From the NCBI GenBank assembly GCA_030920305.1, contig JARLUB010000001.1, forward strand, positions 186,001-250,000: a stretch of DNA of 64,000 nt. Direction: 5' to 3'. Source of the stretch: Eubacteriales bacterium SKADARSKE-1. GTDB taxonomy: Bacteria > Bacillota > Clostridia > Oscillospirales > Acutalibacteraceae. The notes beneath the pieces were generated by a model that worked only from the letters and a program-made list of their open reading frames with translations, was not told the DNA's origin and ran no database searches. Shown one piece after another: positions 1 to 64,000 of the stretch. Every line of letters begins with the position of its first letter. Position 1 is the stretch's first letter. The translations under genes were made by a program, and so were the position numbers.

Positions 1-873
1 AAATATGCGAAAGATTTATCTGATTTTGCAGTAAAGAATAATGTAGTTGTTAACATTCATGTAAAAATAGACACGGGAATGAGCCGACTTGGGTTTGTTT
101 TTCATGATAAAATTCGTGATATAGGCATAATTGATAGTATAACGAAAATATCCAAGTTTGATGGTTTAAAAATCCAGGGAATTTTTACTCATTTTCCAAC
201 TGCTGACGAAGGTGGAATTTATGGAATTAACACTAAACTTCAGTTTGATAATTTTATGACGGCCATAGAAAAATTGAAAGAAGTAGGTATCAATATACCT
301 ATAAAACATTGCAGTAATAGTGCTAGTATATTGAATTACCCTGAAATGAATTTAGATCTTGTTAGAGCAGGGCTTATACTTTATGGCCTATATCCATCAG
401 ATTATCAAACCTTAGACTTAAAACTTCAAAGAGCTATGGAATTAAAGACTGTTGTCTCTCAAATAAAAGAAGTCGAAAAACAAACAGCTGTGAGCTACGG
501 TAGCACCTTTATAACAAATAAACTAACTAAAGTTGCTACAGTTCCAATTGGTTACGCGGATGGATACCTTAGGTGCTTTTCTGGCAGAGCTGAAATGCTG
601 GTTTGCGGTAAACGTGCACCGGTTATTGGAAGAGTTTGTATGGATCAACTTATGCTTGATGTGACAGATATAGACGGTATAAATGAAAATTCAGAAGTTA
701 CTGTGTTTGGAACTGATGGTGATGAAACAATTACTATCGAAGAGTTAGCAAAGATTAGTAATACTATAAATTATGAATTGCTTTGCCTTTTAAGCAAACG
801 AGTACCTAGAATTTATATAAAAGACGGCAAACAAGTTGAAGAGTTAAATTACATATGCCCGTCTAGAGATTAG
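1..873 (+). CDS. alr: Alanine racemase, 5'-truncated by the window edge
   Basis: PLP enzyme interconverting L- and D-alanine in the cytosol, supplying D-Ala for peptidoglycan. The frame is open from base 1 and the first readable residues lead into the family motif KIDTGMSRLGF. Downstream are the substrate-side stretch HCSNSAS, the VRAGLILYG block, the C-terminal catalytic region around SYGSTF, GYADGY and the VCMDQLMLDVT motif. About 290 residues are visible of a family norm near 370-390, so the PLP-lysine domain start lies outside the window. The stop at 871-873 is followed by an unusual GC-rich spacer. Confidence is high for family; the start cannot be seen. Confidence 0.93.
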   Translation, partial: KYAKDLSDFAVKNNVVVNIHVKIDTGMSRLGFVFHDKIRDIGIIDSITKISKFDGLKIQGIFTHFPTADEGGIYGINTKLQFDNFMTAIEKLKEVGINIPIKHCSNSASILNYPEMNLDLVRAGLILYGLYPSDYQTLDLKLQRAMELKTVVSQIKEVEKQTAVSYGSTFITNKLTKVATVPIGYADGYLRCFSGRAEMLVCGKRAPVIGRVCMDQLMLDVTDIDGINENSEVTVFGTDGDETITIEELAKISNTINYELLCLLSKRVPRIYIKDGKQVEELNYICPSRD

Positions 874-1163
874 AGGCAAGGTGCCAGAAGCAAGATTTGA
901 AACAAAGACCTAGAGGGCAGAGTGGTTAAGATTTAGCAACAAAAGCTACACGCAAAACACGGTCGCGGGTGTTAAGAAAAAGTTCGCACTGGACCTGGTG
1001 CGCGAAATGGATGCAACGTTACATTGCCGCGAATTAGGTGCAACGTCACGACGGCGGATCGCCGCTGATATTACGCGACCTAATATTTTTTAGGCCTGAG
1101 TTTTAAGGCTCGCGAGCAGTTCGGCGTGAGAACTGGGTCCAGCGTCATGCTGGGGGAGGATAT
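874..1163. other. GC-rich, hairpin-dense spacer between alr and rsmA
   Basis: This 290-base gap is clearly richer in G and C than its neighbours. It holds several short inverted repeats: CGCAC/GTGCG near 985-1001, CGGCG/CGCCG at 1052-1064, the palindrome GCTCGCGAGC near 1109-1118, CAGTTC/GAACTG near 1118-1136, and CCAGC/GCTGG just before the ribosome site. A 22-base unit occurs twice (1000-1022 and 1028-1049) and again inverted at 7294-7316. One frame is open from 914 to the stop at 1091 with GC-rich codons, but no start or recognised motif was found. The final bases form the strong Shine-Dalgarno of rsmA. Confidence 0.5.
1000..1049. repeat. Two tandem copies of a 22-base GC-rich motif
   Basis: Copies lie at 1000-1022 and 1028-1049; each reads roughly GCGCGAAxTxGxTGCAACG followed by TxAC. 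A third copy, reverse-complemented and 21 of 23 bases identical to the first, lies at 7294-7316 after the response-regulator gene. All three are intergenic. Confidence 0.55.
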
Positions 1164-2030
1164 ATGAATAATTTATCAGATATAAACACAATAAAAGCAA
1201 TTTTGTCTCGGCACAAATTTAATTTTTCTCATTCTCTTGGCCAAAATTTTATTGTAAATCCTAATGTTTGCCCAGAAATGGCAGCTTTAAGTGGCGCCGG
1301 AGAAAATGTTGGAGTTTTAGAGATAGGCCCTGGCATAGGTGTTTTGACACGTGAATTAGCAGCTTTAGCTCAGAAAGTTGTTTCAGTAGAACTAGACCAG
1401 CGGCTTTTGCCAATACTTGACGAAACTCTGGCTGGATTTTCTAATGTAAAAATTATAAACGGCGACATTTTAAAACTAGATCTGTCAAAAATAATACAAG
1501 ATGAGTTTTATAATATGGATGTAGTGGTTTGCGCAAATTTGCCATACTATATTACTTCACCCGTTATAACAAAGTTAATTGAAGAAAAATTGACAATAAA
1601 TTCTATCACCATTATGGTTCAAAAAGAGGTTGCCAATAGAATTTGTGCGGGCGCTGGGCACAAAGAAACAAGTGCTTTTAGTATTTTTATTAATTATTAT
1701 TGCAATGCTGAATTTTTATTTGATGTAAAAAAAGAAAACTTTATACCGTCTCCTAAAGTTGATTCAGCTGTGATTAAATTAAATATTAAAAAAGGGCTAA
1801 GTTTTAATGTAGCTGATGAAAAAACCTTTTTTAAAGTGGTAAAAGCAGCATTTTTGCAGCGACGAAAAACGGTTTCAAATTCGCTTAGTAGTGGGCTTGG
1901 TATTTCCAAAGAAAAGATCCTTGAGGTTTTAAAAGACTCTCAAATAGAACCAAATTCAAGAGCAGAAAATCTTTCTATGCAGCAATTTTTTAATCTTTCA
2001 AATATAATTTTTAAGGAATTTATTAAATGA
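1164..2030 (+). CDS. rsmA: 16S rRNA dimethyladenosine transferase RsmA (KsgA)
   Basis: SAM-dependent dimethylation of two adjacent adenosines near the 3' end of 16S rRNA, a late step of small-subunit maturation. Seen: the N-terminal HSLGQNFIVN block, SAM-binding motif I VLEIGPGIGVLT (about residues 51-62), acidic motif II VSVELD, the catalytic NLPYYITSP motif (about 124-132) and the C-terminal FLQRRKTVSNSL segment. At 288 residues it is the usual family length. The start is set by a GGGGGAGGA ribosome site just upstream of ATG 1164. Its stop overlaps the ATG of a tiny membrane ORF (ATGA), implying coupling if that ORF is real. Confidence 0.96.
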   Translation: MNNLSDINTIKAILSRHKFNFSHSLGQNFIVNPNVCPEMAALSGAGENVGVLEIGPGIGVLTRELAALAQKVVSVELDQRLLPILDETLAGFSNVKIINGDILKLDLSKIIQDEFYNMDVVVCANLPYYITSPVITKLIEEKLTINSITIMVQKEVANRICAGAGHKETSAFSIFINYYCNAEFLFDVKKENFIPSPKVDSAVIKLNIKKGLSFNVADEKTFFKVVKAAFLQRRKTVSNSLSSGLGISKEKILEVLKDSQIEPNSRAENLSMQQFFNLSNIIFKEFIK

Positions 2031-2191
2031 CTATTAAAAAAAAGTTGAAAATCCTTTTATGGTTAAGCTTTGTATTTATATTAATTTCAATGATTTTCTG
2101 TATATTAAAACAAACCAATAGCGCAATTGCTATTGGTTTGTTTTCGTGTGCTGTTAGCGTCTTGGGTCTATATTATATCTTTTATAAATAA
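2027..2191 (+). CDS. Possible 54-residue two-helix membrane protein
   Basis: An ORF starting inside the rsmA stop (ATGA overlap) and ending at the TAA at 2189-2191. The product begins MTIKKKLKILLW, then two hydrophobic segments (about residues 9-27 and 34-53) separated by KQTNS. This looks like a small double-spanning membrane protein. Against it, the middle of the ORF is a perfect bidirectional terminator hairpin (2107-2144), so the coding pattern could be accidental. No family is recognised. It would be translated by coupling from rsmA because no separate ribosome site stands out. Confidence 0.4.
   Translation: MTIKKKLKILLWLSFVFILISMIFCILKQTNSAIAIGLFSCAVSVLGLYYIFYK
2107..2144. terminator. 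Bidirectional terminator between rsmA and glmS
   Basis: Perfect 16-bp stem (AAAACAAACCAATAGC pairing with its complement) around a six-base loop, with A-tract on the left and T-tract on the right. It can therefore end transcripts of rsmA (plus) and glmS (minus), which converge here. Confidence 0.8.
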
Positions 2192-2200
2192 ATTTTATAA

Positions 2201-4027
2201 TTATTCAACAGTTACGGACTTTGCAAGGTTTCGGGGTTTATCGATGTCACAATCCTTTAAAAGTGCAATATAATATGAGAAAATTTGAAGTGGCACAACA
2301 GCTAGTGAAGGCCGCATTATTTCACAAACTTTAGGAATAAATATATTAAAATCAGATACTTCATTTATATCCTCGGGGCGTTCGTTTGTTATTAAAATTA
2401 CAACAGCGCCTCGTGCCTTTACTTCTCTAATGTTGCTTATCATTTTTTCAAAAAGATCTTCTTTTGTTGCAAGTGTCACAACCAGCGAACCATCTTCAAT
2501 TAAAGAAATGGGGCCGTGCTTTAATTCACCTGCAGCATAAGCTTCAGAATGTATATATGAAATTTCTTTAGCTTTTAGTGCTCCTTCAAGCGCGACAGCA
2601 TAGTCTATGTTTCTGCCTATGAAAAACACATTTTTAGCATTATAAAATTTTTGGGCTAAATCTTTTACAACATCTTTATGGCTTAAAACTTTCTCTATTT
2701 GCACAGGGAGATTTTGAATTTCACTTATATAAAATTCGTATTCGGATGCCGTTATTTTGCTAAGCTTTTCAGCCATATAAATCGCAAGTAAATATATGAT
2801 TGTCAATTGTGTGCTGTAAGCTTTGGTTGTAGCAACAGATATTTCAGGCCCTGCCCATGTATATAAAACGCTGTCAGACTCAGCAGCTATAGAGCTTCCA
2901 ACAACATTTACAATGGATAAAACTTTTGCGCCAAGCTTTTTAGCTTCTTTAACCGCAGCTAAGGTGTCGGCCGTTTCACCAGACTGGCTAATAGCAATAA
3001 CGAGCGTGTTTTTATCTATTAAAGGGTTTTTATATCTAAACTCAGAAGATATTTCAACTTCGGTGGGGTTTCTTAATAAACTCTCAAAAATATATTTAGC
3101 AACACAACCAACGTGATATGCTGAACCGCAACCAACAATTGAAATCTTGTTTATGTTGTTTAATTCCTCTTTAGTAAAGTTAATATCATCAAGAACAATT
3201 TTTCCATTTTGAATTCGAGGTCCAATAGTATTTTTTACAGCTAATGGTTGTTCCATTATTTCTTTTAACATAAAATGGTCATATCCACACTTTTCAGAAG
3301 TGCAAATGTCCCAATCAACAACAAATGGATCTCTTTTTATTTCATTATAATTACTATCATATATTTTTATATCATTAGCTTTAATAACGGCCAGTTCGCC
3401 GTCATTTAGACGAATAATATTTTTAGTTCTGGATACAACAGCAGTTATATCGGAGGAAACGAAGTTTTCATTAACGCCAACACCAATAATAAGTGGATTA
3501 TTTTTTTTAGCAACTATAATTTCATCTGGATAATCGTCACATAAAATTGCAAGAGCATAAGACCCTTCTAATGTTGACAGTACTTTTTTTATAGTTTCAA
3601 AAAAGTTTCCATCATAATAAAATTCAGCTAACTGAGCTATAACTTCGGTATCAGTGTCAGATACAAACTTTTTGCCGGCCTTTAGTAATTTTTCTTTTAT
3701 AGGTATGTAATTTTCAATAATACCATTATGAACCACTGCAAATTTTTTAAGTTCACTTAAATGAGGGTGTGCATTTATAACTGAAGGAACTCCATGAGTT
3801 GCCCAGCGAGTATGTCCAATTCCGATGTTTCCAGGTAGAGTTTGACCCTCTTTAGTTAGGTCGCTTAAAATTTTTAGTCTACCTTTAGATTTAGTAACTT
3901 GAATTGCATTTTCATTGCAAACTGCAATACCAGCAGAATCATAACCGCGATACTCTAGTTTTTCAAGACCTTTTAAAAGAAGTGGCGCGGCTTTGTCATA
4001 GCCAACATATCCAACTATACCACACAT
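2201..4027 (-). CDS. glmS: Glutamine--fructose-6-phosphate aminotransferase GlmS
   Basis: Makes glucosamine-6-phosphate from fructose-6-phosphate and glutamine, the entry step to UDP-GlcNAc, peptidoglycan and amino sugars. The N-terminus MCGIVGYVG puts the nucleophile Cys directly after Met, so the ATG at 4027 is the start; an in-frame TTG three codons upstream would bury the Cys and lies too close to the AGGAGG site. Seen: the glutaminase domain with GHTRWATHG, two SIS sugar-isomerase domains (SIVGCGSAYH, AISQSGETADT and a second from about residue 450) and the C-terminal PRNLAKSVTVE. The length of 608 residues is normal. It is monocistronic, with its own promoter and a roughly 200-base leader. 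Confidence 0.97.
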   Translation of the reverse strand: MCGIVGYVGYDKAAPLLLKGLEKLEYRGYDSAGIAVCNENAIQVTKSKGRLKILSDLTKEGQTLPGNIGIGHTRWATHGVPSVINAHPHLSELKKFAVVHNGIIENYIPIKEKLLKAGKKFVSDTDTEVIAQLAEFYYDGNFFETIKKVLSTLEGSYALAILCDDYPDEIIVAKKNNPLIIGVGVNENFVSSDITAVVSRTKNIIRLNDGELAVIKANDIKIYDSNYNEIKRDPFVVDWDICTSEKCGYDHFMLKEIMEQPLAVKNTIGPRIQNGKIVLDDINFTKEELNNINKISIVGCGSAYHVGCVAKYIFESLLRNPTEVEISSEFRYKNPLIDKNTLVIAISQSGETADTLAAVKEAKKLGAKVLSIVNVVGSSIAAESDSVLYTWAGPEISVATTKAYSTQLTIIYLLAIYMAEKLSKITASEYEFYISEIQNLPVQIEKVLSHKDVVKDLAQKFYNAKNVFFIGRNIDYAVALEGALKAKEISYIHSEAYAAGELKHGPISLIEDGSLVVTLATKEDLFEKMISNIREVKARGAVVILITNERPEDINEVSDFNIFIPKVCEIMRPSLAVVPLQIFSYYIALLKDCDIDKPRNLAKSVTVE

Positions 4028-4240
4028 AAATTTCAAATCCTCCTAAATTTCCCCGATGATATCTGTATCAAAATAATGTAAATTTTGATTTTAGAAATTA
4101 TATCAATTAAATTATTTTTTTAATAAGGGCTTTTCTATAATATGTTTTTTGAGTGTGAGAGTATACTGCAAGTCTTATAATATGCTAAAGGATAAAAACA
4201 TATTAATCTTTTAGCGACTTTAAGAATTTCAGCGAAGTAA

Positions 4241-4269
4241 AGTATATCATATTTTGATAGAACTTGCAA
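4241..4269 (-). promoter_or_regulatory. glmS sigma-A promoter
   Basis: On the minus strand the boxes read TTGCAA-N17-TATACT. The start point would be near 4234, giving a 5' leader of about 205 bases before the glmS ATG. Confidence 0.6.
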
Positions 4270-4338
4270 TTTGAAAGATAAGCAAAAAGCTAAAAAGTTA
4301 AGGGTTTTATATTGATTTTGTGTAAAGGTTATAGTTTA

Positions 4339-4367
4339 TTGAAAAAAGATAATCCTTATGATAAAAT
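4339..4367 (+). promoter_or_regulatory. proS sigma-A promoter
   Basis: Boxes TTGAAA-N17-TAAAAT lie 35 bases upstream of the proS ATG, leaving a short leader with the ribosome site AAGGGGA. Confidence 0.6.
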
Positions 4368-4402
4368 GAAAATAGAAAAGTTTAATTTTAAGGGGAATTT
4401 TC

Positions 4403-5701
4403 ATGTTAATAAGCAGTTTATTGGGAGAGCGCCTTCGTTCAAAGCCTGCAGAAGCTAGTTTAATGAGCCATGTGTTTTTGCTTCGTGGTGGATATGTAAG
4501 AAATGTTGGAAGTGGAATTTATTCGATGCTGACACCGGCGCTTAGGGTTCAGCGAAAAATCGAAGCAATTATTCGTAGTGAAATGGAAAAAGCCGGCGGC
4601 CAAGAGGTTTTATTGCCGGTTGTGTTGCCGGGCGATCTCTGGAAAGAGTCTGGAAGATTTGATGAGGTTGGAAGCGAACTTTTACGATTTAAAGACCGTG
4701 GAGGTCGAGATATGCTTCTTGCAATGACTCACGAAGAGGCTGTGGTTCATTTGGCCAGAAGTGAAGCAAAGTCTTATCTTAATTATCCGTTTATGCTGTA
4801 TCAGATACAAACTAAATTTCGTGATGAACCAAGAGCTCGTGGTGGGCTTATTAGGGTTCGCGAATTTACAATGAAAGACGCCTATTCTTTCCATACATCT
4901 ATAGAAGATCTTGAAATTCAATATGAAAGAATGTATAAGGCCTACACAAATATATACGAAAGAGCTGGCTTGCCAGGTGTAATTGCAATTAGTGCAGATA
5001 ATGGTATGATGGGTGGAAGCGGTGCTCATGAATTTGTATTTTTATCTGATTCTGGTGAAGACTCTATAGTTATTTGCGAAAAGTGTGGCTATAAAGCTAA
5101 CGCAGAAATTGCAGTTTCTGCAGAAGGAAAGATTGAACTTGACAGTGAAGAAAAAGATAATATATCAAATTATAAATGTTCTTGTTGTGGTACGCCGCTT
5201 AAAATTAGCCGTGGCATAGAGGTTGGACACATTTTTAAATTGGGAGATAAATATACTACCAGCATGAATATGACTTATACTAGTGCTGAAGGTAAAAAGG
5301 AGACTCCTATAATGGGATGCTATGGCATTGGTGTAGGCAGACTTTTAGCTTGTGTCATTGAAGCTTCACATGATGATTTTGGGCCGATTTGGCCAAAAAG
5401 TATAACACCCTGGCAAATTCATATTTGTGCTTTAAATATGTCTCAAGATGATGTAAAAGATAAAAGTTTTGAATTATATAACGAATTGTCTAAGAGATAT
5501 GAAGTTTTGTTAGACGATAGAAATTTGACTGCAGGTGCACAGTTTGCAGATGCTGATCTTTTGGGAATACCGGTTAGAATAATAATAAGTAAAAGAAATT
5601 TGGATGAAGATAAATTTGAGGTTGTTTTAAGAGAAAATAAAAATTCTAAAAAAATGAGTTTTGAAGAATTAGGAAAATTTTTGTCTGAATTTTATAACTA
5701 A
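4403..5701 (+). CDS. proS: Prolyl-tRNA synthetase, short form lacking the editing insertion
   Basis: Class II synthetase charging tRNA-Pro. Seen: N-terminal LLGERLRSKPAEASLMSH, motif 2 FRDEPRARGGLIRVREF (about 139-155), motif 3 GCYGIGVGRLLA (306-317) and a C-terminal anticodon-binding domain. Bacterial-type ProS is usually near 565-575 residues with a roughly 180-residue editing (INS) domain after motif 2. This one is 432 residues, and the INS position is filled by a short segment with CxxC (225/228) and a second Cys cluster (259/261/262), which looks like a zinc ribbon. Post-transfer editing of Ala-tRNA-Pro in cis is therefore probably absent. Identification is firm; zinc binding is inference. 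Confidence 0.93.
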   Translation: MLISSLLGERLRSKPAEASLMSHVFLLRGGYVRNVGSGIYSMLTPALRVQRKIEAIIRSEMEKAGGQEVLLPVVLPGDLWKESGRFDEVGSELLRFKDRGGRDMLLAMTHEEAVVHLARSEAKSYLNYPFMLYQIQTKFRDEPRARGGLIRVREFTMKDAYSFHTSIEDLEIQYERMYKAYTNIYERAGLPGVIAISADNGMMGGSGAHEFVFLSDSGEDSIVICEKCGYKANAEIAVSAEGKIELDSEEKDNISNYKCSCCGTPLKISRGIEVGHIFKLGDKYTTSMNMTYTSAEGKKETPIMGCYGIGVGRLLACVIEASHDDFGPIWPKSITPWQIHICALNMSQDDVKDKSFELYNELSKRYEVLLDDRNLTAGAQFADADLLGIPVRIIISKRNLDEDKFEVVLRENKNSKKMSFEELGKFLSEFYN

Positions 5702-5736
5702 GTTTTATTAAAGCAGAGGTGGAAAGAGCTAAGCAG

Positions 5737-5847
5737 TGTGGGGGCGCGTTGACAAAATCAAATAGTTTGATTTTGTTTTGGTTTTTTGTAAAAACCAAAA
5801 TGCCCGCTATAAAAATTTTACTTTAGCGGGCATAACGCGCCCTCACA
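5737..5847. other. 111-nt cloverleaf-forming element
   Basis: Four perfect or near-perfect stems tile the segment with almost no unpaired bases. The outer stem is 5737-5750 with 5834-5847 (14 bp, one G-T). Hairpin 1 is 5752-5762/5766-5776 (11 bp, 3-base loop). Hairpin 2 is 5776-5786/5790-5800 (11 bp, 3-base loop). Hairpin 3 is 5801-5809/5824-5832 (9 bp). The outer stem carries GGGGGCGCG in an AT-rich genome. It lies between proS and trmB. It may be a structured leader, a small RNA or a DNA-cruciform repeat. A second 111-nt element with a GGGGGCG outer stem is at 22511-22621. Confidence 0.7.
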
Positions 5848-5864
5848 TTTTAGCGGCTTTTATA

Positions 5865-6524
5865 ATGAGAATACGACGAAAACCTTGGGCACGTCCTGAG
5901 ATCGAACAATGCGAATTTTTTACAAATAATCCACTAGAAAACAAAGGTCATTGGCATGAGAAGTTTTCAAAAAAACAACCCCTATACTTAGAATTAGGGT
6001 GTGGCAAAGGAACTTTTATTTCTAAAATAGCAGTAAAAAACCCCAATATAAATTTTTTAGCTCTTGATATAAAAAGCGAAATGCTAGCTTTAGCTAAACG
6101 AAATATTGAAAAAGAGTTTGAAGTTGCAAAAAAGCCAATAGATAACGTTTTGCTGGCATCACATGATATTAGCAGAATATCTACGCTATTAAGTATAGAC
6201 GATGCTGTGGATAGGATATATATAAATTTTTGTAACCCGTGGCCAAAAAAGAAACATAAAAAGAGACAATTAACTCATGAAAAGCATCTTGTTCAATATA
6301 AGACATTTTTAAAACCTAAAGGTGAAATATATTTTAAAACAGATGATGATCATTTGTTTAACGAAAGCATACACCATTTTTTAAACAATGGATTTGAAAT
6401 AGTCTATAAAACAAATGATCTTCATAGTTCTAATTTTTGTAAAGACAATATTGAAACAGAGCATGAAAAGCTTTTTAGTAGTCAAGGAATAAACATAAAA
6501 TTTTTAATTGCTAAATCAAAATGA
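5865..6524 (+). CDS. trmB: tRNA (guanine-N7-)-methyltransferase TrmB
   Basis: SAM-dependent m7G46 methylation of tRNA. The product starts [12 protein letters not shown], the canonical N-terminus, so ATG 5865 is chosen; the frame is open further upstream but only across the cloverleaf element. Seen: SAM motif [13 protein letters not shown] (about residues 43-55), the ALDIKSEM acidic loop and the family signature [20 protein letters not shown]-like stretch (here KKRQLTH) near residue 125. It is 219 residues long, as usual. No convincing Shine-Dalgarno is visible before the ATG, which may be read from the structured leader. It is followed closely by the response regulator. Confidence 0.93.
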   Translation: [219 protein letters not shown]

Positions 6525-6550
6525 TGTCTGAGTAAATTTACTGAAGGGAG

Positions 6551-6578
6551 TTGTAAATTTATTACTAGCCATTATAAA
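6551..6578 (+). promoter_or_regulatory. Possible promoter of the two-component genes
   Basis: TTGTAA-N16-TATAAA directly upstream of the GGGGG ribosome site of the regulator. The spacing is slightly short. Confidence 0.4.
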
Positions 6579-6590
6579 TAGGGGGTACAT

Positions 6591-7289
6591 ATGAAAAAAA
6601 TATTAGTTGTTGAAGATGAAGCTGCAATTAGAGAATTTGTTGTTATAAATTTAAAAAGAGCAGGTTACGATGTTACCGAAGCTGAGTGCGGTGAAGATGC
6701 TTTAAAAATATATGAAAATGATAGTACATTTGATGTAGTTATTCTTGATATAATGATGCCGGGAATAGATGGGATCAGTGTTTGTAAGAAATTAAGACAA
6801 CAAAGCAATGAACTTGGAATAATTATGTTGACCGCGAAAACCCAGGAAATGGATAAAGTAACAGGACTTATGATAGGTGCTGATGATTATGTTACAAAAC
6901 CGTTTAGTCCTTCGGAACTAGTTGCTAGAGTGGATTCTGTGTACAGACGAGTAGCACTTTCACAAATGAGATCGGAAAATAAATTCAAAGAAGAGGTAAA
7001 GTCTGGCGAATTTGTTTTAAATATGAGAAACAGAACCCTTGAAAAAAGTGGGAAATTAATTGAACTTACACAAGTAGAATTTCAAATCATGGAATATTTC
7101 TTTTCTAACCCCAGTATGGCACTTAGCCGAACAGATATATTAAATCACGTTTGGGGACAAGGATATGAAGCAGAAGAAAAAATAGTGGACGTTAATATTC
7201 GAAGACTTAGAATGAAAGTTGAAGATGAGCCTTCAATTCCAAGACATATACTTACAGTTTGGGGCCTTGGCTACAAGTGGGAAGAATAG
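6591..7289 (+). CDS. OmpR/PhoB-family response regulator
   Basis: Cytosolic DNA-binding regulator, presumably phosphorylated by the kinase at 7471-8904. The receiver domain (1-120) has the acidic pair E8-D9, phospho-acceptor D53 in ILDIMMPGIDG, T81 and K103 in VTKPFSP. The C-terminal winged helix (about 135-232) ends with the typical VWGLGYKWEE. The length of 232 residues is normal. ATG 6591 follows AGGGGGTACAT. It resembles the PhoP/WalR branch, but the signal and regulon cannot be read from sequence. A 181-base structured spacer, unusual for such a pair, separates it from the kinase. Confidence 0.92.
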   Translation: MKKILVVEDEAAIREFVVINLKRAGYDVTEAECGEDALKIYENDSTFDVVILDIMMPGIDGISVCKKLRQQSNELGIIMLTAKTQEMDKVTGLMIGADDYVTKPFSPSELVARVDSVYRRVALSQMRSENKFKEEVKSGEFVLNMRNRTLEKSGKLIELTQVEFQIMEYFFSNPSMALSRTDILNHVWGQGYEAEEKIVDVNIRRLRMKVEDEPSIPRHILTVWGLGYKWEE

Positions 7290-7470
7290 CAACGTGACGT
7301 TGCATCCAATTCGCGCTTTAAATTAATTTGTAGGCAAAAAAATTCAAAGCCCGCAAAAATATTTGTGTGCAAAATATGGGTGCAGATTCTGCGCTGCTAC
7401 CGATTTTTTGAAATAGTCAAGTAGCACTTGGGGTTTAAAGGAAACAAATGGAGGGTAAAAGGAATTAAAA
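7290..7470. other. Structured spacer between response regulator and kinase genes
   Basis: It opens with the near-palindrome GCAACGTGACGTTGC at 7289-7303, overlapping the inverted copy (7294-7316) of the repeat found twice at 1000-1049. Further GC-rich short repeats follow (for example TGCAGATTCTGCGCTGC near 7382). There is no promoter of good quality. It ends with GGAGGGTAAAAGG, the ribosome site of the kinase. Confidence 0.45.
7294..7316 (-). repeat. Inverted third copy of the 22-base GC-rich motif
   Basis: On the minus strand it reads GCGCGAATTGGATGCAACG followed by TCAC and matches 1000-1022 at 21 of 23 positions. Confidence 0.5.
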
Positions 7471-8904
7471 ATGTTTTTTAAAGGAATAACAAAAAGATGG
7501 TTCTTTAATTGCTTTGGGGCAATTGTTTTGATTTTAATTATAGTTGAATGTGTACTAGCTTTTTTTATACAAAGTTTTTTTTATAATAGTGTTGAAAAAG
7601 CTATGATTGGTCGAGCAAATGGAATTTCTAGTATTTTTCTTGAAGATAAAGAATATTCGGAAACAGAATTTTCAATTAAAATTCGAAACTACATAATAAA
7701 TTTTCAAGATGAAAACATAAAGGGATTAATAGCCTTTAATAGTCGTGGCGAAATAATAACAGCTACTGGTTCGGTGCAGTCTGAAGAAGAGGTTATTAAA
7801 GATTATAACGAGTCAAAAAACAGTGAAGATAATATAGCCTTTTTTACTGGCAACCTTTCATCAGGTGAAAAAGTTATGACCGTAACAAAATCAATAGTTG
7901 ACCAATCAGGAAAACATATGGGAGCAATAAGGTACATAACGCCACTTGAGGCAATAGATAATACAATTTTCTGGGCAATTTTTGGTTCAATATTAGTGGG
8001 TGTTTTTGTTGTTTTATTTGTTGTTATGGCAAGTAGTTTTTTTATAAAATCTATTGTTACGCCCATAAGAGAGGTTAGTAAAACATCTAGAAGAATAGCA
8101 TTGGGAGACTTTAATGCTAGGCTTACTAAGCGATATGATGATGAAATTGGAGAGCTTTGCGATACTGTAAACTATATGGCACAAAAGCTTAGCGAGTCTG
8201 AAAAGATGAAAAATGATTTTATATCTTCAATATCTCATGAACTTAGAACCCCACTTACAGCTATTAAAGGTTGGGCAGAAACAATACAAATGAGTGAAGA
8301 AAAAGATATTGAGATGAACAAAAAAGGACTTAATATAATAGTCCATGAATCTGAACGCCTTTGCGGATTGGTTGAAGAACTTCTTGACTTTTCAAGGATG
8401 CAAAGTGGAAGAATTATATTAAACTTAGATAAAATAGACATTTTGGCTGAAATCAGTGAAGCGGTTTATATGTTTCGTGAAAGAGCTGCTTATGAAAATA
8501 AAATTTTATTATATTCTGAACCAGAGATGTTGTCACCAGTTTTGGGAGATAAAGCAAGGCTTAAGCAGGTATTTATTAATATAATAGACAACGCGTTAAA
8601 ATATACGCCATCGGGTGGCGTAATAAATGTAGGTGTAAGGGAAGAGCATGGTTTTATAAATATTATGATCAGCGACAATGGTTGTGGAATTCCCGAAAAT
8701 CATTTGCCTCATGTAAGAGATAAGTTTTATAAAGCTAATAAAACTCAAGGTGGTTCTGGAATAGGTCTTGCTGTTGCAAACGAACTGGTGCTTTTGCATT
8801 CTGGGACTCTTGATATAAAAAGCGAGGAAAACATAGGTACAGTTATAACTATATCAATACCGGTAGCAGACAATAACCAGGAAAACGATCAAATAATGAG
8901 TTAA
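7471..8904 (+). CDS. Sensor histidine kinase (PhoR/WalK-like)
   Basis: Membrane sensor partnered with the regulator at 6591-7289. Layout: TM1 about 11-33, an extracytoplasmic sensor of about 130 residues, TM2 about 167-190, HAMP about 190-243, HisKA with the phospho-acceptor in SISHELRTPLTAIKGW (H256), and a HATPase domain with DNALKYT (N box), SDNGCGIP (G1) and GGSGIGLAV (G2). The length of 477 residues is usual. The start ATG 7471 follows GGAGGGTAAAAGG. The stimulus is unknown; the sensor has no recognised PAS or Cache signature by eye. It is followed 18 bases later by the DUF1385 gene. Confidence 0.92.
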   Translation: MFFKGITKRWFFNCFGAIVLILIIVECVLAFFIQSFFYNSVEKAMIGRANGISSIFLEDKEYSETEFSIKIRNYIINFQDENIKGLIAFNSRGEIITATGSVQSEEEVIKDYNESKNSEDNIAFFTGNLSSGEKVMTVTKSIVDQSGKHMGAIRYITPLEAIDNTIFWAIFGSILVGVFVVLFVVMASSFFIKSIVTPIREVSKTSRRIALGDFNARLTKRYDDEIGELCDTVNYMAQKLSESEKMKNDFISSISHELRTPLTAIKGWAETIQMSEEKDIEMNKKGLNIIVHESERLCGLVEELLDFSRMQSGRIILNLDKIDILAEISEAVYMFRERAAYENKILLYSEPEMLSPVLGDKARLKQVFINIIDNALKYTPSGGVINVGVREEHGFINIMISDNGCGIPENHLPHVRDKFYKANKTQGGSGIGLAVANELVLLHSGTLDIKSEENIGTVITISIPVADNNQENDQIMS

Positions 8905-8922
8905 ATGAAAAGGAGATAAAGA

Positions 8923-9885
8923 ATGAAAAATAAAAAAATTGTGACTTCAATAGGCGGTCAAGCTTTGATTGAAGGAATAATGATGAGGGGCCCGAAAAAA
9001 ACTTCTATTGCAGTTAGAACACCAAACCAAGATATAGAGGTTGAAGATTTACAAACAGAATATTTACAAGATAAAGTAAAGCTCTTTAAATACCCATTTT
9101 TTAGGGGAATTGGAACGATAATAGATTCACTGAAAATAGGTCAGAAAGCTTTGACTATTTCTGCTGAAAAATCAACTGATTTAACGTCTGCTGAAGAGCA
9201 GTCTAAATTTGAAAAGTGGCTTGACAAAACATTTGGCGATAAAATAATGAAAGTAGTAATTGGAGTTGCATCAGTTTTTGGTGTAGCGTTGGCAATTTTA
9301 TTGTTTTTCTTTTTGCCAAACTGGCTATTTAATGTGACCTTAGGGCAAATTGAAGGAATTGGAGACGTTATTATATACCGTTCGATTTCAGAAGGTGTTT
9401 TGAAGTTTTTAATATTTCTTGGATATTTGATTCTTTGTTCACAGTTGAAAGATATAAAAAGAGTTTTTAAATACCATGGTGCGGAGCATAAATCTATATT
9501 TTGCTATGAGGCCGGTGAAGAGCTAACGGTTGAAAATGTAAGAAAGCATAGTAGGTTTCATCCAAGATGCGGAACAAGCTTTATTGTTGTAATGCTACTT
9601 GTTGGAATATTAATAGGCTTTTTTATACCATTTCAAAATTCGTTTGCTCGTGCGATTGCAAGGATTATTTGTGTTCCCATAATGGTGTCATTGGGCTATG
9701 AAATTATTAGGCTATGCGGTAAACATGACAATAAATTAACCAGAATTATTGCAAAACCGGGAATTTGGATGCAAAAAATTACAACAAAAGAACCAGATGA
9801 TGATATGATAGAAGTTGCAATAAAAGCCTTAGTTGCTGTTATTCCGGAACACGGAGAGGACCGAATAAGGTATGACTCTGAGTGA
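8923..9885 (+). CDS. DUF1385 (YqhQ-like) membrane protein
   Basis: Conserved Firmicute membrane protein of unknown biochemical role. Seen: the N-terminal signature GGQALIEGIMMRGP, a first hydrophobic segment about 105-130, a second about 160-175, the conserved KYHGAEHKSIFCYEAGE and HPRCGTSFI motifs, and further helices about 220-265. The length of 320 residues fits. Its 3' end overlaps prmC by 14 bases. This DUF1385-prmC arrangement recurs in Clostridia, often next to prfA and rpmE, which are not adjacent here. The invariant His/Cys residues suggest metal binding, but that is inference. Confidence 0.88.
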   Translation: MKNKKIVTSIGGQALIEGIMMRGPKKTSIAVRTPNQDIEVEDLQTEYLQDKVKLFKYPFFRGIGTIIDSLKIGQKALTISAEKSTDLTSAEEQSKFEKWLDKTFGDKIMKVVIGVASVFGVALAILLFFFLPNWLFNVTLGQIEGIGDVIIYRSISEGVLKFLIFLGYLILCSQLKDIKRVFKYHGAEHKSIFCYEAGEELTVENVRKHSRFHPRCGTSFIVVMLLVGILIGFFIPFQNSFARAIARIICVPIMVSLGYEIIRLCGKHDNKLTRIIAKPGIWMQKITTKEPDDDMIEVAIKALVAVIPEHGEDRIRYDSE

Positions 9886-10717
9886 AGTTTATAGAGAAGG
9901 TTTAAAAGTTTTACAACAAGCCAATATAGAAAATGCAGCTTTTGACAATATGAGTATTTTTGAACACTGCTTTGATTTAAAACGTCAAGACGTGTCACTT
10001 TATAGAGAAAATATAGCTCCGGCTGAAAAATTAGAAAAGTTTCTTTTATTTATTAATGAGCGAAAAAATGGAAAGCCTCTTCAATACATTTTAGGCCATT
10101 GGGACTTTATGGGCCGAAAGTTTTTAGTTGGCCAAGGTGTTTTAATCCCACGTGACGATACTGAAGTTTTAGTTAATAAGGCTTTAGATTTAGTAAAAAA
10201 TAAAAAAAACGCTAAAATTTTAGATTTGTGTTCGGGCTCTGGAGCTGTAGCAATTTTATTGGCAGATATTTTAAAAACATCTGAAGTTACAGCAGTTGAA
10301 GTTTCAGACAATGCGATAGAATATCTTAAAGAAAATATTAAATTAAATAATGCAACTAATGTATTAGTGAAAAAGCTTGATATATTAAATGGTGATATTC
10401 CGTTTTTAGAAAAAGAATTCGATTTAATAGTTTCAAATCCGCCGTATATTAAATCAAGCGAAATAAAAACGCTACAAAAGGAAGTACAGTTTGAACCGAA
10501 ATTGGCACTTGATGGTGGCGAAGATGGCCTTATTTTTTATAAAAGTATTGCAAGAAGATGGAAAAGATTCTTAACGAATGATGGTTCACTTTGTGTTGAA
10601 ATTGGAATAGGTCAAGATAAAGAGGTTGCTAGTATTTTTAAAAATGCGGGTTTTTTAAATGTAAAAACATTAAGAGATATAAATGGGATAAGTAGAGTTG
10701 TATGTGCAGATAATTGA
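9872..10717 (+). CDS. prmC: Release factor glutamine N5-methyltransferase PrmC (HemK)
   Basis: Methylates the Gln of the GGQ motif in peptide-chain release factors. Seen: an N-terminal helical domain, PLQYILGHWDF (about residue 70), SAM motif ILDLCSGSGAVAI (about 112-124) and the diagnostic NPPY motif in IVSNPPYIKSSE (about 190), then the QFEPKLALDGGEDGLIFY block. It is 281 residues long, as expected. The start ATG 9872 lies inside the preceding gene with a GGAGAGGA ribosome site, so translation is probably coupled. The usual partner prfA is not in the immediate neighbourhood. Confidence 0.95.
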   Translation: MTLSEVYREGLKVLQQANIENAAFDNMSIFEHCFDLKRQDVSLYRENIAPAEKLEKFLLFINERKNGKPLQYILGHWDFMGRKFLVGQGVLIPRDDTEVLVNKALDLVKNKKNAKILDLCSGSGAVAILLADILKTSEVTAVEVSDNAIEYLKENIKLNNATNVLVKKLDILNGDIPFLEKEFDLIVSNPPYIKSSEIKTLQKEVQFEPKLALDGGEDGLIFYKSIARRWKRFLTNDGSLCVEIGIGQDKEVASIFKNAGFLNVKTLRDINGISRVVCADN

Positions 10718-10747
10718 GAGGTCATCGCTTTTCATAATGTTGCTGCC

Positions 10748-10776
10748 TTTACAAGTACTTGATTATATAGTAATAT
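10748..10776 (+). promoter_or_regulatory. metK sigma-A promoter
   Basis: TTTACA-N17-TAATAT. The expected start point near 10783 gives a leader of about 127 bases that includes a terminator hairpin. Confidence 0.6.
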
Positions 10777-10796
10777 AAAAATAAGAGTATAAATTA

Positions 10797-10880
10797 GTAT
10801 TTTATGGACAAAAAATAATTTTAGTAAAATTTAAAATACAAGAGCAAGATAAATTGTCCGGCTTGACCGGACTTTTTATT
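10797..10880 (+). promoter_or_regulatory. Candidate attenuator leader of metK
   Basis: Stem GTATTTTA/TAAAATAC (10797-10804 with 10832-10839) encloses an AATTTT/AAAATT hairpin. The terminator GTCCGG-CTTGA-CCGGAC-TTTTT lies at 10856-10877. GGACAA (10806-10811) can pair with TTGTCC (10854-10859), which would disrupt the terminator. No promoter fits between this hairpin and metK, so metK transcripts must read through it. It matches no SAM riboswitch class I can recognise. Confidence 0.5.
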
Positions 10881-10909
10881 GTAAACAAAAAATAAAGAGG
10901 AGAAAGTCC

Positions 10910-12118
10910 ATGTCTAGAAAATTTTTTACATCAGAATCAGTAACAAAGGGTCACCCAGACAAAATGTGTGACCAGATATCGGACGCCATACTTGACGCTA
11001 TTATAGAAAAGGACCCAATGGCACATGTTGCCTGTGAAGTCACAGCAACTACAGGGATGGTGCATGTTATGGGTGAAATATCTACAACGTGCTATGTAGA
11101 TATTGCAGAGATAGCAAGGGACACTATTATTTCTATAGGTTATGATGACCCTAAATGTTGTTTTGACGGAAAAACATGTGCTGTTGTTACCTCTATAGAT
11201 GCACAATCACCAGATATAGCAATGGGTGTCAATCGATCACTAGAAAGTAAAGCTGAAATAGATCAAGACAAAAATGATGAAATTGGTGCAGGAGACCAAG
11301 GCATGGTGTTTGGCTTTGCTTGCAATGAAACACCCGAATTAATGCCGCTTCCGATTTCGCTTGCGCATAAGCTTACTAAGCAACTTACAAAAGTAAGAGA
11401 AGATAATACGCTTTCATATTTGCGACCTGATGGAAAATCCCAGGTTACGGTAGAATATGATGGTGATACTCCAAAAAGGGTGGAAGCTATTGTTATATCT
11501 ACCCAACATAGCAGAAAAGTTGAAGTTAAACACATTAGAGAAGATATAATTAAACACGTTATAAATGAAGTTATTCCGGATAATATGGTAGATGCAAATA
11601 CAAAAATTTATATTAACCCTACGGGTAGGTTTGTAATAGGTGGTCCGGTCGGAGACAGTGGGCTTACCGGCCGCAAAATTATAGTTGATACTTATGGTGG
11701 CTATTCTCGTCATGGTGGAGGAGCTTTTTCTGGGAAGGACCCTACAAAGGTTGACAGATCCGGCGCATATATGGCACGGTATGTAGCAAAAAACATAGTT
11801 GGCGCAAAATTAGCAGATAAATGCGAGGTTCAAATAGCTTATGCTATTGGTGTGGCACATCCTGTTTCTGTTTTAGTAGAGACTTTTGGGACTTCTAAAT
11901 ACAGTGAAGAAGCCCTTGCTGAAGCTGTGTTGAAAGTTTTCGACTTAAGACCTGCTGCTATAATTAATAAATTAGATTTGAGAAAACCAATTTACAAAAA
12001 TTTAGCGGCATATGGGCATATGGGCCGTGAAGATTTAGAAGTTTTGTGGGAAAAAATAGATAAAGCTGAAGAAATAAAAGCGGCAATGCTTGAAACTAAA
12101 GATCATATAAATTCTTAA
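10910..12118 (+). CDS. metK: S-adenosylmethionine synthetase MetK
   Basis: Forms SAM from methionine and ATP. Seen: the N-terminal [21 protein letters not shown]-type block (with conserved His and Asp), [12 protein letters not shown] (about 121-132) and the [20 protein letters not shown] and [16 protein letters not shown] loops (about 245-285) that hold the phosphate- and metal-binding residues. The length of 402 residues is typical. ATG 10910 follows AGAGGAGAAAG. It probably forms a single-gene unit behind an attenuator-like leader, consistent with feedback control of SAM supply, though the ligand is unknown. Confidence 0.97.
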
Positions 12119-12257
12119 TTTTTCTGACATCTTATTAAAGGTGGAGGAGACGCTGTAAGAACTAAAACTTTGTAACTTCATACATTAAATGACAAATTTT
12201 ATTAAAAATAAACATATATATAAAAAAACAAGTATAATTTGTGCCATAACGGAGAAA

Positions 12258-12292
12258 AAGCCTTATAGTTCCAATATGGAATTATAAGGCTT
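12258..12292. terminator. 16-bp hairpin between metK and the exported-protein gene
   Basis: The arm AAGCCTTATAGTTCCA pairs with its near-perfect complement (one G-T) around ATA. The plus strand has no T-tract, whereas the minus strand has one (from AAAAAG at 12255-12260). As a plus-strand metK terminator it is therefore imperfect. Confidence 0.45.
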
Positions 12293-12322
12293 ACGCCTTG
12301 TGATAAACTAAGATGATATTTT

Positions 12323-12351
12323 TTGACAATTAATTTTCATATTTGTAGAAT
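12323..12351 (+). promoter_or_regulatory. Promoter of the exported protein at 12376
   Basis: Consensus TTGACA-N17-TAGAAT, with the start point near 12358, just before the AAAAGGAG ribosome site. Confidence 0.7.
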
Positions 12352-12375
12352 AAAGTTTTAAAAAGGAGAACATAA

Positions 12376-12978
12376 ATGAAAAAAGTTTTATCAATTATTT
12401 TATCAGCATCCATATTATTAAGCTCAATTGGAGCAGTTTTAGCTTTTGCTGATGAGCCTGAAACCACCGTTTCTGCTTCTATTGTAAAAGAGACTTCTGA
12501 AGGTAGTGTGTCTAACACAGAGTTAGAAGGAGCTATAGGGAAACTTAAAGAAAACATAATAAAATTAGAAGTAAAATCTTTTTGGCAAAGGAATAAAAGT
12601 AAAATTTTAAAAATTACAGGTGGCACTGTAGCAGGTGTGACTTTGTATTTTTTATATAAGCTTGGCCAAGTGCCTAATAACTTTGATCTAAATACAAAAA
12701 AGTGTACGAATCAGGATATAAAAAACCACGATGACTTTTTTTCTGATCGTGGAATACATCAAGAGGATGCACATATAACAAGATACAAAAACTTATTCAG
12801 TGGAAATTTTACACTAGGTGAGTTTTCTAGTCAGGTATGTAAAGTTGAAAAAGAATTTAATGAAAAGTGTAAGGACTACAAAGATCATGTTGTGAGTGGT
12901 GCGCCATATTTGTATCGAGTCCTGTATAACATAAAAGAAAGATTTATTCCTATTATGTGTGAATACATTGCAGAATAA
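12376..12978 (+). CDS. Exported/membrane protein of unknown function, signal peptide plus one TM
   Basis: Unrecognised 200-residue protein. The N-terminus MKKVLSIILSASILL with AFAD at about 23-26 is a Sec signal peptide, followed by a Ser/Thr/Glu-rich linker (27-60), a basic stretch (residues 67-79), a membrane span (about 79-96) and a 100-residue hydrophilic tail with three Cys. The same plan (signal peptide, linker, TM, tail) recurs at 16282, 18751, 57867, 58287 and 59044. ATG 12376 follows AAAAGGAG and a consensus promoter; a bidirectional terminator (13009) closes the unit. If the signal is cleaved, the tail should face the cytosol, yet the basic residues precede the TM, against the positive-inside rule. 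Confidence 0.75.
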   Translation: MKKVLSIILSASILLSSIGAVLAFADEPETTVSASIVKETSEGSVSNTELEGAIGKLKENIIKLEVKSFWQRNKSKILKITGGTVAGVTLYFLYKLGQVPNNFDLNTKKCTNQDIKNHDDFFSDRGIHQEDAHITRYKNLFSGNFTLGEFSSQVCKVEKEFNEKCKDYKDHVVSGAPYLYRVLYNIKERFIPIMCEYIAE

Positions 12979-13008
12979 ATTTCTTTCTAAGTCAAGGCAT
13001 TAAAGTAA

Positions 13009-13048
13009 AAAGGTAGCCGTAACAAAATTGTTACGGCTACCTTTTTTT
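13009..13048. terminator. Bidirectional terminator (exported protein / tRNA-Arg)
   Basis: AGGTAGCCGTAAC pairs perfectly with GTTACGGCTACCT across AAAATT, with T7 on the right and A-tract on the left. It ends the plus-strand gene at 12376-12978 and the minus-strand tRNA. Confidence 0.9.
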
Positions 13049-13052
13049 GTAT

Positions 13053-13129
13053 TGGCCCGCCCGGAGGGATTTGAACCCCCGGTCTCCAGAATCGGAATCT
13101 GTTGCGATATCCAGCTTCGCTACGGGCGG
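13053..13129 (-). tRNA. tRNA-Arg (anticodon CCG)
   Basis: On the minus strand the acceptor arm CCGCCCG pairs with CGGGCGG, D stem GCGA/TCGC, anticodon loop TTCCGAT giving anticodon CCG (reads CGG), T arm GGGGG-TTCAAAT-CCCTC, discriminator G, and an encoded CCA at 13053-13055. The first anticodon-stem pair is an A-G mismatch. It has its own promoter and terminator, so it is transcribed alone. CGG should be a rare codon in such an AT-rich genome. Confidence 0.93.
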
Positions 13130-13139
13130 CTATAGAATT

Positions 13140-13169
13140 ATTATACTATAATAATTACTATTTTTCCAA
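13140..13169 (-). promoter_or_regulatory. tRNA-Arg promoter
   Basis: On the minus strand TTGGAA-N18-TATAAT, with the start point near 13133, only a few bases before the mature 5' end at 13129. Confidence 0.65.
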
Positions 13170-13200
13170 CATTATTTCCCATGCATAAGCCTTTAAAAAT

Positions 13201-13677
13201 CTAAGTTAGAGATTCTAAAAGTGCCACAGAATGTGCAGCTATTCCTTTCATTTCTCCTGTAAAGCCAAGGCCTTCTTCAGTTGTTGCTTTTATATTAACT
13301 TGTGTTTCTAATATATTGCAAGCTGTGGCTATATTTTTTTTCATATTAGGAATATAGGAAGCAATTTTTGGATTTTGAGCAATTATAGTGCTATCGATAT
13401 TTAAGATACTGTGGCCTTCGTGTTTTAATTTTTTGCATACCCTTTTTAAAAGTTCTATACTGTTAGCGTTTTTATATGTAGGGTTATTATCTGGGAAATG
13501 AATGCCGATATCTCCTAGAGCAGCAGCGCCTAAAAGTGCATCCATAACAGCATGAACTAATACATCTGCATCAGAATGACCTAATAACCCTAAATTAAAA
13601 TCTATTGTGCAGCCTCCTAAAATTAATTTTCTATTTTCAGCAAATTTATGGACATCATACCCGTGACCTACTCTCAT
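13201..13677 (-). CDS. ispF: 2-C-methyl-D-erythritol 2,4-cyclodiphosphate synthase IspF
   Basis: Non-mevalonate isoprenoid pathway step forming MEcPP. The product begins [12 protein letters not shown] with the metal-binding Asp/His pair; [36 protein letters not shown]-type motifs and FPDNNP follow, and the C-terminus has [12 protein letters not shown]. It is 158 residues long, as usual. ATG 13677 is chosen over an upstream in-frame ATG because it carries AAGGAAG at the right distance and gives the canonical N-terminus. It lies 52 bases after ispD in the same direction, so the two form an operon. Confidence 0.96.
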
Positions 13678-13729
13678 CTGATATTCTTCCTTTTTATAAT
13701 TATTGGTCAATTTCTAAATATTTACTAAA

Positions 13730-14428
13730 TTACCTATTAAGTAGCATATTTTCGCAAATTAGTATGTCTTCGGGCGTAGTGATTTTAATGTTTTTATAAT
13801 CGCCCATAACTATATAAACTTTTCCACCGCAGTTTTCAATTAACTGACTGTCATCTGTGTAGTCCTGTCTCACCTTATTTGATCTTTTCATGGCTTCTAT
13901 ATATAAGTATTTTTCAAATACCTGAGGAGTTTGCGCACACCATAGTTTCGACCGGATAGGAGTGTTTATAATTAGTCCATTATCGTCAAGATATTTTACA
14001 GTATCCTTTAGAGGTACTCCCGTTATAGCAGCTTTAGTTTCATATGCTTTTCTAACAGTTTTATCTATTATTTCTTTAGTTATGCAAATGCGAGCAGCAT
14101 CATGTATTGCAAAATGAGTAGAATTTGAACTTGCTTTGTTTATTCCAGAAAAAACGGATTTTTGCCTGCTACTTCCACCAAGTGCAAAGGAATTAAATTT
14201 TGATATATGGTTTTGCCTAACTATGTATTTAAGATTATCAATATCTTTCTCTTTACATACAATTATTATTTCATTAATAAAGTCACTTTCCTGGAAAGCT
14301 TTTAATGCATATAAAATAGAGGGTTTTTTGAGTATCATCTCAAATATTTTAGATTGGTCGTTTCTCATACGACTTGAATTTCCAGCGGCAACTATTATAG
14401 CTGAAGTAAAATATTTATTTTCTATCAT
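13730..14428 (-). CDS. ispD: 2-C-methyl-D-erythritol 4-phosphate cytidylyltransferase IspD
   Basis: CTP-dependent activation of MEP, upstream of IspF in the non-mevalonate pathway. Seen: the nucleotide-binding AIIVAAGNSSRM (about 10-21), the GGSSRQKSVFSGI motif, HDAARICIT and the C-terminal RQDYTDDSQLIE with TTPEDI. It is 232 residues long, as usual. The start ATG 14428 has AAGAGGAAAC before it; the frame runs further upstream but without a ribosome site. ispE is not in the window. A weak minus-strand promoter lies at 14464-14492. Confidence 0.95.
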   Translation of the reverse strand: MIENKYFTSAIIVAAGNSSRMRNDQSKIFEMILKKPSILYALKAFQESDFINEIIIVCKEKDIDNLKYIVRQNHISKFNSFALGGSSRQKSVFSGINKASSNSTHFAIHDAARICITKEIIDKTVRKAYETKAAITGVPLKDTVKYLDDNGLIINTPIRSKLWCAQTPQVFEKYLYIEAMKRSNKVRQDYTDDSQLIENCGGKVYIVMGDYKNIKITTPEDILICENMLLNR

Positions 14429-14463
14429 TATGTTTCCTCTTAATAAAAACTTTTTATGCTTAT

Positions 14464-14492
14464 AGTTTACCATTAAACCTAAAAAAAGTAAA
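14464..14492 (-). promoter_or_regulatory. Possible ispDF promoter
   Basis: TTTACT-N17-TAAACT on the minus strand. Each box matches consensus at four of six positions, so this is tentative. Confidence 0.35.
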
Positions 14493-14570
14493 TTTGATTA
14501 ATTTACAAAAATACAGATAAAAAGAGATTTTTTAAATCAAAATAATGCAAGTTTTTATAATGTATATAGC

Positions 14571-14599
14571 TTGATACACCTTAAGAAATATGTTATAAT
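14571..14599 (+). promoter_or_regulatory. Hydrogenase promoter
   Basis: TTGATA-N17-TATAAT, start point near 14606, about 64 bases before the hydrogenase ATG. Confidence 0.75.
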
Positions 14600-14669
14600 G
14601 AGAAGTACAACAGATTAACATGTGTGCATTTATTATAAAAAAACTATACAAAGAAAAGGAGGATTAATT

Positions 14670-16106
14670 ATGCACTATACAAATGATGCAAAACAAGTAA
14701 AATTTAAAATATTAAAAGAAGTTGCAAAGCTTGCATTTTCAGGAGAACTTGAAAAAACATCTGAACTTCCTTATAAGATAATTCCAGGGAAAAAACCACA
14801 ATACCGCTGTTGTGTTTATAAAGAAAGAGAAATTGTTAGAGAGCGTGTAACTTTAGCTTTGGGTAAAACTTTACCAAATGAAAAAGAAAATGGTATTGTA
14901 ACGGTTATTCCAGCAGCCTGTGAGGGCTGCCCTATTAATAGATATACAGTTACAACAAATTGTCAAAAATGCTTAGCTAAAAGATGTGTGTCAGCCTGTA
15001 AATTCGGAGCTATTGCAGTTATAGGAACAGGAGCTTATATAGACCCTGACAAGTGCAAAGAGTGTGGCAGATGCGCTGCAGCTTGCCCATACAACGCCAT
15101 TTCAGATACTTTAAGACCTTGTATTAGGTCTTGCCCAGTAAATGCAATTTCAATGGATACTGACCGTCAGGCGTTAATTAAATATGATAGCTGTATTGGC
15201 TGTGGGGCCTGTACAACAGGTTGCCCGTTTGGAGCCATTTCTGATACGTCATCTATGGTTGATGTAATAAATGAGATAAAAAACAATAAAAACGTTATTG
15301 CAACATTTGCTCCAGCGCTCGAAGGTCAATTTGGTGGTGCAAGTGTTGGGATGATAAAGCAAGCTATTAAAAAATTAGGATTTAAAAAGGTTTATGAAGT
15401 TTCTTTAGGGGCTGATGCAACAGCTTTTAATGAAGCCAAGGAGTTACATGAGGCTATTAGTGGCAATAAAAAAATGACTACGTCGTGCTGCCCAGCTTTT
15501 TTTGCTATGATTGAAAAATATTTTCCTGAGTTAAGCACAAATATTTCAAACACAGTATCTCCAATGACGGCTATTTCTCGTTATATAAAAGATAAAGAAA
15601 AAGATTCTATAGTTGTCTTTATAGGTCCATGCATATCTAAAAAACAAGAGATAAAGAAAGTAAAAAATACGGCTGATTATGTCATAACATTTGACGAGTT
15701 GGCGGCGATGTTTTCTGCCCAAGATATAGATCCGGAGAAACAAAATACTGATAACCAACAAGATGGTAGCATATATGGTAAAAATTTTGCAGTAAGTGGT
15801 GGGGTCTTTGATGCAGTTAAAGAGGCTTATGTTGAACAATTTGGGTCGCTTAAAGCTTCTTGCAAAAAATGTGCTGGGGCTAGTGAATGTCAAAAAGCAC
15901 TTGCATTACTAAAAGCAGGAGTTTTACCAGAGGACATTATTGAAGGAATGGTATGTGAAAATGGATGCATATCTGGGCCAGCTACTGTTTTACCATACAA
16001 AGAAACTTTAAAAAATAGAAAAGCGTTATTAAAAACAGCAGATTCTCGAAAAATAAAAGAAAATTTAGAGCAGTATGATATGGAAAATACAAACATGGAA
16101 GTTTAA
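14670..16106 (+). CDS. Monomeric [FeFe] hydrogenase, group-B-like
   Basis: Ferredoxin-linked hydrogen metabolism in the cytosol. Start ATG 14670 follows AAAGGAGGATTAATT; the frame extends upstream without a ribosome site. The N-terminal half has a Cys cluster (CEGCP, CQKC) and several ferredoxin-type CxxCxxC repeats (CKECGRCAAACP, CIGCGACTTGCP). The H-cluster domain shows TSCCPAFF (L1), GPCISKKQE (L2) and EGMVCENGCISGPA (L3). Group A enzymes usually have TSCCPxW and MPCxxKKxE, so the Phe and GPC variants point to group B, whose physiological role is poorly known. It is 478 residues, transcribed alone, with a terminator at 16138. No HydE/F/G maturase lies in the window. Confidence 0.88.
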   Translation: MHYTNDAKQVKFKILKEVAKLAFSGELEKTSELPYKIIPGKKPQYRCCVYKEREIVRERVTLALGKTLPNEKENGIVTVIPAACEGCPINRYTVTTNCQKCLAKRCVSACKFGAIAVIGTGAYIDPDKCKECGRCAAACPYNAISDTLRPCIRSCPVNAISMDTDRQALIKYDSCIGCGACTTGCPFGAISDTSSMVDVINEIKNNKNVIATFAPALEGQFGGASVGMIKQAIKKLGFKKVYEVSLGADATAFNEAKELHEAISGNKKMTTSCCPAFFAMIEKYFPELSTNISNTVSPMTAISRYIKDKEKDSIVVFIGPCISKKQEIKKVKNTADYVITFDELAAMFSAQDIDPEKQNTDNQQDGSIYGKNFAVSGGVFDAVKEAYVEQFGSLKASCKKCAGASECQKALALLKAGVLPEDIIEGMVCENGCISGPATVLPYKETLKNRKALLKTADSRKIKENLEQYDMENTNMEV

Positions 16107-16137
16107 TTTATTAGATAATAAAATAAAATGACTTAAT

Positions 16138-16197
16138 CTTGTTAGTAAGATTGCCTAAAATTAATTTTTATTTAGCGCAATCTTCTACAAGGTTTTT
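16138..16197 (+). terminator. Hydrogenase terminator
   Basis: A layered stem: CTTGT/ACAAG outside, AAGATTGC/GCAATCTT inside, CTAAA/TTTAG at the tip, then GGTTTTTTC. Confidence 0.7.
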
Positions 16198-16220
16198 TCT
16201 TTAAAAGAATTAAAATCTCC

Positions 16221-16249
16221 TTGTCATGTGATAGAATATTAATTAGATT
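16221..16249 (+). promoter_or_regulatory. Promoter, copy 1 of a duplicated upstream cassette
   Basis: TTGTCA-N17-TAGATT. The block 16220-16281 including the ribosome site is nearly repeated at 17110-17171. Confidence 0.5.
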
Positions 16250-16281
16250 TAGTTTTAATAATGTAAAGGAGTTTATTTATT

Positions 16282-32654: not shown

Positions 32655-33653
32655 ATGGATGTAAGAAAAAAGATTGAAGACTTAGAAGAAAGAAGTTTAT
32701 CAAAATTTTCACAACTTGCAAAAAACAGTCGTGGTAGGAAAAATTCTGATGAAACCTGTGATTTAAGAACAGTGTATCAAGTAGACAGGGGCAGAATAAT
32801 TCATAGCAAGGCCTTTAGAAGGCTAAAACATAAGACTCAGGTGTTTATTTCACCAGAAGGAGACCATTATAGAACCCGACTGACACATACGCTGGAAGTA
32901 TCTCAAATTGCAAGAAATGTAGCGCGAGCCCTTTTATTAAATGAAGACTTAACCGAAGCTATAGCTTTAGGTCATGATTTGGGGCACACTCCGTTTGGAC
33001 ATGCAGGTGAAAGTGCTTTAAATGAAATTGTACCAGGTGGCTTTAAGCATTATGAACAAAGTATTAGAGTAGTCGAAAAACTTGAAAAATCAGGAAAAGG
33101 GTTAAATCTTACAGAAGAAGTTAGAGATGGGATACTTCATCATACTAAAGGGGAATGGGCACACACACTTGAAGGTCAACTTATAAGATTAGCTGATAGA
33201 ATTGCCTACATAAATCATGACATAGATGATGCTATTAGAGCAAAGGTACTTAAAAGTTCTCAATTACCAGTTGATGTTATGAAAGTACTCGGTATAGAAA
33301 GTAATTTCAGAATAGACACAATAATAAGATCGCTTATTGAAAACAGTCAAAATGGATCACTTGCAATGTCAGAAGAAGTTACCAAGGCTTTTGGCGAGCT
33401 GCATGAATTTATGTATGAGCATGTATACAGAAATTCAGCAGCAAAAATTGAGGCTGTAAAAGTACCAGATTTTATAAAAATACTTTATGATTACCTTTTA
33501 AAAAACTCACAAAAATGGCCAAGTGATATAAGAAATATAGCTGAAGCGGAAGGAAGCGAACGAGCTGTATGTGATTACATTGCGGGGATGACTGATCACT
33601 TTGCAATACAGCTTTTTGAAAGTTTTTTTATTCCGCGGTCGTGGGATTTATAG
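32655..33653 (+). CDS. dgt: Deoxyguanosinetriphosphate triphosphohydrolase-like HD protein
   Basis: HD-domain enzyme removing tripolyphosphate from dNTPs. Seen: the N-terminal RTVYQVDRGRIIHSKAFRRL with HKTQVF, RTRLTHTLEVSQIARNVARAL (first His of the HD site), LGHDLGHTPFGHAGE (HD pair) and LADRIAYINHDIDDA (last Asp). The length of 332 residues matches the short dGTPase-like type. The order dgt-dnaG-rpoD is a conserved Clostridial block. ATG 32655; the preceding 111 bases hold no clear promoter, and the ribosome site is poor (GGATTGG). Confidence 0.93.
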   Translation: MDVRKKIEDLEERSLSKFSQLAKNSRGRKNSDETCDLRTVYQVDRGRIIHSKAFRRLKHKTQVFISPEGDHYRTRLTHTLEVSQIARNVARALLLNEDLTEAIALGHDLGHTPFGHAGESALNEIVPGGFKHYEQSIRVVEKLEKSGKGLNLTEEVRDGILHHTKGEWAHTLEGQLIRLADRIAYINHDIDDAIRAKVLKSSQLPVDVMKVLGIESNFRIDTIIRSLIENSQNGSLAMSEEVTKAFGELHEFMYEHVYRNSAAKIEAVKVPDFIKILYDYLLKNSQKWPSDIRNIAEAEGSERAVCDYIAGMTDHFAIQLFESFFIPRSWDL

Positions 33654-33738
33654 TTAAAGCTGAAAATTTTGCTACTTTCACTGTGAAAAACAGTTTATGT
33701 CAGATCATCTTAATCTTTAAGTATAAGGTGGTGAGTTT

Positions 33739-35541
33739 GTGGTGATTTCTGATGGCTTTATTGAAGAGCTAAAATTAAAATCTGATATAGTTGACATTGC
33801 TTCGTATTACGTTAACCTAAAAAGGCAAGGAAAAAATTTATGGGGTCTTTGTCCTTTTCATGCGGAAAAGACTCCATCATTTAGCGTGTTTCCCGATAGT
33901 GGATCATTTTATTGTTTTGGTTGTGGAGCTGGTGGAGATGTAATTACCTTTATTGAAAGGATAGAAAACCTTGATTACATAGAGGCTGTAAAGTTTTTAG
34001 CTGATAAAGCTGGAATTAATATGCCGCAAAATGATGGAAAAAGCGAGGATTTATCAAATTTAAGGCGAAGAATATTTGAGGCAAACCGCGAAGCAGCACG
34101 CTTTTTCCATAACACTTTGTATAGCGAAAAAGGAAAAGAAGCTCTTAAATACCTAAAAATACGAGGCCTAACAGATAATACTATTAAAAAGTTTGGTCTA
34201 GGTTTTGCACCAAATAGTAGATATGAATTAGGTAATCATCTAAAATCACAAGGGTTTAAACCTTATGAAATAATACAAGCAAACTTAGGGGTTTCAAAAG
34301 AAAACAAAGAGCCTTGGTCGCGCTTTTTTGATAGAGTTATGTTTCCTATAATAGATCTTCGAGGCAATGTGGTTGCCTTTGGCGGGCGAACAATGCTTGA
34401 TATAAAGCCTAAATATTTAAATACATCGGATACTATTATTTTTAAAAAAAGTTCTAATTTATTTTCCTTAAATTTTGCAAAAAATGAATCAACTGAAAAA
34501 CTAATTTTAGTTGAAGGGTATATGGATGTTATAGCACTTTACCAAGCAGGCTTTAAAAATACGGTGGCAACGCTTGGAACGGCATTAACTCCAGAACAAG
34601 CAAAACTCATGTCACGATATGCTAAAGAAATAATAATTTGTTATGACTCTGACTTAGCGGGACAAAAGGCTGCACAAAGAGCAATTGACTTATTAAGACA
34701 AACGGATGTTTTGATTAAAGTCGTAACAGTACCTAATGGAAAAGATCCCGACGAATTTATACGATTACATGGTTCTGAAGGGCCAACTAGGTTTAATTTA
34801 CTTTTAAATAGTTCTAATAATGATGTTGAGTATATTTTAAAAAAAGAAGCTTTAAAATATGATATTGAAACAACAGATGGCAAAATAGCTTATCTTAAAA
34901 GCAGTATTAAAATTTTATCTAAACTTAATAATCGTTTAGAGCAAGATATTTTTGCTGGAAAATTAAGCGAAAAAGTTGGTGTTGACAAGTCAACAATTAT
35001 GATGCAACTTTTAAAAGAACATAAAAAAAATAAAATTTTAGAAGAAAAAAAGGAATTTTTAAAAATTCAGCAGGATTTATCTGCAAAACGCGATTTTATA
35101 AATAAAGATAAAAGCAAAAACTTGAGAGCCGCGGTAGCTGAAGAAGCACTTATTGCTTTTATTATAAATAATCCTGATATTGCAAATAATATATTTTTAA
35201 AGCTAACACCTGAAAAGTTTTGCACAGATTTTAACAAAAGAGTTTATAGTTGCCTTTTTGAAAGAAAAAAAGCAAATAGGCCATTTAGTCTAATCGATTT
35301 AACACTTGACTTTACAAAAGAAGAAATTGCTAAAATTGCGAGTTTTTTAGCGATTGAGTCACGAAGAAACTCAACAATAAAAGCAGCTTATGAATATATA
35401 GATGTAATATTATATGAAAGTGAGAAATTTAGTGAGGTTGAACTTAATTTAGCAGATGAAAATAAAATACGGGAATATATGTTAAAGTTAAAAAGCATAA
35501 AAAATAGGGGGAAATTTGATAATGGATACGGTTCCTATTAA
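33739..35541 (+). CDS. dnaG: DNA primase DnaG
   Basis: Makes RNA primers for replication at the fork. Seen: the N-terminal zinc finger [14 protein letters not shown] with [11 protein letters not shown] (Cys-His-Cys-Cys, about residues 39-65), the RFxxRVMFPI-like catalytic start near 195, TOPRIM motifs [16 protein letters not shown] and [16 protein letters not shown] (about 257-310), and a C-terminal helicase-binding part. The 600 residues are typical. Start GTG 33739 has AAGGTGGTGAG before it. Its end overlaps the sigma-factor gene by 20 bases. Confidence 0.96.
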
Positions 35542-36640
35542 GGATAAAAAAGTGGTTGTGCAAGAATTAATGGATAAGGGAAAAGCGAAAGGCCATATCA
35601 ATACAAAAGAAATTTTAGACGCAATGGGAGATTTTGATTTTGAGCCAGAACAGTTAGAACAAATTTATGATTCTATGGAATCTAATGGAATTGAAATAAT
35701 AGAAGACCTTTCTGATATAAAGGATGACGACATTGACCTTACAGAAGAAATTGCGGAAGATCATGAAATTGCAGATTTGCAAGAATCAATGGAGACTTAT
35801 TCGGCGCTTTCAACTGTAGATGATCCAGTTAAAGTTTATTTAAAGGAAATAGGAAGAGTTCCGCTTTTGTCTATGGAAGAGGAGATGGTGCTTGCAAAAA
35901 AAATCTCCGAAGGAGACGAGGCGGCAAAACAAAAGCTTTCAGAAGCTAATTTACGGTTGGTTGTAAGTATAGCGAAAAGGTACTTAGGCAGAGGAATGCA
36001 TTTTTTAGACTTAATACAAGAAGGCAATTTAGGTCTTATAAAAGCAGTGGAAAAATTCGATTATACGAAGGGATTTAAATTTTCTACTTATGCTACTTGG
36101 TGGATACGCCAAGCTATAACGAGAGCAATTTCTGACCAAGCTAGAACAATTCGAATTCCAGTGCATATGGTAGAAACAATAAATCGAATAAAAAAGGCGT
36201 CAAGTCAATTGCTTCATAAAAATGGACATGAGCCCACTGCAGATGAAATTGCGGAAGAATTAAAAATGCCAGTTGAAAAAATTCGAAAAATTATGAGAAT
36301 TGCGCAAGAACCAGTATCGCTGGAAGTTCCAATTGGAGAAGAGGAAGATAGCCATTTAGGTGACTTTATACCAGATGAAGATGCTTTAGCTCCAGTTGAA
36401 GCAGCATCGCATTCACTTCTTCGAGAGCAGCTTTTAGATGTTATTTATACGTTAACTCCAAGAGAAGGTAAAGTTTTACGTCTTAGATTTGGCCTTGAAG
36501 ATGGAAAAGCACGAACTTTAGAGGAAGTTGGAAAAGAATTTAATGTAACCCGCGAGAGAATTCGGCAGATTGAAGCAAAAGCGCTTAGAAAACTTAGGCA
36601 TCCAAGTAGAAGTCGGAAATTAAAAGACTTTTTGGGTTAA
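35522..36640 (+). CDS. rpoD: Primary sigma factor RpoD (SigA)
   Basis: Housekeeping sigma factor. Seen: region 1.1-like acidic N-terminus, region 1.2 [17 protein letters not shown], region 2 with [48 protein letters not shown] (the -10 recognition part), region 3 and region 4.2 [30 protein letters not shown] (-35 recognition). The length is 372 residues. Start ATG 35522 has GGGGGAAATTTGATA upstream; a TTG two codons earlier is less likely. The start lies inside dnaG, implying coupling. The clean TTGACA/TATAAT boxes in this window match a standard SigA. Confidence 0.97.
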
Positions 36641-36663
36641 CAAAAATTAGATTTATATAAATA

Positions 36664-36704
36664 AAAAATAAGATCATCCTAATTAAGAGGGTGATTTTAT
36701 TTTT
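36664..36704 (+). terminator. Terminator of the dgt-dnaG-rpoD unit
   Basis: AAATAAGATCATCC pairs (with G-T pairs) with GGGTGATTTTATTT, ending in T4. Confidence 0.75.
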
Positions 36705-36791
36705 GCTTACAAAACTTGTGTTTAAAGCTCAGATAACTTATAAAACACACACATATATTACAAAATTACGAAAATATTATCTGAAATAATG

Positions 36792-36820
36792 TTGATTTCG
36801 AACATGTTTTATAGTATAAT
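36792..36820 (+). promoter_or_regulatory. Promoter of the GG-leader peptide pair
   Basis: TTGATT-N17-TATAAT, start point near 36827. It is among the best boxes in the window, suggesting strong expression. Confidence 0.75.
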
Positions 36821-36869
36821 AAAATCAAGTTTAAACATTATTTACTAGAGTTTTAAAGGAGGAGTTTAT

Positions 36870-37070
36870 ATGCCAGAAGATAAGAAAAAAGAAGAAGTCA
36901 AAGAGTTGGATAAAGAATTAGATGAGGTTTCAGGTGGAATAACTAGATTAAGGACAGAAAATCTACCATCTTTTAAGAGAAAAGGAAATGGAATGGTTCC
37001 GTTAGAATTTACAACAGGAGTGCGTTCATCCTCTGATTCTGGGAAAAATGGAAGAATTATGAAGTATTAA
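36870..37070 (+). CDS. Short peptide with a GG-type leader (tandem pair, first)
   Basis: 66 residues. The charged N-terminal leader ends ELDKELDEVSGG (residues 12-23), the pattern of double-glycine leaders cleaved by C39 peptidase exporters. The remaining 43 residues (ITRLRTENLPSFKRKG and on) are basic, Cys-free and end GRIMKY. ATG 36870 follows AAAGGAGGAG. The neighbouring gene at 37115 shares the leader and the ribosome-site region but not the C-terminal part. No exporter or modifying enzyme is nearby. It could be a bacteriocin, signal or RiPP-like peptide; function unknown. Confidence 0.7.
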   Translation: MPEDKKKEEVKELDKELDEVSGGITRLRTENLPSFKRKGNGMVPLEFTTGVRSSSDSGKNGRIMKY

Positions 37071-37114
37071 ATAAAAATAAGTTGTTACACTAAGTATTAA
37101 AAGGAGGAGTTTAT

Positions 37115-37321
37115 ATGTCAAAGGAAAAAGAAATAAAACAACAAGGTGAAGAATTAGATGAAGAGCTAAATAATGTATCTGGTGGAGTAAATCAAGAAAA
37201 TAATGACAGATTTAATTTTGATAAATTAAATAAAACTTTTTCGTCTCATTCATCTCATAGCTCAGATCCAGATAGGGATTGGGGAATTGACGGGCGTGGG
37301 CGTGGAAGACCCAAATTTTAA
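37115..37321 (+). CDS. Short peptide with a GG-type leader (tandem pair, second)
   Basis: 68 residues with leader ELDEELNNVSGG (residues 13-24), matching its neighbour. The C-terminal part is unrelated: Asn/Asp-rich, then SSHSSHSSDPDRD with His-Ser repeats and GRGRGRPKF at the end. There is no Cys. ATG 37115 follows AAAGGAGGAG, and the 44-base gap and shared upstream sequence indicate a tandem duplication with rapid change after GG. Both are transcribed from 36792 and end at the hairpin at 37345. Confidence 0.7.
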   Translation: MSKEKEIKQQGEELDEELNNVSGGVNQENNDRFNFDKLNKTFSSHSSHSSDPDRDWGIDGRGRGRPKF

Positions 37322-37344
37322 ATAGGGACTAAATATTTTAGATA

Positions 37345-37380
37345 AAAGTTCGCACAAAAAAATGTGCGAACTTTCTTTTG
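37345..37380 (+). terminator. Terminator after the GG-leader pair
   Basis: AAAGTTCGCACA pairs perfectly with TGTGCGAACTTT around six A, followed by CTTTT. Confidence 0.85.
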
Positions 37381-37424
37381 ATAGCAAAAAAGCTTGCTAA
37401 AACTTTAAAAAAGAATGTCATTAA

Positions 37425-37454
37425 TTGATTTTTGGTTCATCTTTGTTATATAAT
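37425..37454 (+). promoter_or_regulatory. Transketolase promoter
   Basis: TTGATT-N18-TATAAT, start point near 37461. Confidence 0.65.
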
Positions 37455-37516
37455 ATCTTTTCAGAGTTATGATATTAAAAGACATTGTAATTGTATAATA
37501 AGTGGAGGTAAACTAG

Positions 37517-38329
37517 ATGGATTTAAATTTAAAATGCCTTGAAATAAGAAAAAAAATACTAACAACTATTGGAACGCTTGGGGTGGGGCACATAGGCGGC
37601 TCACTGTCTATTGTTGAGCCTTTAGTTGTACTTTATGAAAAACATATGAATATAGACCCTAAAAACCCTAAAATGGAAGGTCGAGATAGGCTGATTGTAT
37701 CAAAGGGGCATAGTGGCCCTGCGGTATATGCTATGCTCTGTGACAAAGGCTATTTTGATGAAAGCTGGCTTTTAACTTTAAATAAACCTGGCACCAATTT
37801 GCCTAGTCACTGCGACATGAACAAAACACCTGGAATTGACATGACAACAGGGTCGCTAGGCCAGGGCTTTTCGTGCGCTATGGGTATTGCTAAAGCTTCA
37901 AAAATAAGAAAAGACGGTGCCACTATATACACAATTATTGGTGATGGCGAAAGCCAAGAAGGACAAATTTGGGAAGCTGCCATGTTTGGTGCACAACAAA
38001 AGCTTGACAATGTAATTGCATTTACTGACTATAATAAACTTCAATTAGACGGTGCATTAGCAGATATTTGCGACATAGCTCCACTTGACGATAAGTGGAG
38101 AGCTTTTGGTTGGAATGTTATTGCTGTTAAAAATGGTAACGACTGCGGCCAAATAGATAGGGCAATTATAGAAGCTAAAAAGGCAGATAAGCCTTCGATG
38201 ATTATTTTAAATACAATTAAGGGCAAAGGTATTTCATTTGTAGAAAATGCCGGAGTTGCAAATCACAGCATGCCAATTAGCCCTGAAATGGTTAGTGAAG
38301 GAATGGCAGAGTTGGAGGGAAAAATGTAA
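37517..38329 (+). CDS. Transketolase N-terminal subunit
   Basis: Thiamine-diphosphate-binding half of a two-subunit transketolase (non-oxidative pentose phosphate pathway). Seen: VGHIGGSLSIVEPLVVLYE, SKGHSGPAVYAML, TTGSLGQGFSCAMGIA and the ThDP motif GDGESQEGQIWEAAMFGAQ through DYNKLQLDG (about 145-185). The 270 residues match the split form; single-chain transketolases have about 650. ATG 37517 follows GTGGAGG. The next subunit starts at the stop codon (TAATG overlap), so the two are made together. Confidence 0.94.
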   Translation: MDLNLKCLEIRKKILTTIGTLGVGHIGGSLSIVEPLVVLYEKHMNIDPKNPKMEGRDRLIVSKGHSGPAVYAMLCDKGYFDESWLLTLNKPGTNLPSHCDMNKTPGIDMTTGSLGQGFSCAMGIAKASKIRKDGATIYTIIGDGESQEGQIWEAAMFGAQQKLDNVIAFTDYNKLQLDGALADICDIAPLDDKWRAFGWNVIAVKNGNDCGQIDRAIIEAKKADKPSMIILNTIKGKGISFVENAGVANHSMPISPEMVSEGMAELEGKM

Positions 38330-39249
38330 TGGAAATGAGAAAAGTTTTAGCAGAAGAACTTAGTAAATTAATGGCGCAAAATAAAAATATTGTATTAATA
38401 GATGCTGACCTTGCAAAACCGAATGGGGTAGCAGGCCTTAAAGAAAAATACCCTGATCGTGCTATGGATATAGGAATAGCTGAACAAAATATGGCATGTG
38501 TGGCAGCTGGAATGAGCAGTTATGGGTTTATTCCGTTTATTTCAACTTTTACGCCTTTTGCGACCAGAAGAATTTGTGACCAGGTAGCAATTTCGTGTGC
38601 TTATGCTAAGCAAAACGTAAAAATAATTGGCACAGACCCTGGAATTAGCGCAGAGTTTAATGGTGGAACTCACATGAGCATGGAGGACATTGGTGTGCTT
38701 CGCAGTATCCCTGAAATTGTGATTTTTGAACCGACAGATAATATTCAGCTGAAAAAAGCGCTGCCTCAAATTATAAATCACCCTGGTGTTGTTTATATAA
38801 GAGCATTTAGAAAAGAACTAGAAGATGTTTTTAATGAAAATAGCGACTTTGATTTATTTAAAGCTTCAAAAATACAAGACGGTAATGATATATCAATTTT
38901 TTGTTCTGGCATTATGGTGCAAGAAACGATGCAGGCAAATAAAATTTTAAAAGAAAAAGGAATTAATGCAGATATTATAAATATTCATACGATAAAGCCA
39001 ATAGATAGAAAAACAGTGGTTGAGTCAGCTAAAAAAACTGGTGTAGTTTTAACGGCCGAGAACCATAATATTATTGGTGGGCTTAAATCAGCTGTTAGCG
39101 AAGTTTTGATAGAGGAATTTCCTGTAAAACTTGCAGCAATTGGGGTAAATGACCGCTTTGGCCAGGTTGGAAGAATGCCTTATTTAAAAGAAGTATATAA
39201 AATGAGAGCAGAGGATATTGTGGAAAGTGTGATGCAGTTACTTTCTTAG
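38329..39249 (+). CDS. Transketolase C-terminal subunit
   Basis: Pyrimidine-binding and C-terminal half of the split transketolase. Seen: LIDADLAKPNGVAGLKEKYP, the DIGIAEQNMACVAAGM motif with the ThDP-activating Glu (about residues 49-64), FTPFATRRICDQ and GGTHMSMEDIGVLRSIP, with a C-terminal domain ending in the DRFGQVGRMPYLKE motif. It is 306 residues long. It starts within the stop of the N-terminal subunit gene and, with it, should form the active heterodimer. The rnj promoter region follows. Confidence 0.94.
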   Translation: MEMRKVLAEELSKLMAQNKNIVLIDADLAKPNGVAGLKEKYPDRAMDIGIAEQNMACVAAGMSSYGFIPFISTFTPFATRRICDQVAISCAYAKQNVKIIGTDPGISAEFNGGTHMSMEDIGVLRSIPEIVIFEPTDNIQLKKALPQIINHPGVVYIRAFRKELEDVFNENSDFDLFKASKIQDGNDISIFCSGIMVQETMQANKILKEKGINADIINIHTIKPIDRKTVVESAKKTGVVLTAENHNIIGGLKSAVSEVLIEEFPVKLAAIGVNDRFGQVGRMPYLKEVYKMRAEDIVESVMQLLS

Positions 39250-39340
39250 AAAATAAAAAGCTCTAAAGACTAACCGATAACAACTTTTAGTGTTTTGCTT
39301 GCCTTTAAAAGTAGGAGTTTACAGTGATATCCTTGTGCAC

Positions 39341-39369
39341 TTGACAAAAGATTTAATAAAAGATAAAAT
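39341..39369 (+). promoter_or_regulatory. rnj promoter
   Basis: TTGACA-N17-TAAAAT, start point near 39376, giving a 130-base leader before the rnj start that contains a terminator-like hairpin. Confidence 0.65.
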
Positions 39370-39431
39370 AAGAGCCAGTGATTGTGTTCGGATTTTTATG
39401 TGTATAGATAGAATATAAAAAGTAATTTATA

Positions 39432-39476
39432 GAATGCTGTTCCACATTTTAGTGGAACAGATATTCTTTGTTGTTT
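39432..39476 (+). terminator. Terminator or attenuator in the rnj leader
   Basis: CTGTTCCAC/GTGGAACAG around ATTTTA, extended by GAAT/ATTC, then TTTGTTGTTTTT. It lies between the rnj promoter and the rnj start, so it could end the transketolase transcript or attenuate rnj. Confidence 0.6.
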
Positions 39477-39505
39477 TTAAAAAATAAAAATTGGAGGTTA
39501 ATTTA

Positions 39506-41548
39506 GTGACAACAGAAACAAAGAAAGAAGAAAAAAACGAAAAAGACGTACCTAATTTAATAAAAAGATATGATAGAACAAGGGCCGTTAACAAACAAAC
39601 GAATCAGTTAGCATCTAGCAAACCTGAAAATATAGTAAAGCACAATGAAAGAAACACTGTAAATAATATTAATAACAAAAACAGAAATTTTGCAAAGGCT
39701 GACAACTCTTTTAAAAAAATCAATAATAACACAACAGGAAAGCCTTTAGCTACACCTAACAACAAAAATCAAAAAATATTTAAAAATAACCAGACAAATC
39801 AGAAAAAAGGAGAGCTTGAGCCAAAAAAGGTAAAAGAACCTATGGCAAAAGCTCAACACATAAATAATAGAATAAGAAAAAATGATAAGTTTCCATCAAT
39901 TAAAATTATGTTTTTGGGGGGACTTAATGAGATAGGCAAAAACCTTACATTGTTTGAATGTGGAAGCGATATGTTCATTCTTGATTGTGGTCTTGCTTTT
40001 CCAGATGTTGAAATGCTAGGAGTAGACCTTGTTATCCCGGACTTTTCATATATTGAAAAAAATATAGATAAAATAAAAGGTTTGGTTTTAACACATGGAC
40101 ACGAAGATCATATAGGTTCAATTCCATACCTTTTAAGAAATGTAAATATTCCAATTTACGGCACAAGTCTTACAATTGGTCTAGTTGGTGGAAAACTTAA
40201 AGAACACAATCTTTTTAATAAGGCTAAATTGAATGTTGTAAAGTCAGGACAATCAATAAAATTAGGTTGCATGCAAATTGAATTTATACATGTAAACCAT
40301 TCTATTCCTGATGCTGTTGGCGTAGCTATACATTCGCCAGCAGGAACAATTGTTCATACAGGCGACTTTAAAATTGACTTTACGCCAACCCAAGGTGGGA
40401 TGATCGATCTTGGCAAATTTGCAGAACTTGGAAATAAAGGCGTTTTAGCACTCATGGCTGATTCTACTAATGCTGATAGGCCTGGATATACCATGACTGA
40501 AAAAAAGCTCAATGCATCATTTGATAATTTATTTCGACAAGCCGAAAATAAACGTATAATAGTAGCATCATTTGCTTCAAATATAGGAAGAATACAGCAA
40601 ATTATAAACTGTGCTACAAAGTATGGAAGAAAAGTAGCATTCTCTGGCAGAAGCATGGTGAATTATATTGCAATAGCAGGTGAGCTTGGCTATTTAGATG
40701 TTCCAAGTGGGGTTATAATAGATATAGACCTTATAAACCGATTTCCAAAGGAACAAATTGTTTTGTTGACAACAGGTAGCCAAGGAGAACCTATGTCAGC
40801 ATTATCTAGAATGGCGACAGCGGACCATAGAAAAGTAGAAGTAGGTCCGGAAGATTTTATAATTATTTCAGCAAACCCGATTCCAGGCAATGAAAAAATG
40901 GTTGGTTCGGTTATAAATGATCTTATGAAACGTGGTTGCACGGTTGTATATGAGTCAATGTATGAAGTTCACGTATCGGGGCATGCTTGCTCTGAAGAGC
41001 TAAAACTCATACAAGGGCTTGTAAAACCACAATATTTTATACCAGTACACGGAGAACAAAAACATTTAAGGCGTCACGCGGATCTTGCTAAAGAGATGGG
41101 GCTTAAAGACTCTGAAATATTTATAGGTGATATTGGTGACACAATAGAACTTAATAAAGATCATATGAAATATATAGGAAAGGTTCCAGCAGGCAGAGTT
41201 TTGGTTGACGGACTTGGTATAGGCGATGTTGGAAGCATAGTTTTAAGAGACAGAAAGCATTTAGCTCAAGATGGTTTAATAGTAGTAGTTTGCACGATTG
41301 ATTTTACTAACGGCTTTGTTGTATCAGGGCCAGACATTGTATCTCGTGGATTTGTATATGTAAGAGAAGCGGAGCCACTTATGGAAGCTGCAAAAACAAA
41401 GACAGCAGAGGTCTTGGAAGACTGCAATAACAAAGGAATTCATGAATGGGGCGTAATAAAGACTAAAATAAAGGATACTTTATCGAAATTCTTTTATGAA
41501 AAAACAAAGCGTAGCCCTATGATTTTACCAATAATTATGGAAGTATAG
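39506..41548 (+). CDS. rnj: Ribonuclease J with a long Asn/Lys-rich N-terminal extension
   Basis: Metallo-beta-lactamase-fold endo/5'-exoribonuclease central to mRNA decay in Firmicutes. The catalytic part begins near residue 135 (IKIMFLGGLNEIGKN) and shows LTHGHEDHIGSIPYL (HxHxDH), the HTGDFKID Asp, SMYEVHVSGHA and IPVHGE. Family members have about 555 residues; here an extra 130-residue N-terminal tail is low-complexity (NNINNKNRNFAK, NNKNQKIFKNNQTNQKK) and probably disordered, perhaps an RNA or partner tether. The start GTG 39506 has GGAGG upstream; an earlier in-frame TTG overlaps that site. rplI follows after a GC-rich hairpin. Confidence 0.94.
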   Translation: MTTETKKEEKNEKDVPNLIKRYDRTRAVNKQTNQLASSKPENIVKHNERNTVNNINNKNRNFAKADNSFKKINNNTTGKPLATPNNKNQKIFKNNQTNQKKGELEPKKVKEPMAKAQHINNRIRKNDKFPSIKIMFLGGLNEIGKNLTLFECGSDMFILDCGLAFPDVEMLGVDLVIPDFSYIEKNIDKIKGLVLTHGHEDHIGSIPYLLRNVNIPIYGTSLTIGLVGGKLKEHNLFNKAKLNVVKSGQSIKLGCMQIEFIHVNHSIPDAVGVAIHSPAGTIVHTGDFKIDFTPTQGGMIDLGKFAELGNKGVLALMADSTNADRPGYTMTEKKLNASFDNLFRQAENKRIIVASFASNIGRIQQIINCATKYGRKVAFSGRSMVNYIAIAGELGYLDVPSGVIIDIDLINRFPKEQIVLLTTGSQGEPMSALSRMATADHRKVEVGPEDFIIISANPIPGNEKMVGSVINDLMKRGCTVVYESMYEVHVSGHACSEELKLIQGLVKPQYFIPVHGEQKHLRRHADLAKEMGLKDSEIFIGDIGDTIELNKDHMKYIGKVPAGRVLVDGLGIGDVGSIVLRDRKHLAQDGLIVVVCTIDFTNGFVVSGPDIVSRGFVYVREAEPLMEAAKTKTAEVLEDCNNKGIHEWGVIKTKIKDTLSKFFYEKTKRSPMILPIIMEV

Positions 41549-41553
41549 CAGCA

Positions 41554-41579
41554 GCGCGGAGCCTACTTAGGCTCCGCGC
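41554..41579. other. Perfect GC-rich hairpin between rnj and rplI
   Basis: GCGCGGAGCC/GGCTCCGCGC around TACTTA, 10 bp, without a T-tract. It could be a processing or partial-termination structure, or belong with the other GC-rich intergenic hairpins of this window. Confidence 0.55.
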
Positions 41580-41607
41580 CACCACCGATGGAGAAAGGAC
41601 TGATTTT

Positions 41608-42051
41608 ATGAAAGTTATTTTACTAAGTGATGTAAAAGGAAGCGGAAAAGCCGGGGATTTGGTTAACGTTTCTGATGGTTATGCTAGAAACTTTTTGTTA
41701 CCAAAAAAGTTTGCAAGAGAAGCTGATGCTGTGGCCTTGAGTGAGCTTAAAAGCCAACAGGCGGCAAAACAACACAAAATTGATGAAGAGATAAAGGCAG
41801 CTAAAAATTTAGCTTCGAAATTAGAAGGAAAAATAGTTAACATTACTGCAAAAGCCGGAGAAAATGGAAAGCTTTTTGGGTCTGTTACTGCAAAAGAAAT
41901 TGCGGCCGAAGTTTCAAAAGCCTTTAACATTAAAGTTGATAAAAGAAAAATACATGTAAAAGATGACATAAAAACATTTGGAACATATGAATGCGAAGTT
42001 AAGTTGTATCAAGGAATAAATGCAAAGATATATGTAGTTGTTAGAAATTAA
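41608..42051 (+). CDS. rplI: 50S ribosomal protein L9
   Basis: 147 residues, normal length. Begins MKVILLSDVKGSGKAGDLVNVSDGYARN-like (the conserved N-terminal rRNA-binding domain, with GYARNFLLPKKFA), then a long connecting helix and the C-terminal domain with GENGKLFGSVTAKEIA. ATG 41608 follows GAGAAAGGAC. It lies between rnj and dnaB in the common rplI-dnaB arrangement. Confidence 0.97.
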   Translation: MKVILLSDVKGSGKAGDLVNVSDGYARNFLLPKKFAREADAVALSELKSQQAAKQHKIDEEIKAAKNLASKLEGKIVNITAKAGENGKLFGSVTAKEIAAEVSKAFNIKVDKRKIHVKDDIKTFGTYECEVKLYQGINAKIYVVVRN

Positions 42052-42117
42052 AAAATCTACTAAAGGGCGGGCAAAGTTTTTTAGTTGTTTCTAGAGGATT
42101 TTAAGGAGATATACATA

Positions 42118-43488
42118 ATGGGTGACATTAAAGTTACATCTGGGTATGATGGAATCAAATTGCCGTTTAGCATGGAAGCAGAACAGTCTGTATTAGGTGC
42201 GGTTCTGCTAGATTCAGCATGTATGGATAGAGTGGCTGAAATTTTGCCAAGAGCTGATTATTTCCACTTAAATAACCACAAATTAATTTACGAAGCCATG
42301 ATAGAGATGTTTACATTAGGACTTCCTATTGACTTTGTAACTGTTTTGGAAAAATTAAAAAAAGATAGTGTTTTTGACGATACAACAGGAAAAACCTATC
42401 TTATGGAACTAGCCCAAATTGTTCCGTCAATTTCAAATGTTCATACATATGCCGCCATTGTCAGAGACAACTACGATATAAGGTCATTAATAGTAACAGC
42501 TAGAGAAATCATAGAAGACGCAACCGATGGTTCTTTTGATGCTACGATGCTTCTTGATTCTGCAGAACAGAGGATCTTCGATATAAGACGTGGAAAAAAT
42601 ATGATGGGCCTCCAAAGAGTTAGCGAGTCCATAATTGAGACCTTCGATAGGCTTGATATATTAAATTCAGATGATAAAAGTTTATATTTAGGAATTCCTA
42701 CGGGAATTCACGATTTAGATGCTACTATAACCGGTCTTAATAAATCAGACTTAATTTTACTTGCCGCCCGGCCAGGTATGGGTAAAACTAGCTTTGCTTT
42801 AAATATAGCTAGGCACGTGGCGCTTAAAGAGCGGAAAAAAGTTGCCTTTTTCTCTCTCGAAATGACTAAAGAGCAGTTAACGTCTAGGCTTTTGTCAACA
42901 GAAGCCATGATTCACGGTTTAAAACTTAGAACTGGTAAGTTAGACGAAGAAGAATGGATTAGGCTGATTGAGGCGGGAGATATTTTATCAAAGACCGATT
43001 TGTATTTTGACGATACCCCTGGAATAACTGTGCCCGAGATGAAAGCTAAACTTCGCCGGCTAAAAAATGTTGATTTAGTAGTTATAGACTATTTGCAACT
43101 TATGTCGAGCGCTAAAAGAATTGATAATCGTGTTCAGGAAATATCTGAAATTACGAGAAATTTAAAGATTATGGCAAAAGAAATAAACGTTCCGGTTATA
43201 ACTTTGTCTCAGCTGTCTCGTGCTAGCGAGCAGCGATCAGAGCATCGGCCGATGCTCTCTGACCTTCGTGATTCTGGTTCTATTGAGCAAGATGCTGACA
43301 TTGTTATGTTTTTATATAGAAATGACTATTATAAAAGTGAAGATGCAATTGAAGAAGACTATGATAAAAATAGTGGTGAATGCATAGTCGCTAAAAACCG
43401 CCATGGCGAAACAAAAACTGTACCTTTACATTGGCAGGGTGAATTTATGCGATTCACTTCACCAGCTGGAGCAAAATATGAACAGTAA
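42118..43488 (+). CDS. dnaB: Replicative DNA helicase DnaB (DnaC in Bacillus)
   Basis: Hexameric 5'-3' helicase at the fork. Seen: N-terminal LPFSMEAEQSVLGAVLLD, linker, then the RecA-like motor with Walker A LAARPGMGKTSFALN (about residues 219-233), FFSLEMTKEQLTSRLLS, Walker B VDLVVIDYLQLM, LSQLSRASEQR and DLRDSGSIEQDAD. It is 456 residues long, as usual. Start ATG 42118 has AAGGAGATATACATA; the frame extends upstream without a ribosome site. Its last codons overlap the tilS start. Confidence 0.97.
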   Translation: MGDIKVTSGYDGIKLPFSMEAEQSVLGAVLLDSACMDRVAEILPRADYFHLNNHKLIYEAMIEMFTLGLPIDFVTVLEKLKKDSVFDDTTGKTYLMELAQIVPSISNVHTYAAIVRDNYDIRSLIVTAREIIEDATDGSFDATMLLDSAEQRIFDIRRGKNMMGLQRVSESIIETFDRLDILNSDDKSLYLGIPTGIHDLDATITGLNKSDLILLAARPGMGKTSFALNIARHVALKERKKVAFFSLEMTKEQLTSRLLSTEAMIHGLKLRTGKLDEEEWIRLIEAGDILSKTDLYFDDTPGITVPEMKAKLRRLKNVDLVVIDYLQLMSSAKRIDNRVQEISEITRNLKIMAKEINVPVITLSQLSRASEQRSEHRPMLSDLRDSGSIEQDADIVMFLYRNDYYKSEDAIEEDYDKNSGECIVAKNRHGETKTVPLHWQGEFMRFTSPAGAKYEQ

Positions 43489-44860
43489 CGAAATAAGTTT
43501 AGAAGAAAAAATTTTAAAATCCATTAATAAATTTAATATGCTACCTCAAAATGCAGCGGTTGTCGTGGGAGTATCAGGCGGATCTGATTCCATGGCGCTT
43601 CTGTATTTTCTGCTGCATTTTTCAAAAATCAAAAATTTAAAAATAATAGCAGCGCATGTAAACCATTCTTTGAGGGGTAGTGAATCCGACAGAGATGAAA
43701 ATTTTGTTAGAGATTTTTGCAAAGATAATGATGTAGAACTTAAAGTTTTAAAAGTTGATGTTGCAAAGAAAGCAAAAGAAATGAAAATGGGCCTAGAAGA
43801 ATGCGGTAGGCTTATTCGATATGAGTTTTTTGAAGAGCTAGCAAGCCCCAATAATGCGAAAATAGCTTTGGCACACACGCTGTCAGATAATATTGAAACG
43901 ATAATTTTAAATTTAACACGAGGATCAGGAATTCACGGGCTGTGTGGAATTTTGCCGGCTCGTGACAATATTATTAGACCTCTTATGCTTTTGGAAAAAA
44001 GTGAAATTTTAGCTTATTGCAAAGCTAATAAAATAAAGTATGTTGAGGATAGTTCAAATAAAGACAGAGAATATTCAAGAAACAAAATAAGATTAGATGT
44101 GGTGCCTGTACTAAAGGAAATTAATCCCTCGCTGGGAAAGGCTTTTCTTAAAGTTTCAAGTCTTTTGCAAAGTGATGATGATTATTTAAATAAAATTGCT
44201 AGAGAAAAATTAAATGATATAAAAATAGAGAAGGGCCAATACTTTTTAAAAGAGCTAAAAAAATTAGATTTGGCCATTAAATCAAGATGCATAAAATTAG
44301 CTGTTTTAGAAGCTAACAAAAATATAAACCTTGATTTTTCTCATGTTAATTTGATTTTAGCTTTAATAGAGCAAGGCTCTGGAACTGTAACTTTACCTGA
44401 CAAAATATATGTTAAAGTCGAAAAAGAAACTTTAAAAATATTTTTAAAGGAAAAACCTGTTAAAGACTGGAGAATTCAGCTCAATAGCCTTAATAACAAC
44501 TTGACAGGTCAAGCTAGAAAGTTCATAATTAGAGTTGTATGCAAAAGCGAGTATGATGATTTGTTAAAGCAGGATAAGACTCTTTTAAATAGAGCAGTTG
44601 ATTATGAAAAAATACCACCTAATTCAGTTCTTAGAAATAGACGGCCAGGTGATGTTTTAAAGCTTTCAAAAAGAGGGATTACAAAGTCACTAAAAAAATT
44701 CTTCAATGAAGAAAAAGTTTCAATTGAAAAAAGAAGTGAGCTTTCTATGATAGCTGACAAAAATAATATTTTATGGCTTGAAGAATTTGGGGCATGTGAA
44801 CCTTTAAAAATAAATAACAACACCAAGCAAGTATTGATTATAAATATTGGGAGGAACTGA
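43478..44860 (+). CDS. tilS: tRNA(Ile)-lysidine synthase TilS
   Basis: Converts C34 of the CAU-anticodon tRNA-Ile to lysidine so that it reads AUA. Seen: the PP-loop VVVGVSGGSDSMALLYF (about residues 24-40), HVNHSLRGSESDRDE, LEECGRLIRYEFFE, ALAHTLSDNIETIILNLTRGSG and the C-terminal tRNA-binding domain with RRPGDVLKLSKRG and KKFFNEEKVS. It is 460 residues long, as usual. ATG 43478 lies inside dnaB with GGAG upstream, giving coupling. It is followed by hpt and ftsH, the standard order. Confidence 0.95.
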   Translation: MNSNEISLEEKILKSINKFNMLPQNAAVVVGVSGGSDSMALLYFLLHFSKIKNLKIIAAHVNHSLRGSESDRDENFVRDFCKDNDVELKVLKVDVAKKAKEMKMGLEECGRLIRYEFFEELASPNNAKIALAHTLSDNIETIILNLTRGSGIHGLCGILPARDNIIRPLMLLEKSEILAYCKANKIKYVEDSSNKDREYSRNKIRLDVVPVLKEINPSLGKAFLKVSSLLQSDDDYLNKIAREKLNDIKIEKGQYFLKELKKLDLAIKSRCIKLAVLEANKNINLDFSHVNLILALIEQGSGTVTLPDKIYVKVEKETLKIFLKEKPVKDWRIQLNSLNNNLTGQARKFIIRVVCKSEYDDLLKQDKTLLNRAVDYEKIPPNSVLRNRRPGDVLKLSKRGITKSLKKFFNEEKVSIEKRSELSMIADKNNILWLEEFGACEPLKINNNTKQVLIINIGRN

Positions 44861-44862
44861 TT

Positions 44863-45399
44863 TTGTTATCCGATATAGAAAGAGTTTTATTGAGTGAGGA
44901 AAAAATAAGAGAGAGAGTTTTTGAGCTTGGACAAGAATTAAGCCAGGACTATAAAGGCAAAAATTTAATGTTGATAAGCATTTTAAAAGGTTCAATTGTT
45001 TTTATGTCTGATTTGATGAGGGCTATTACAACAAAATGTCAAATAGATTTTATGGCGGTTTCAAGTTATGGCTCGAGCACTAAAACTTCTGGCGAAGTTA
45101 AAATTGTAAAAGATTTGGACGTTTCCCTTGAAGGCTTTGACATTGTAATAGTTGAAGATATTTTAGATAGTGGAATGACTTTAAATTACGTTATGAATCT
45201 TTTAAAAAATAGAAATCCTGCTAGCATAAATATTTGCACCTTGCTAGATAAACCCTCTCGTAGAAAAGTCGAGGTAAGTGCTAAATATATTGGATTTGAA
45301 GTTCCAGATGAATTTGTTGTAGGTTATGGCCTTGACTATGTGCAAAAATATAGGAATTTACCTTTTGTTGGTGTCTTAAAGCCAAGTGTATATAAGTAA
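44863..45399 (+). CDS. hpt: Hypoxanthine phosphoribosyltransferase
   Basis: Purine salvage: hypoxanthine/guanine plus PRPP to IMP/GMP. Seen: [37 protein letters not shown], the PRPP motif [17 protein letters not shown] (about 93-109) and [20 protein letters not shown]. It is 178 residues long, as usual. It starts with TTG 44863 after GGAGG, two bases after the tilS stop. The tilS-hpt-ftsH order is conserved across Firmicutes. Confidence 0.96.
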
Positions 45400-45434
45400 T
45401 TTTAATAAATTTAAAAGTAAGGAGTGAAGTTATA

Positions 45435-47336
45435 TTGGATGGCAAAAAAGCGCTTAAGAATTTAGTGTTTTATATTGGAATACCTATTCTAGTGATTATT
45501 TCAATAGTAATGTTGTTTAAAAATAGCACAGAAAAAACCACAATTTATTCTGATGTAATAAAGTATTTTCAAGATGGTCAAGTTACCGCTTATAGTATGA
45601 ATTTAGGTTCTGGCGATATGAAGATAACTTTAAAAGACTCTACGGTTGTTGAGTATACAGCACCAAGTGTTCTTTGGGTTCGTGAGGACATTAAAGGATA
45701 TGTAGATAAGTATAATGAGGCAAATCCTGATGCCAAGATGAAGCAAGACTTAATTAGGGCTAGCGAGAATTCTTGGTGGACAACAGTCTTACTCGACGGT
45801 TTAGTTTTTGTTGGATTTGGCTTGTTGCTGTGGTTTTTTATGCGAAAAACACTGTTTGGCTTAGGTGATGGCAACAAGACAATGACTTTTGGAAAAGCTA
45901 AAATAAAAAATATGGCAGATGAAAAACGAAAAACCACTTTTGCTGATGTGGCAGGTGCTGATGAAGAAAAAGAAGAATTAAAGGAACTGGTTGAGTTTTT
46001 AAAAAATCCTAAAAAGTATAATGAATTGGGCGCGAGAATCCCAAAAGGCGTTCTTTTAGTGGGACCGCCTGGTACCGGTAAAACTTTACTGGCAAGGGCT
46101 GTTGCAGGAGAAGCTGGAGTTCCATTTTTCTCAATATCAGGTTCAGATTTTGTTGAAATGTTCGTTGGTGTTGGTGCCTCTCGTGTTAGAGACTTGTTTG
46201 AGCAAGCTAAAAAAAGTGCTCCATGCATAATTTTTATAGATGAGATAGATGCTGTTGGACGCCAAAGAGGAACAGGTCTGGGTGGTGGTCATGATGAGCG
46301 TGAACAGACATTAAATCAACTATTGGTTGAGATGGATGGTTTTGGTGCTAATGAAGGCGTAATTATGATAGCTGCAACGAACCGACCAGATGTTCTAGAC
46401 CCAGCACTTATGAGGCCAGGTCGTTTTGATAGGCAAGTTATAGTTGGTTTGCCAGATATTAAAGGTCGAGAAGACATTTTAAAAGTGCATGCAAGGGGCA
46501 AGCCTTTGGCTCCGGATGTGGTTTTAAAAACAATTGCAAAATCTACAGCTGGTTTTACGGGAGCTGACCTTGAAAACCTTTTAAATGAGGCAGCATTACT
46601 GTCAGCTAGAAAAGATTTAAAAGCTATAACTATGGGTGAAGTTGAAGAAGCTACTATAAAAGTGGTTGTAGGTACCGAGAAAAAATCTCGAGTTATGACC
46701 GATAAGGAAAAAAATCTAACGGCATATCATGAAGCAGGTCATGCAATTGTAACCCACGTTTGCCCAACACAAGATGAAGTACATCAAATTTCAATTATAC
46801 CAAGAGGTATGGCTGGTGGCTATACAATGTCTTTACCAACAGAGGATAGAAATTATAAATCTCGTTCAGAAATGGAAGAAGATATAGTTGTTTTATTAGG
46901 TGGTAGAGTTGCTGAAGCCCTTATAATTGGAGATATTTCAACAGGTGCTTCAAGTGATATAAAAAGAGCAACGGATATTGCAACTTCGATGGTAAAAAAA
47001 TATGGAATGAGTAACCTTTTGGGGCCTGTTTCTTACGGATCTGAAAATGAGGAAGTATTTATTGGGCGAGATATGGGTCACATTAAAAATTATTCTGAAA
47101 AGGTAGCAGCTCAAATAGATGAAGAAATACATTCTATCATTTTGCAAAGTTATAAAAAGACAGAAGAAATATTAAAACAAAATATAGATAAACTTCATGA
47201 GGTTGCAAGAGTTTTGTTAAAGCGTGAAAAAATCAGTGGCGAAGAGTTTAAGGCTATTATGGATGGGACACAAGATAGTACTCAATTAGTAACAGAAGAT
47301 CTAAATGATAATGATATTCCTGAAATTACAGAATAA
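45435..47336 (+). CDS. ftsH: ATP-dependent zinc metalloprotease FtsH
   Basis: Membrane-anchored AAA+ protease for quality control of membrane and short-lived proteins. Seen: TM1 about 8-26, an extracytoplasmic part, TM2 about 118-137, Walker [20 protein letters not shown] (about 212-231), Walker [40 protein letters not shown]-type segment, and zinc site [10 protein letters not shown] (about 433) with the third-ligand Asp region [11 protein letters not shown]. The 633 residues fit. Start TTG 45435 has AAGGAG upstream. A terminator follows at 47346. Confidence 0.97.
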
Positions 47337-47345
47337 ATCTTGATA

Positions 47346-47376
47346 AAGAGGGGAAAGGCTATGCTTTTCCCTTTTC
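47346..47376 (+). terminator. Terminator after ftsH
   Basis: GGGAAAGGC/GCTTTTCCC around TAT (one G-T), with TTTTC following. Confidence 0.7.
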
Positions 47377-47458
47377 AATAGTTAAATAGATTTTAAAAAT
47401 GTTTTAGCGTTTTATAGGTTGAGTAGCTAGGACACTTTGTTACTAAGGAGATGAAAAC

Positions 47459-49441
47459 ATGAAATCAAAAGTTTCTACATATGGAAATGATAGTATATCA
47501 GCGCTTAAGGGAGCTGATAGGGTAAGGAAGCGTCCGGCGGTTATTTTTGGTTCTGATGGTATAGAGGGCTGTGAACATTCTATATTTGAGATTTTATCCA
47601 ATTCAATAGATGAAGCTAGAGAAGGTCATGGTAAAGAAATAACCGTGACTCTTTTTGAAGACAATTCAATTGAAGTTGAAGATCATGGGAGAGGTATCCC
47701 TGTAGACTATAATTCAAAAGAGAAGAAATTTAATTGGGAACTGGTTTTTTGTGAACTTTATGCGGGTGGTAAATATAATAATAATGAACTTGAAAGCTAT
47801 GAATATTCTCTAGGCCTGAATGGATTGGGGCTTTGCTCAACACAATATTCTTCTGAATATATGGATGCTGTTATTAAGCGTGATGGATTTAAGTATACAT
47901 TACGTTTTGAAAAGGGAGAAAATGTTGGTGGCCTTTTAAAAGAACCATATGCGGGTAAAGACACAGCAACTAAAATACGCTGGAAACCAGACCTAGAAGT
48001 ATTTACAGATATTAATGTAAATGAAGAATATTTTTTAGATGTGATGAAAAGACAAGCTATAGTTAATGCTGGAATTGAGTTTGTTTTCAGAAAACAAGAG
48101 GGTAGCGAATTCTTAGAAACTGTATTTGTTTATAAAAACGGGATAGCTGATCACGTAAAAGAAGTTGTTGGGGAAGATGCTATGAGCCCAATATTACTTT
48201 GGCATAGCGAAAAGCAGGTTCGTGATCGTTTGGACAAGCCTTTATATAAAACAAAAATAAATGTAGCTTTAGCTTTTTCAAATAAAGTTAAATTAACGGA
48301 ATACTATCACAATTCAAGTTACTTAGAGCATGGTGGGGCGCCTGAAAAAGCTGTTAAAAGTGCTTTTGTTAATGAAATTGACTCCTATATTAAAAATGCC
48401 GGGAAGTATAATAAAAACGAAAGCCGCATTACTTTTGCAGATGTTGAAGATTGCCTTATTATAGTTATTTCTTCGTTTTCAAATGTGACTTCATATGAAA
48501 ACCAGACTAAAAAATCTATTACCAACAAGGGCATACAAGATGCGATGACTAAAATGCTTCGACATAATTTAGAGGTCTTTTTTATTGAAAACCCGGTTGA
48601 AGCTGAAAAAGTAGCTCTGCAAGTTTTAATAAATAAAAGAAGTCGTGAGGATGCTGAGAGGACACGTCTTAACATAAAAAAGAAATTAATTAGCAATATG
48701 GATATAACTAATAGGGTAGCTAAATTTGTGGATTGCAGAAGCCGTGATGTTGCTCAAAGAGAACTTTTTATAGTTGAAGGCGATTCGGCTTTAGGGGCCT
48801 GTAAACAGGCAAGAGATCCATCATTTCAAGCGATTATCCCAATTCGTGGGAAAATTTTAAATTGCTTGAAGGCTGATTATGGGAAAATATTTAAGAGTGA
48901 AATAATAACTGATTTAATAAAAGTTTTAGGGTGCGGAGTTGAAATAAAATCGAAAGTGCACCGCGATTTAGCAGATTTTAATTTAACTCTTTTAAGATGG
49001 AATAAAATTATTATTTGTACCGATGCTGACGTAGATGGGTTCCAAATAAGAACTTTAGTTTTAACAATGATATATCGGCTGGTACCATCTCTGATTATTG
49101 AAGGCAAAGTTTTTATAGCTGAATCTCCGCTTTATGAAATAAATGCTAAAAATGAAACTTATTTTGCGTATACAGAATTAGAAAAAGAAAAGTTCATTAA
49201 AAAAATAGGTAATGGGAAGTATACAGTTCAGCGTTCTAAAGGGCTTGGAGAAAATGAGCCTGATATGATGAATCTTACAACAATGAACCCAAAAACCAGA
49301 AGACTTGTTAAGGTTATGCCACAAGATGCGCAAAAGACGGCTGAGATTTTTGATATTTTATTGGGAGATAATATAACTGGGCGAAAAGAATATATTGTTG
49401 AAAAAGGGCACCTTTATATGGATACTGTAGATGTAAGTTAA
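47459..49441 (+). CDS. parE: Type IIA topoisomerase ATPase subunit, ParE/GyrB-like
   Basis: ATPase and TOPRIM subunit of a type II topoisomerase, partner of the gene at 49618. Seen: GHKL ATPase motifs SNSIDEAREGH, EDHGRGIPVD, LYAGGKYNN and YSLGLNGLGLC; TOPRIM ELFIVEGDSALGACKQARD with IPIRGKILN and CTDADVDGFQIRTL. It is 660 residues long. Lys and Asn insertions and an uncommon LYAGGKYN pattern place it with the second Clostridial topoisomerase pair rather than classical GyrB. ATG 47459 follows AAGGAGATG. Assignment as ParE rather than GyrB rests on pairing with a ParC-like gene away from dnaA. Confidence 0.85.
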   Translation: MKSKVSTYGNDSISALKGADRVRKRPAVIFGSDGIEGCEHSIFEILSNSIDEAREGHGKEITVTLFEDNSIEVEDHGRGIPVDYNSKEKKFNWELVFCELYAGGKYNNNELESYEYSLGLNGLGLCSTQYSSEYMDAVIKRDGFKYTLRFEKGENVGGLLKEPYAGKDTATKIRWKPDLEVFTDINVNEEYFLDVMKRQAIVNAGIEFVFRKQEGSEFLETVFVYKNGIADHVKEVVGEDAMSPILLWHSEKQVRDRLDKPLYKTKINVALAFSNKVKLTEYYHNSSYLEHGGAPEKAVKSAFVNEIDSYIKNAGKYNKNESRITFADVEDCLIIVISSFSNVTSYENQTKKSITNKGIQDAMTKMLRHNLEVFFIENPVEAEKVALQVLINKRSREDAERTRLNIKKKLISNMDITNRVAKFVDCRSRDVAQRELFIVEGDSALGACKQARDPSFQAIIPIRGKILNCLKADYGKIFKSEIITDLIKVLGCGVEIKSKVHRDLADFNLTLLRWNKIIICTDADVDGFQIRTLVLTMIYRLVPSLIIEGKVFIAESPLYEINAKNETYFAYTELEKEKFIKKIGNGKYTVQRSKGLGENEPDMMNLTTMNPKTRRLVKVMPQDAQKTAEIFDILLGDNITGRKEYIVEKGHLYMDTVDVS

Positions 49442-49485
49442 GTTTTTAAATTAAGTTATAATATATGGCAGAAAAATTTGCATGT

Positions 49486-49528
49486 GGCCCCACTTTCGCG
49501 CTGTCTTTGCTGGCACTTTCGCGGGGCC
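49486..49528. repeat. GC-rich inverted repeat enclosing paired CACTTTCGCG, copy 2
   Basis: Stem GGCCCC/GGGGCC encloses CCACTTTCGCGCT-N11-CACTTTCGCGG (49490-49502 and 49514-49524), the same 24 defined bases at the same spacing as 26364-26398, although the N11 and the stem differ. Confidence 0.7.
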
Positions 49529-49617
49529 TCTTTACAAATTTTATGCATAAGAATGCGGCAGGAAAAAGTTTACAAGTACATACTGACAACGAATAACTAG
49601 CAGGGAGGCTAGAATTA

Positions 49618-51861
49618 ATGGCTTTTAATAAAAAAGCGCGAACCAATGAAAGCTATGATCCAAGTGTAATGAAAGGAATAATTGAGGGTGCTGGGGAAGT
49701 AGTTGAGCAAAAGATAGTTGATACAATTGAGCAAAACTATATGCCTTACGCTATGAGCGTTATTTTGTCGCGTGCAATACCAGAAATTGATGGATTTAAG
49801 CCGTCACACAGAAAATTGCTATTTACGATGTACAAGATGGGACTTTTAGATAAAGTGCGAACTAAATCTGCAAATATTGTAGGCCAAACGATGAAATTAA
49901 ATCCGCATGGTGATAGTGCTATTTATGATACAATGGTAAGACTTAGCCGCGGCTATGAGGCGCTTTTACATCCATATGTTGATTCAAAAGGAAATTTCGG
50001 TAAGTTTTATTCTAGAGATATGGCCTGTGCTGCGTCTAGATATACGGAAGCAAAACTTAGTGAGATTTCATCAGAATTGTTTAGCGACATTGAAAAAGAT
50101 ACGGTTGATTTTGTTGATAATTATGACAATACTCAAAAAGAGCCAACGCTATTGCCGGCGACTTTTCCGTCGGTTTTAGTTAATGCTAATACAGGAATTG
50201 CAGTTGGTATGGCTAGTTCAATTTGCCCTTTTAATTTAAACGAAATTTGTAAAACAACTGCTATGCTAATTAAAGACCCGGAGCACGATATATCTAGTAC
50301 ACTTATAGCTCCAGATTTTCCTGGTGGAGGAAATCTTATTTACGATAAACAGGTGCTAGAAAACATTTACAAAACAGGTCGCGGTGGCATTAAAATTCGA
50401 GCTCGCTATACTTATGATAAAGCCGCCAATTGTATAGACATAAATAGCATTCCCCCAACGACAACATCGGAAGCAATAATTGAAAAAGTGATAGAGCTTG
50501 TCAAGAAGAATACGATTAAAGAAATTAATGATATACGCGATGAGACAGGAATTGATGGGCTTAAAGTAACAATAGATTTAAAAAGAGGAATTGACCCTGA
50601 AAAATTAATGCAAAAACTTTTTCGGTTTACACCGCTTGAGGATACTTTTTCTTGCAATTTTAATGTACTGATAGGAACTTCTCCAAAAGTTTTAGGTGTA
50701 AAAGAATTGCTTTTAGAATGGATAGCTTTTAGAGTCGAGTGTGTTAAGCGCAGAACTTATTTTGATTTAAACAAAAAAAGAGGGAAATTGCATCTTTTAA
50801 GCGCGCTTAAGAAGATATTATTAGATATAGATAAAGCTATTGAAATAATTAGAAATACAGTAGACGAAATAAATGTTATTCCAAATTTAATGGCCGGATT
50901 TAACATAGATGAAAAACAAGCTGAATATGTTGCAGAGATTAAACTTCGGCATTTAAACCGTGAATATTTAGTGAAACGCATAAATGAAATAAGTGATCTT
51001 GAAAAGGACGTTGCAGTTTTAGAAGAGATATTTAAAAGTGACCAAAGGATAAAAGAAATTATAATAGAAGAGCTGTCGAGGGTTTCTGAAAAATATGGTC
51101 AAAAAAGAAATACAATGTTAATTTATAATCATGAAATTTCAAAAGAAGAAATTTTTGATGAAGTGCCAGATTATGCTGTTAATTTATTTCTAACAGAGCA
51201 AGGCTACTTTAAAAAGATAACTCCGCAATCTTTAAGGATGAGTTTTGAGCATAAATTAAAAGATAATGATAAAATCAGCCAGCATATTGAAACCAATAAC
51301 AACTTTGAATTATTATTTTTTACAAACAAAAGTAATGTTTATAAGACCAAAGTTTCAGACTTTAATGATAGTAAAGCTAGTGTGTTGGGCGATTTTATTC
51401 CAGCCAAGTTAAATATGGACGATGGAGAAATGCCAATTTATATGGTCGTTACAAAAGATTATTCTGGATTTATGTTGTTTTTCTTTGAAAACGGGAAAGT
51501 GGCAAAAGTTAAGTTATCATCTTATGAAACAAAAACAAATCGAAAAAAATTAGTTAGTGCTTATTTTGACAAATTTAAGTTAGTTACATGTTATTATTCA
51601 CTTGCAGAAAAGGATTATTTATTGGTTTCAAATGTAGGTAAAAAGCTACTTGTAAACTCAGGCAAAGTTTCACTCAAATCATCGAAAACTACCCAGGGCA
51701 TATCAATTATGGGCTTTGCAAAAGGGCAAAGGTTAGTGTCAGTTTCTGAATATGAAAAAGGCAAACTTGAAGGCCCAGAAAGATACAGAGCAAAAAATTT
51801 ACCGTCTAGAGGATTTTTACCTACTAAAGCTAAGCTGCCGGATGAGCAATTAACATTTTAA
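49618..51861 (+). CDS. parC: Type IIA topoisomerase cleavage subunit, ParC/GyrA-like
   Basis: DNA-breaking subunit. Seen: MPYAMSVILSRAIPEIDGFKPSHRKLL near residue 40-66, the quinolone-region analogue NPHGDSAIYDTMVRLS, active-site Tyr in AASRYTEAKLSEISSE (about residue 141), PTLLPATFPSVLVN and the C-gate LRHLNREYLVKRINEI. It is 747 residues, with a reduced C-terminal beta-pinwheel and no evident GyrA box, which favours decatenase-type (ParC-like) function. ATG 49618 follows GGGAGG. The 176-base gap to parE contains the CACTTTCGCG element, so the pair may not share all transcripts. Confidence 0.87.
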   Translation: MAFNKKARTNESYDPSVMKGIIEGAGEVVEQKIVDTIEQNYMPYAMSVILSRAIPEIDGFKPSHRKLLFTMYKMGLLDKVRTKSANIVGQTMKLNPHGDSAIYDTMVRLSRGYEALLHPYVDSKGNFGKFYSRDMACAASRYTEAKLSEISSELFSDIEKDTVDFVDNYDNTQKEPTLLPATFPSVLVNANTGIAVGMASSICPFNLNEICKTTAMLIKDPEHDISSTLIAPDFPGGGNLIYDKQVLENIYKTGRGGIKIRARYTYDKAANCIDINSIPPTTTSEAIIEKVIELVKKNTIKEINDIRDETGIDGLKVTIDLKRGIDPEKLMQKLFRFTPLEDTFSCNFNVLIGTSPKVLGVKELLLEWIAFRVECVKRRTYFDLNKKRGKLHLLSALKKILLDIDKAIEIIRNTVDEINVIPNLMAGFNIDEKQAEYVAEIKLRHLNREYLVKRINEISDLEKDVAVLEEIFKSDQRIKEIIIEELSRVSEKYGQKRNTMLIYNHEISKEEIFDEVPDYAVNLFLTEQGYFKKITPQSLRMSFEHKLKDNDKISQHIETNNNFELLFFTNKSNVYKTKVSDFNDSKASVLGDFIPAKLNMDDGEMPIYMVVTKDYSGFMLFFFENGKVAKVKLSSYETKTNRKKLVSAYFDKFKLVTCYYSLAEKDYLLVSNVGKKLLVNSGKVSLKSSKTTQGISIMGFAKGQRLVSVSEYEKGKLEGPERYRAKNLPSRGFLPTKAKLPDEQLTF

Positions 51862-51887
51862 AAAGTATTTTGAGCTAAAATAAAAAT

Positions 51888-51913
51888 CTCCCGCCTCAAA
51901 AAAGAGACGGGAG
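51888..51913 (-). terminator. Terminator of the 5S rRNA gene
   Basis: On the minus strand CTCCCGTCTC pairs with GAGGCGGGAG (T-G pair) around six T, followed by ATTTTTATTTT. On the plus strand the same site has a mismatch, so it favours the minus-strand transcript. Confidence 0.75.
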
Positions 51914-51936
51914 AAAGTATTTTTAAAATAAAAAAA

Positions 51937-52052
51937 GTTGGCATCTTCCTATTTTCCCAGGCCGTTACCAGCCAAGTATCTTCGGCATCATTGAGCTTAA
52001 CTTCCGTGTTCGGTATGGGAACGGGTGGACCCTCAATGTCATTAACACCAAC
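51937..52052 (-). rRNA. rrf: 5S ribosomal RNA, stand-alone gene
   Basis: Minus-strand sequence of about 116 bases with the typical 5S core: CCACCCGTTCCCATACCGAA, CACGGAAGTTAAGC, GATGCCGAAGATACTTGG and complementary ends GTTGGTGTTA/AGATGCCAAC. It is not followed or preceded by 16S, 23S or tRNA genes: parC lies downstream and spoVAC diverges upstream. It has its own consensus promoter whose start point falls at the mature 5' end, and its own terminator. Confidence 0.95.
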
Positions 52053-52058
52053 ATCATT

Positions 52059-52087
52059 AGTATATCACAACAAAAAATTAAAATCAA
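52059..52087 (-). promoter_or_regulatory. 5S rRNA promoter
   Basis: On the minus strand TTGATT-N17-TATACT; seven bases after the -10 box is 52052, the mature 5' end of the 5S RNA. Confidence 0.75.
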
Positions 52088-52212
52088 GTACTTTTTTAAA
52101 AAAATTTAAATTTTTTTAAAAAATAGTGTTAAAAAAACAGGAAAGGAATTTTACTTTTTTGAATATAATTTTTTTTATTTGAAAAAATACTTTTAGAGAG
52201 GAAGTGTAGATA

Positions 52213-52656
52213 TTGAAAACTACAAAAGAAGAATATTCAAACATGTCAGATAAAGCTTCGCCTAGCTCTAAAAGTGCAAAAAATATGACCTGGGCATTTA
52301 TTTCAGGAGGAATAATTTGTACTATAGGGCAGTTTCTTATGGCTTGGTACCAAAGCATGGGATTAGATTTAAAATCAGCTAGAGCAGGTGTTTCGGTTAC
52401 ATTAGTCTTTTTGGGTGCATTTTTAACGGCAATTAGAGTATATGATAATATAGCAAAGTATGCGGGTGCCGGAACTTTAGTGCCAATTACGGGGTTTTCA
52501 AATTCTATTGTTGCACCCGCTATTGAATTTAAAAGTGAAGGACACGTTATGGGAATTGGCGCAAAAATGTTTACTATAGCAGGGCCAGTTTTAGTTTTTG
52601 GAATAACTGCGTCGGTTGTGTACGGATTAATAATTTGGGTATTTAAACTTTTTTAG
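52213..52656 (+). CDS. spoVAC: Stage V sporulation protein AC (SpoVAC)
   Basis: Inner-membrane component of the channel that moves calcium-dipicolinate into forespores. Seen: SGGIICTIGQFLMAWYQ, a second hydrophobic segment, YDNIAKYAGAGTLVPITGFSNSIVAPAIEFKSEG and GIGAKMFTIAGPVLVFG, the highly conserved SpoVAC core. It is 147 residues, with three to four spans. Start TTG 52213 after GAGGAAGTG; an ATG ten codons later is an alternative. In spore formers it sits in an operon with spoVAD and spoVAE; here it is alone, between 5S rRNA and an ABC transporter. Whether the organism sporulates cannot be told. Confidence 0.88.
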   Translation: MKTTKEEYSNMSDKASPSSKSAKNMTWAFISGGIICTIGQFLMAWYQSMGLDLKSARAGVSVTLVFLGAFLTAIRVYDNIAKYAGAGTLVPITGFSNSIVAPAIEFKSEGHVMGIGAKMFTIAGPVLVFGITASVVYGLIIWVFKLF

Positions 52657-52687
52657 AATAAGATGTTAATAAATGTTAAGAAAAAAA

Positions 52688-52714
52688 GAAGCGCAATTTG
52701 CGCTTCCCTTTTTT
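52688..52714. terminator. Bidirectional terminator (spoVAC / ABC permease)
   Basis: GAAGCGCA/TGCGCTTC around ATT, with T6 on the right and A7 on the left, between convergent genes. Confidence 0.8.
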
Positions 52715-52730
52715 GTAAACTTATTTTGAT

Positions 52731-53555
52731 TTACAGATCGCGTTTTCTAAAGAAGTAAATTCCAACTGTACTAGTTACAACTAAAAATCCAACGGCTACG
52801 CAAATAAATCTAGTTAAATCATTTCCATTGAATGCTTTGGTTAAATCAGCGCCAGTAACTTGTAATAAGCAAGTAGATAGACTATATTTACTGATTGTAA
52901 AATCAGTTTCAATTACATTTTTAAGGAGTTCATCAGCTTTAGGCAATAATATAGGGGTAAGTATACTTAACACGAAAAATGCACCAATAGAGGCCCCGTT
53001 GCCTCTTATGAGAGATGCTATCATTAAAGCCAAGGAAATATAAGATATTAGTAAAAGTAATGTTAATGAAATTGATGTAAAAAATTGACTTGGTAAATCA
53101 AAATAGTGTGGAATTTTATTACCAACTATGATGACGGCGACAACTAAATTAGCTACAACAACTACAGCAGTGTAAATAAATGTACAAGCAATACCACAAA
53201 TGAATTTTGAAAGATAGATACTTTCACGGCGATATCCTTTTGAAGCAATATTTTTTATGGTTCCATATGAAAATTCAGAACACATAAACATTATCATAAA
53301 TATTGACGTATAAGTAACAATACTACTTAGAGTAGATGCGATTGTTGAAAATATGCCGGGGAAAATAACACTAGCATCTATAGCAGTTTCACCCAAATCG
53401 GATGTAAAATTCCCAATGTTTTGATATGCGTCAACACACAAGAGGGAAGTAGTGATAGCGATTAAAGTTGTAAATGAGAGTAATATAATCCCTATAATAT
53501 AAAAGGATTTAGTTTTAAACATTTTATAAAAGTCTACTTTTAATAATTTACTCAT
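52731..53555 (-). CDS. ABC-2-type transporter permease
   Basis: 274-residue membrane protein with about six spans (first about 19-40; last near the C-terminus followed by FRKRDL). The plan, with an N-terminal KVDFYKMFKTKSFY, a long extracytoplasmic loop after TM1 and EFSYGTIKNIASKGYRRE after TM2, is that of the BcrB/YtrC or lantibiotic-immunity type permeases. It overlaps the ATPase gene by 8 bases on the same strand, so the two form one transporter. Substrate unknown: peptide antibiotic defence or export are the common roles. Confidence 0.85.
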   Translation of the reverse strand: MSKLLKVDFYKMFKTKSFYIIGIILLSFTTLIAITTSLLCVDAYQNIGNFTSDLGETAIDASVIFPGIFSTIASTLSSIVTYTSIFMIMFMCSEFSYGTIKNIASKGYRRESIYLSKFICGIACTFIYTAVVVVANLVVAVIIVGNKIPHYFDLPSQFFTSISLTLLLLISYISLALMIASLIRGNGASIGAFFVLSILTPILLPKADELLKNVIETDFTISKYSLSTCLLQVTGADLTKAFNGNDLTRFICVAVGFLVVTSTVGIYFFRKRDL

Positions 53556-54456
53556 CTTTATTACCTCCTATTACTTTCATAAAGTAACTTTCAAGATCTG
53601 ATTTTGTAGTAGAAATAGAATTTATAATAATATCATTTTTTGCTAAAATGGAGTTAACAATACCAGATTCATCTAAATGATCAAAAAGCTCAATAGTATT
53701 ATCGTCCAAGATTTTATAGTTTTCTGTGTTTAACTGTGTTTTTATAACTTCACAAGCTTTTTCTACATCATTAACCTTTATTTTAAGACTGGATTTGCAA
53801 CGTTTTTCCAACTCTTCTACAGATAACTCATCTATTAAAACGCCATCATTTATTATTCCATAACGTGTAGCAAGCCGTGACAATTCGCTTAATAAATGGC
53901 TAGATATAAGAATAGTTAATCCTTTTTCATGGTTGAGTTTTAATAAAAGTTCGCGAACTTCAATTATGCCTTCAGGATCTAAACCGTTAACCGGTTCATC
54001 AAGAATTAAAAATTCAGGTTCCCCCATTAGCGTCATGGCAATGCCAAGACGTTGCTTCATTCCCAAAGAAAAGTTCTTAACTTTTTTCTTTCCAACATTA
54101 TCAAGTCCAACTAATTTTAAAGTCTCATCAATTATGGATTCATTTTTGCTATCTAAAAGTTGCCACTGAATGTACATATTTTTTCTGGCACTAAGGTTTG
54201 GCGCAAATGCCGGAGCTTCAATAACGGTTCCAATATTTCGCCTGCCTTTTCCCAAATTGCGGCTTCCAAATAAAGTAATTTCCCCACTAGTTGGAGCAGC
54301 TAATCCGACAACCATCTTTATAAGAGTAGTTTTTCCAGCACCGTTTTTTCCAATAAATCCATATATATCACCTTTGTTAATATTCATATTTAGATTTGAA
54401 ACGGCAGCTTTTTTTCCGTAAATTTTTGTAAGACCATTGGTTTTTAAAATTTCCAT
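53548..54456 (-). CDS. ABC transporter ATP-binding protein (BcrA-like)
   Basis: 302 residues. Seen: Walker A GKNGAGKTTLIKM (about 36-48), a Q-loop region, signature NFSLGMKQRLGIAM (about 134-147), Walker B FLILDEPVNGLDPEG and the switch His in ILISSHLLSELSRLA, followed by an about 80-residue C-terminal extension as in bacitracin/lantibiotic-type ATPases. It starts at 54456 after GGGGATATTA and is driven by a near-perfect promoter at 54500-54529. It pairs with the permease at 52731. GG-leader peptides are elsewhere in the window, but no link can be shown. Confidence 0.9.
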   Translation of the reverse strand: MEILKTNGLTKIYGKKAAVSNLNMNINKGDIYGFIGKNGAGKTTLIKMVVGLAAPTSGEITLFGSRNLGKGRRNIGTVIEAPAFAPNLSARKNMYIQWQLLDSKNESIIDETLKLVGLDNVGKKKVKNFSLGMKQRLGIAMTLMGEPEFLILDEPVNGLDPEGIIEVRELLLKLNHEKGLTILISSHLLSELSRLATRYGIINDGVLIDELSVEELEKRCKSSLKIKVNDVEKACEVIKTQLNTENYKILDDNTIELFDHLDESGIVNSILAKNDIIINSISTTKSDLESYFMKVIGGNKDE

Positions 54457-54499
54457 AGTAATATCCCCTTTCTATTTAAGCAATTTAAGCAATGTTTAA

Positions 54500-54529
54500 A
54501 TTATAATAGTTCAAAAGCACAATTGTCAA
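54500..54529 (-). promoter_or_regulatory. ABC-transporter promoter
   Basis: On the minus strand TTGACA-N18-TATAAT, both boxes perfect. Confidence 0.75.
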
Positions 54530-54704
54530 ATATCTTCTAGATACACAAGAAGGTGCTGTTGCTTAATATTTTTTAAAATTTTTACAAATATTAAAATTAT
54601 ACAAACGTATTTAAATATATTGTTATAATTATATAGCGAAAAAGTCCAAAAGTCAAGAATTAATCAACTGATATTTTGTTAAAAATAAAACATATCAAAT
54701 TTAG

Positions 54705-54733
54705 TTGACCACCAATAAATTTTTATTTATAAT
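54705..54733 (+). promoter_or_regulatory. asnS promoter
   Basis: TTGACC-N17-TATAAT, start point near 54740, with a 76-base leader. Confidence 0.7.
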
Positions 54734-54754
54734 GAAAAATAGATTTAAGTAAAG

Positions 54755-54819
54755 AAGGGTGGGAAACCGTGTGGGTGTTACCTTAAATTTTAGGGTTATT
54801 ATCCATGCTTAAAGTATGA
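54755..54819 (+). promoter_or_regulatory. asnS leader with a T-box-like core and a four-codon upstream ORF
   Basis: AAGGGTGGGAAACCGTG (about 54754-54770) resembles the T-box antiterminator signature AGGGTGGnACCGCG, but the leader is too short for a specifier stem and no terminator follows. A mini-ORF ATG-CTT-AAA-GTA-TGA (54805-54819) overlaps the asnS ATG. No clear Shine-Dalgarno precedes asnS. Confidence 0.3.
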
Positions 54820-56210
54820 AAAGAACTGAAATATCAAGCTTATATAAAAATGTGAGTTTGTATTCGAACAAGAATGTTACAATTTGTGGGTGGGTAAAAA
54901 CGATTCGAAACTCTAAAGTTTTAGGGTTTATAGATTTAAATGATGGAAGTTATTTTAAAGGGGTTCAGGTAGTTTTTTTAGAAGAAAATTTAGAAAATTT
55001 TAAAGACGTTTCAAAGTTAAATGTTGGTGCTTCAATTTGTGTTGAAGGGATACTTGAAGAGACACCGGATGCAAAACAGCCATTTGAAATAAAAGCAAAA
55101 AAAGTAATTATAGAAGGCGAATCCACTAGTGATTACCCACTTCAAAAAAAGCGGCATACAATGGAATATTTAAGAACTATAGCTCATTTAAGACCTAGAA
55201 CCAATACTTTTGGTGCAGCATTTAGGGTAAGGTCAGCGGCAGCTTTTGCTATACATAAATTTTTTAATGAAAACGGATTTGTCTATGCACATACACCAAT
55301 TATTACAGGAAGTGACTGTGAAGGTGCTGGCGAAATGTTTACTGTAAGTGCGCTTGAACTTGATGAGCTTCCGAAAAAAGAGGATGGGAAAGTAGATTTT
55401 TCTAAAGATTTCTTTCAAAAACATACATCTCTTACGGTTTCAGGTCAATTAGAAGGTGAATGTATGGCAATGGCCTTAGGTAAAATTTACACATTTGGTC
55501 CAACCTTTAGAGCCGAGAAATCGTATACCCAAAGGCATGCAGCAGAATTTTGGATGATAGAACCTGAAATGGCATTTGCAGATTTAGCAGACAATAGAGA
55601 AATAGCAGAAAAAATGATTAAATTCATTATAAATTATGTTTTAGAAAATTGCTCTGAAGACATGAAGTTTTTTAATGAGTTTTTTGATAAAGATTTAATT
55701 GAACGCCTGTCAAGCATAGTAACGTCTGATTTTGGAGTGGTTACATATACTGACGCTATTGAGATTTTAGAAAAGAATAACGAAAACTTTGAGTATAAAG
55801 TTTCTTGGGGAATAGATTTACAAACAGAGCACGAAAGGTATTTAACTGAACAAATATATAAAAAACCTTTATTTGTAATTAATTATCCTAAAGAAATAAA
55901 ATCTTTTTACATGCGTGAAAATGAAGATGGCAAAACAGTAGCGGCAATGGATTTACTTGTACCAGGTATTGGCGAAATTATAGGGGGCAGTCAGCGCGAA
56001 GAGAGGCTCGATAAAATTCTTGCTAGAATGGAAGAATTGAAACTTAATGAAGAAGATTACTGGTGGTATTTAGACCTTCGGCGTTATGGCACTGCTACTC
56101 ATTCAGGGTTTGGCCTTGGCTTTGAAAGGCTTATTATGTATTTGACAGGAATTCAAAATATACGAGATGTGCTGCCATTCCCAAGAACAACAGGTGTTGC
56201 AGAGTTTTAG
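54816..56210 (+). CDS. asnS: Asparaginyl-tRNA synthetase
   Basis: Class IIb synthetase charging tRNA-Asn. Seen: an N-terminal OB fold with [63 protein letters not shown]-type motif 1 region, motif 2 [26 protein letters not shown]-type and motif 3 [15 protein letters not shown] with DVLPFPR. It is 464 residues long, as usual, and the AsnRS-specific pattern separates it from AspRS. ATG 54816 lacks an obvious ribosome site, but earlier starts in frame are blocked. Single-gene unit. Confidence 0.95.
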
Positions 56211-56294
56211 TTTTTAGCTTTTGTGGTTATAACTCCTTATTTGAGCTTCTATAATGTGAAGAAACGACTAAGAAAGTCCTGAAGGAGTACTATA

Positions 56295-57734
56295 ATGAAC
56301 TTAGTAAAGCGATTTATTTCAACTATTCTGAGTTTGTCTTTTTTTGGACCTGGGGTATCAGCTGCGGGATTTGCATTAAACTACGAGGAATTTTTACCCA
56401 AAAGCAATGATTTTGGTACTGAAGTATTTTATTGTGCAGAAAAAAGCGGAGAATTAACAGATTATTTGTCGACAAAAAGGTTGTGGCTTAGAATGTTGGA
56501 ACTAAGACTAAAAAATGATTATGAAAAGTTTAAATCATATGGATTAAATTTAGATATGTCTCGAGGAAAGCCCTGCAAGGAGCAAATAAATTTATCAAAG
56601 GATATGTTAGATATCATTACGAGTGAATCAGACTGTAAGGCTGCAAATGGAGTGGACTGTTGCAACTATGGTGTGGTTGATGGGATACCAGAAGCTAAGA
56701 AGTTGTTTTCTGATATTTTAGGTATGTCTTCTGAGAGCATAATAGTTGGAGGCAATTCTAGCCTTAATATGATGTTCGATACAATATCGTGTTTTATGTT
56801 TAGCGGTGTAAATGAAAATGACCCATGGATAAAACAAGGTAAAATAAAATTTTTGTGCCCAAGCCCTGGGTATGATCGGCATTTTGCAATTTTAGAGTAC
56901 TTTAATATAGAGCCAGTTGTAGTGCCGATGACTAAAACTGGCCCTGATATGGATATGATAGAGCATTTTGTTTCAACTGATGAAAAAGTAAAAGGGATTT
57001 GGTGTGTGCCTAAGTATTCAAATCCGCAAGGAATAACATATTCGGATGAAACTGTTAGGCGACTTGCAGCATTAAAACCAAAAGCATCTGATTTTAAAAT
57101 ATTTTGGGATAATGCCTACGCAATCCATGATATAAGAGATGAAGGTGAAAACCTTTTAAATATAATGGAGGAGAGTAAAAAGTATAATAATGAAAACCTA
57201 CCAATAATTTTTTGTTCTACTTCTAAAATTACGTTTCCGGGAGCAGGGGTTGCAGCACTGGGTGCATCAGGGTCAAATTTGGAAATCTTAAGAAAAAAGT
57301 ATTCTATTCAAACAATAGGTTATGATAAATTAAATCAATTGAGGCATGTAAAATTCTTAAAAGATTTTAATAATATTTTAGGGCATATGGAAAAGCACAG
57401 AAAAATTTTAGAACCTAAATTTGATGTGGTTTTAGGTCATTTGCAAAAAGAGTTTGCTGAAAGTAAGCTTGTAACTTGGAATGAACCCAAAGGTGGGTAT
57501 TTTGTCAGTGTTAATGTGGTGAATGGCTGTGCTAAAAGGGTGGTTAGCCTATGTAAAGAGGCTGGGCTTGTATTAACTCCAGCTGGCGCGACTTATCCGA
57601 AGGGGCACGATTATGACGACAGTAATATAAGAATAGCACCGTCATATCCAAGCATTTCAGAGCTTGATATGGCGATGCAACTATTTTGTTTATGTGTAAA
57701 ACTTGCAATGGTTGAAAAAGAGCTAGAAACTTGA
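56295..57734 (+). CDS. PLP-dependent aminotransferase (PF12897-like) with an N-terminal signal peptide
   Basis: Fold-type I aminotransferase body from about residue 68: LDMSRGKPCKEQINLS, YGVVDGIPEAK, VGGNSSLNMMFDTI, FLCPSPGYDRHFAI, CVPKYSNPQGITYSDETV, IFWDNAYAIHD (Asp272, Tyr275) and FCSTSKITFPGAG (PLP Lys311). Relatives are cytosolic and start close to this body at about 420-430 residues. Here about 60 extra residues precede it, beginning MNLVKRFISTILSLSFFGPG and VSAAGFA, a Sec-type signal peptide like those of the small exported proteins in this window. ATG 56295 has GAAGGAGTACTATA; no later Met has a ribosome site. Substrate not assignable; terminator at 57753. Confidence 0.8.
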   Translation: MNLVKRFISTILSLSFFGPGVSAAGFALNYEEFLPKSNDFGTEVFYCAEKSGELTDYLSTKRLWLRMLELRLKNDYEKFKSYGLNLDMSRGKPCKEQINLSKDMLDIITSESDCKAANGVDCCNYGVVDGIPEAKKLFSDILGMSSESIIVGGNSSLNMMFDTISCFMFSGVNENDPWIKQGKIKFLCPSPGYDRHFAILEYFNIEPVVVPMTKTGPDMDMIEHFVSTDEKVKGIWCVPKYSNPQGITYSDETVRRLAALKPKASDFKIFWDNAYAIHDIRDEGENLLNIMEESKKYNNENLPIIFCSTSKITFPGAGVAALGASGSNLEILRKKYSIQTIGYDKLNQLRHVKFLKDFNNILGHMEKHRKILEPKFDVVLGHLQKEFAESKLVTWNEPKGGYFVSVNVVNGCAKRVVSLCKEAGLVLTPAGATYPKGHDYDDSNIRIAPSYPSISELDMAMQLFCLCVKLAMVEKELET

Positions 57735-57752
57735 TAGGTTAAAATGTTAGCT

Positions 57753-57787
57753 AAAAACCCCTCCAGATATGCTCTGGAGGGGTTTTT
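57753..57787. terminator. Bidirectional terminator
   Basis: AAAAACCCCTCCAGA pairs perfectly (15 bp) with its complement around TATGC. Serves the aminotransferase gene and, from the other side, the minus-strand exported-protein genes. Confidence 0.9.
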
Positions 57788-57866
57788 ATATTTAATTAAA
57801 TTACATCTGACGTGCAATAATATAACCAGCCAGAGCGTGAAGAAAATTTGGTGAAGTTCGAGATTA

Positions 57867-58262
57867 TTATTTGGAACAAGACCTAAGTCTATTTGTTAAA
57901 ATCATTAAGCCAGTAAATAAACCAAAATCATCAACCTTATCTGAAACAATAGTTAAAGAGGTACCTAAAGCAAAATTAGAAAGCTTGGCAATGCAGATAC
58001 AGCTTGCTAATATAAGACACACCGCATCAATAGCTACATGAGCCACTCGAGCAGCTTGAAGTGGCCAGGAAGTCTTTGAAGCAGGTTGTTGAGATTGAGT
58101 TTTAGCAGAAGCCTCTTGGTTCTTATTGTAAACATTTTCAGTGACTACTAGGGTTTGGGATTGTGTATTTTCAGTTTTTGAGCCATCGGCAAAAATTGAA
58201 ATGGCACCCATGGAACTTATTAACATAGCTCCGGTTAGAATACAAGATAATATTTTTTTCAT
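57867..58262 (-). CDS. Small exported/membrane protein, paralogue of 58287
   Basis: Unrecognised 131-residue protein: signal peptide MKKILSCILTGAMLISS (to about residue 26, FADGSK), a Ser/Thr/Gln linker containing KTQSQQPASKTSW, a membrane span (about 74-94) and a second hydrophobic stretch (about 95-123). The leader and the SQxPASK motif are shared with the adjacent gene at 58287, but the bodies differ. ATG 58262 follows AGGAGGAAAATAAA, 24 bases after the previous gene, so the two form an operon. Confidence 0.7.
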   Translation of the reverse strand: MKKILSCILTGAMLISSMGAISIFADGSKTENTQSQTLVVTENVYNKNQEASAKTQSQQPASKTSWPLQAARVAHVAIDAVCLILASCICIAKLSNFALGTSLTIVSDKVDDFGLFTGLMILTNRLRSCSK

Positions 58263-58286
58263 TTTATTTTCCTCCTATTTATTTAA

Positions 58287-58802
58287 TTATTTTTTAGGTC
58301 GATTGTAAATGTCTTGAGCAAGCCTAACGACTTCTAAAGTATGGTGTGCAAAGGAAACAACATGGTTAGCGGTAGCAATATTCATAAAAAGTCTGAAGGG
58401 GTTGGCACCTGTAATAGCCATGGCAACGCCACTAAGACAAACAACAGAAGCCGAAACACCAGTAACAGCTGCAATACCAGTGACAACAGGTACTAGGGGG
58501 AAATCTAGTAATGTAGAAGCAATTGCAGAAATACCCGCAAGGCCACCTCCAACGATAATAATAGATGCAGCGCCTTTTACACCTTCTACAAGCGACTCAT
58601 TACTCCAAAAGGACTTTGAAGCTGGTTTTTGAGACTTTGCTTTGGTGGAAGTTTCTTTGCTTTTATGGTTATTGCTTGCAGTGGTAGCTACGGTTCTAGG
58701 TTTGGTATAAGAACTTTTCGAGCCATAGGCAAAGGTTGAAAACGTACACATAGAACTTACTAACATAGCTCCAATTAAAATACATGATAATAATTTTTTC
58801 AT
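58287..58802 (-). CDS. Small exported/membrane protein, paralogue of 57867
   Basis: 171 residues: signal peptide MKKLLSCILIGAMLVSS (to about residue 26), a Lys/Ser/Thr linker with KAKSQKPASKSFW, then a Gly/Ala/Val-rich hydrophobic region (about 77-135) that can form two spans, and a hydrophilic tail with HH and RPKK end. It has no recognised domain. ATG 58802 follows AGGAGAAAAACAA. The Gly-rich repeated valine/alanine helices might insert into membranes. First gene of the pair; no clear promoter in the 58803-59005 gap. Confidence 0.7.
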   Translation of the reverse strand: MKKLLSCILIGAMLVSSMCTFSTFAYGSKSSYTKPRTVATTASNNHKSKETSTKAKSQKPASKSFWSNESLVEGVKGAASIIIVGGGLAGISAIASTLLDFPLVPVVTGIAAVTGVSASVVCLSGVAMAITGANPFRLFMNIATANHVVSFAHHTLEVVRLAQDIYNRPKK

Positions 58803-59006
58803 TTGTTTTTCTCCTAAATTAGATTTTTAACTTATGGTATTTAAAAATCCTAAAATTAACCCTAATAATTTTATCATGAGATGTGAAGTTTATGATTCTA
58901 ATTTGGAATTATAAGGCAAATTCGTATATTATTAATACTTTTTTAATAAATTGATTTAGTAATTTACTCAAATATGCCAAGGGGGGGTTATGAATAGACT
59001 CGCATA

Positions 59007-59039
59007 AAAAACCCTCCGGATGATTTCCGGAGGGTTTTT
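59007..59039. terminator. Terminator after the exported gene at 59044
   Basis: AAAAACCCTCCGGA pairs perfectly (14 bp) with TCCGGAGGGTTTTT around TGATT. The rest of the 241-base gap 58803-59043 is AT-rich with no recognised feature. Confidence 0.9.
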
Positions 59040-59043
59040 AGCA

Positions 59044-59400
59044 TCAAACCAAGTTGTTGTGTGTTTCACTTTGTGGAAAATAATTATAGCGATTAGGGGC
59101 AATAATATTACGAATAAAAGCAGAACGTATAGCTGCAATACAAAGAAAAGCGGTGCAAAGCGCAGAACAAAGCGCAGCGCCCCCACTAATAGCAAAAAGT
59201 ATCATAAGATTATCAAATATATTATCGCTACTTACAGTTGGAATTTTAGGGTTTTCGTGTGGAGGAATTAGATCTAATGTCTGTGAAAGTGACGAGGAGT
59301 CTGTAATGTTTGCATCGGGCGTTTGGGCAGAAGCTGTGAGTGCTCCAGTTGAACATATCAGTATAGTGAGAATTAGAAGGCTCGATAGTGTTTTTTTCAT
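59044..59400 (-). CDS. Small exported/membrane protein
   Basis: 118 residues: signal peptide MKKTLSSLLILTILICS with cleavage near TASAQ (about residue 25), a Pro/Ser linker (27-60), one hydrophobic segment (about 63-92) containing three Cys, and a short basic tail. Same plan as the proteins at 12376, 16282, 18751, 57867 and 58287. No domain recognised. ATG 59400 follows AAAGGAGC. Own promoter (59454-59481) and terminator (59007-59039). Confidence 0.7.
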   Translation of the reverse strand: MKKTLSSLLILTILICSTGALTASAQTPDANITDSSSLSQTLDLIPPHENPKIPTVSSDNIFDNLMILFAISGGAALCSALCTAFLCIAAIRSAFIRNIIAPNRYNYFPQSETHNNLV

Positions 59401-59453
59401 TTGAAAATGCTCCTTTATAGATTTAAAGTAAAGTTTTTACAAATACTGTATTT

Positions 59454-59481
59454 AGTATACCACAAAGGAAAATATTTACAA
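59454..59481 (-). promoter_or_regulatory. Promoter of the exported protein at 59044
   Basis: On the minus strand TTGTAA-N16-TATACT, about 50 bases before the ATG. Confidence 0.45.
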
Positions 59482-59530
59482 TTACAAATGAAAAAATTAA
59501 ATTTATTTACAATTTTTTATAGTATTAAAA

Positions 59531-59577
59531 TATCGGCCAACCACACCCATTAGACAAAAGGTTGTGGTTGGTCGATA
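59531..59577 (-). terminator. Hairpin spanning the nrdG stop codon
   Basis: TATCGGCCAACCACACCC (59531-59548) pairs with 59560-59577 with one interruption. The loop contains the nrdG stop, and the minus-strand sequence beyond is GATATTTTAAT. It is probably the nrd operon terminator. Confidence 0.5.
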
Positions 59578-60071
59578 AAAATTGGAGATTCAGTTTCTAA
59601 TGATTTTTTCACATCAATAATTCTTTGATTTTCGGAACCACGAAATTTTAAAAGCAAATTTTTTTTCTCAATTTCAAATGGACCATCGACTAAAATGTCA
59701 ACATTTTTAAGAAGTTTTTTCCAATGAGGATTTGCATCAAATCCTTTTTTTAGGTCTTCAAATAAGTACCCTGTATATGACATAACGCTAAGGCCCATTT
59801 CATGAGACCTTTTTGCTATTTCTGAAAAAGCTTCGGCTTGTAAAAATGGTTCTCCACCAGAAAAAGTGACGCCTGAAAGAAGTGGGTTTTTCTTTATTTT
59901 TTCAATGATGTCAAATATATTTTGATCATAACCCGCCTCAGGGTCAAATGTTTGAGGGTTGTGGCAGCCTTTACATCTGTGTGGACAGCCCTGCGAAAAA
60001 ATAACAAATCGAAGCCCGGGCCCGTCTACGATTGATTCTTCAATTAACCCAGATAGTCTTATTTTATGCAT
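59550..60071 (-). CDS. nrdG: Anaerobic ribonucleotide reductase activating protein NrdG
   Basis: Radical-SAM enzyme that generates the glycyl radical on NrdD. Seen: GLIEESIVDGPGLRFVIFSQGCPHRCKGCHNPQTFD-type start with the CxxxCxxC cluster motif (about residues 30-37), VTFSGGEPFLQAEAFSEIA and DILVDGPFEIEKK. It is 173 residues long, as usual. It starts 11 bases after the nrdD stop on the same strand, so both are expressed together from the NrdR-type promoter at 62478. Its 3' end is embedded in a hairpin. Confidence 0.96.
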   Translation of the reverse strand: MHKIRLSGLIEESIVDGPGLRFVIFSQGCPHRCKGCHNPQTFDPEAGYDQNIFDIIEKIKKNPLLSGVTFSGGEPFLQAEAFSEIAKRSHEMGLSVMSYTGYLFEDLKKGFDANPHWKKLLKNVDILVDGPFEIEKKNLLLKFRGSENQRIIDVKKSLETESPIFIDQPQPFV

Positions 60072-60082
60072 AAGTTCTACCT

Positions 60083-62422
60083 CTAATCAAGGTTATTTCC
60101 AGAGTTAATGGAGTGTTTAACTCTATCCCTAACTTCTGCCTGTTTTGCATTATTAAAACGATCTATTGTACCAACTAAGTAACCTGTAATTCTTCGAATC
60201 CTTTCAAATTTTGGTCCACCATCGTTTTCAGATCTTCCACATTTTGGACAAACATCATTAATTGTGCCGGTAAAACCACAAGCCGGGTCTCTATCAACAG
60301 GGTGATTTATAGAGCCATAACCGATTCCGGATTCCTTCATACAACGAACAATCTGTTCAAAAGCTTCTAAGTTATTTGTAGGGTCGCCGTCAAGTTCTAT
60401 ATATGAAATATGACCACCATTTGTAAGGGCGTGGTATGGTGCTTCTAGTTGTATTTTATCCCAAGATGATATTTTATGGTAAACAGGAATATGGAATGAG
60501 TTTGTATAATATTCTCTATCGGTAATGCCAGGAATAACACAGAATTCTTTAGCGTCAAGTTTTACAAATCTTCCAGAAAGACCTTCTGCGGGTGTTGCAA
60601 TAAGTGAAAAATTCATATTATATTTTTGGGTTGCTTCATCCATACGTTTTCTCATATGAGAGATAATTTCAAGTCCAAGTTTTTGAGATTCTTCACTTTC
60701 GCCATGGTGTTTGCCAGTTAAAGCTTTTAAACTTTCAGCAAGGCCGATAAATCCCATGGTTAAAGTACCGTGCTTTAAAATTTCACGAATATTTTCATCA
60801 GGTCCAAGTTTATCGGAATCTATCCATACACCTTGACCCATTAAAAATGGATAATTTCTAACTTTTTTAACAGCTTGAAGTTCAAACCTAGCTAAGAGTT
60901 GATCTATAACTAAATCTATTTTTTCGTCTAAATCTTTGTAGAATGCTTCAATATTTCCCTTACTTTTTATTGCAATTCTTGGCAGGTTAATTGAAGTGAA
61001 GCTTAAATTGCCGCGACCTGTTACAATTTCACGTGTTGGATCAAAGTGATTTGCGACAACACGAGTCCTGCAGCCCATATAAGCTATTTCAGTTTCGGGC
61101 TTTCCTTTAACATAGTATTGTGAATTAAATGGTGCATCGAGAAATGAAAAGTTTGGAAACAAACGTTTAGAGCTTACTCTGCAAGCGAGTTTAAATAAAT
61201 CATAATTTGGATCTTCAGGATTATAATTTATTCCCTCTTTAACTTTAAATATATGAATTGGGAAAATAGGAGTTTCACAATTGCCAAGACCAGATTCAGT
61301 CGCCAATAAAATATTTTTTATAATAAGTCGACCTTCCGGGCTAGTATCTGTTCCATAATTTATAGAACTAAAAGGTACTTGTGCGCCTGCTCTTGAGTGC
61401 ATGGTATTTAAATTGTGAATAAAAGCTTCCATGGCTTGATAAGTTGCCCTGTTTGTCTCTTTTTTGGCATGTTCTCTTGCAAACTTTTGAATTTTTTTTG
61501 CAATGGTTTCATTAAATTCTTTAGATAAAATTTCACATTCAGCATTACTATAGTCAGAGCATTCTTCCAAGGAAGCTGTAGATCCGCTTGTTTCCTCAGC
61601 CTTGTTTGTAAGATACTTTGAAAAGATTTCTGCGTCTTCAACGTCTGTTAATAATTCAAGTGCACGTGCTAAATTTTGACGATAAGTACGCTTATAAGTC
61701 TTAGCAACACCATTTGATAAATCATAATCAAAGTTTGGAATGCTTTGACCACCATGTTGATCATTCTGGTTTGCTTGAATAGCAATGCAAGCAAGGGCTG
61801 CATAACTCATAATATCGTTAGGTTCTCTTAAAAATCCATGGCCTGTTGAAAAACCATTAGTGAACAACCTATTTAAATCTATTTGGCAGCAGGTTGTAGT
61901 TAGAGTTAAAAAGTCAAGGTCATGTATGTGAATGTCGCCATTTGCGTGGGCTTTTGCAAATTTAGGATCAAGTATATACATCTCATAAAATTGTTTTGCG
62001 CCTTCAGAACCGTATTTAAGCATAGTGCCCATAGCAGTATCGCCGTCTATATTGGCATTTTCCCTTTTTACATCGTTCTCTTTGGCTTCTTTATAAGTAA
62101 GCCCCTCGTAAATTTTCATAAGGCGAGTATTCATTTCTCTAACACGAGTACGGTCAGCGCGATGTAATATGTATTCTTTAGCGGTTTTAGCATGACCATT
62201 TTCAATTAAAACCTTTTCAACAATATCTTGAACGTGTTCAACGGTTATATTATCTTGTTTAGGTTCATTTTCCAAAATTGACAAAACTTGTCTAGCTAAA
62301 GATTTAGCGAGTTCTTTATCGTTACCACCCATATTTTTGGCGGCTTTAAAAATAGCATCTGATATCTTATCAACATTGAATATAGCTAGTCGCCCATCTC
62401 TTTTAACAATAATATTAATCAT
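60083..62422 (-). CDS. nrdD: Anaerobic (class III) ribonucleoside-triphosphate reductase NrdD
   Basis: Oxygen-sensitive reduction of NTPs to dNTPs using a glycyl radical. Seen: an N-terminal ATP-cone (IIVKRDGRLAIFNVDKI to about residue 95), the catalytic barrel with CETPIFPIHIFK, GNLSFTSINLPRIA and NGGHISYIELDG, the C-terminal zinc site CGFTGTINDVCPKCGR and the radical Gly in RRITGYLVGTIDRFNNAK. It is 779 residues long, as usual. ATG 62422 follows AAGGAGGAATT. The 5' region carries two NrdR-like boxes, one between the promoter elements. Confidence 0.97.
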   Translation of the reverse strand: MINIIVKRDGRLAIFNVDKISDAIFKAAKNMGGNDKELAKSLARQVLSILENEPKQDNITVEHVQDIVEKVLIENGHAKTAKEYILHRADRTRVREMNTRLMKIYEGLTYKEAKENDVKRENANIDGDTAMGTMLKYGSEGAKQFYEMYILDPKFAKAHANGDIHIHDLDFLTLTTTCCQIDLNRLFTNGFSTGHGFLREPNDIMSYAALACIAIQANQNDQHGGQSIPNFDYDLSNGVAKTYKRTYRQNLARALELLTDVEDAEIFSKYLTNKAEETSGSTASLEECSDYSNAECEILSKEFNETIAKKIQKFAREHAKKETNRATYQAMEAFIHNLNTMHSRAGAQVPFSSINYGTDTSPEGRLIIKNILLATESGLGNCETPIFPIHIFKVKEGINYNPEDPNYDLFKLACRVSSKRLFPNFSFLDAPFNSQYYVKGKPETEIAYMGCRTRVVANHFDPTREIVTGRGNLSFTSINLPRIAIKSKGNIEAFYKDLDEKIDLVIDQLLARFELQAVKKVRNYPFLMGQGVWIDSDKLGPDENIREILKHGTLTMGFIGLAESLKALTGKHHGESEESQKLGLEIISHMRKRMDEATQKYNMNFSLIATPAEGLSGRFVKLDAKEFCVIPGITDREYYTNSFHIPVYHKISSWDKIQLEAPYHALTNGGHISYIELDGDPTNNLEAFEQIVRCMKESGIGYGSINHPVDRDPACGFTGTINDVCPKCGRSENDGGPKFERIRRITGYLVGTIDRFNNAKQAEVRDRVKHSINSGNNLD

Positions 62423-62443
62423 AATAATTCCTCCTTGTAGCGC

Positions 62444-62457
62444 ACAACATATAGTGC
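62444..62457 (-). promoter_or_regulatory. NrdR-like box, promoter-distal
   Basis: ACAACATATAGTGC, downstream of the -10 box. Its core ACATATAGT is 42 bases (four helical turns) from the second box, a spacing typical of paired NrdR sites. Confidence 0.65.
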
Positions 62458-62477
62458 CCTTTTGGAAATGTAAGCAA

Positions 62478-62507
62478 AGTATACCACTACATATAGTAGC
62501 GTGTCAA
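62478..62507 (-). promoter_or_regulatory. nrdDG promoter
   Basis: On the minus strand TTGACA-N18-TATACT, start point near 62471. The spacer contains the second NrdR-like box, so repressor binding would block polymerase directly. Confidence 0.75.
62485..62500 (-). promoter_or_regulatory. NrdR-like box within the promoter spacer
   Basis: CACTACATATAGTAGC, a near-palindrome matching the NrdR consensus, centred between -35 and -10. Confidence 0.65.
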
Positions 62508-62534
62508 GTAGCATACTACATAATTTTACTTTTT

Positions 62535-64000
62535 TCATATTGTAAAATTTTTAATATTAGAGCAGGGCTTTACATATATAGTTTTATAATTAGAGTAGGT
62601 AACCATACCGGGCTTTGCTCCTGAAGGTTTTTTTACATATTTTACAAGGGTATAATCTACAGGTATATTAGAAGATTCAGCAGCTTTACTGTGAAATGCA
62701 GCTAAAGTAGCAGCTTGCATAAGAGCCGTTTGACTAAGGCTTTTATTTTCTAAAACAATTATTGTGTGAGATCCGGGCATATCTTTTACGTGAAGCCACA
62801 TATCTTTCTTGTTAGCTTGCTTTAAAGTTAGCTTATCATTTTGCAAGTTGTTGCGGCCTACTAAAATTGTAAAACCATCACTGGAAACAAAGTTTAGTGG
62901 TTGTAGAATTTTTGCAGCCTTTTTTATATGGTTTTTCTTTTTAATATAACCCTCATCTACGAGTTCTTGTTTTATTTCATTTAGGTCAATTTCGGTTTCA
63001 GCAGTGCTAATTTCATATAAGACAGCATCAATATAAATTAACTCATTTTGAGCCTTTTCAATTTGCTGGTTTAAAAAAGTTTCAGCTGTTTTAGCTTTTT
63101 TATAACTTTTATAATACTTTTGGGCATTTTGAATACCATTTAATTTTGGATCTAGTTTTATTTCAATTTCATTTAAGTTAGGAGAATAGAAGTTTTTAAG
63201 TATAATTTTCTGTTCGCCTTTTTTTATTTTATATAAATTTGCAGTTAACAGATCGCCACAAATTTTAAACTGCTCTTTATCTTTACACTCATCTAATTCA
63301 TTTTTTTGCAATTTAATTTTTCGTGAAAGACGAGATTTAATATTTTGCAAATTTTTTGTTAGATTTTGACTTTTAACTTTCATTCTTTCAGTTTTATCTT
63401 TTTCATAATAAAAGTCGTCTAAAAGACTTGAAAAGCTCTCATATAAAATTAAAGAATCGTCATTTTTATATTGTGAGATTTCCAAAAAGGAAAAATCTAG
63501 TGGTTCTTTAAATTTATTTAAAATCAAAAAAGGCTTAGTATTATTGGTATTTATTAAATTAGCCATATTAATTAAGGCAGATTGCAATTTGTCCTTTTGA
63601 TCATTTGAAAGGCAAGTTGTTGCTATGACTTCATTAGTACAAACTTTATATTCTATTTCTTTGCAAACAGTGGGGGAAACACCCTGTACACAAGAAAGCA
63701 GAGCATCAGACAGTGTATCTTTTGATGATGCTAAAATTCTTTGCATTATTTCCTCAATAGGGTTGCTTAATAAACATAATTTATCTTGGGCAGGTGGCTC
63801 TTTATATTTTAGCCCGGGCATAATTTGGCGCTTTGAAGACTTTTCAAAGTCCACTCGTTTTAGTGCATCAATTATTATGCCGTTTTGGTCAATTAATATA
63901 ACGTTGCTATATTTCCCCATTATTTCAACAGCTAAAGTGATCCTTGCCTTTTCGCCAAGTTCATTCATAGCATCAAAATCTAAATATAACGCTCTTTCAA
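62535..64000 (-). CDS. rqcH: RqcH/NFACT-family (fibronectin-binding-like) protein, 5'-truncated by the window edge
   Basis: Component of bacterial ribosome-associated quality control that adds Ala tails to stalled nascent chains. The frame stays open to the last base, reading ERALYLDFDAMNELGEKARITL, so the N-terminus lies outside. Seen: the end of NFACT-N with VEIMGKYSNVILID, a central helical/coiled-coil part (about residues 180-340 of the visible portion) and the NFACT-R domain with LVGRNNLQNDKLTLKQANKKDMWLH-type motif and DMPGSHTIIV, ending KPGMVTYSNYKTIYVKP. About 488 residues are visible of the usual 570-590. Confidence 0.93.
   Translation of the reverse strand, partial: ERALYLDFDAMNELGEKARITLAVEIMGKYSNVILIDQNGIIIDALKRVDFEKSSKRQIMPGLKYKEPPAQDKLCLLSNPIEEIMQRILASSKDTLSDALLSCVQGVSPTVCKEIEYKVCTNEVIATTCLSNDQKDKLQSALINMANLINTNNTKPFLILNKFKEPLDFSFLEISQYKNDDSLILYESFSSLLDDFYYEKDKTERMKVKSQNLTKNLQNIKSRLSRKIKLQKNELDECKDKEQFKICGDLLTANLYKIKKGEQKIILKNFYSPNLNEIEIKLDPKLNGIQNAQKYYKSYKKAKTAETFLNQQIEKAQNELIYIDAVLYEISTAETEIDLNEIKQELVDEGYIKKKNHIKKAAKILQPLNFVSSDGFTILVGRNNLQNDKLTLKQANKKDMWLHVKDMPGSHTIIVLENKSLSQTALMQAATLAAFHSKAAESSNIPVDYTLVKYVKKPSGAKPGMVTYSNYKTIYVKPCSNIKNFTI

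Follow-up and report, generated by a model that had tools for sequence, protein, structure and literature searches.

The closest solved relative by sequence of the protein described here is Rv3722c (PDB 5C6U, 6U78, and 6U7A, codes that the accessible part of PMC7181641 confirms), a member of the same family that gave 388 bits to 5C6U and 6U78 over residues 65 to 475 of our protein. The same partial text names Lys257 and Arg141 of Rv3722c as the PLP lysine and the substrate arginine and gives secreted as one of several annotations of the protein. Rv3722c is also reported as a secreted protein in PMC7947218, the accessible main text of which does not contain the term "signal peptide." By alignment, both residues are shared with our protein, an apparent fusion of a signal peptide with an aspartate aminotransferase (hereafter, the fusion). 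Rv3722c has no counterpart of fusion residues 1 to 53, and the match starts at residue 10 of the 5C6U chain.

PvdN of Pseudomonas aeruginosa binds PLP and, to our knowledge, is not a PF12897 protein. Together with PA2531 of the same species, it is an annotated aminotransferase listed as a Tat substrate in the accessible part of PMC6085387, and these two are, within that text, the nearest precedents for the fusion as an exported aminotransferase. Their signals carry the twin-arginine motif and use the Tat route, which transports folded proteins, whereas the fusion has no RR in its N terminus, its genome gave no TatC match, and Sec would be the route. An earlier note, made from the letters of this DNA alone, had called the export of a PLP enzyme very unusual; this is partly right, as the PMC6085387 excerpt puts Tat-signal aminotransferases (PvdN and PA2531) on record, but in the present case TatC was not found and the route would have to be Sec. 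Terminal reassortment of type III and type IV effectors, in which a secretion signal becomes fused to an unrelated coding sequence (Stavrinides et al. 2006, as cited in the accessible part of PMC5675462), resembles the fusion event in just this joining of a signal to unrelated coding sequence. It differs in using type III/IV signals, where we see a Sec-type signal, a Clostridia-like genome, and a conserved housekeeping enzyme as the cargo. The signals of type III and type IV effectors are those of Gram-negative bacteria. The GS-like effectors of plant-parasitic nematodes, according to the accessible part of PMC5919673, are likewise a housekeeping enzyme that gained a signal peptide, but they belong to a eukaryote and involved gene duplication and a changed activity, whereas the search gave no second copy of the fusion enzyme, whose active site is unaltered. 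Among the titles and abstract openings listed from open-licence papers, we found no report of a Sec-exported aspartate aminotransferase or of signal-peptide capture by a bacterial housekeeping enzyme, which is weak evidence of absence.

The window, the whole stretch of 64,000 nucleotides that was analysed, contains an intact plus-strand ORF at 56295–57734 that encodes 479 aa and has no stop over its 479 codons. Residues 68 to 475 match NF053594, the type Ic aspartate aminotransferases (615.9 bits against a curated cut-off of 435), and residues 70 to 476 match PF12897 (508.3 bits against 27); over its whole domain the ORF is a plain member of this family. The features of the locus are as follows, where donor denotes either of two genes of the same genome whose 5′ ends resemble that of the fusion.

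54705–54733, plus strand: promoter-like site (TTGACC, 17 nt, TATAAT), putative operon promoter upstream of asnS; a consensus match only, with 11 of 12 consensus bases
54816–56210, plus strand: asnS, asparagine–tRNA ligase, upstream of the fusion (NF003037, 677 bits)
56211–56284, plus strand: spacer of 74 bp between asnS and the module; the donor DNA match begins after it
56282–56287, plus strand: Shine–Dalgarno sequence AAGGAG, 7 nt from the ATG at 56295; the donor DNA homology starts within it (56285)
56295–56375, plus strand: signal peptide, residues 1–27, with n-region MNLVKR, h-region at about residues 7–17, helix breaker GPG, and possible cleavage after VSA23 or GFA27, as judged from sequence only
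56376–56444, plus strand: linker, residues 28–50, homologous to the mature N terminus of the donor protein (YEE..SN......CAE) by DNA and protein matches
56445–56453, plus strand: junction, residues 51–53, past the donor DNA match and before the family's own start, by sequence comparison
56454–57731, plus strand: type Ic aspartate aminotransferase, residues 54–479, by profile, PDB-relative, and conservation matches and predicted structure; the native start position is now TTA (Leu54)
56493–56495, plus strand: internal ATG (M67) with a poor ribosome site, within helix 54–81 of the AlphaFold2 model
56877–56879, plus strand: Arg195, counterpart of the substrate-binding Arg141 of Rv3722c, by alignment and conservation
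57225–57227, plus strand: Lys311, the PLP lysine, counterpart of Lys257 of Rv3722c, by alignment and conservation
57752–57788, plus strand: terminator-like hairpin of 16 pairs, 3′ of the enzyme gene, from sequence

We compared the enzyme with 109 related loci, which consisted of 29 from a first protein search (matching 93 of 99 genomes, the own genome included) and the best 80 of 190 from a second. The aminotransferase keeps 71 of the 71 positions common to at least 97% of the others, K311 and R195 among them. When each sequence was compared with the others in this manner, all such positions were kept in 66 of 110 sequences, the fusion enzyme included. As its conservation is the same as that of ordinary members, the aspartate aminotransferase should be active. 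The closest named matches among those listed are Clostridia, e.g., Amazonia massiliensis and Anaeromassilibacillus. We also considered whether the catalytic domain is adapted to the outside of the cell and rejected the idea: its Cys content is 2.8% (mean of the relatives 2.37%, with 23 of 109 equal or higher), its net charge is −4 (relatives from −17 to 6), and its amino acid composition lies inside the range of the relatives.

The extension before the family's own start position is about 53 residues long. A signal and linker of about 60 residues had been proposed; the signal-type extension is real, and the length of 60 to 66 residues is not. An in-frame start was present in 106 of the 109 related loci, on which the start distances are based. 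The farthest start lies 36 (32 loci) or 35 (15 loci) residues before the conserved RG, and these 47 of 106 loci correspond to residue 54 or 55 of the fusion; in nine of the 106 the start is at least 50 residues before RG. Using as the criterion an 11-residue stretch with a hydropathy of at least 1.9 after the far start, none of the 109 loci had a hydrophobic extension comparable to that of the fusion, in agreement with the earlier statement that relatives lack it. Three matches that begin early in the query are not shared extensions: that of locus L100, from query residue 12, runs upstream over a stop into asnS; that of L033, from residue 32, contains one TAA and also runs upstream across a stop into asnS; and in L042, from residue 25, the upstream frame is open, but the residues are unlike the module and were not flagged as hydrophobic.

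A mis-called start is not the source of the extension. The good ribosome site that had been noted ahead of the ATG is there, and the native start codon of the family has been lost, codon 54 being TTA. An AlphaFold2 model (mean pLDDT 85.9, built on a 37-row alignment) gave residues 1 to 52 a pLDDT below 50, placed the first long helix at residues 54 to 81, and reached high confidence from about residue 61. A real start near residue 67, the outcome that the earlier note had set against its own reading, finds little in its favour: the ribosome-site-like sequence of M67, AAGG, is 12 nt away, and a start there would cut the helix and drop L65, which is conserved at the level of at least 97%. With the extension homologous to other 5′ ends, the native start gone, and poor ribosome sites at the internal starts, we rejected the mis-called start, and likewise read-through from asnS, as asnS ends at 56210 and the module has a ribosome site of its own.

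The extension together with its ribosome site (56285–56444) is homologous to the 5′ ends of two signal-peptide genes of the same genome. A DNA search of the genome with 56200–56500 found one significant second locus, C1:3276–3435, with 67% identity over 160 bp (E = 1.6e-5), and this match spans from inside the ribosome site to codon 50. At the protein level, residues 1 to 53 have matches in two ORFs (295 and 296 aa; 44% and 41% identity; E = 3e-8 and 3e-6), both of which have a signal peptide at the start and further hydrophobic segments downstream. The likeness continues past the signal peptide: residues 28 to 50 scored 47 against donor A, which none of 5,000 shuffles reached, and 36 against donor B, which two of 5,000 reached, while the best score against other signal proteins was 26; at the DNA level, the score of codons 26 to 50 against donor A was reached by none of 5,000 codon shuffles. 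As residues 28 to 50 also match and shuffles are rarely as good, the likeness is more than one of hydrophobic composition. The earlier remark that the signal resembles those of the small exported proteins in this DNA has thus held up and can be made stronger, since both DNA and protein comparisons place the extension in one such family.

The donors gave no Pfam or NCBIfam match above cut-off. They are members of a multicopy family that is clustered in the own genome. Beyond it, 148 genomes from the same family and order were searched; matches with E values up to 1 turned up in 38, every one of them weak, and the strongest (E = 0.001) extended over 24 signal-peptide positions. Viral contigs were scanned twice for donors, using the donor family and the module, and the 16 and 90 pattern matches obtained included no relative. 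The 5′ end of the fusion is thus homologous to one gene and the rest to another, with neither part common to the relatives of the other, the pattern that defines terminal reassortment. Since the extension is homologous to donor 5′ ends also past the hydrophobic part, while the native start is gone and the first long helix begins there, the extension is almost certainly a captured 5′ module consisting of ribosome site, signal peptide, and mature N terminus. A piece of about 160 bp from a lineage-specific secreted-protein gene, carrying the ribosome site, the signal peptide, and the first ~23 mature residues, would have been fused in frame at the start of the aminotransferase next to asnS, and the native start would have been lost. 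The homology, the junction, the missing native start, and the intact enzyme can each be read from sequence comparisons.

The unit runs in the order asnS, 74-bp spacer, 160-bp module, enzyme, and terminator-like hairpin. Among the 109 related loci, asnS lies upstream on the same strand in 24, as counted within fetched flanks of 1.5 or 3 kb that in some loci were ended by contig ends; six of these 24 have a measured gap between asnS and the enzyme of less than 100 bp, and in four more the enzyme match runs straight into asnS. Since the module sits between genes that are also adjacent in some relatives, it may have been inserted at the start codon or be what is left of a secreted-protein gene that was inserted there and later shortened; either would fit better than fusion by deletion. 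No repeats of at least 18 nt near both module ends were found in 54500–60000, and the repeat pairs that span it are distant and imperfect.

Abrupt 5′ breaks do occur in the own genome, as the mosaic 5′ parts of the third gene of the donor clusters indicate. From about nucleotide 180 onwards, the C1 copy of this gene has 100% identity with those of C12:4996 and C17, against 30 to 68% before; between the C12:4996 and C17 copies the switch lies inside the part coding for the signal peptide, with 51 to 74% identity before it; and the C1 copy does not differ anywhere from the second C12 copy. The four copies (L158:4188–5048, L159:4069–4929 on the minus strand, L160:4996–5856, and L161:1673–2533) agree fully along most of the gene and for 600 bp or more past it, and their 5′ parts are 30 to 74% identical in five of six pairs. 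Near the donor clusters are phage-type tyrosine integrases and a serine recombinase (L158:7504–8664, L161:4989–6149, L159:459–1613, and L160:8316–10196; domains were tested for L158 and L160, and L161 and L159 were judged by likeness). The presence of these genes suggests that the donor clusters are located on repeated mobile elements.

The signal type is widespread in this genome. A search with an alignment of signals, which itself held the fusion and a donor, gave 61 hits, of which 52 were used, representing 46 distinct N termini with the fusion and the donors included, in a genome of 1.38 Mb without detected TatC. The lineage thus apparently has a large secretome of its own, made up of mostly unknown proteins. 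Among the 42 proteins of at least 120 aa, 89 pairs had at least 60% identity in residues 1 to 30, and for 67 of these 89, blastp at E up to 0.01 matched nothing past residue 80. Fast divergence of the mature parts could explain part of this pattern of shared signals on unlike bodies. Neighbouring genes offer close-up examples: window 16282–16959 and 18215–18736 have nearly the same signal and different mature parts, and 57867–58262 and 58287–58802, both on the minus strand, are 72% identical over their 5′ 207 nt and unlike in their 3′ parts. A long proline-rich signal-peptide protein is present in three nearly identical copies (L164, L165, and L159:7533–10205; C1:283596, C17:113444, and C12:285532), 890 aa where complete and read over 530 aa in the other two.

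Seventeen of the 45 other signal proteins were scanned for Pfam domains, and two had one above cut-off. The protein at window 18733–19338 (plus strand) contains a J domain (PF00226, 31.1 bits against 27.8) behind a signal peptide of the type that its neighbours carry. A hydrophobic segment starting at residue 79 separates signal and domain, and if the topology inferred from it is correct, the J domain would remain in the cytosol. The second, L195:312–1766 (minus strand), has the signal-peptide type of its own genome at the N terminus of an AAA+ ATPase (PF07724, 41.2 bits) and gave below-cut-off matches to the C-terminal part of ClpV/ClpB models and a weak one, also below cut-off, to Torsin; a hydrophobic segment between its signal and domain was suggested by eye only, and its strongest scored segment lies inside the domain. 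The fusion, unlike the J-domain protein, has no hydrophobic segment between signal and domain. A later hydrophobic segment is found in 36 of the 46 signal proteins and is absent in the fusion (best 1.36), so the topology of the fusion differs from that of the donors.

The N terminus of the fusion has the features of a Sec signal: the positive n-region MNLVKR, an h-region with a hydropathy of 1.99 over 11 residues, and the small residues VSA and GFA; a breaker of the GPG type before VSA is in the usual place for a helix breaker. It is also homologous to signals of secreted proteins of the same genome, the donors themselves being predicted to be secreted from their sequences. Its hydropathy is the fourth lowest of the 46. 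Over 50 codons, the module and donor A differ with dN 0.37 and dS 0.98, and the differences at codon positions 1, 2, and 3 number 23, 9, and 20, as expected if the frame was kept as protein. In a null model with 52 random substitutions, 5.8% of copies were stop-free, 7.5% kept the observed amino acid identity, 0.7% did both, and 3.1% stayed open with at least the observed hydropathy; the model is crude, and these figures, like dN and dS, pool what changed before capture, what changed after it, and what changed in the donor. When half as many substitutions were placed, 16.5% of copies were stop-free, so an open frame taken by itself says little. The 43 other N termini, with the fusion and the donors left out, were used to train a signal HMM, which gave the fusion 11.6 bits (E = 0.013 for 1,200 proteins); outside the training set, the window ORF that came next reached 1.6 bits, and the seven window ORFs with higher scores were in training. 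We take the N terminus for a Sec signal that works but is not strong.

With such a captured signal, a housekeeping enzyme whose normal place is inside the cell may be sent out of it. The wide use of the signal type in the own genome, the kept frame, and the flexible linker support export, whereas the catalytic domain being like those of the relatives, the weak h-region, the lack of the later hydrophobic segment that the donors have, and the fusion being the only aspartate aminotransferase found in the genome count against it. Full export would leave the cytosol without this activity, but that search is imperfect and does not prove absence: the PF00155 genome search can miss members and missed the fusion itself, which hmmscan scores at 37.7 bits, and a protein search of the own genome gave three matches, with details only for the row of the fusion. 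The other class I/II enzymes found were DapL (TIGR03542, 526.6 bits against 364.7) and, both below cut-offs, a PseC-like sugar aminotransferase and a decarboxylase-like protein. Residues 1 to 30 of the fusion contain no RR, and the own genome gave no match to TatC (PF00902; 11 of 14 controls positive in a genome search that can miss members); the fusion thus does not look like a Tat substrate, and with TatC not found, export would have to go by Sec. Four aspartate or oxaloacetate routes were covered, with no match in the own genome to the aspartate/glutamate symporter PF00375 (7 of 14 controls positive), asparaginase PF00710 (10 of 14), PEP carboxykinase PF01293 (5 of 14), or the PYC/OADA domain of pyruvate carboxylase PF02436 (7 of 14). 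It is thus uncertain whether the cytosol needs the reaction and whether it could supply it.

An origin of the junction in an assembly that joined unrelated pieces, or an ORF that has gone out of use, is very improbable. The genome is a draft of 23 contigs, and the junction is seen in one assembly only, with no second genome of the genus among the relatives listed; against this, the module is only 67% identical to the nearest donor and so is not a collapsed identical repeat, asnS precedes the enzyme in 24 of the 109 relatives too, the unit has a promoter-like site before it and a terminator-like hairpin after it, and 479 codons without a stop keep every one of the conserved positions. Dual localisation, with the long form exported and inefficient targeting or a second start (L58 TTG, L63 TTG, or M67 ATG) leaving a cytosolic form, deserves somewhat more credit and is still quite unlikely. 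In-frame TTG and ATG codons do stand at residues 58 to 67, and a marginal signal on a single gene would favour such a split, but the ribosome sites look poor by eye (GGAG is 14 nt from L58), the damage that a start at M67 would do to the first helix and L65 argues against that codon, and only in one of 106 relatives is the farthest start 23 residues before RG, as M67 is, the other 105 being at 26 or more.

The alternative to which we give the most weight, while holding it somewhat unlikely, is that the module provided a new start only, i.e., ribosome site and first codons, and that the signal has decayed or is outcompeted by fast folding, so that the enzyme stays in the cytosol as the aspartate aminotransferase of the cell. 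It would account for the weak h-region with GPG, whose hydropathy of 1.99 compares with 2.95 and 2.98 in the donors, for the fully conserved enzyme with no sign of adaptation to the outside, and for the lack of a cytosolic replacement in our imperfect search; the presence of LL-diaminopimelate aminotransferase (TIGR03542) moreover implies that aspartate is probably needed inside. Yet the frame, the n-region charge, the small-residue c-region (VSA, GFA), and the hydrophobic run have been kept despite a DNA difference of 35%, the signal HMM still recognises the N terminus, hydropathies lower still (1.83 and 1.91) occur in two window proteins with this signal type, and with neither PF01293 nor PF02436 matched, the supply of oxaloacetate for a cytosolic enzyme is uncertain. 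Weighing these, we favour Sec targeting to the envelope over both a vestigial signal and dual localisation, with a confidence near the midpoint of the scale, and give the export of a substantial part of the enzyme about an even chance. Under Sec targeting, translation would begin at 56295 and the Sec machinery would engage the N terminus. Some or all of the enzyme would reach the envelope or the exterior, and a linker of ~27 to 30 residues would leave the folded enzyme free there. PLP would be acquired after translocation, and the enzyme could then interconvert aspartate or glutamate and their keto acids or use amino acids of the host or the envelope as substrates. The explanation as a whole, module capture followed by a Sec-driven move of some or all of the enzyme to the envelope or the exterior, strikes us as marginally more probable than its failure.

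As a wider and rather doubtful conjecture, the lineage might build new secreted proteins by shuffling, with 5′ modules (ribosome site, signal peptide, and linker) placed in front of unrelated genes. This would be terminal reassortment in a Gram-positive, Sec-based form, and here it would have moved a core amino acid enzyme with an intact active site out of the cytosol, to fold and take up PLP after Sec transport and work as an extracytoplasmic enzyme. Should export prove real, one fusion would have relocated a core metabolic enzyme, fully conserved, across the membrane, with donor relatives still in the same genome, in a bacterium without a detected Tat system; two questions could then be tested, namely how an enzyme with a cofactor manages Sec export and whether secretomes are built in bacteria by reuse of 5′ modules outside type III/IV systems. 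If export fails, the locus would be a natural experiment on a cytosolic enzyme tolerating a signal peptide.
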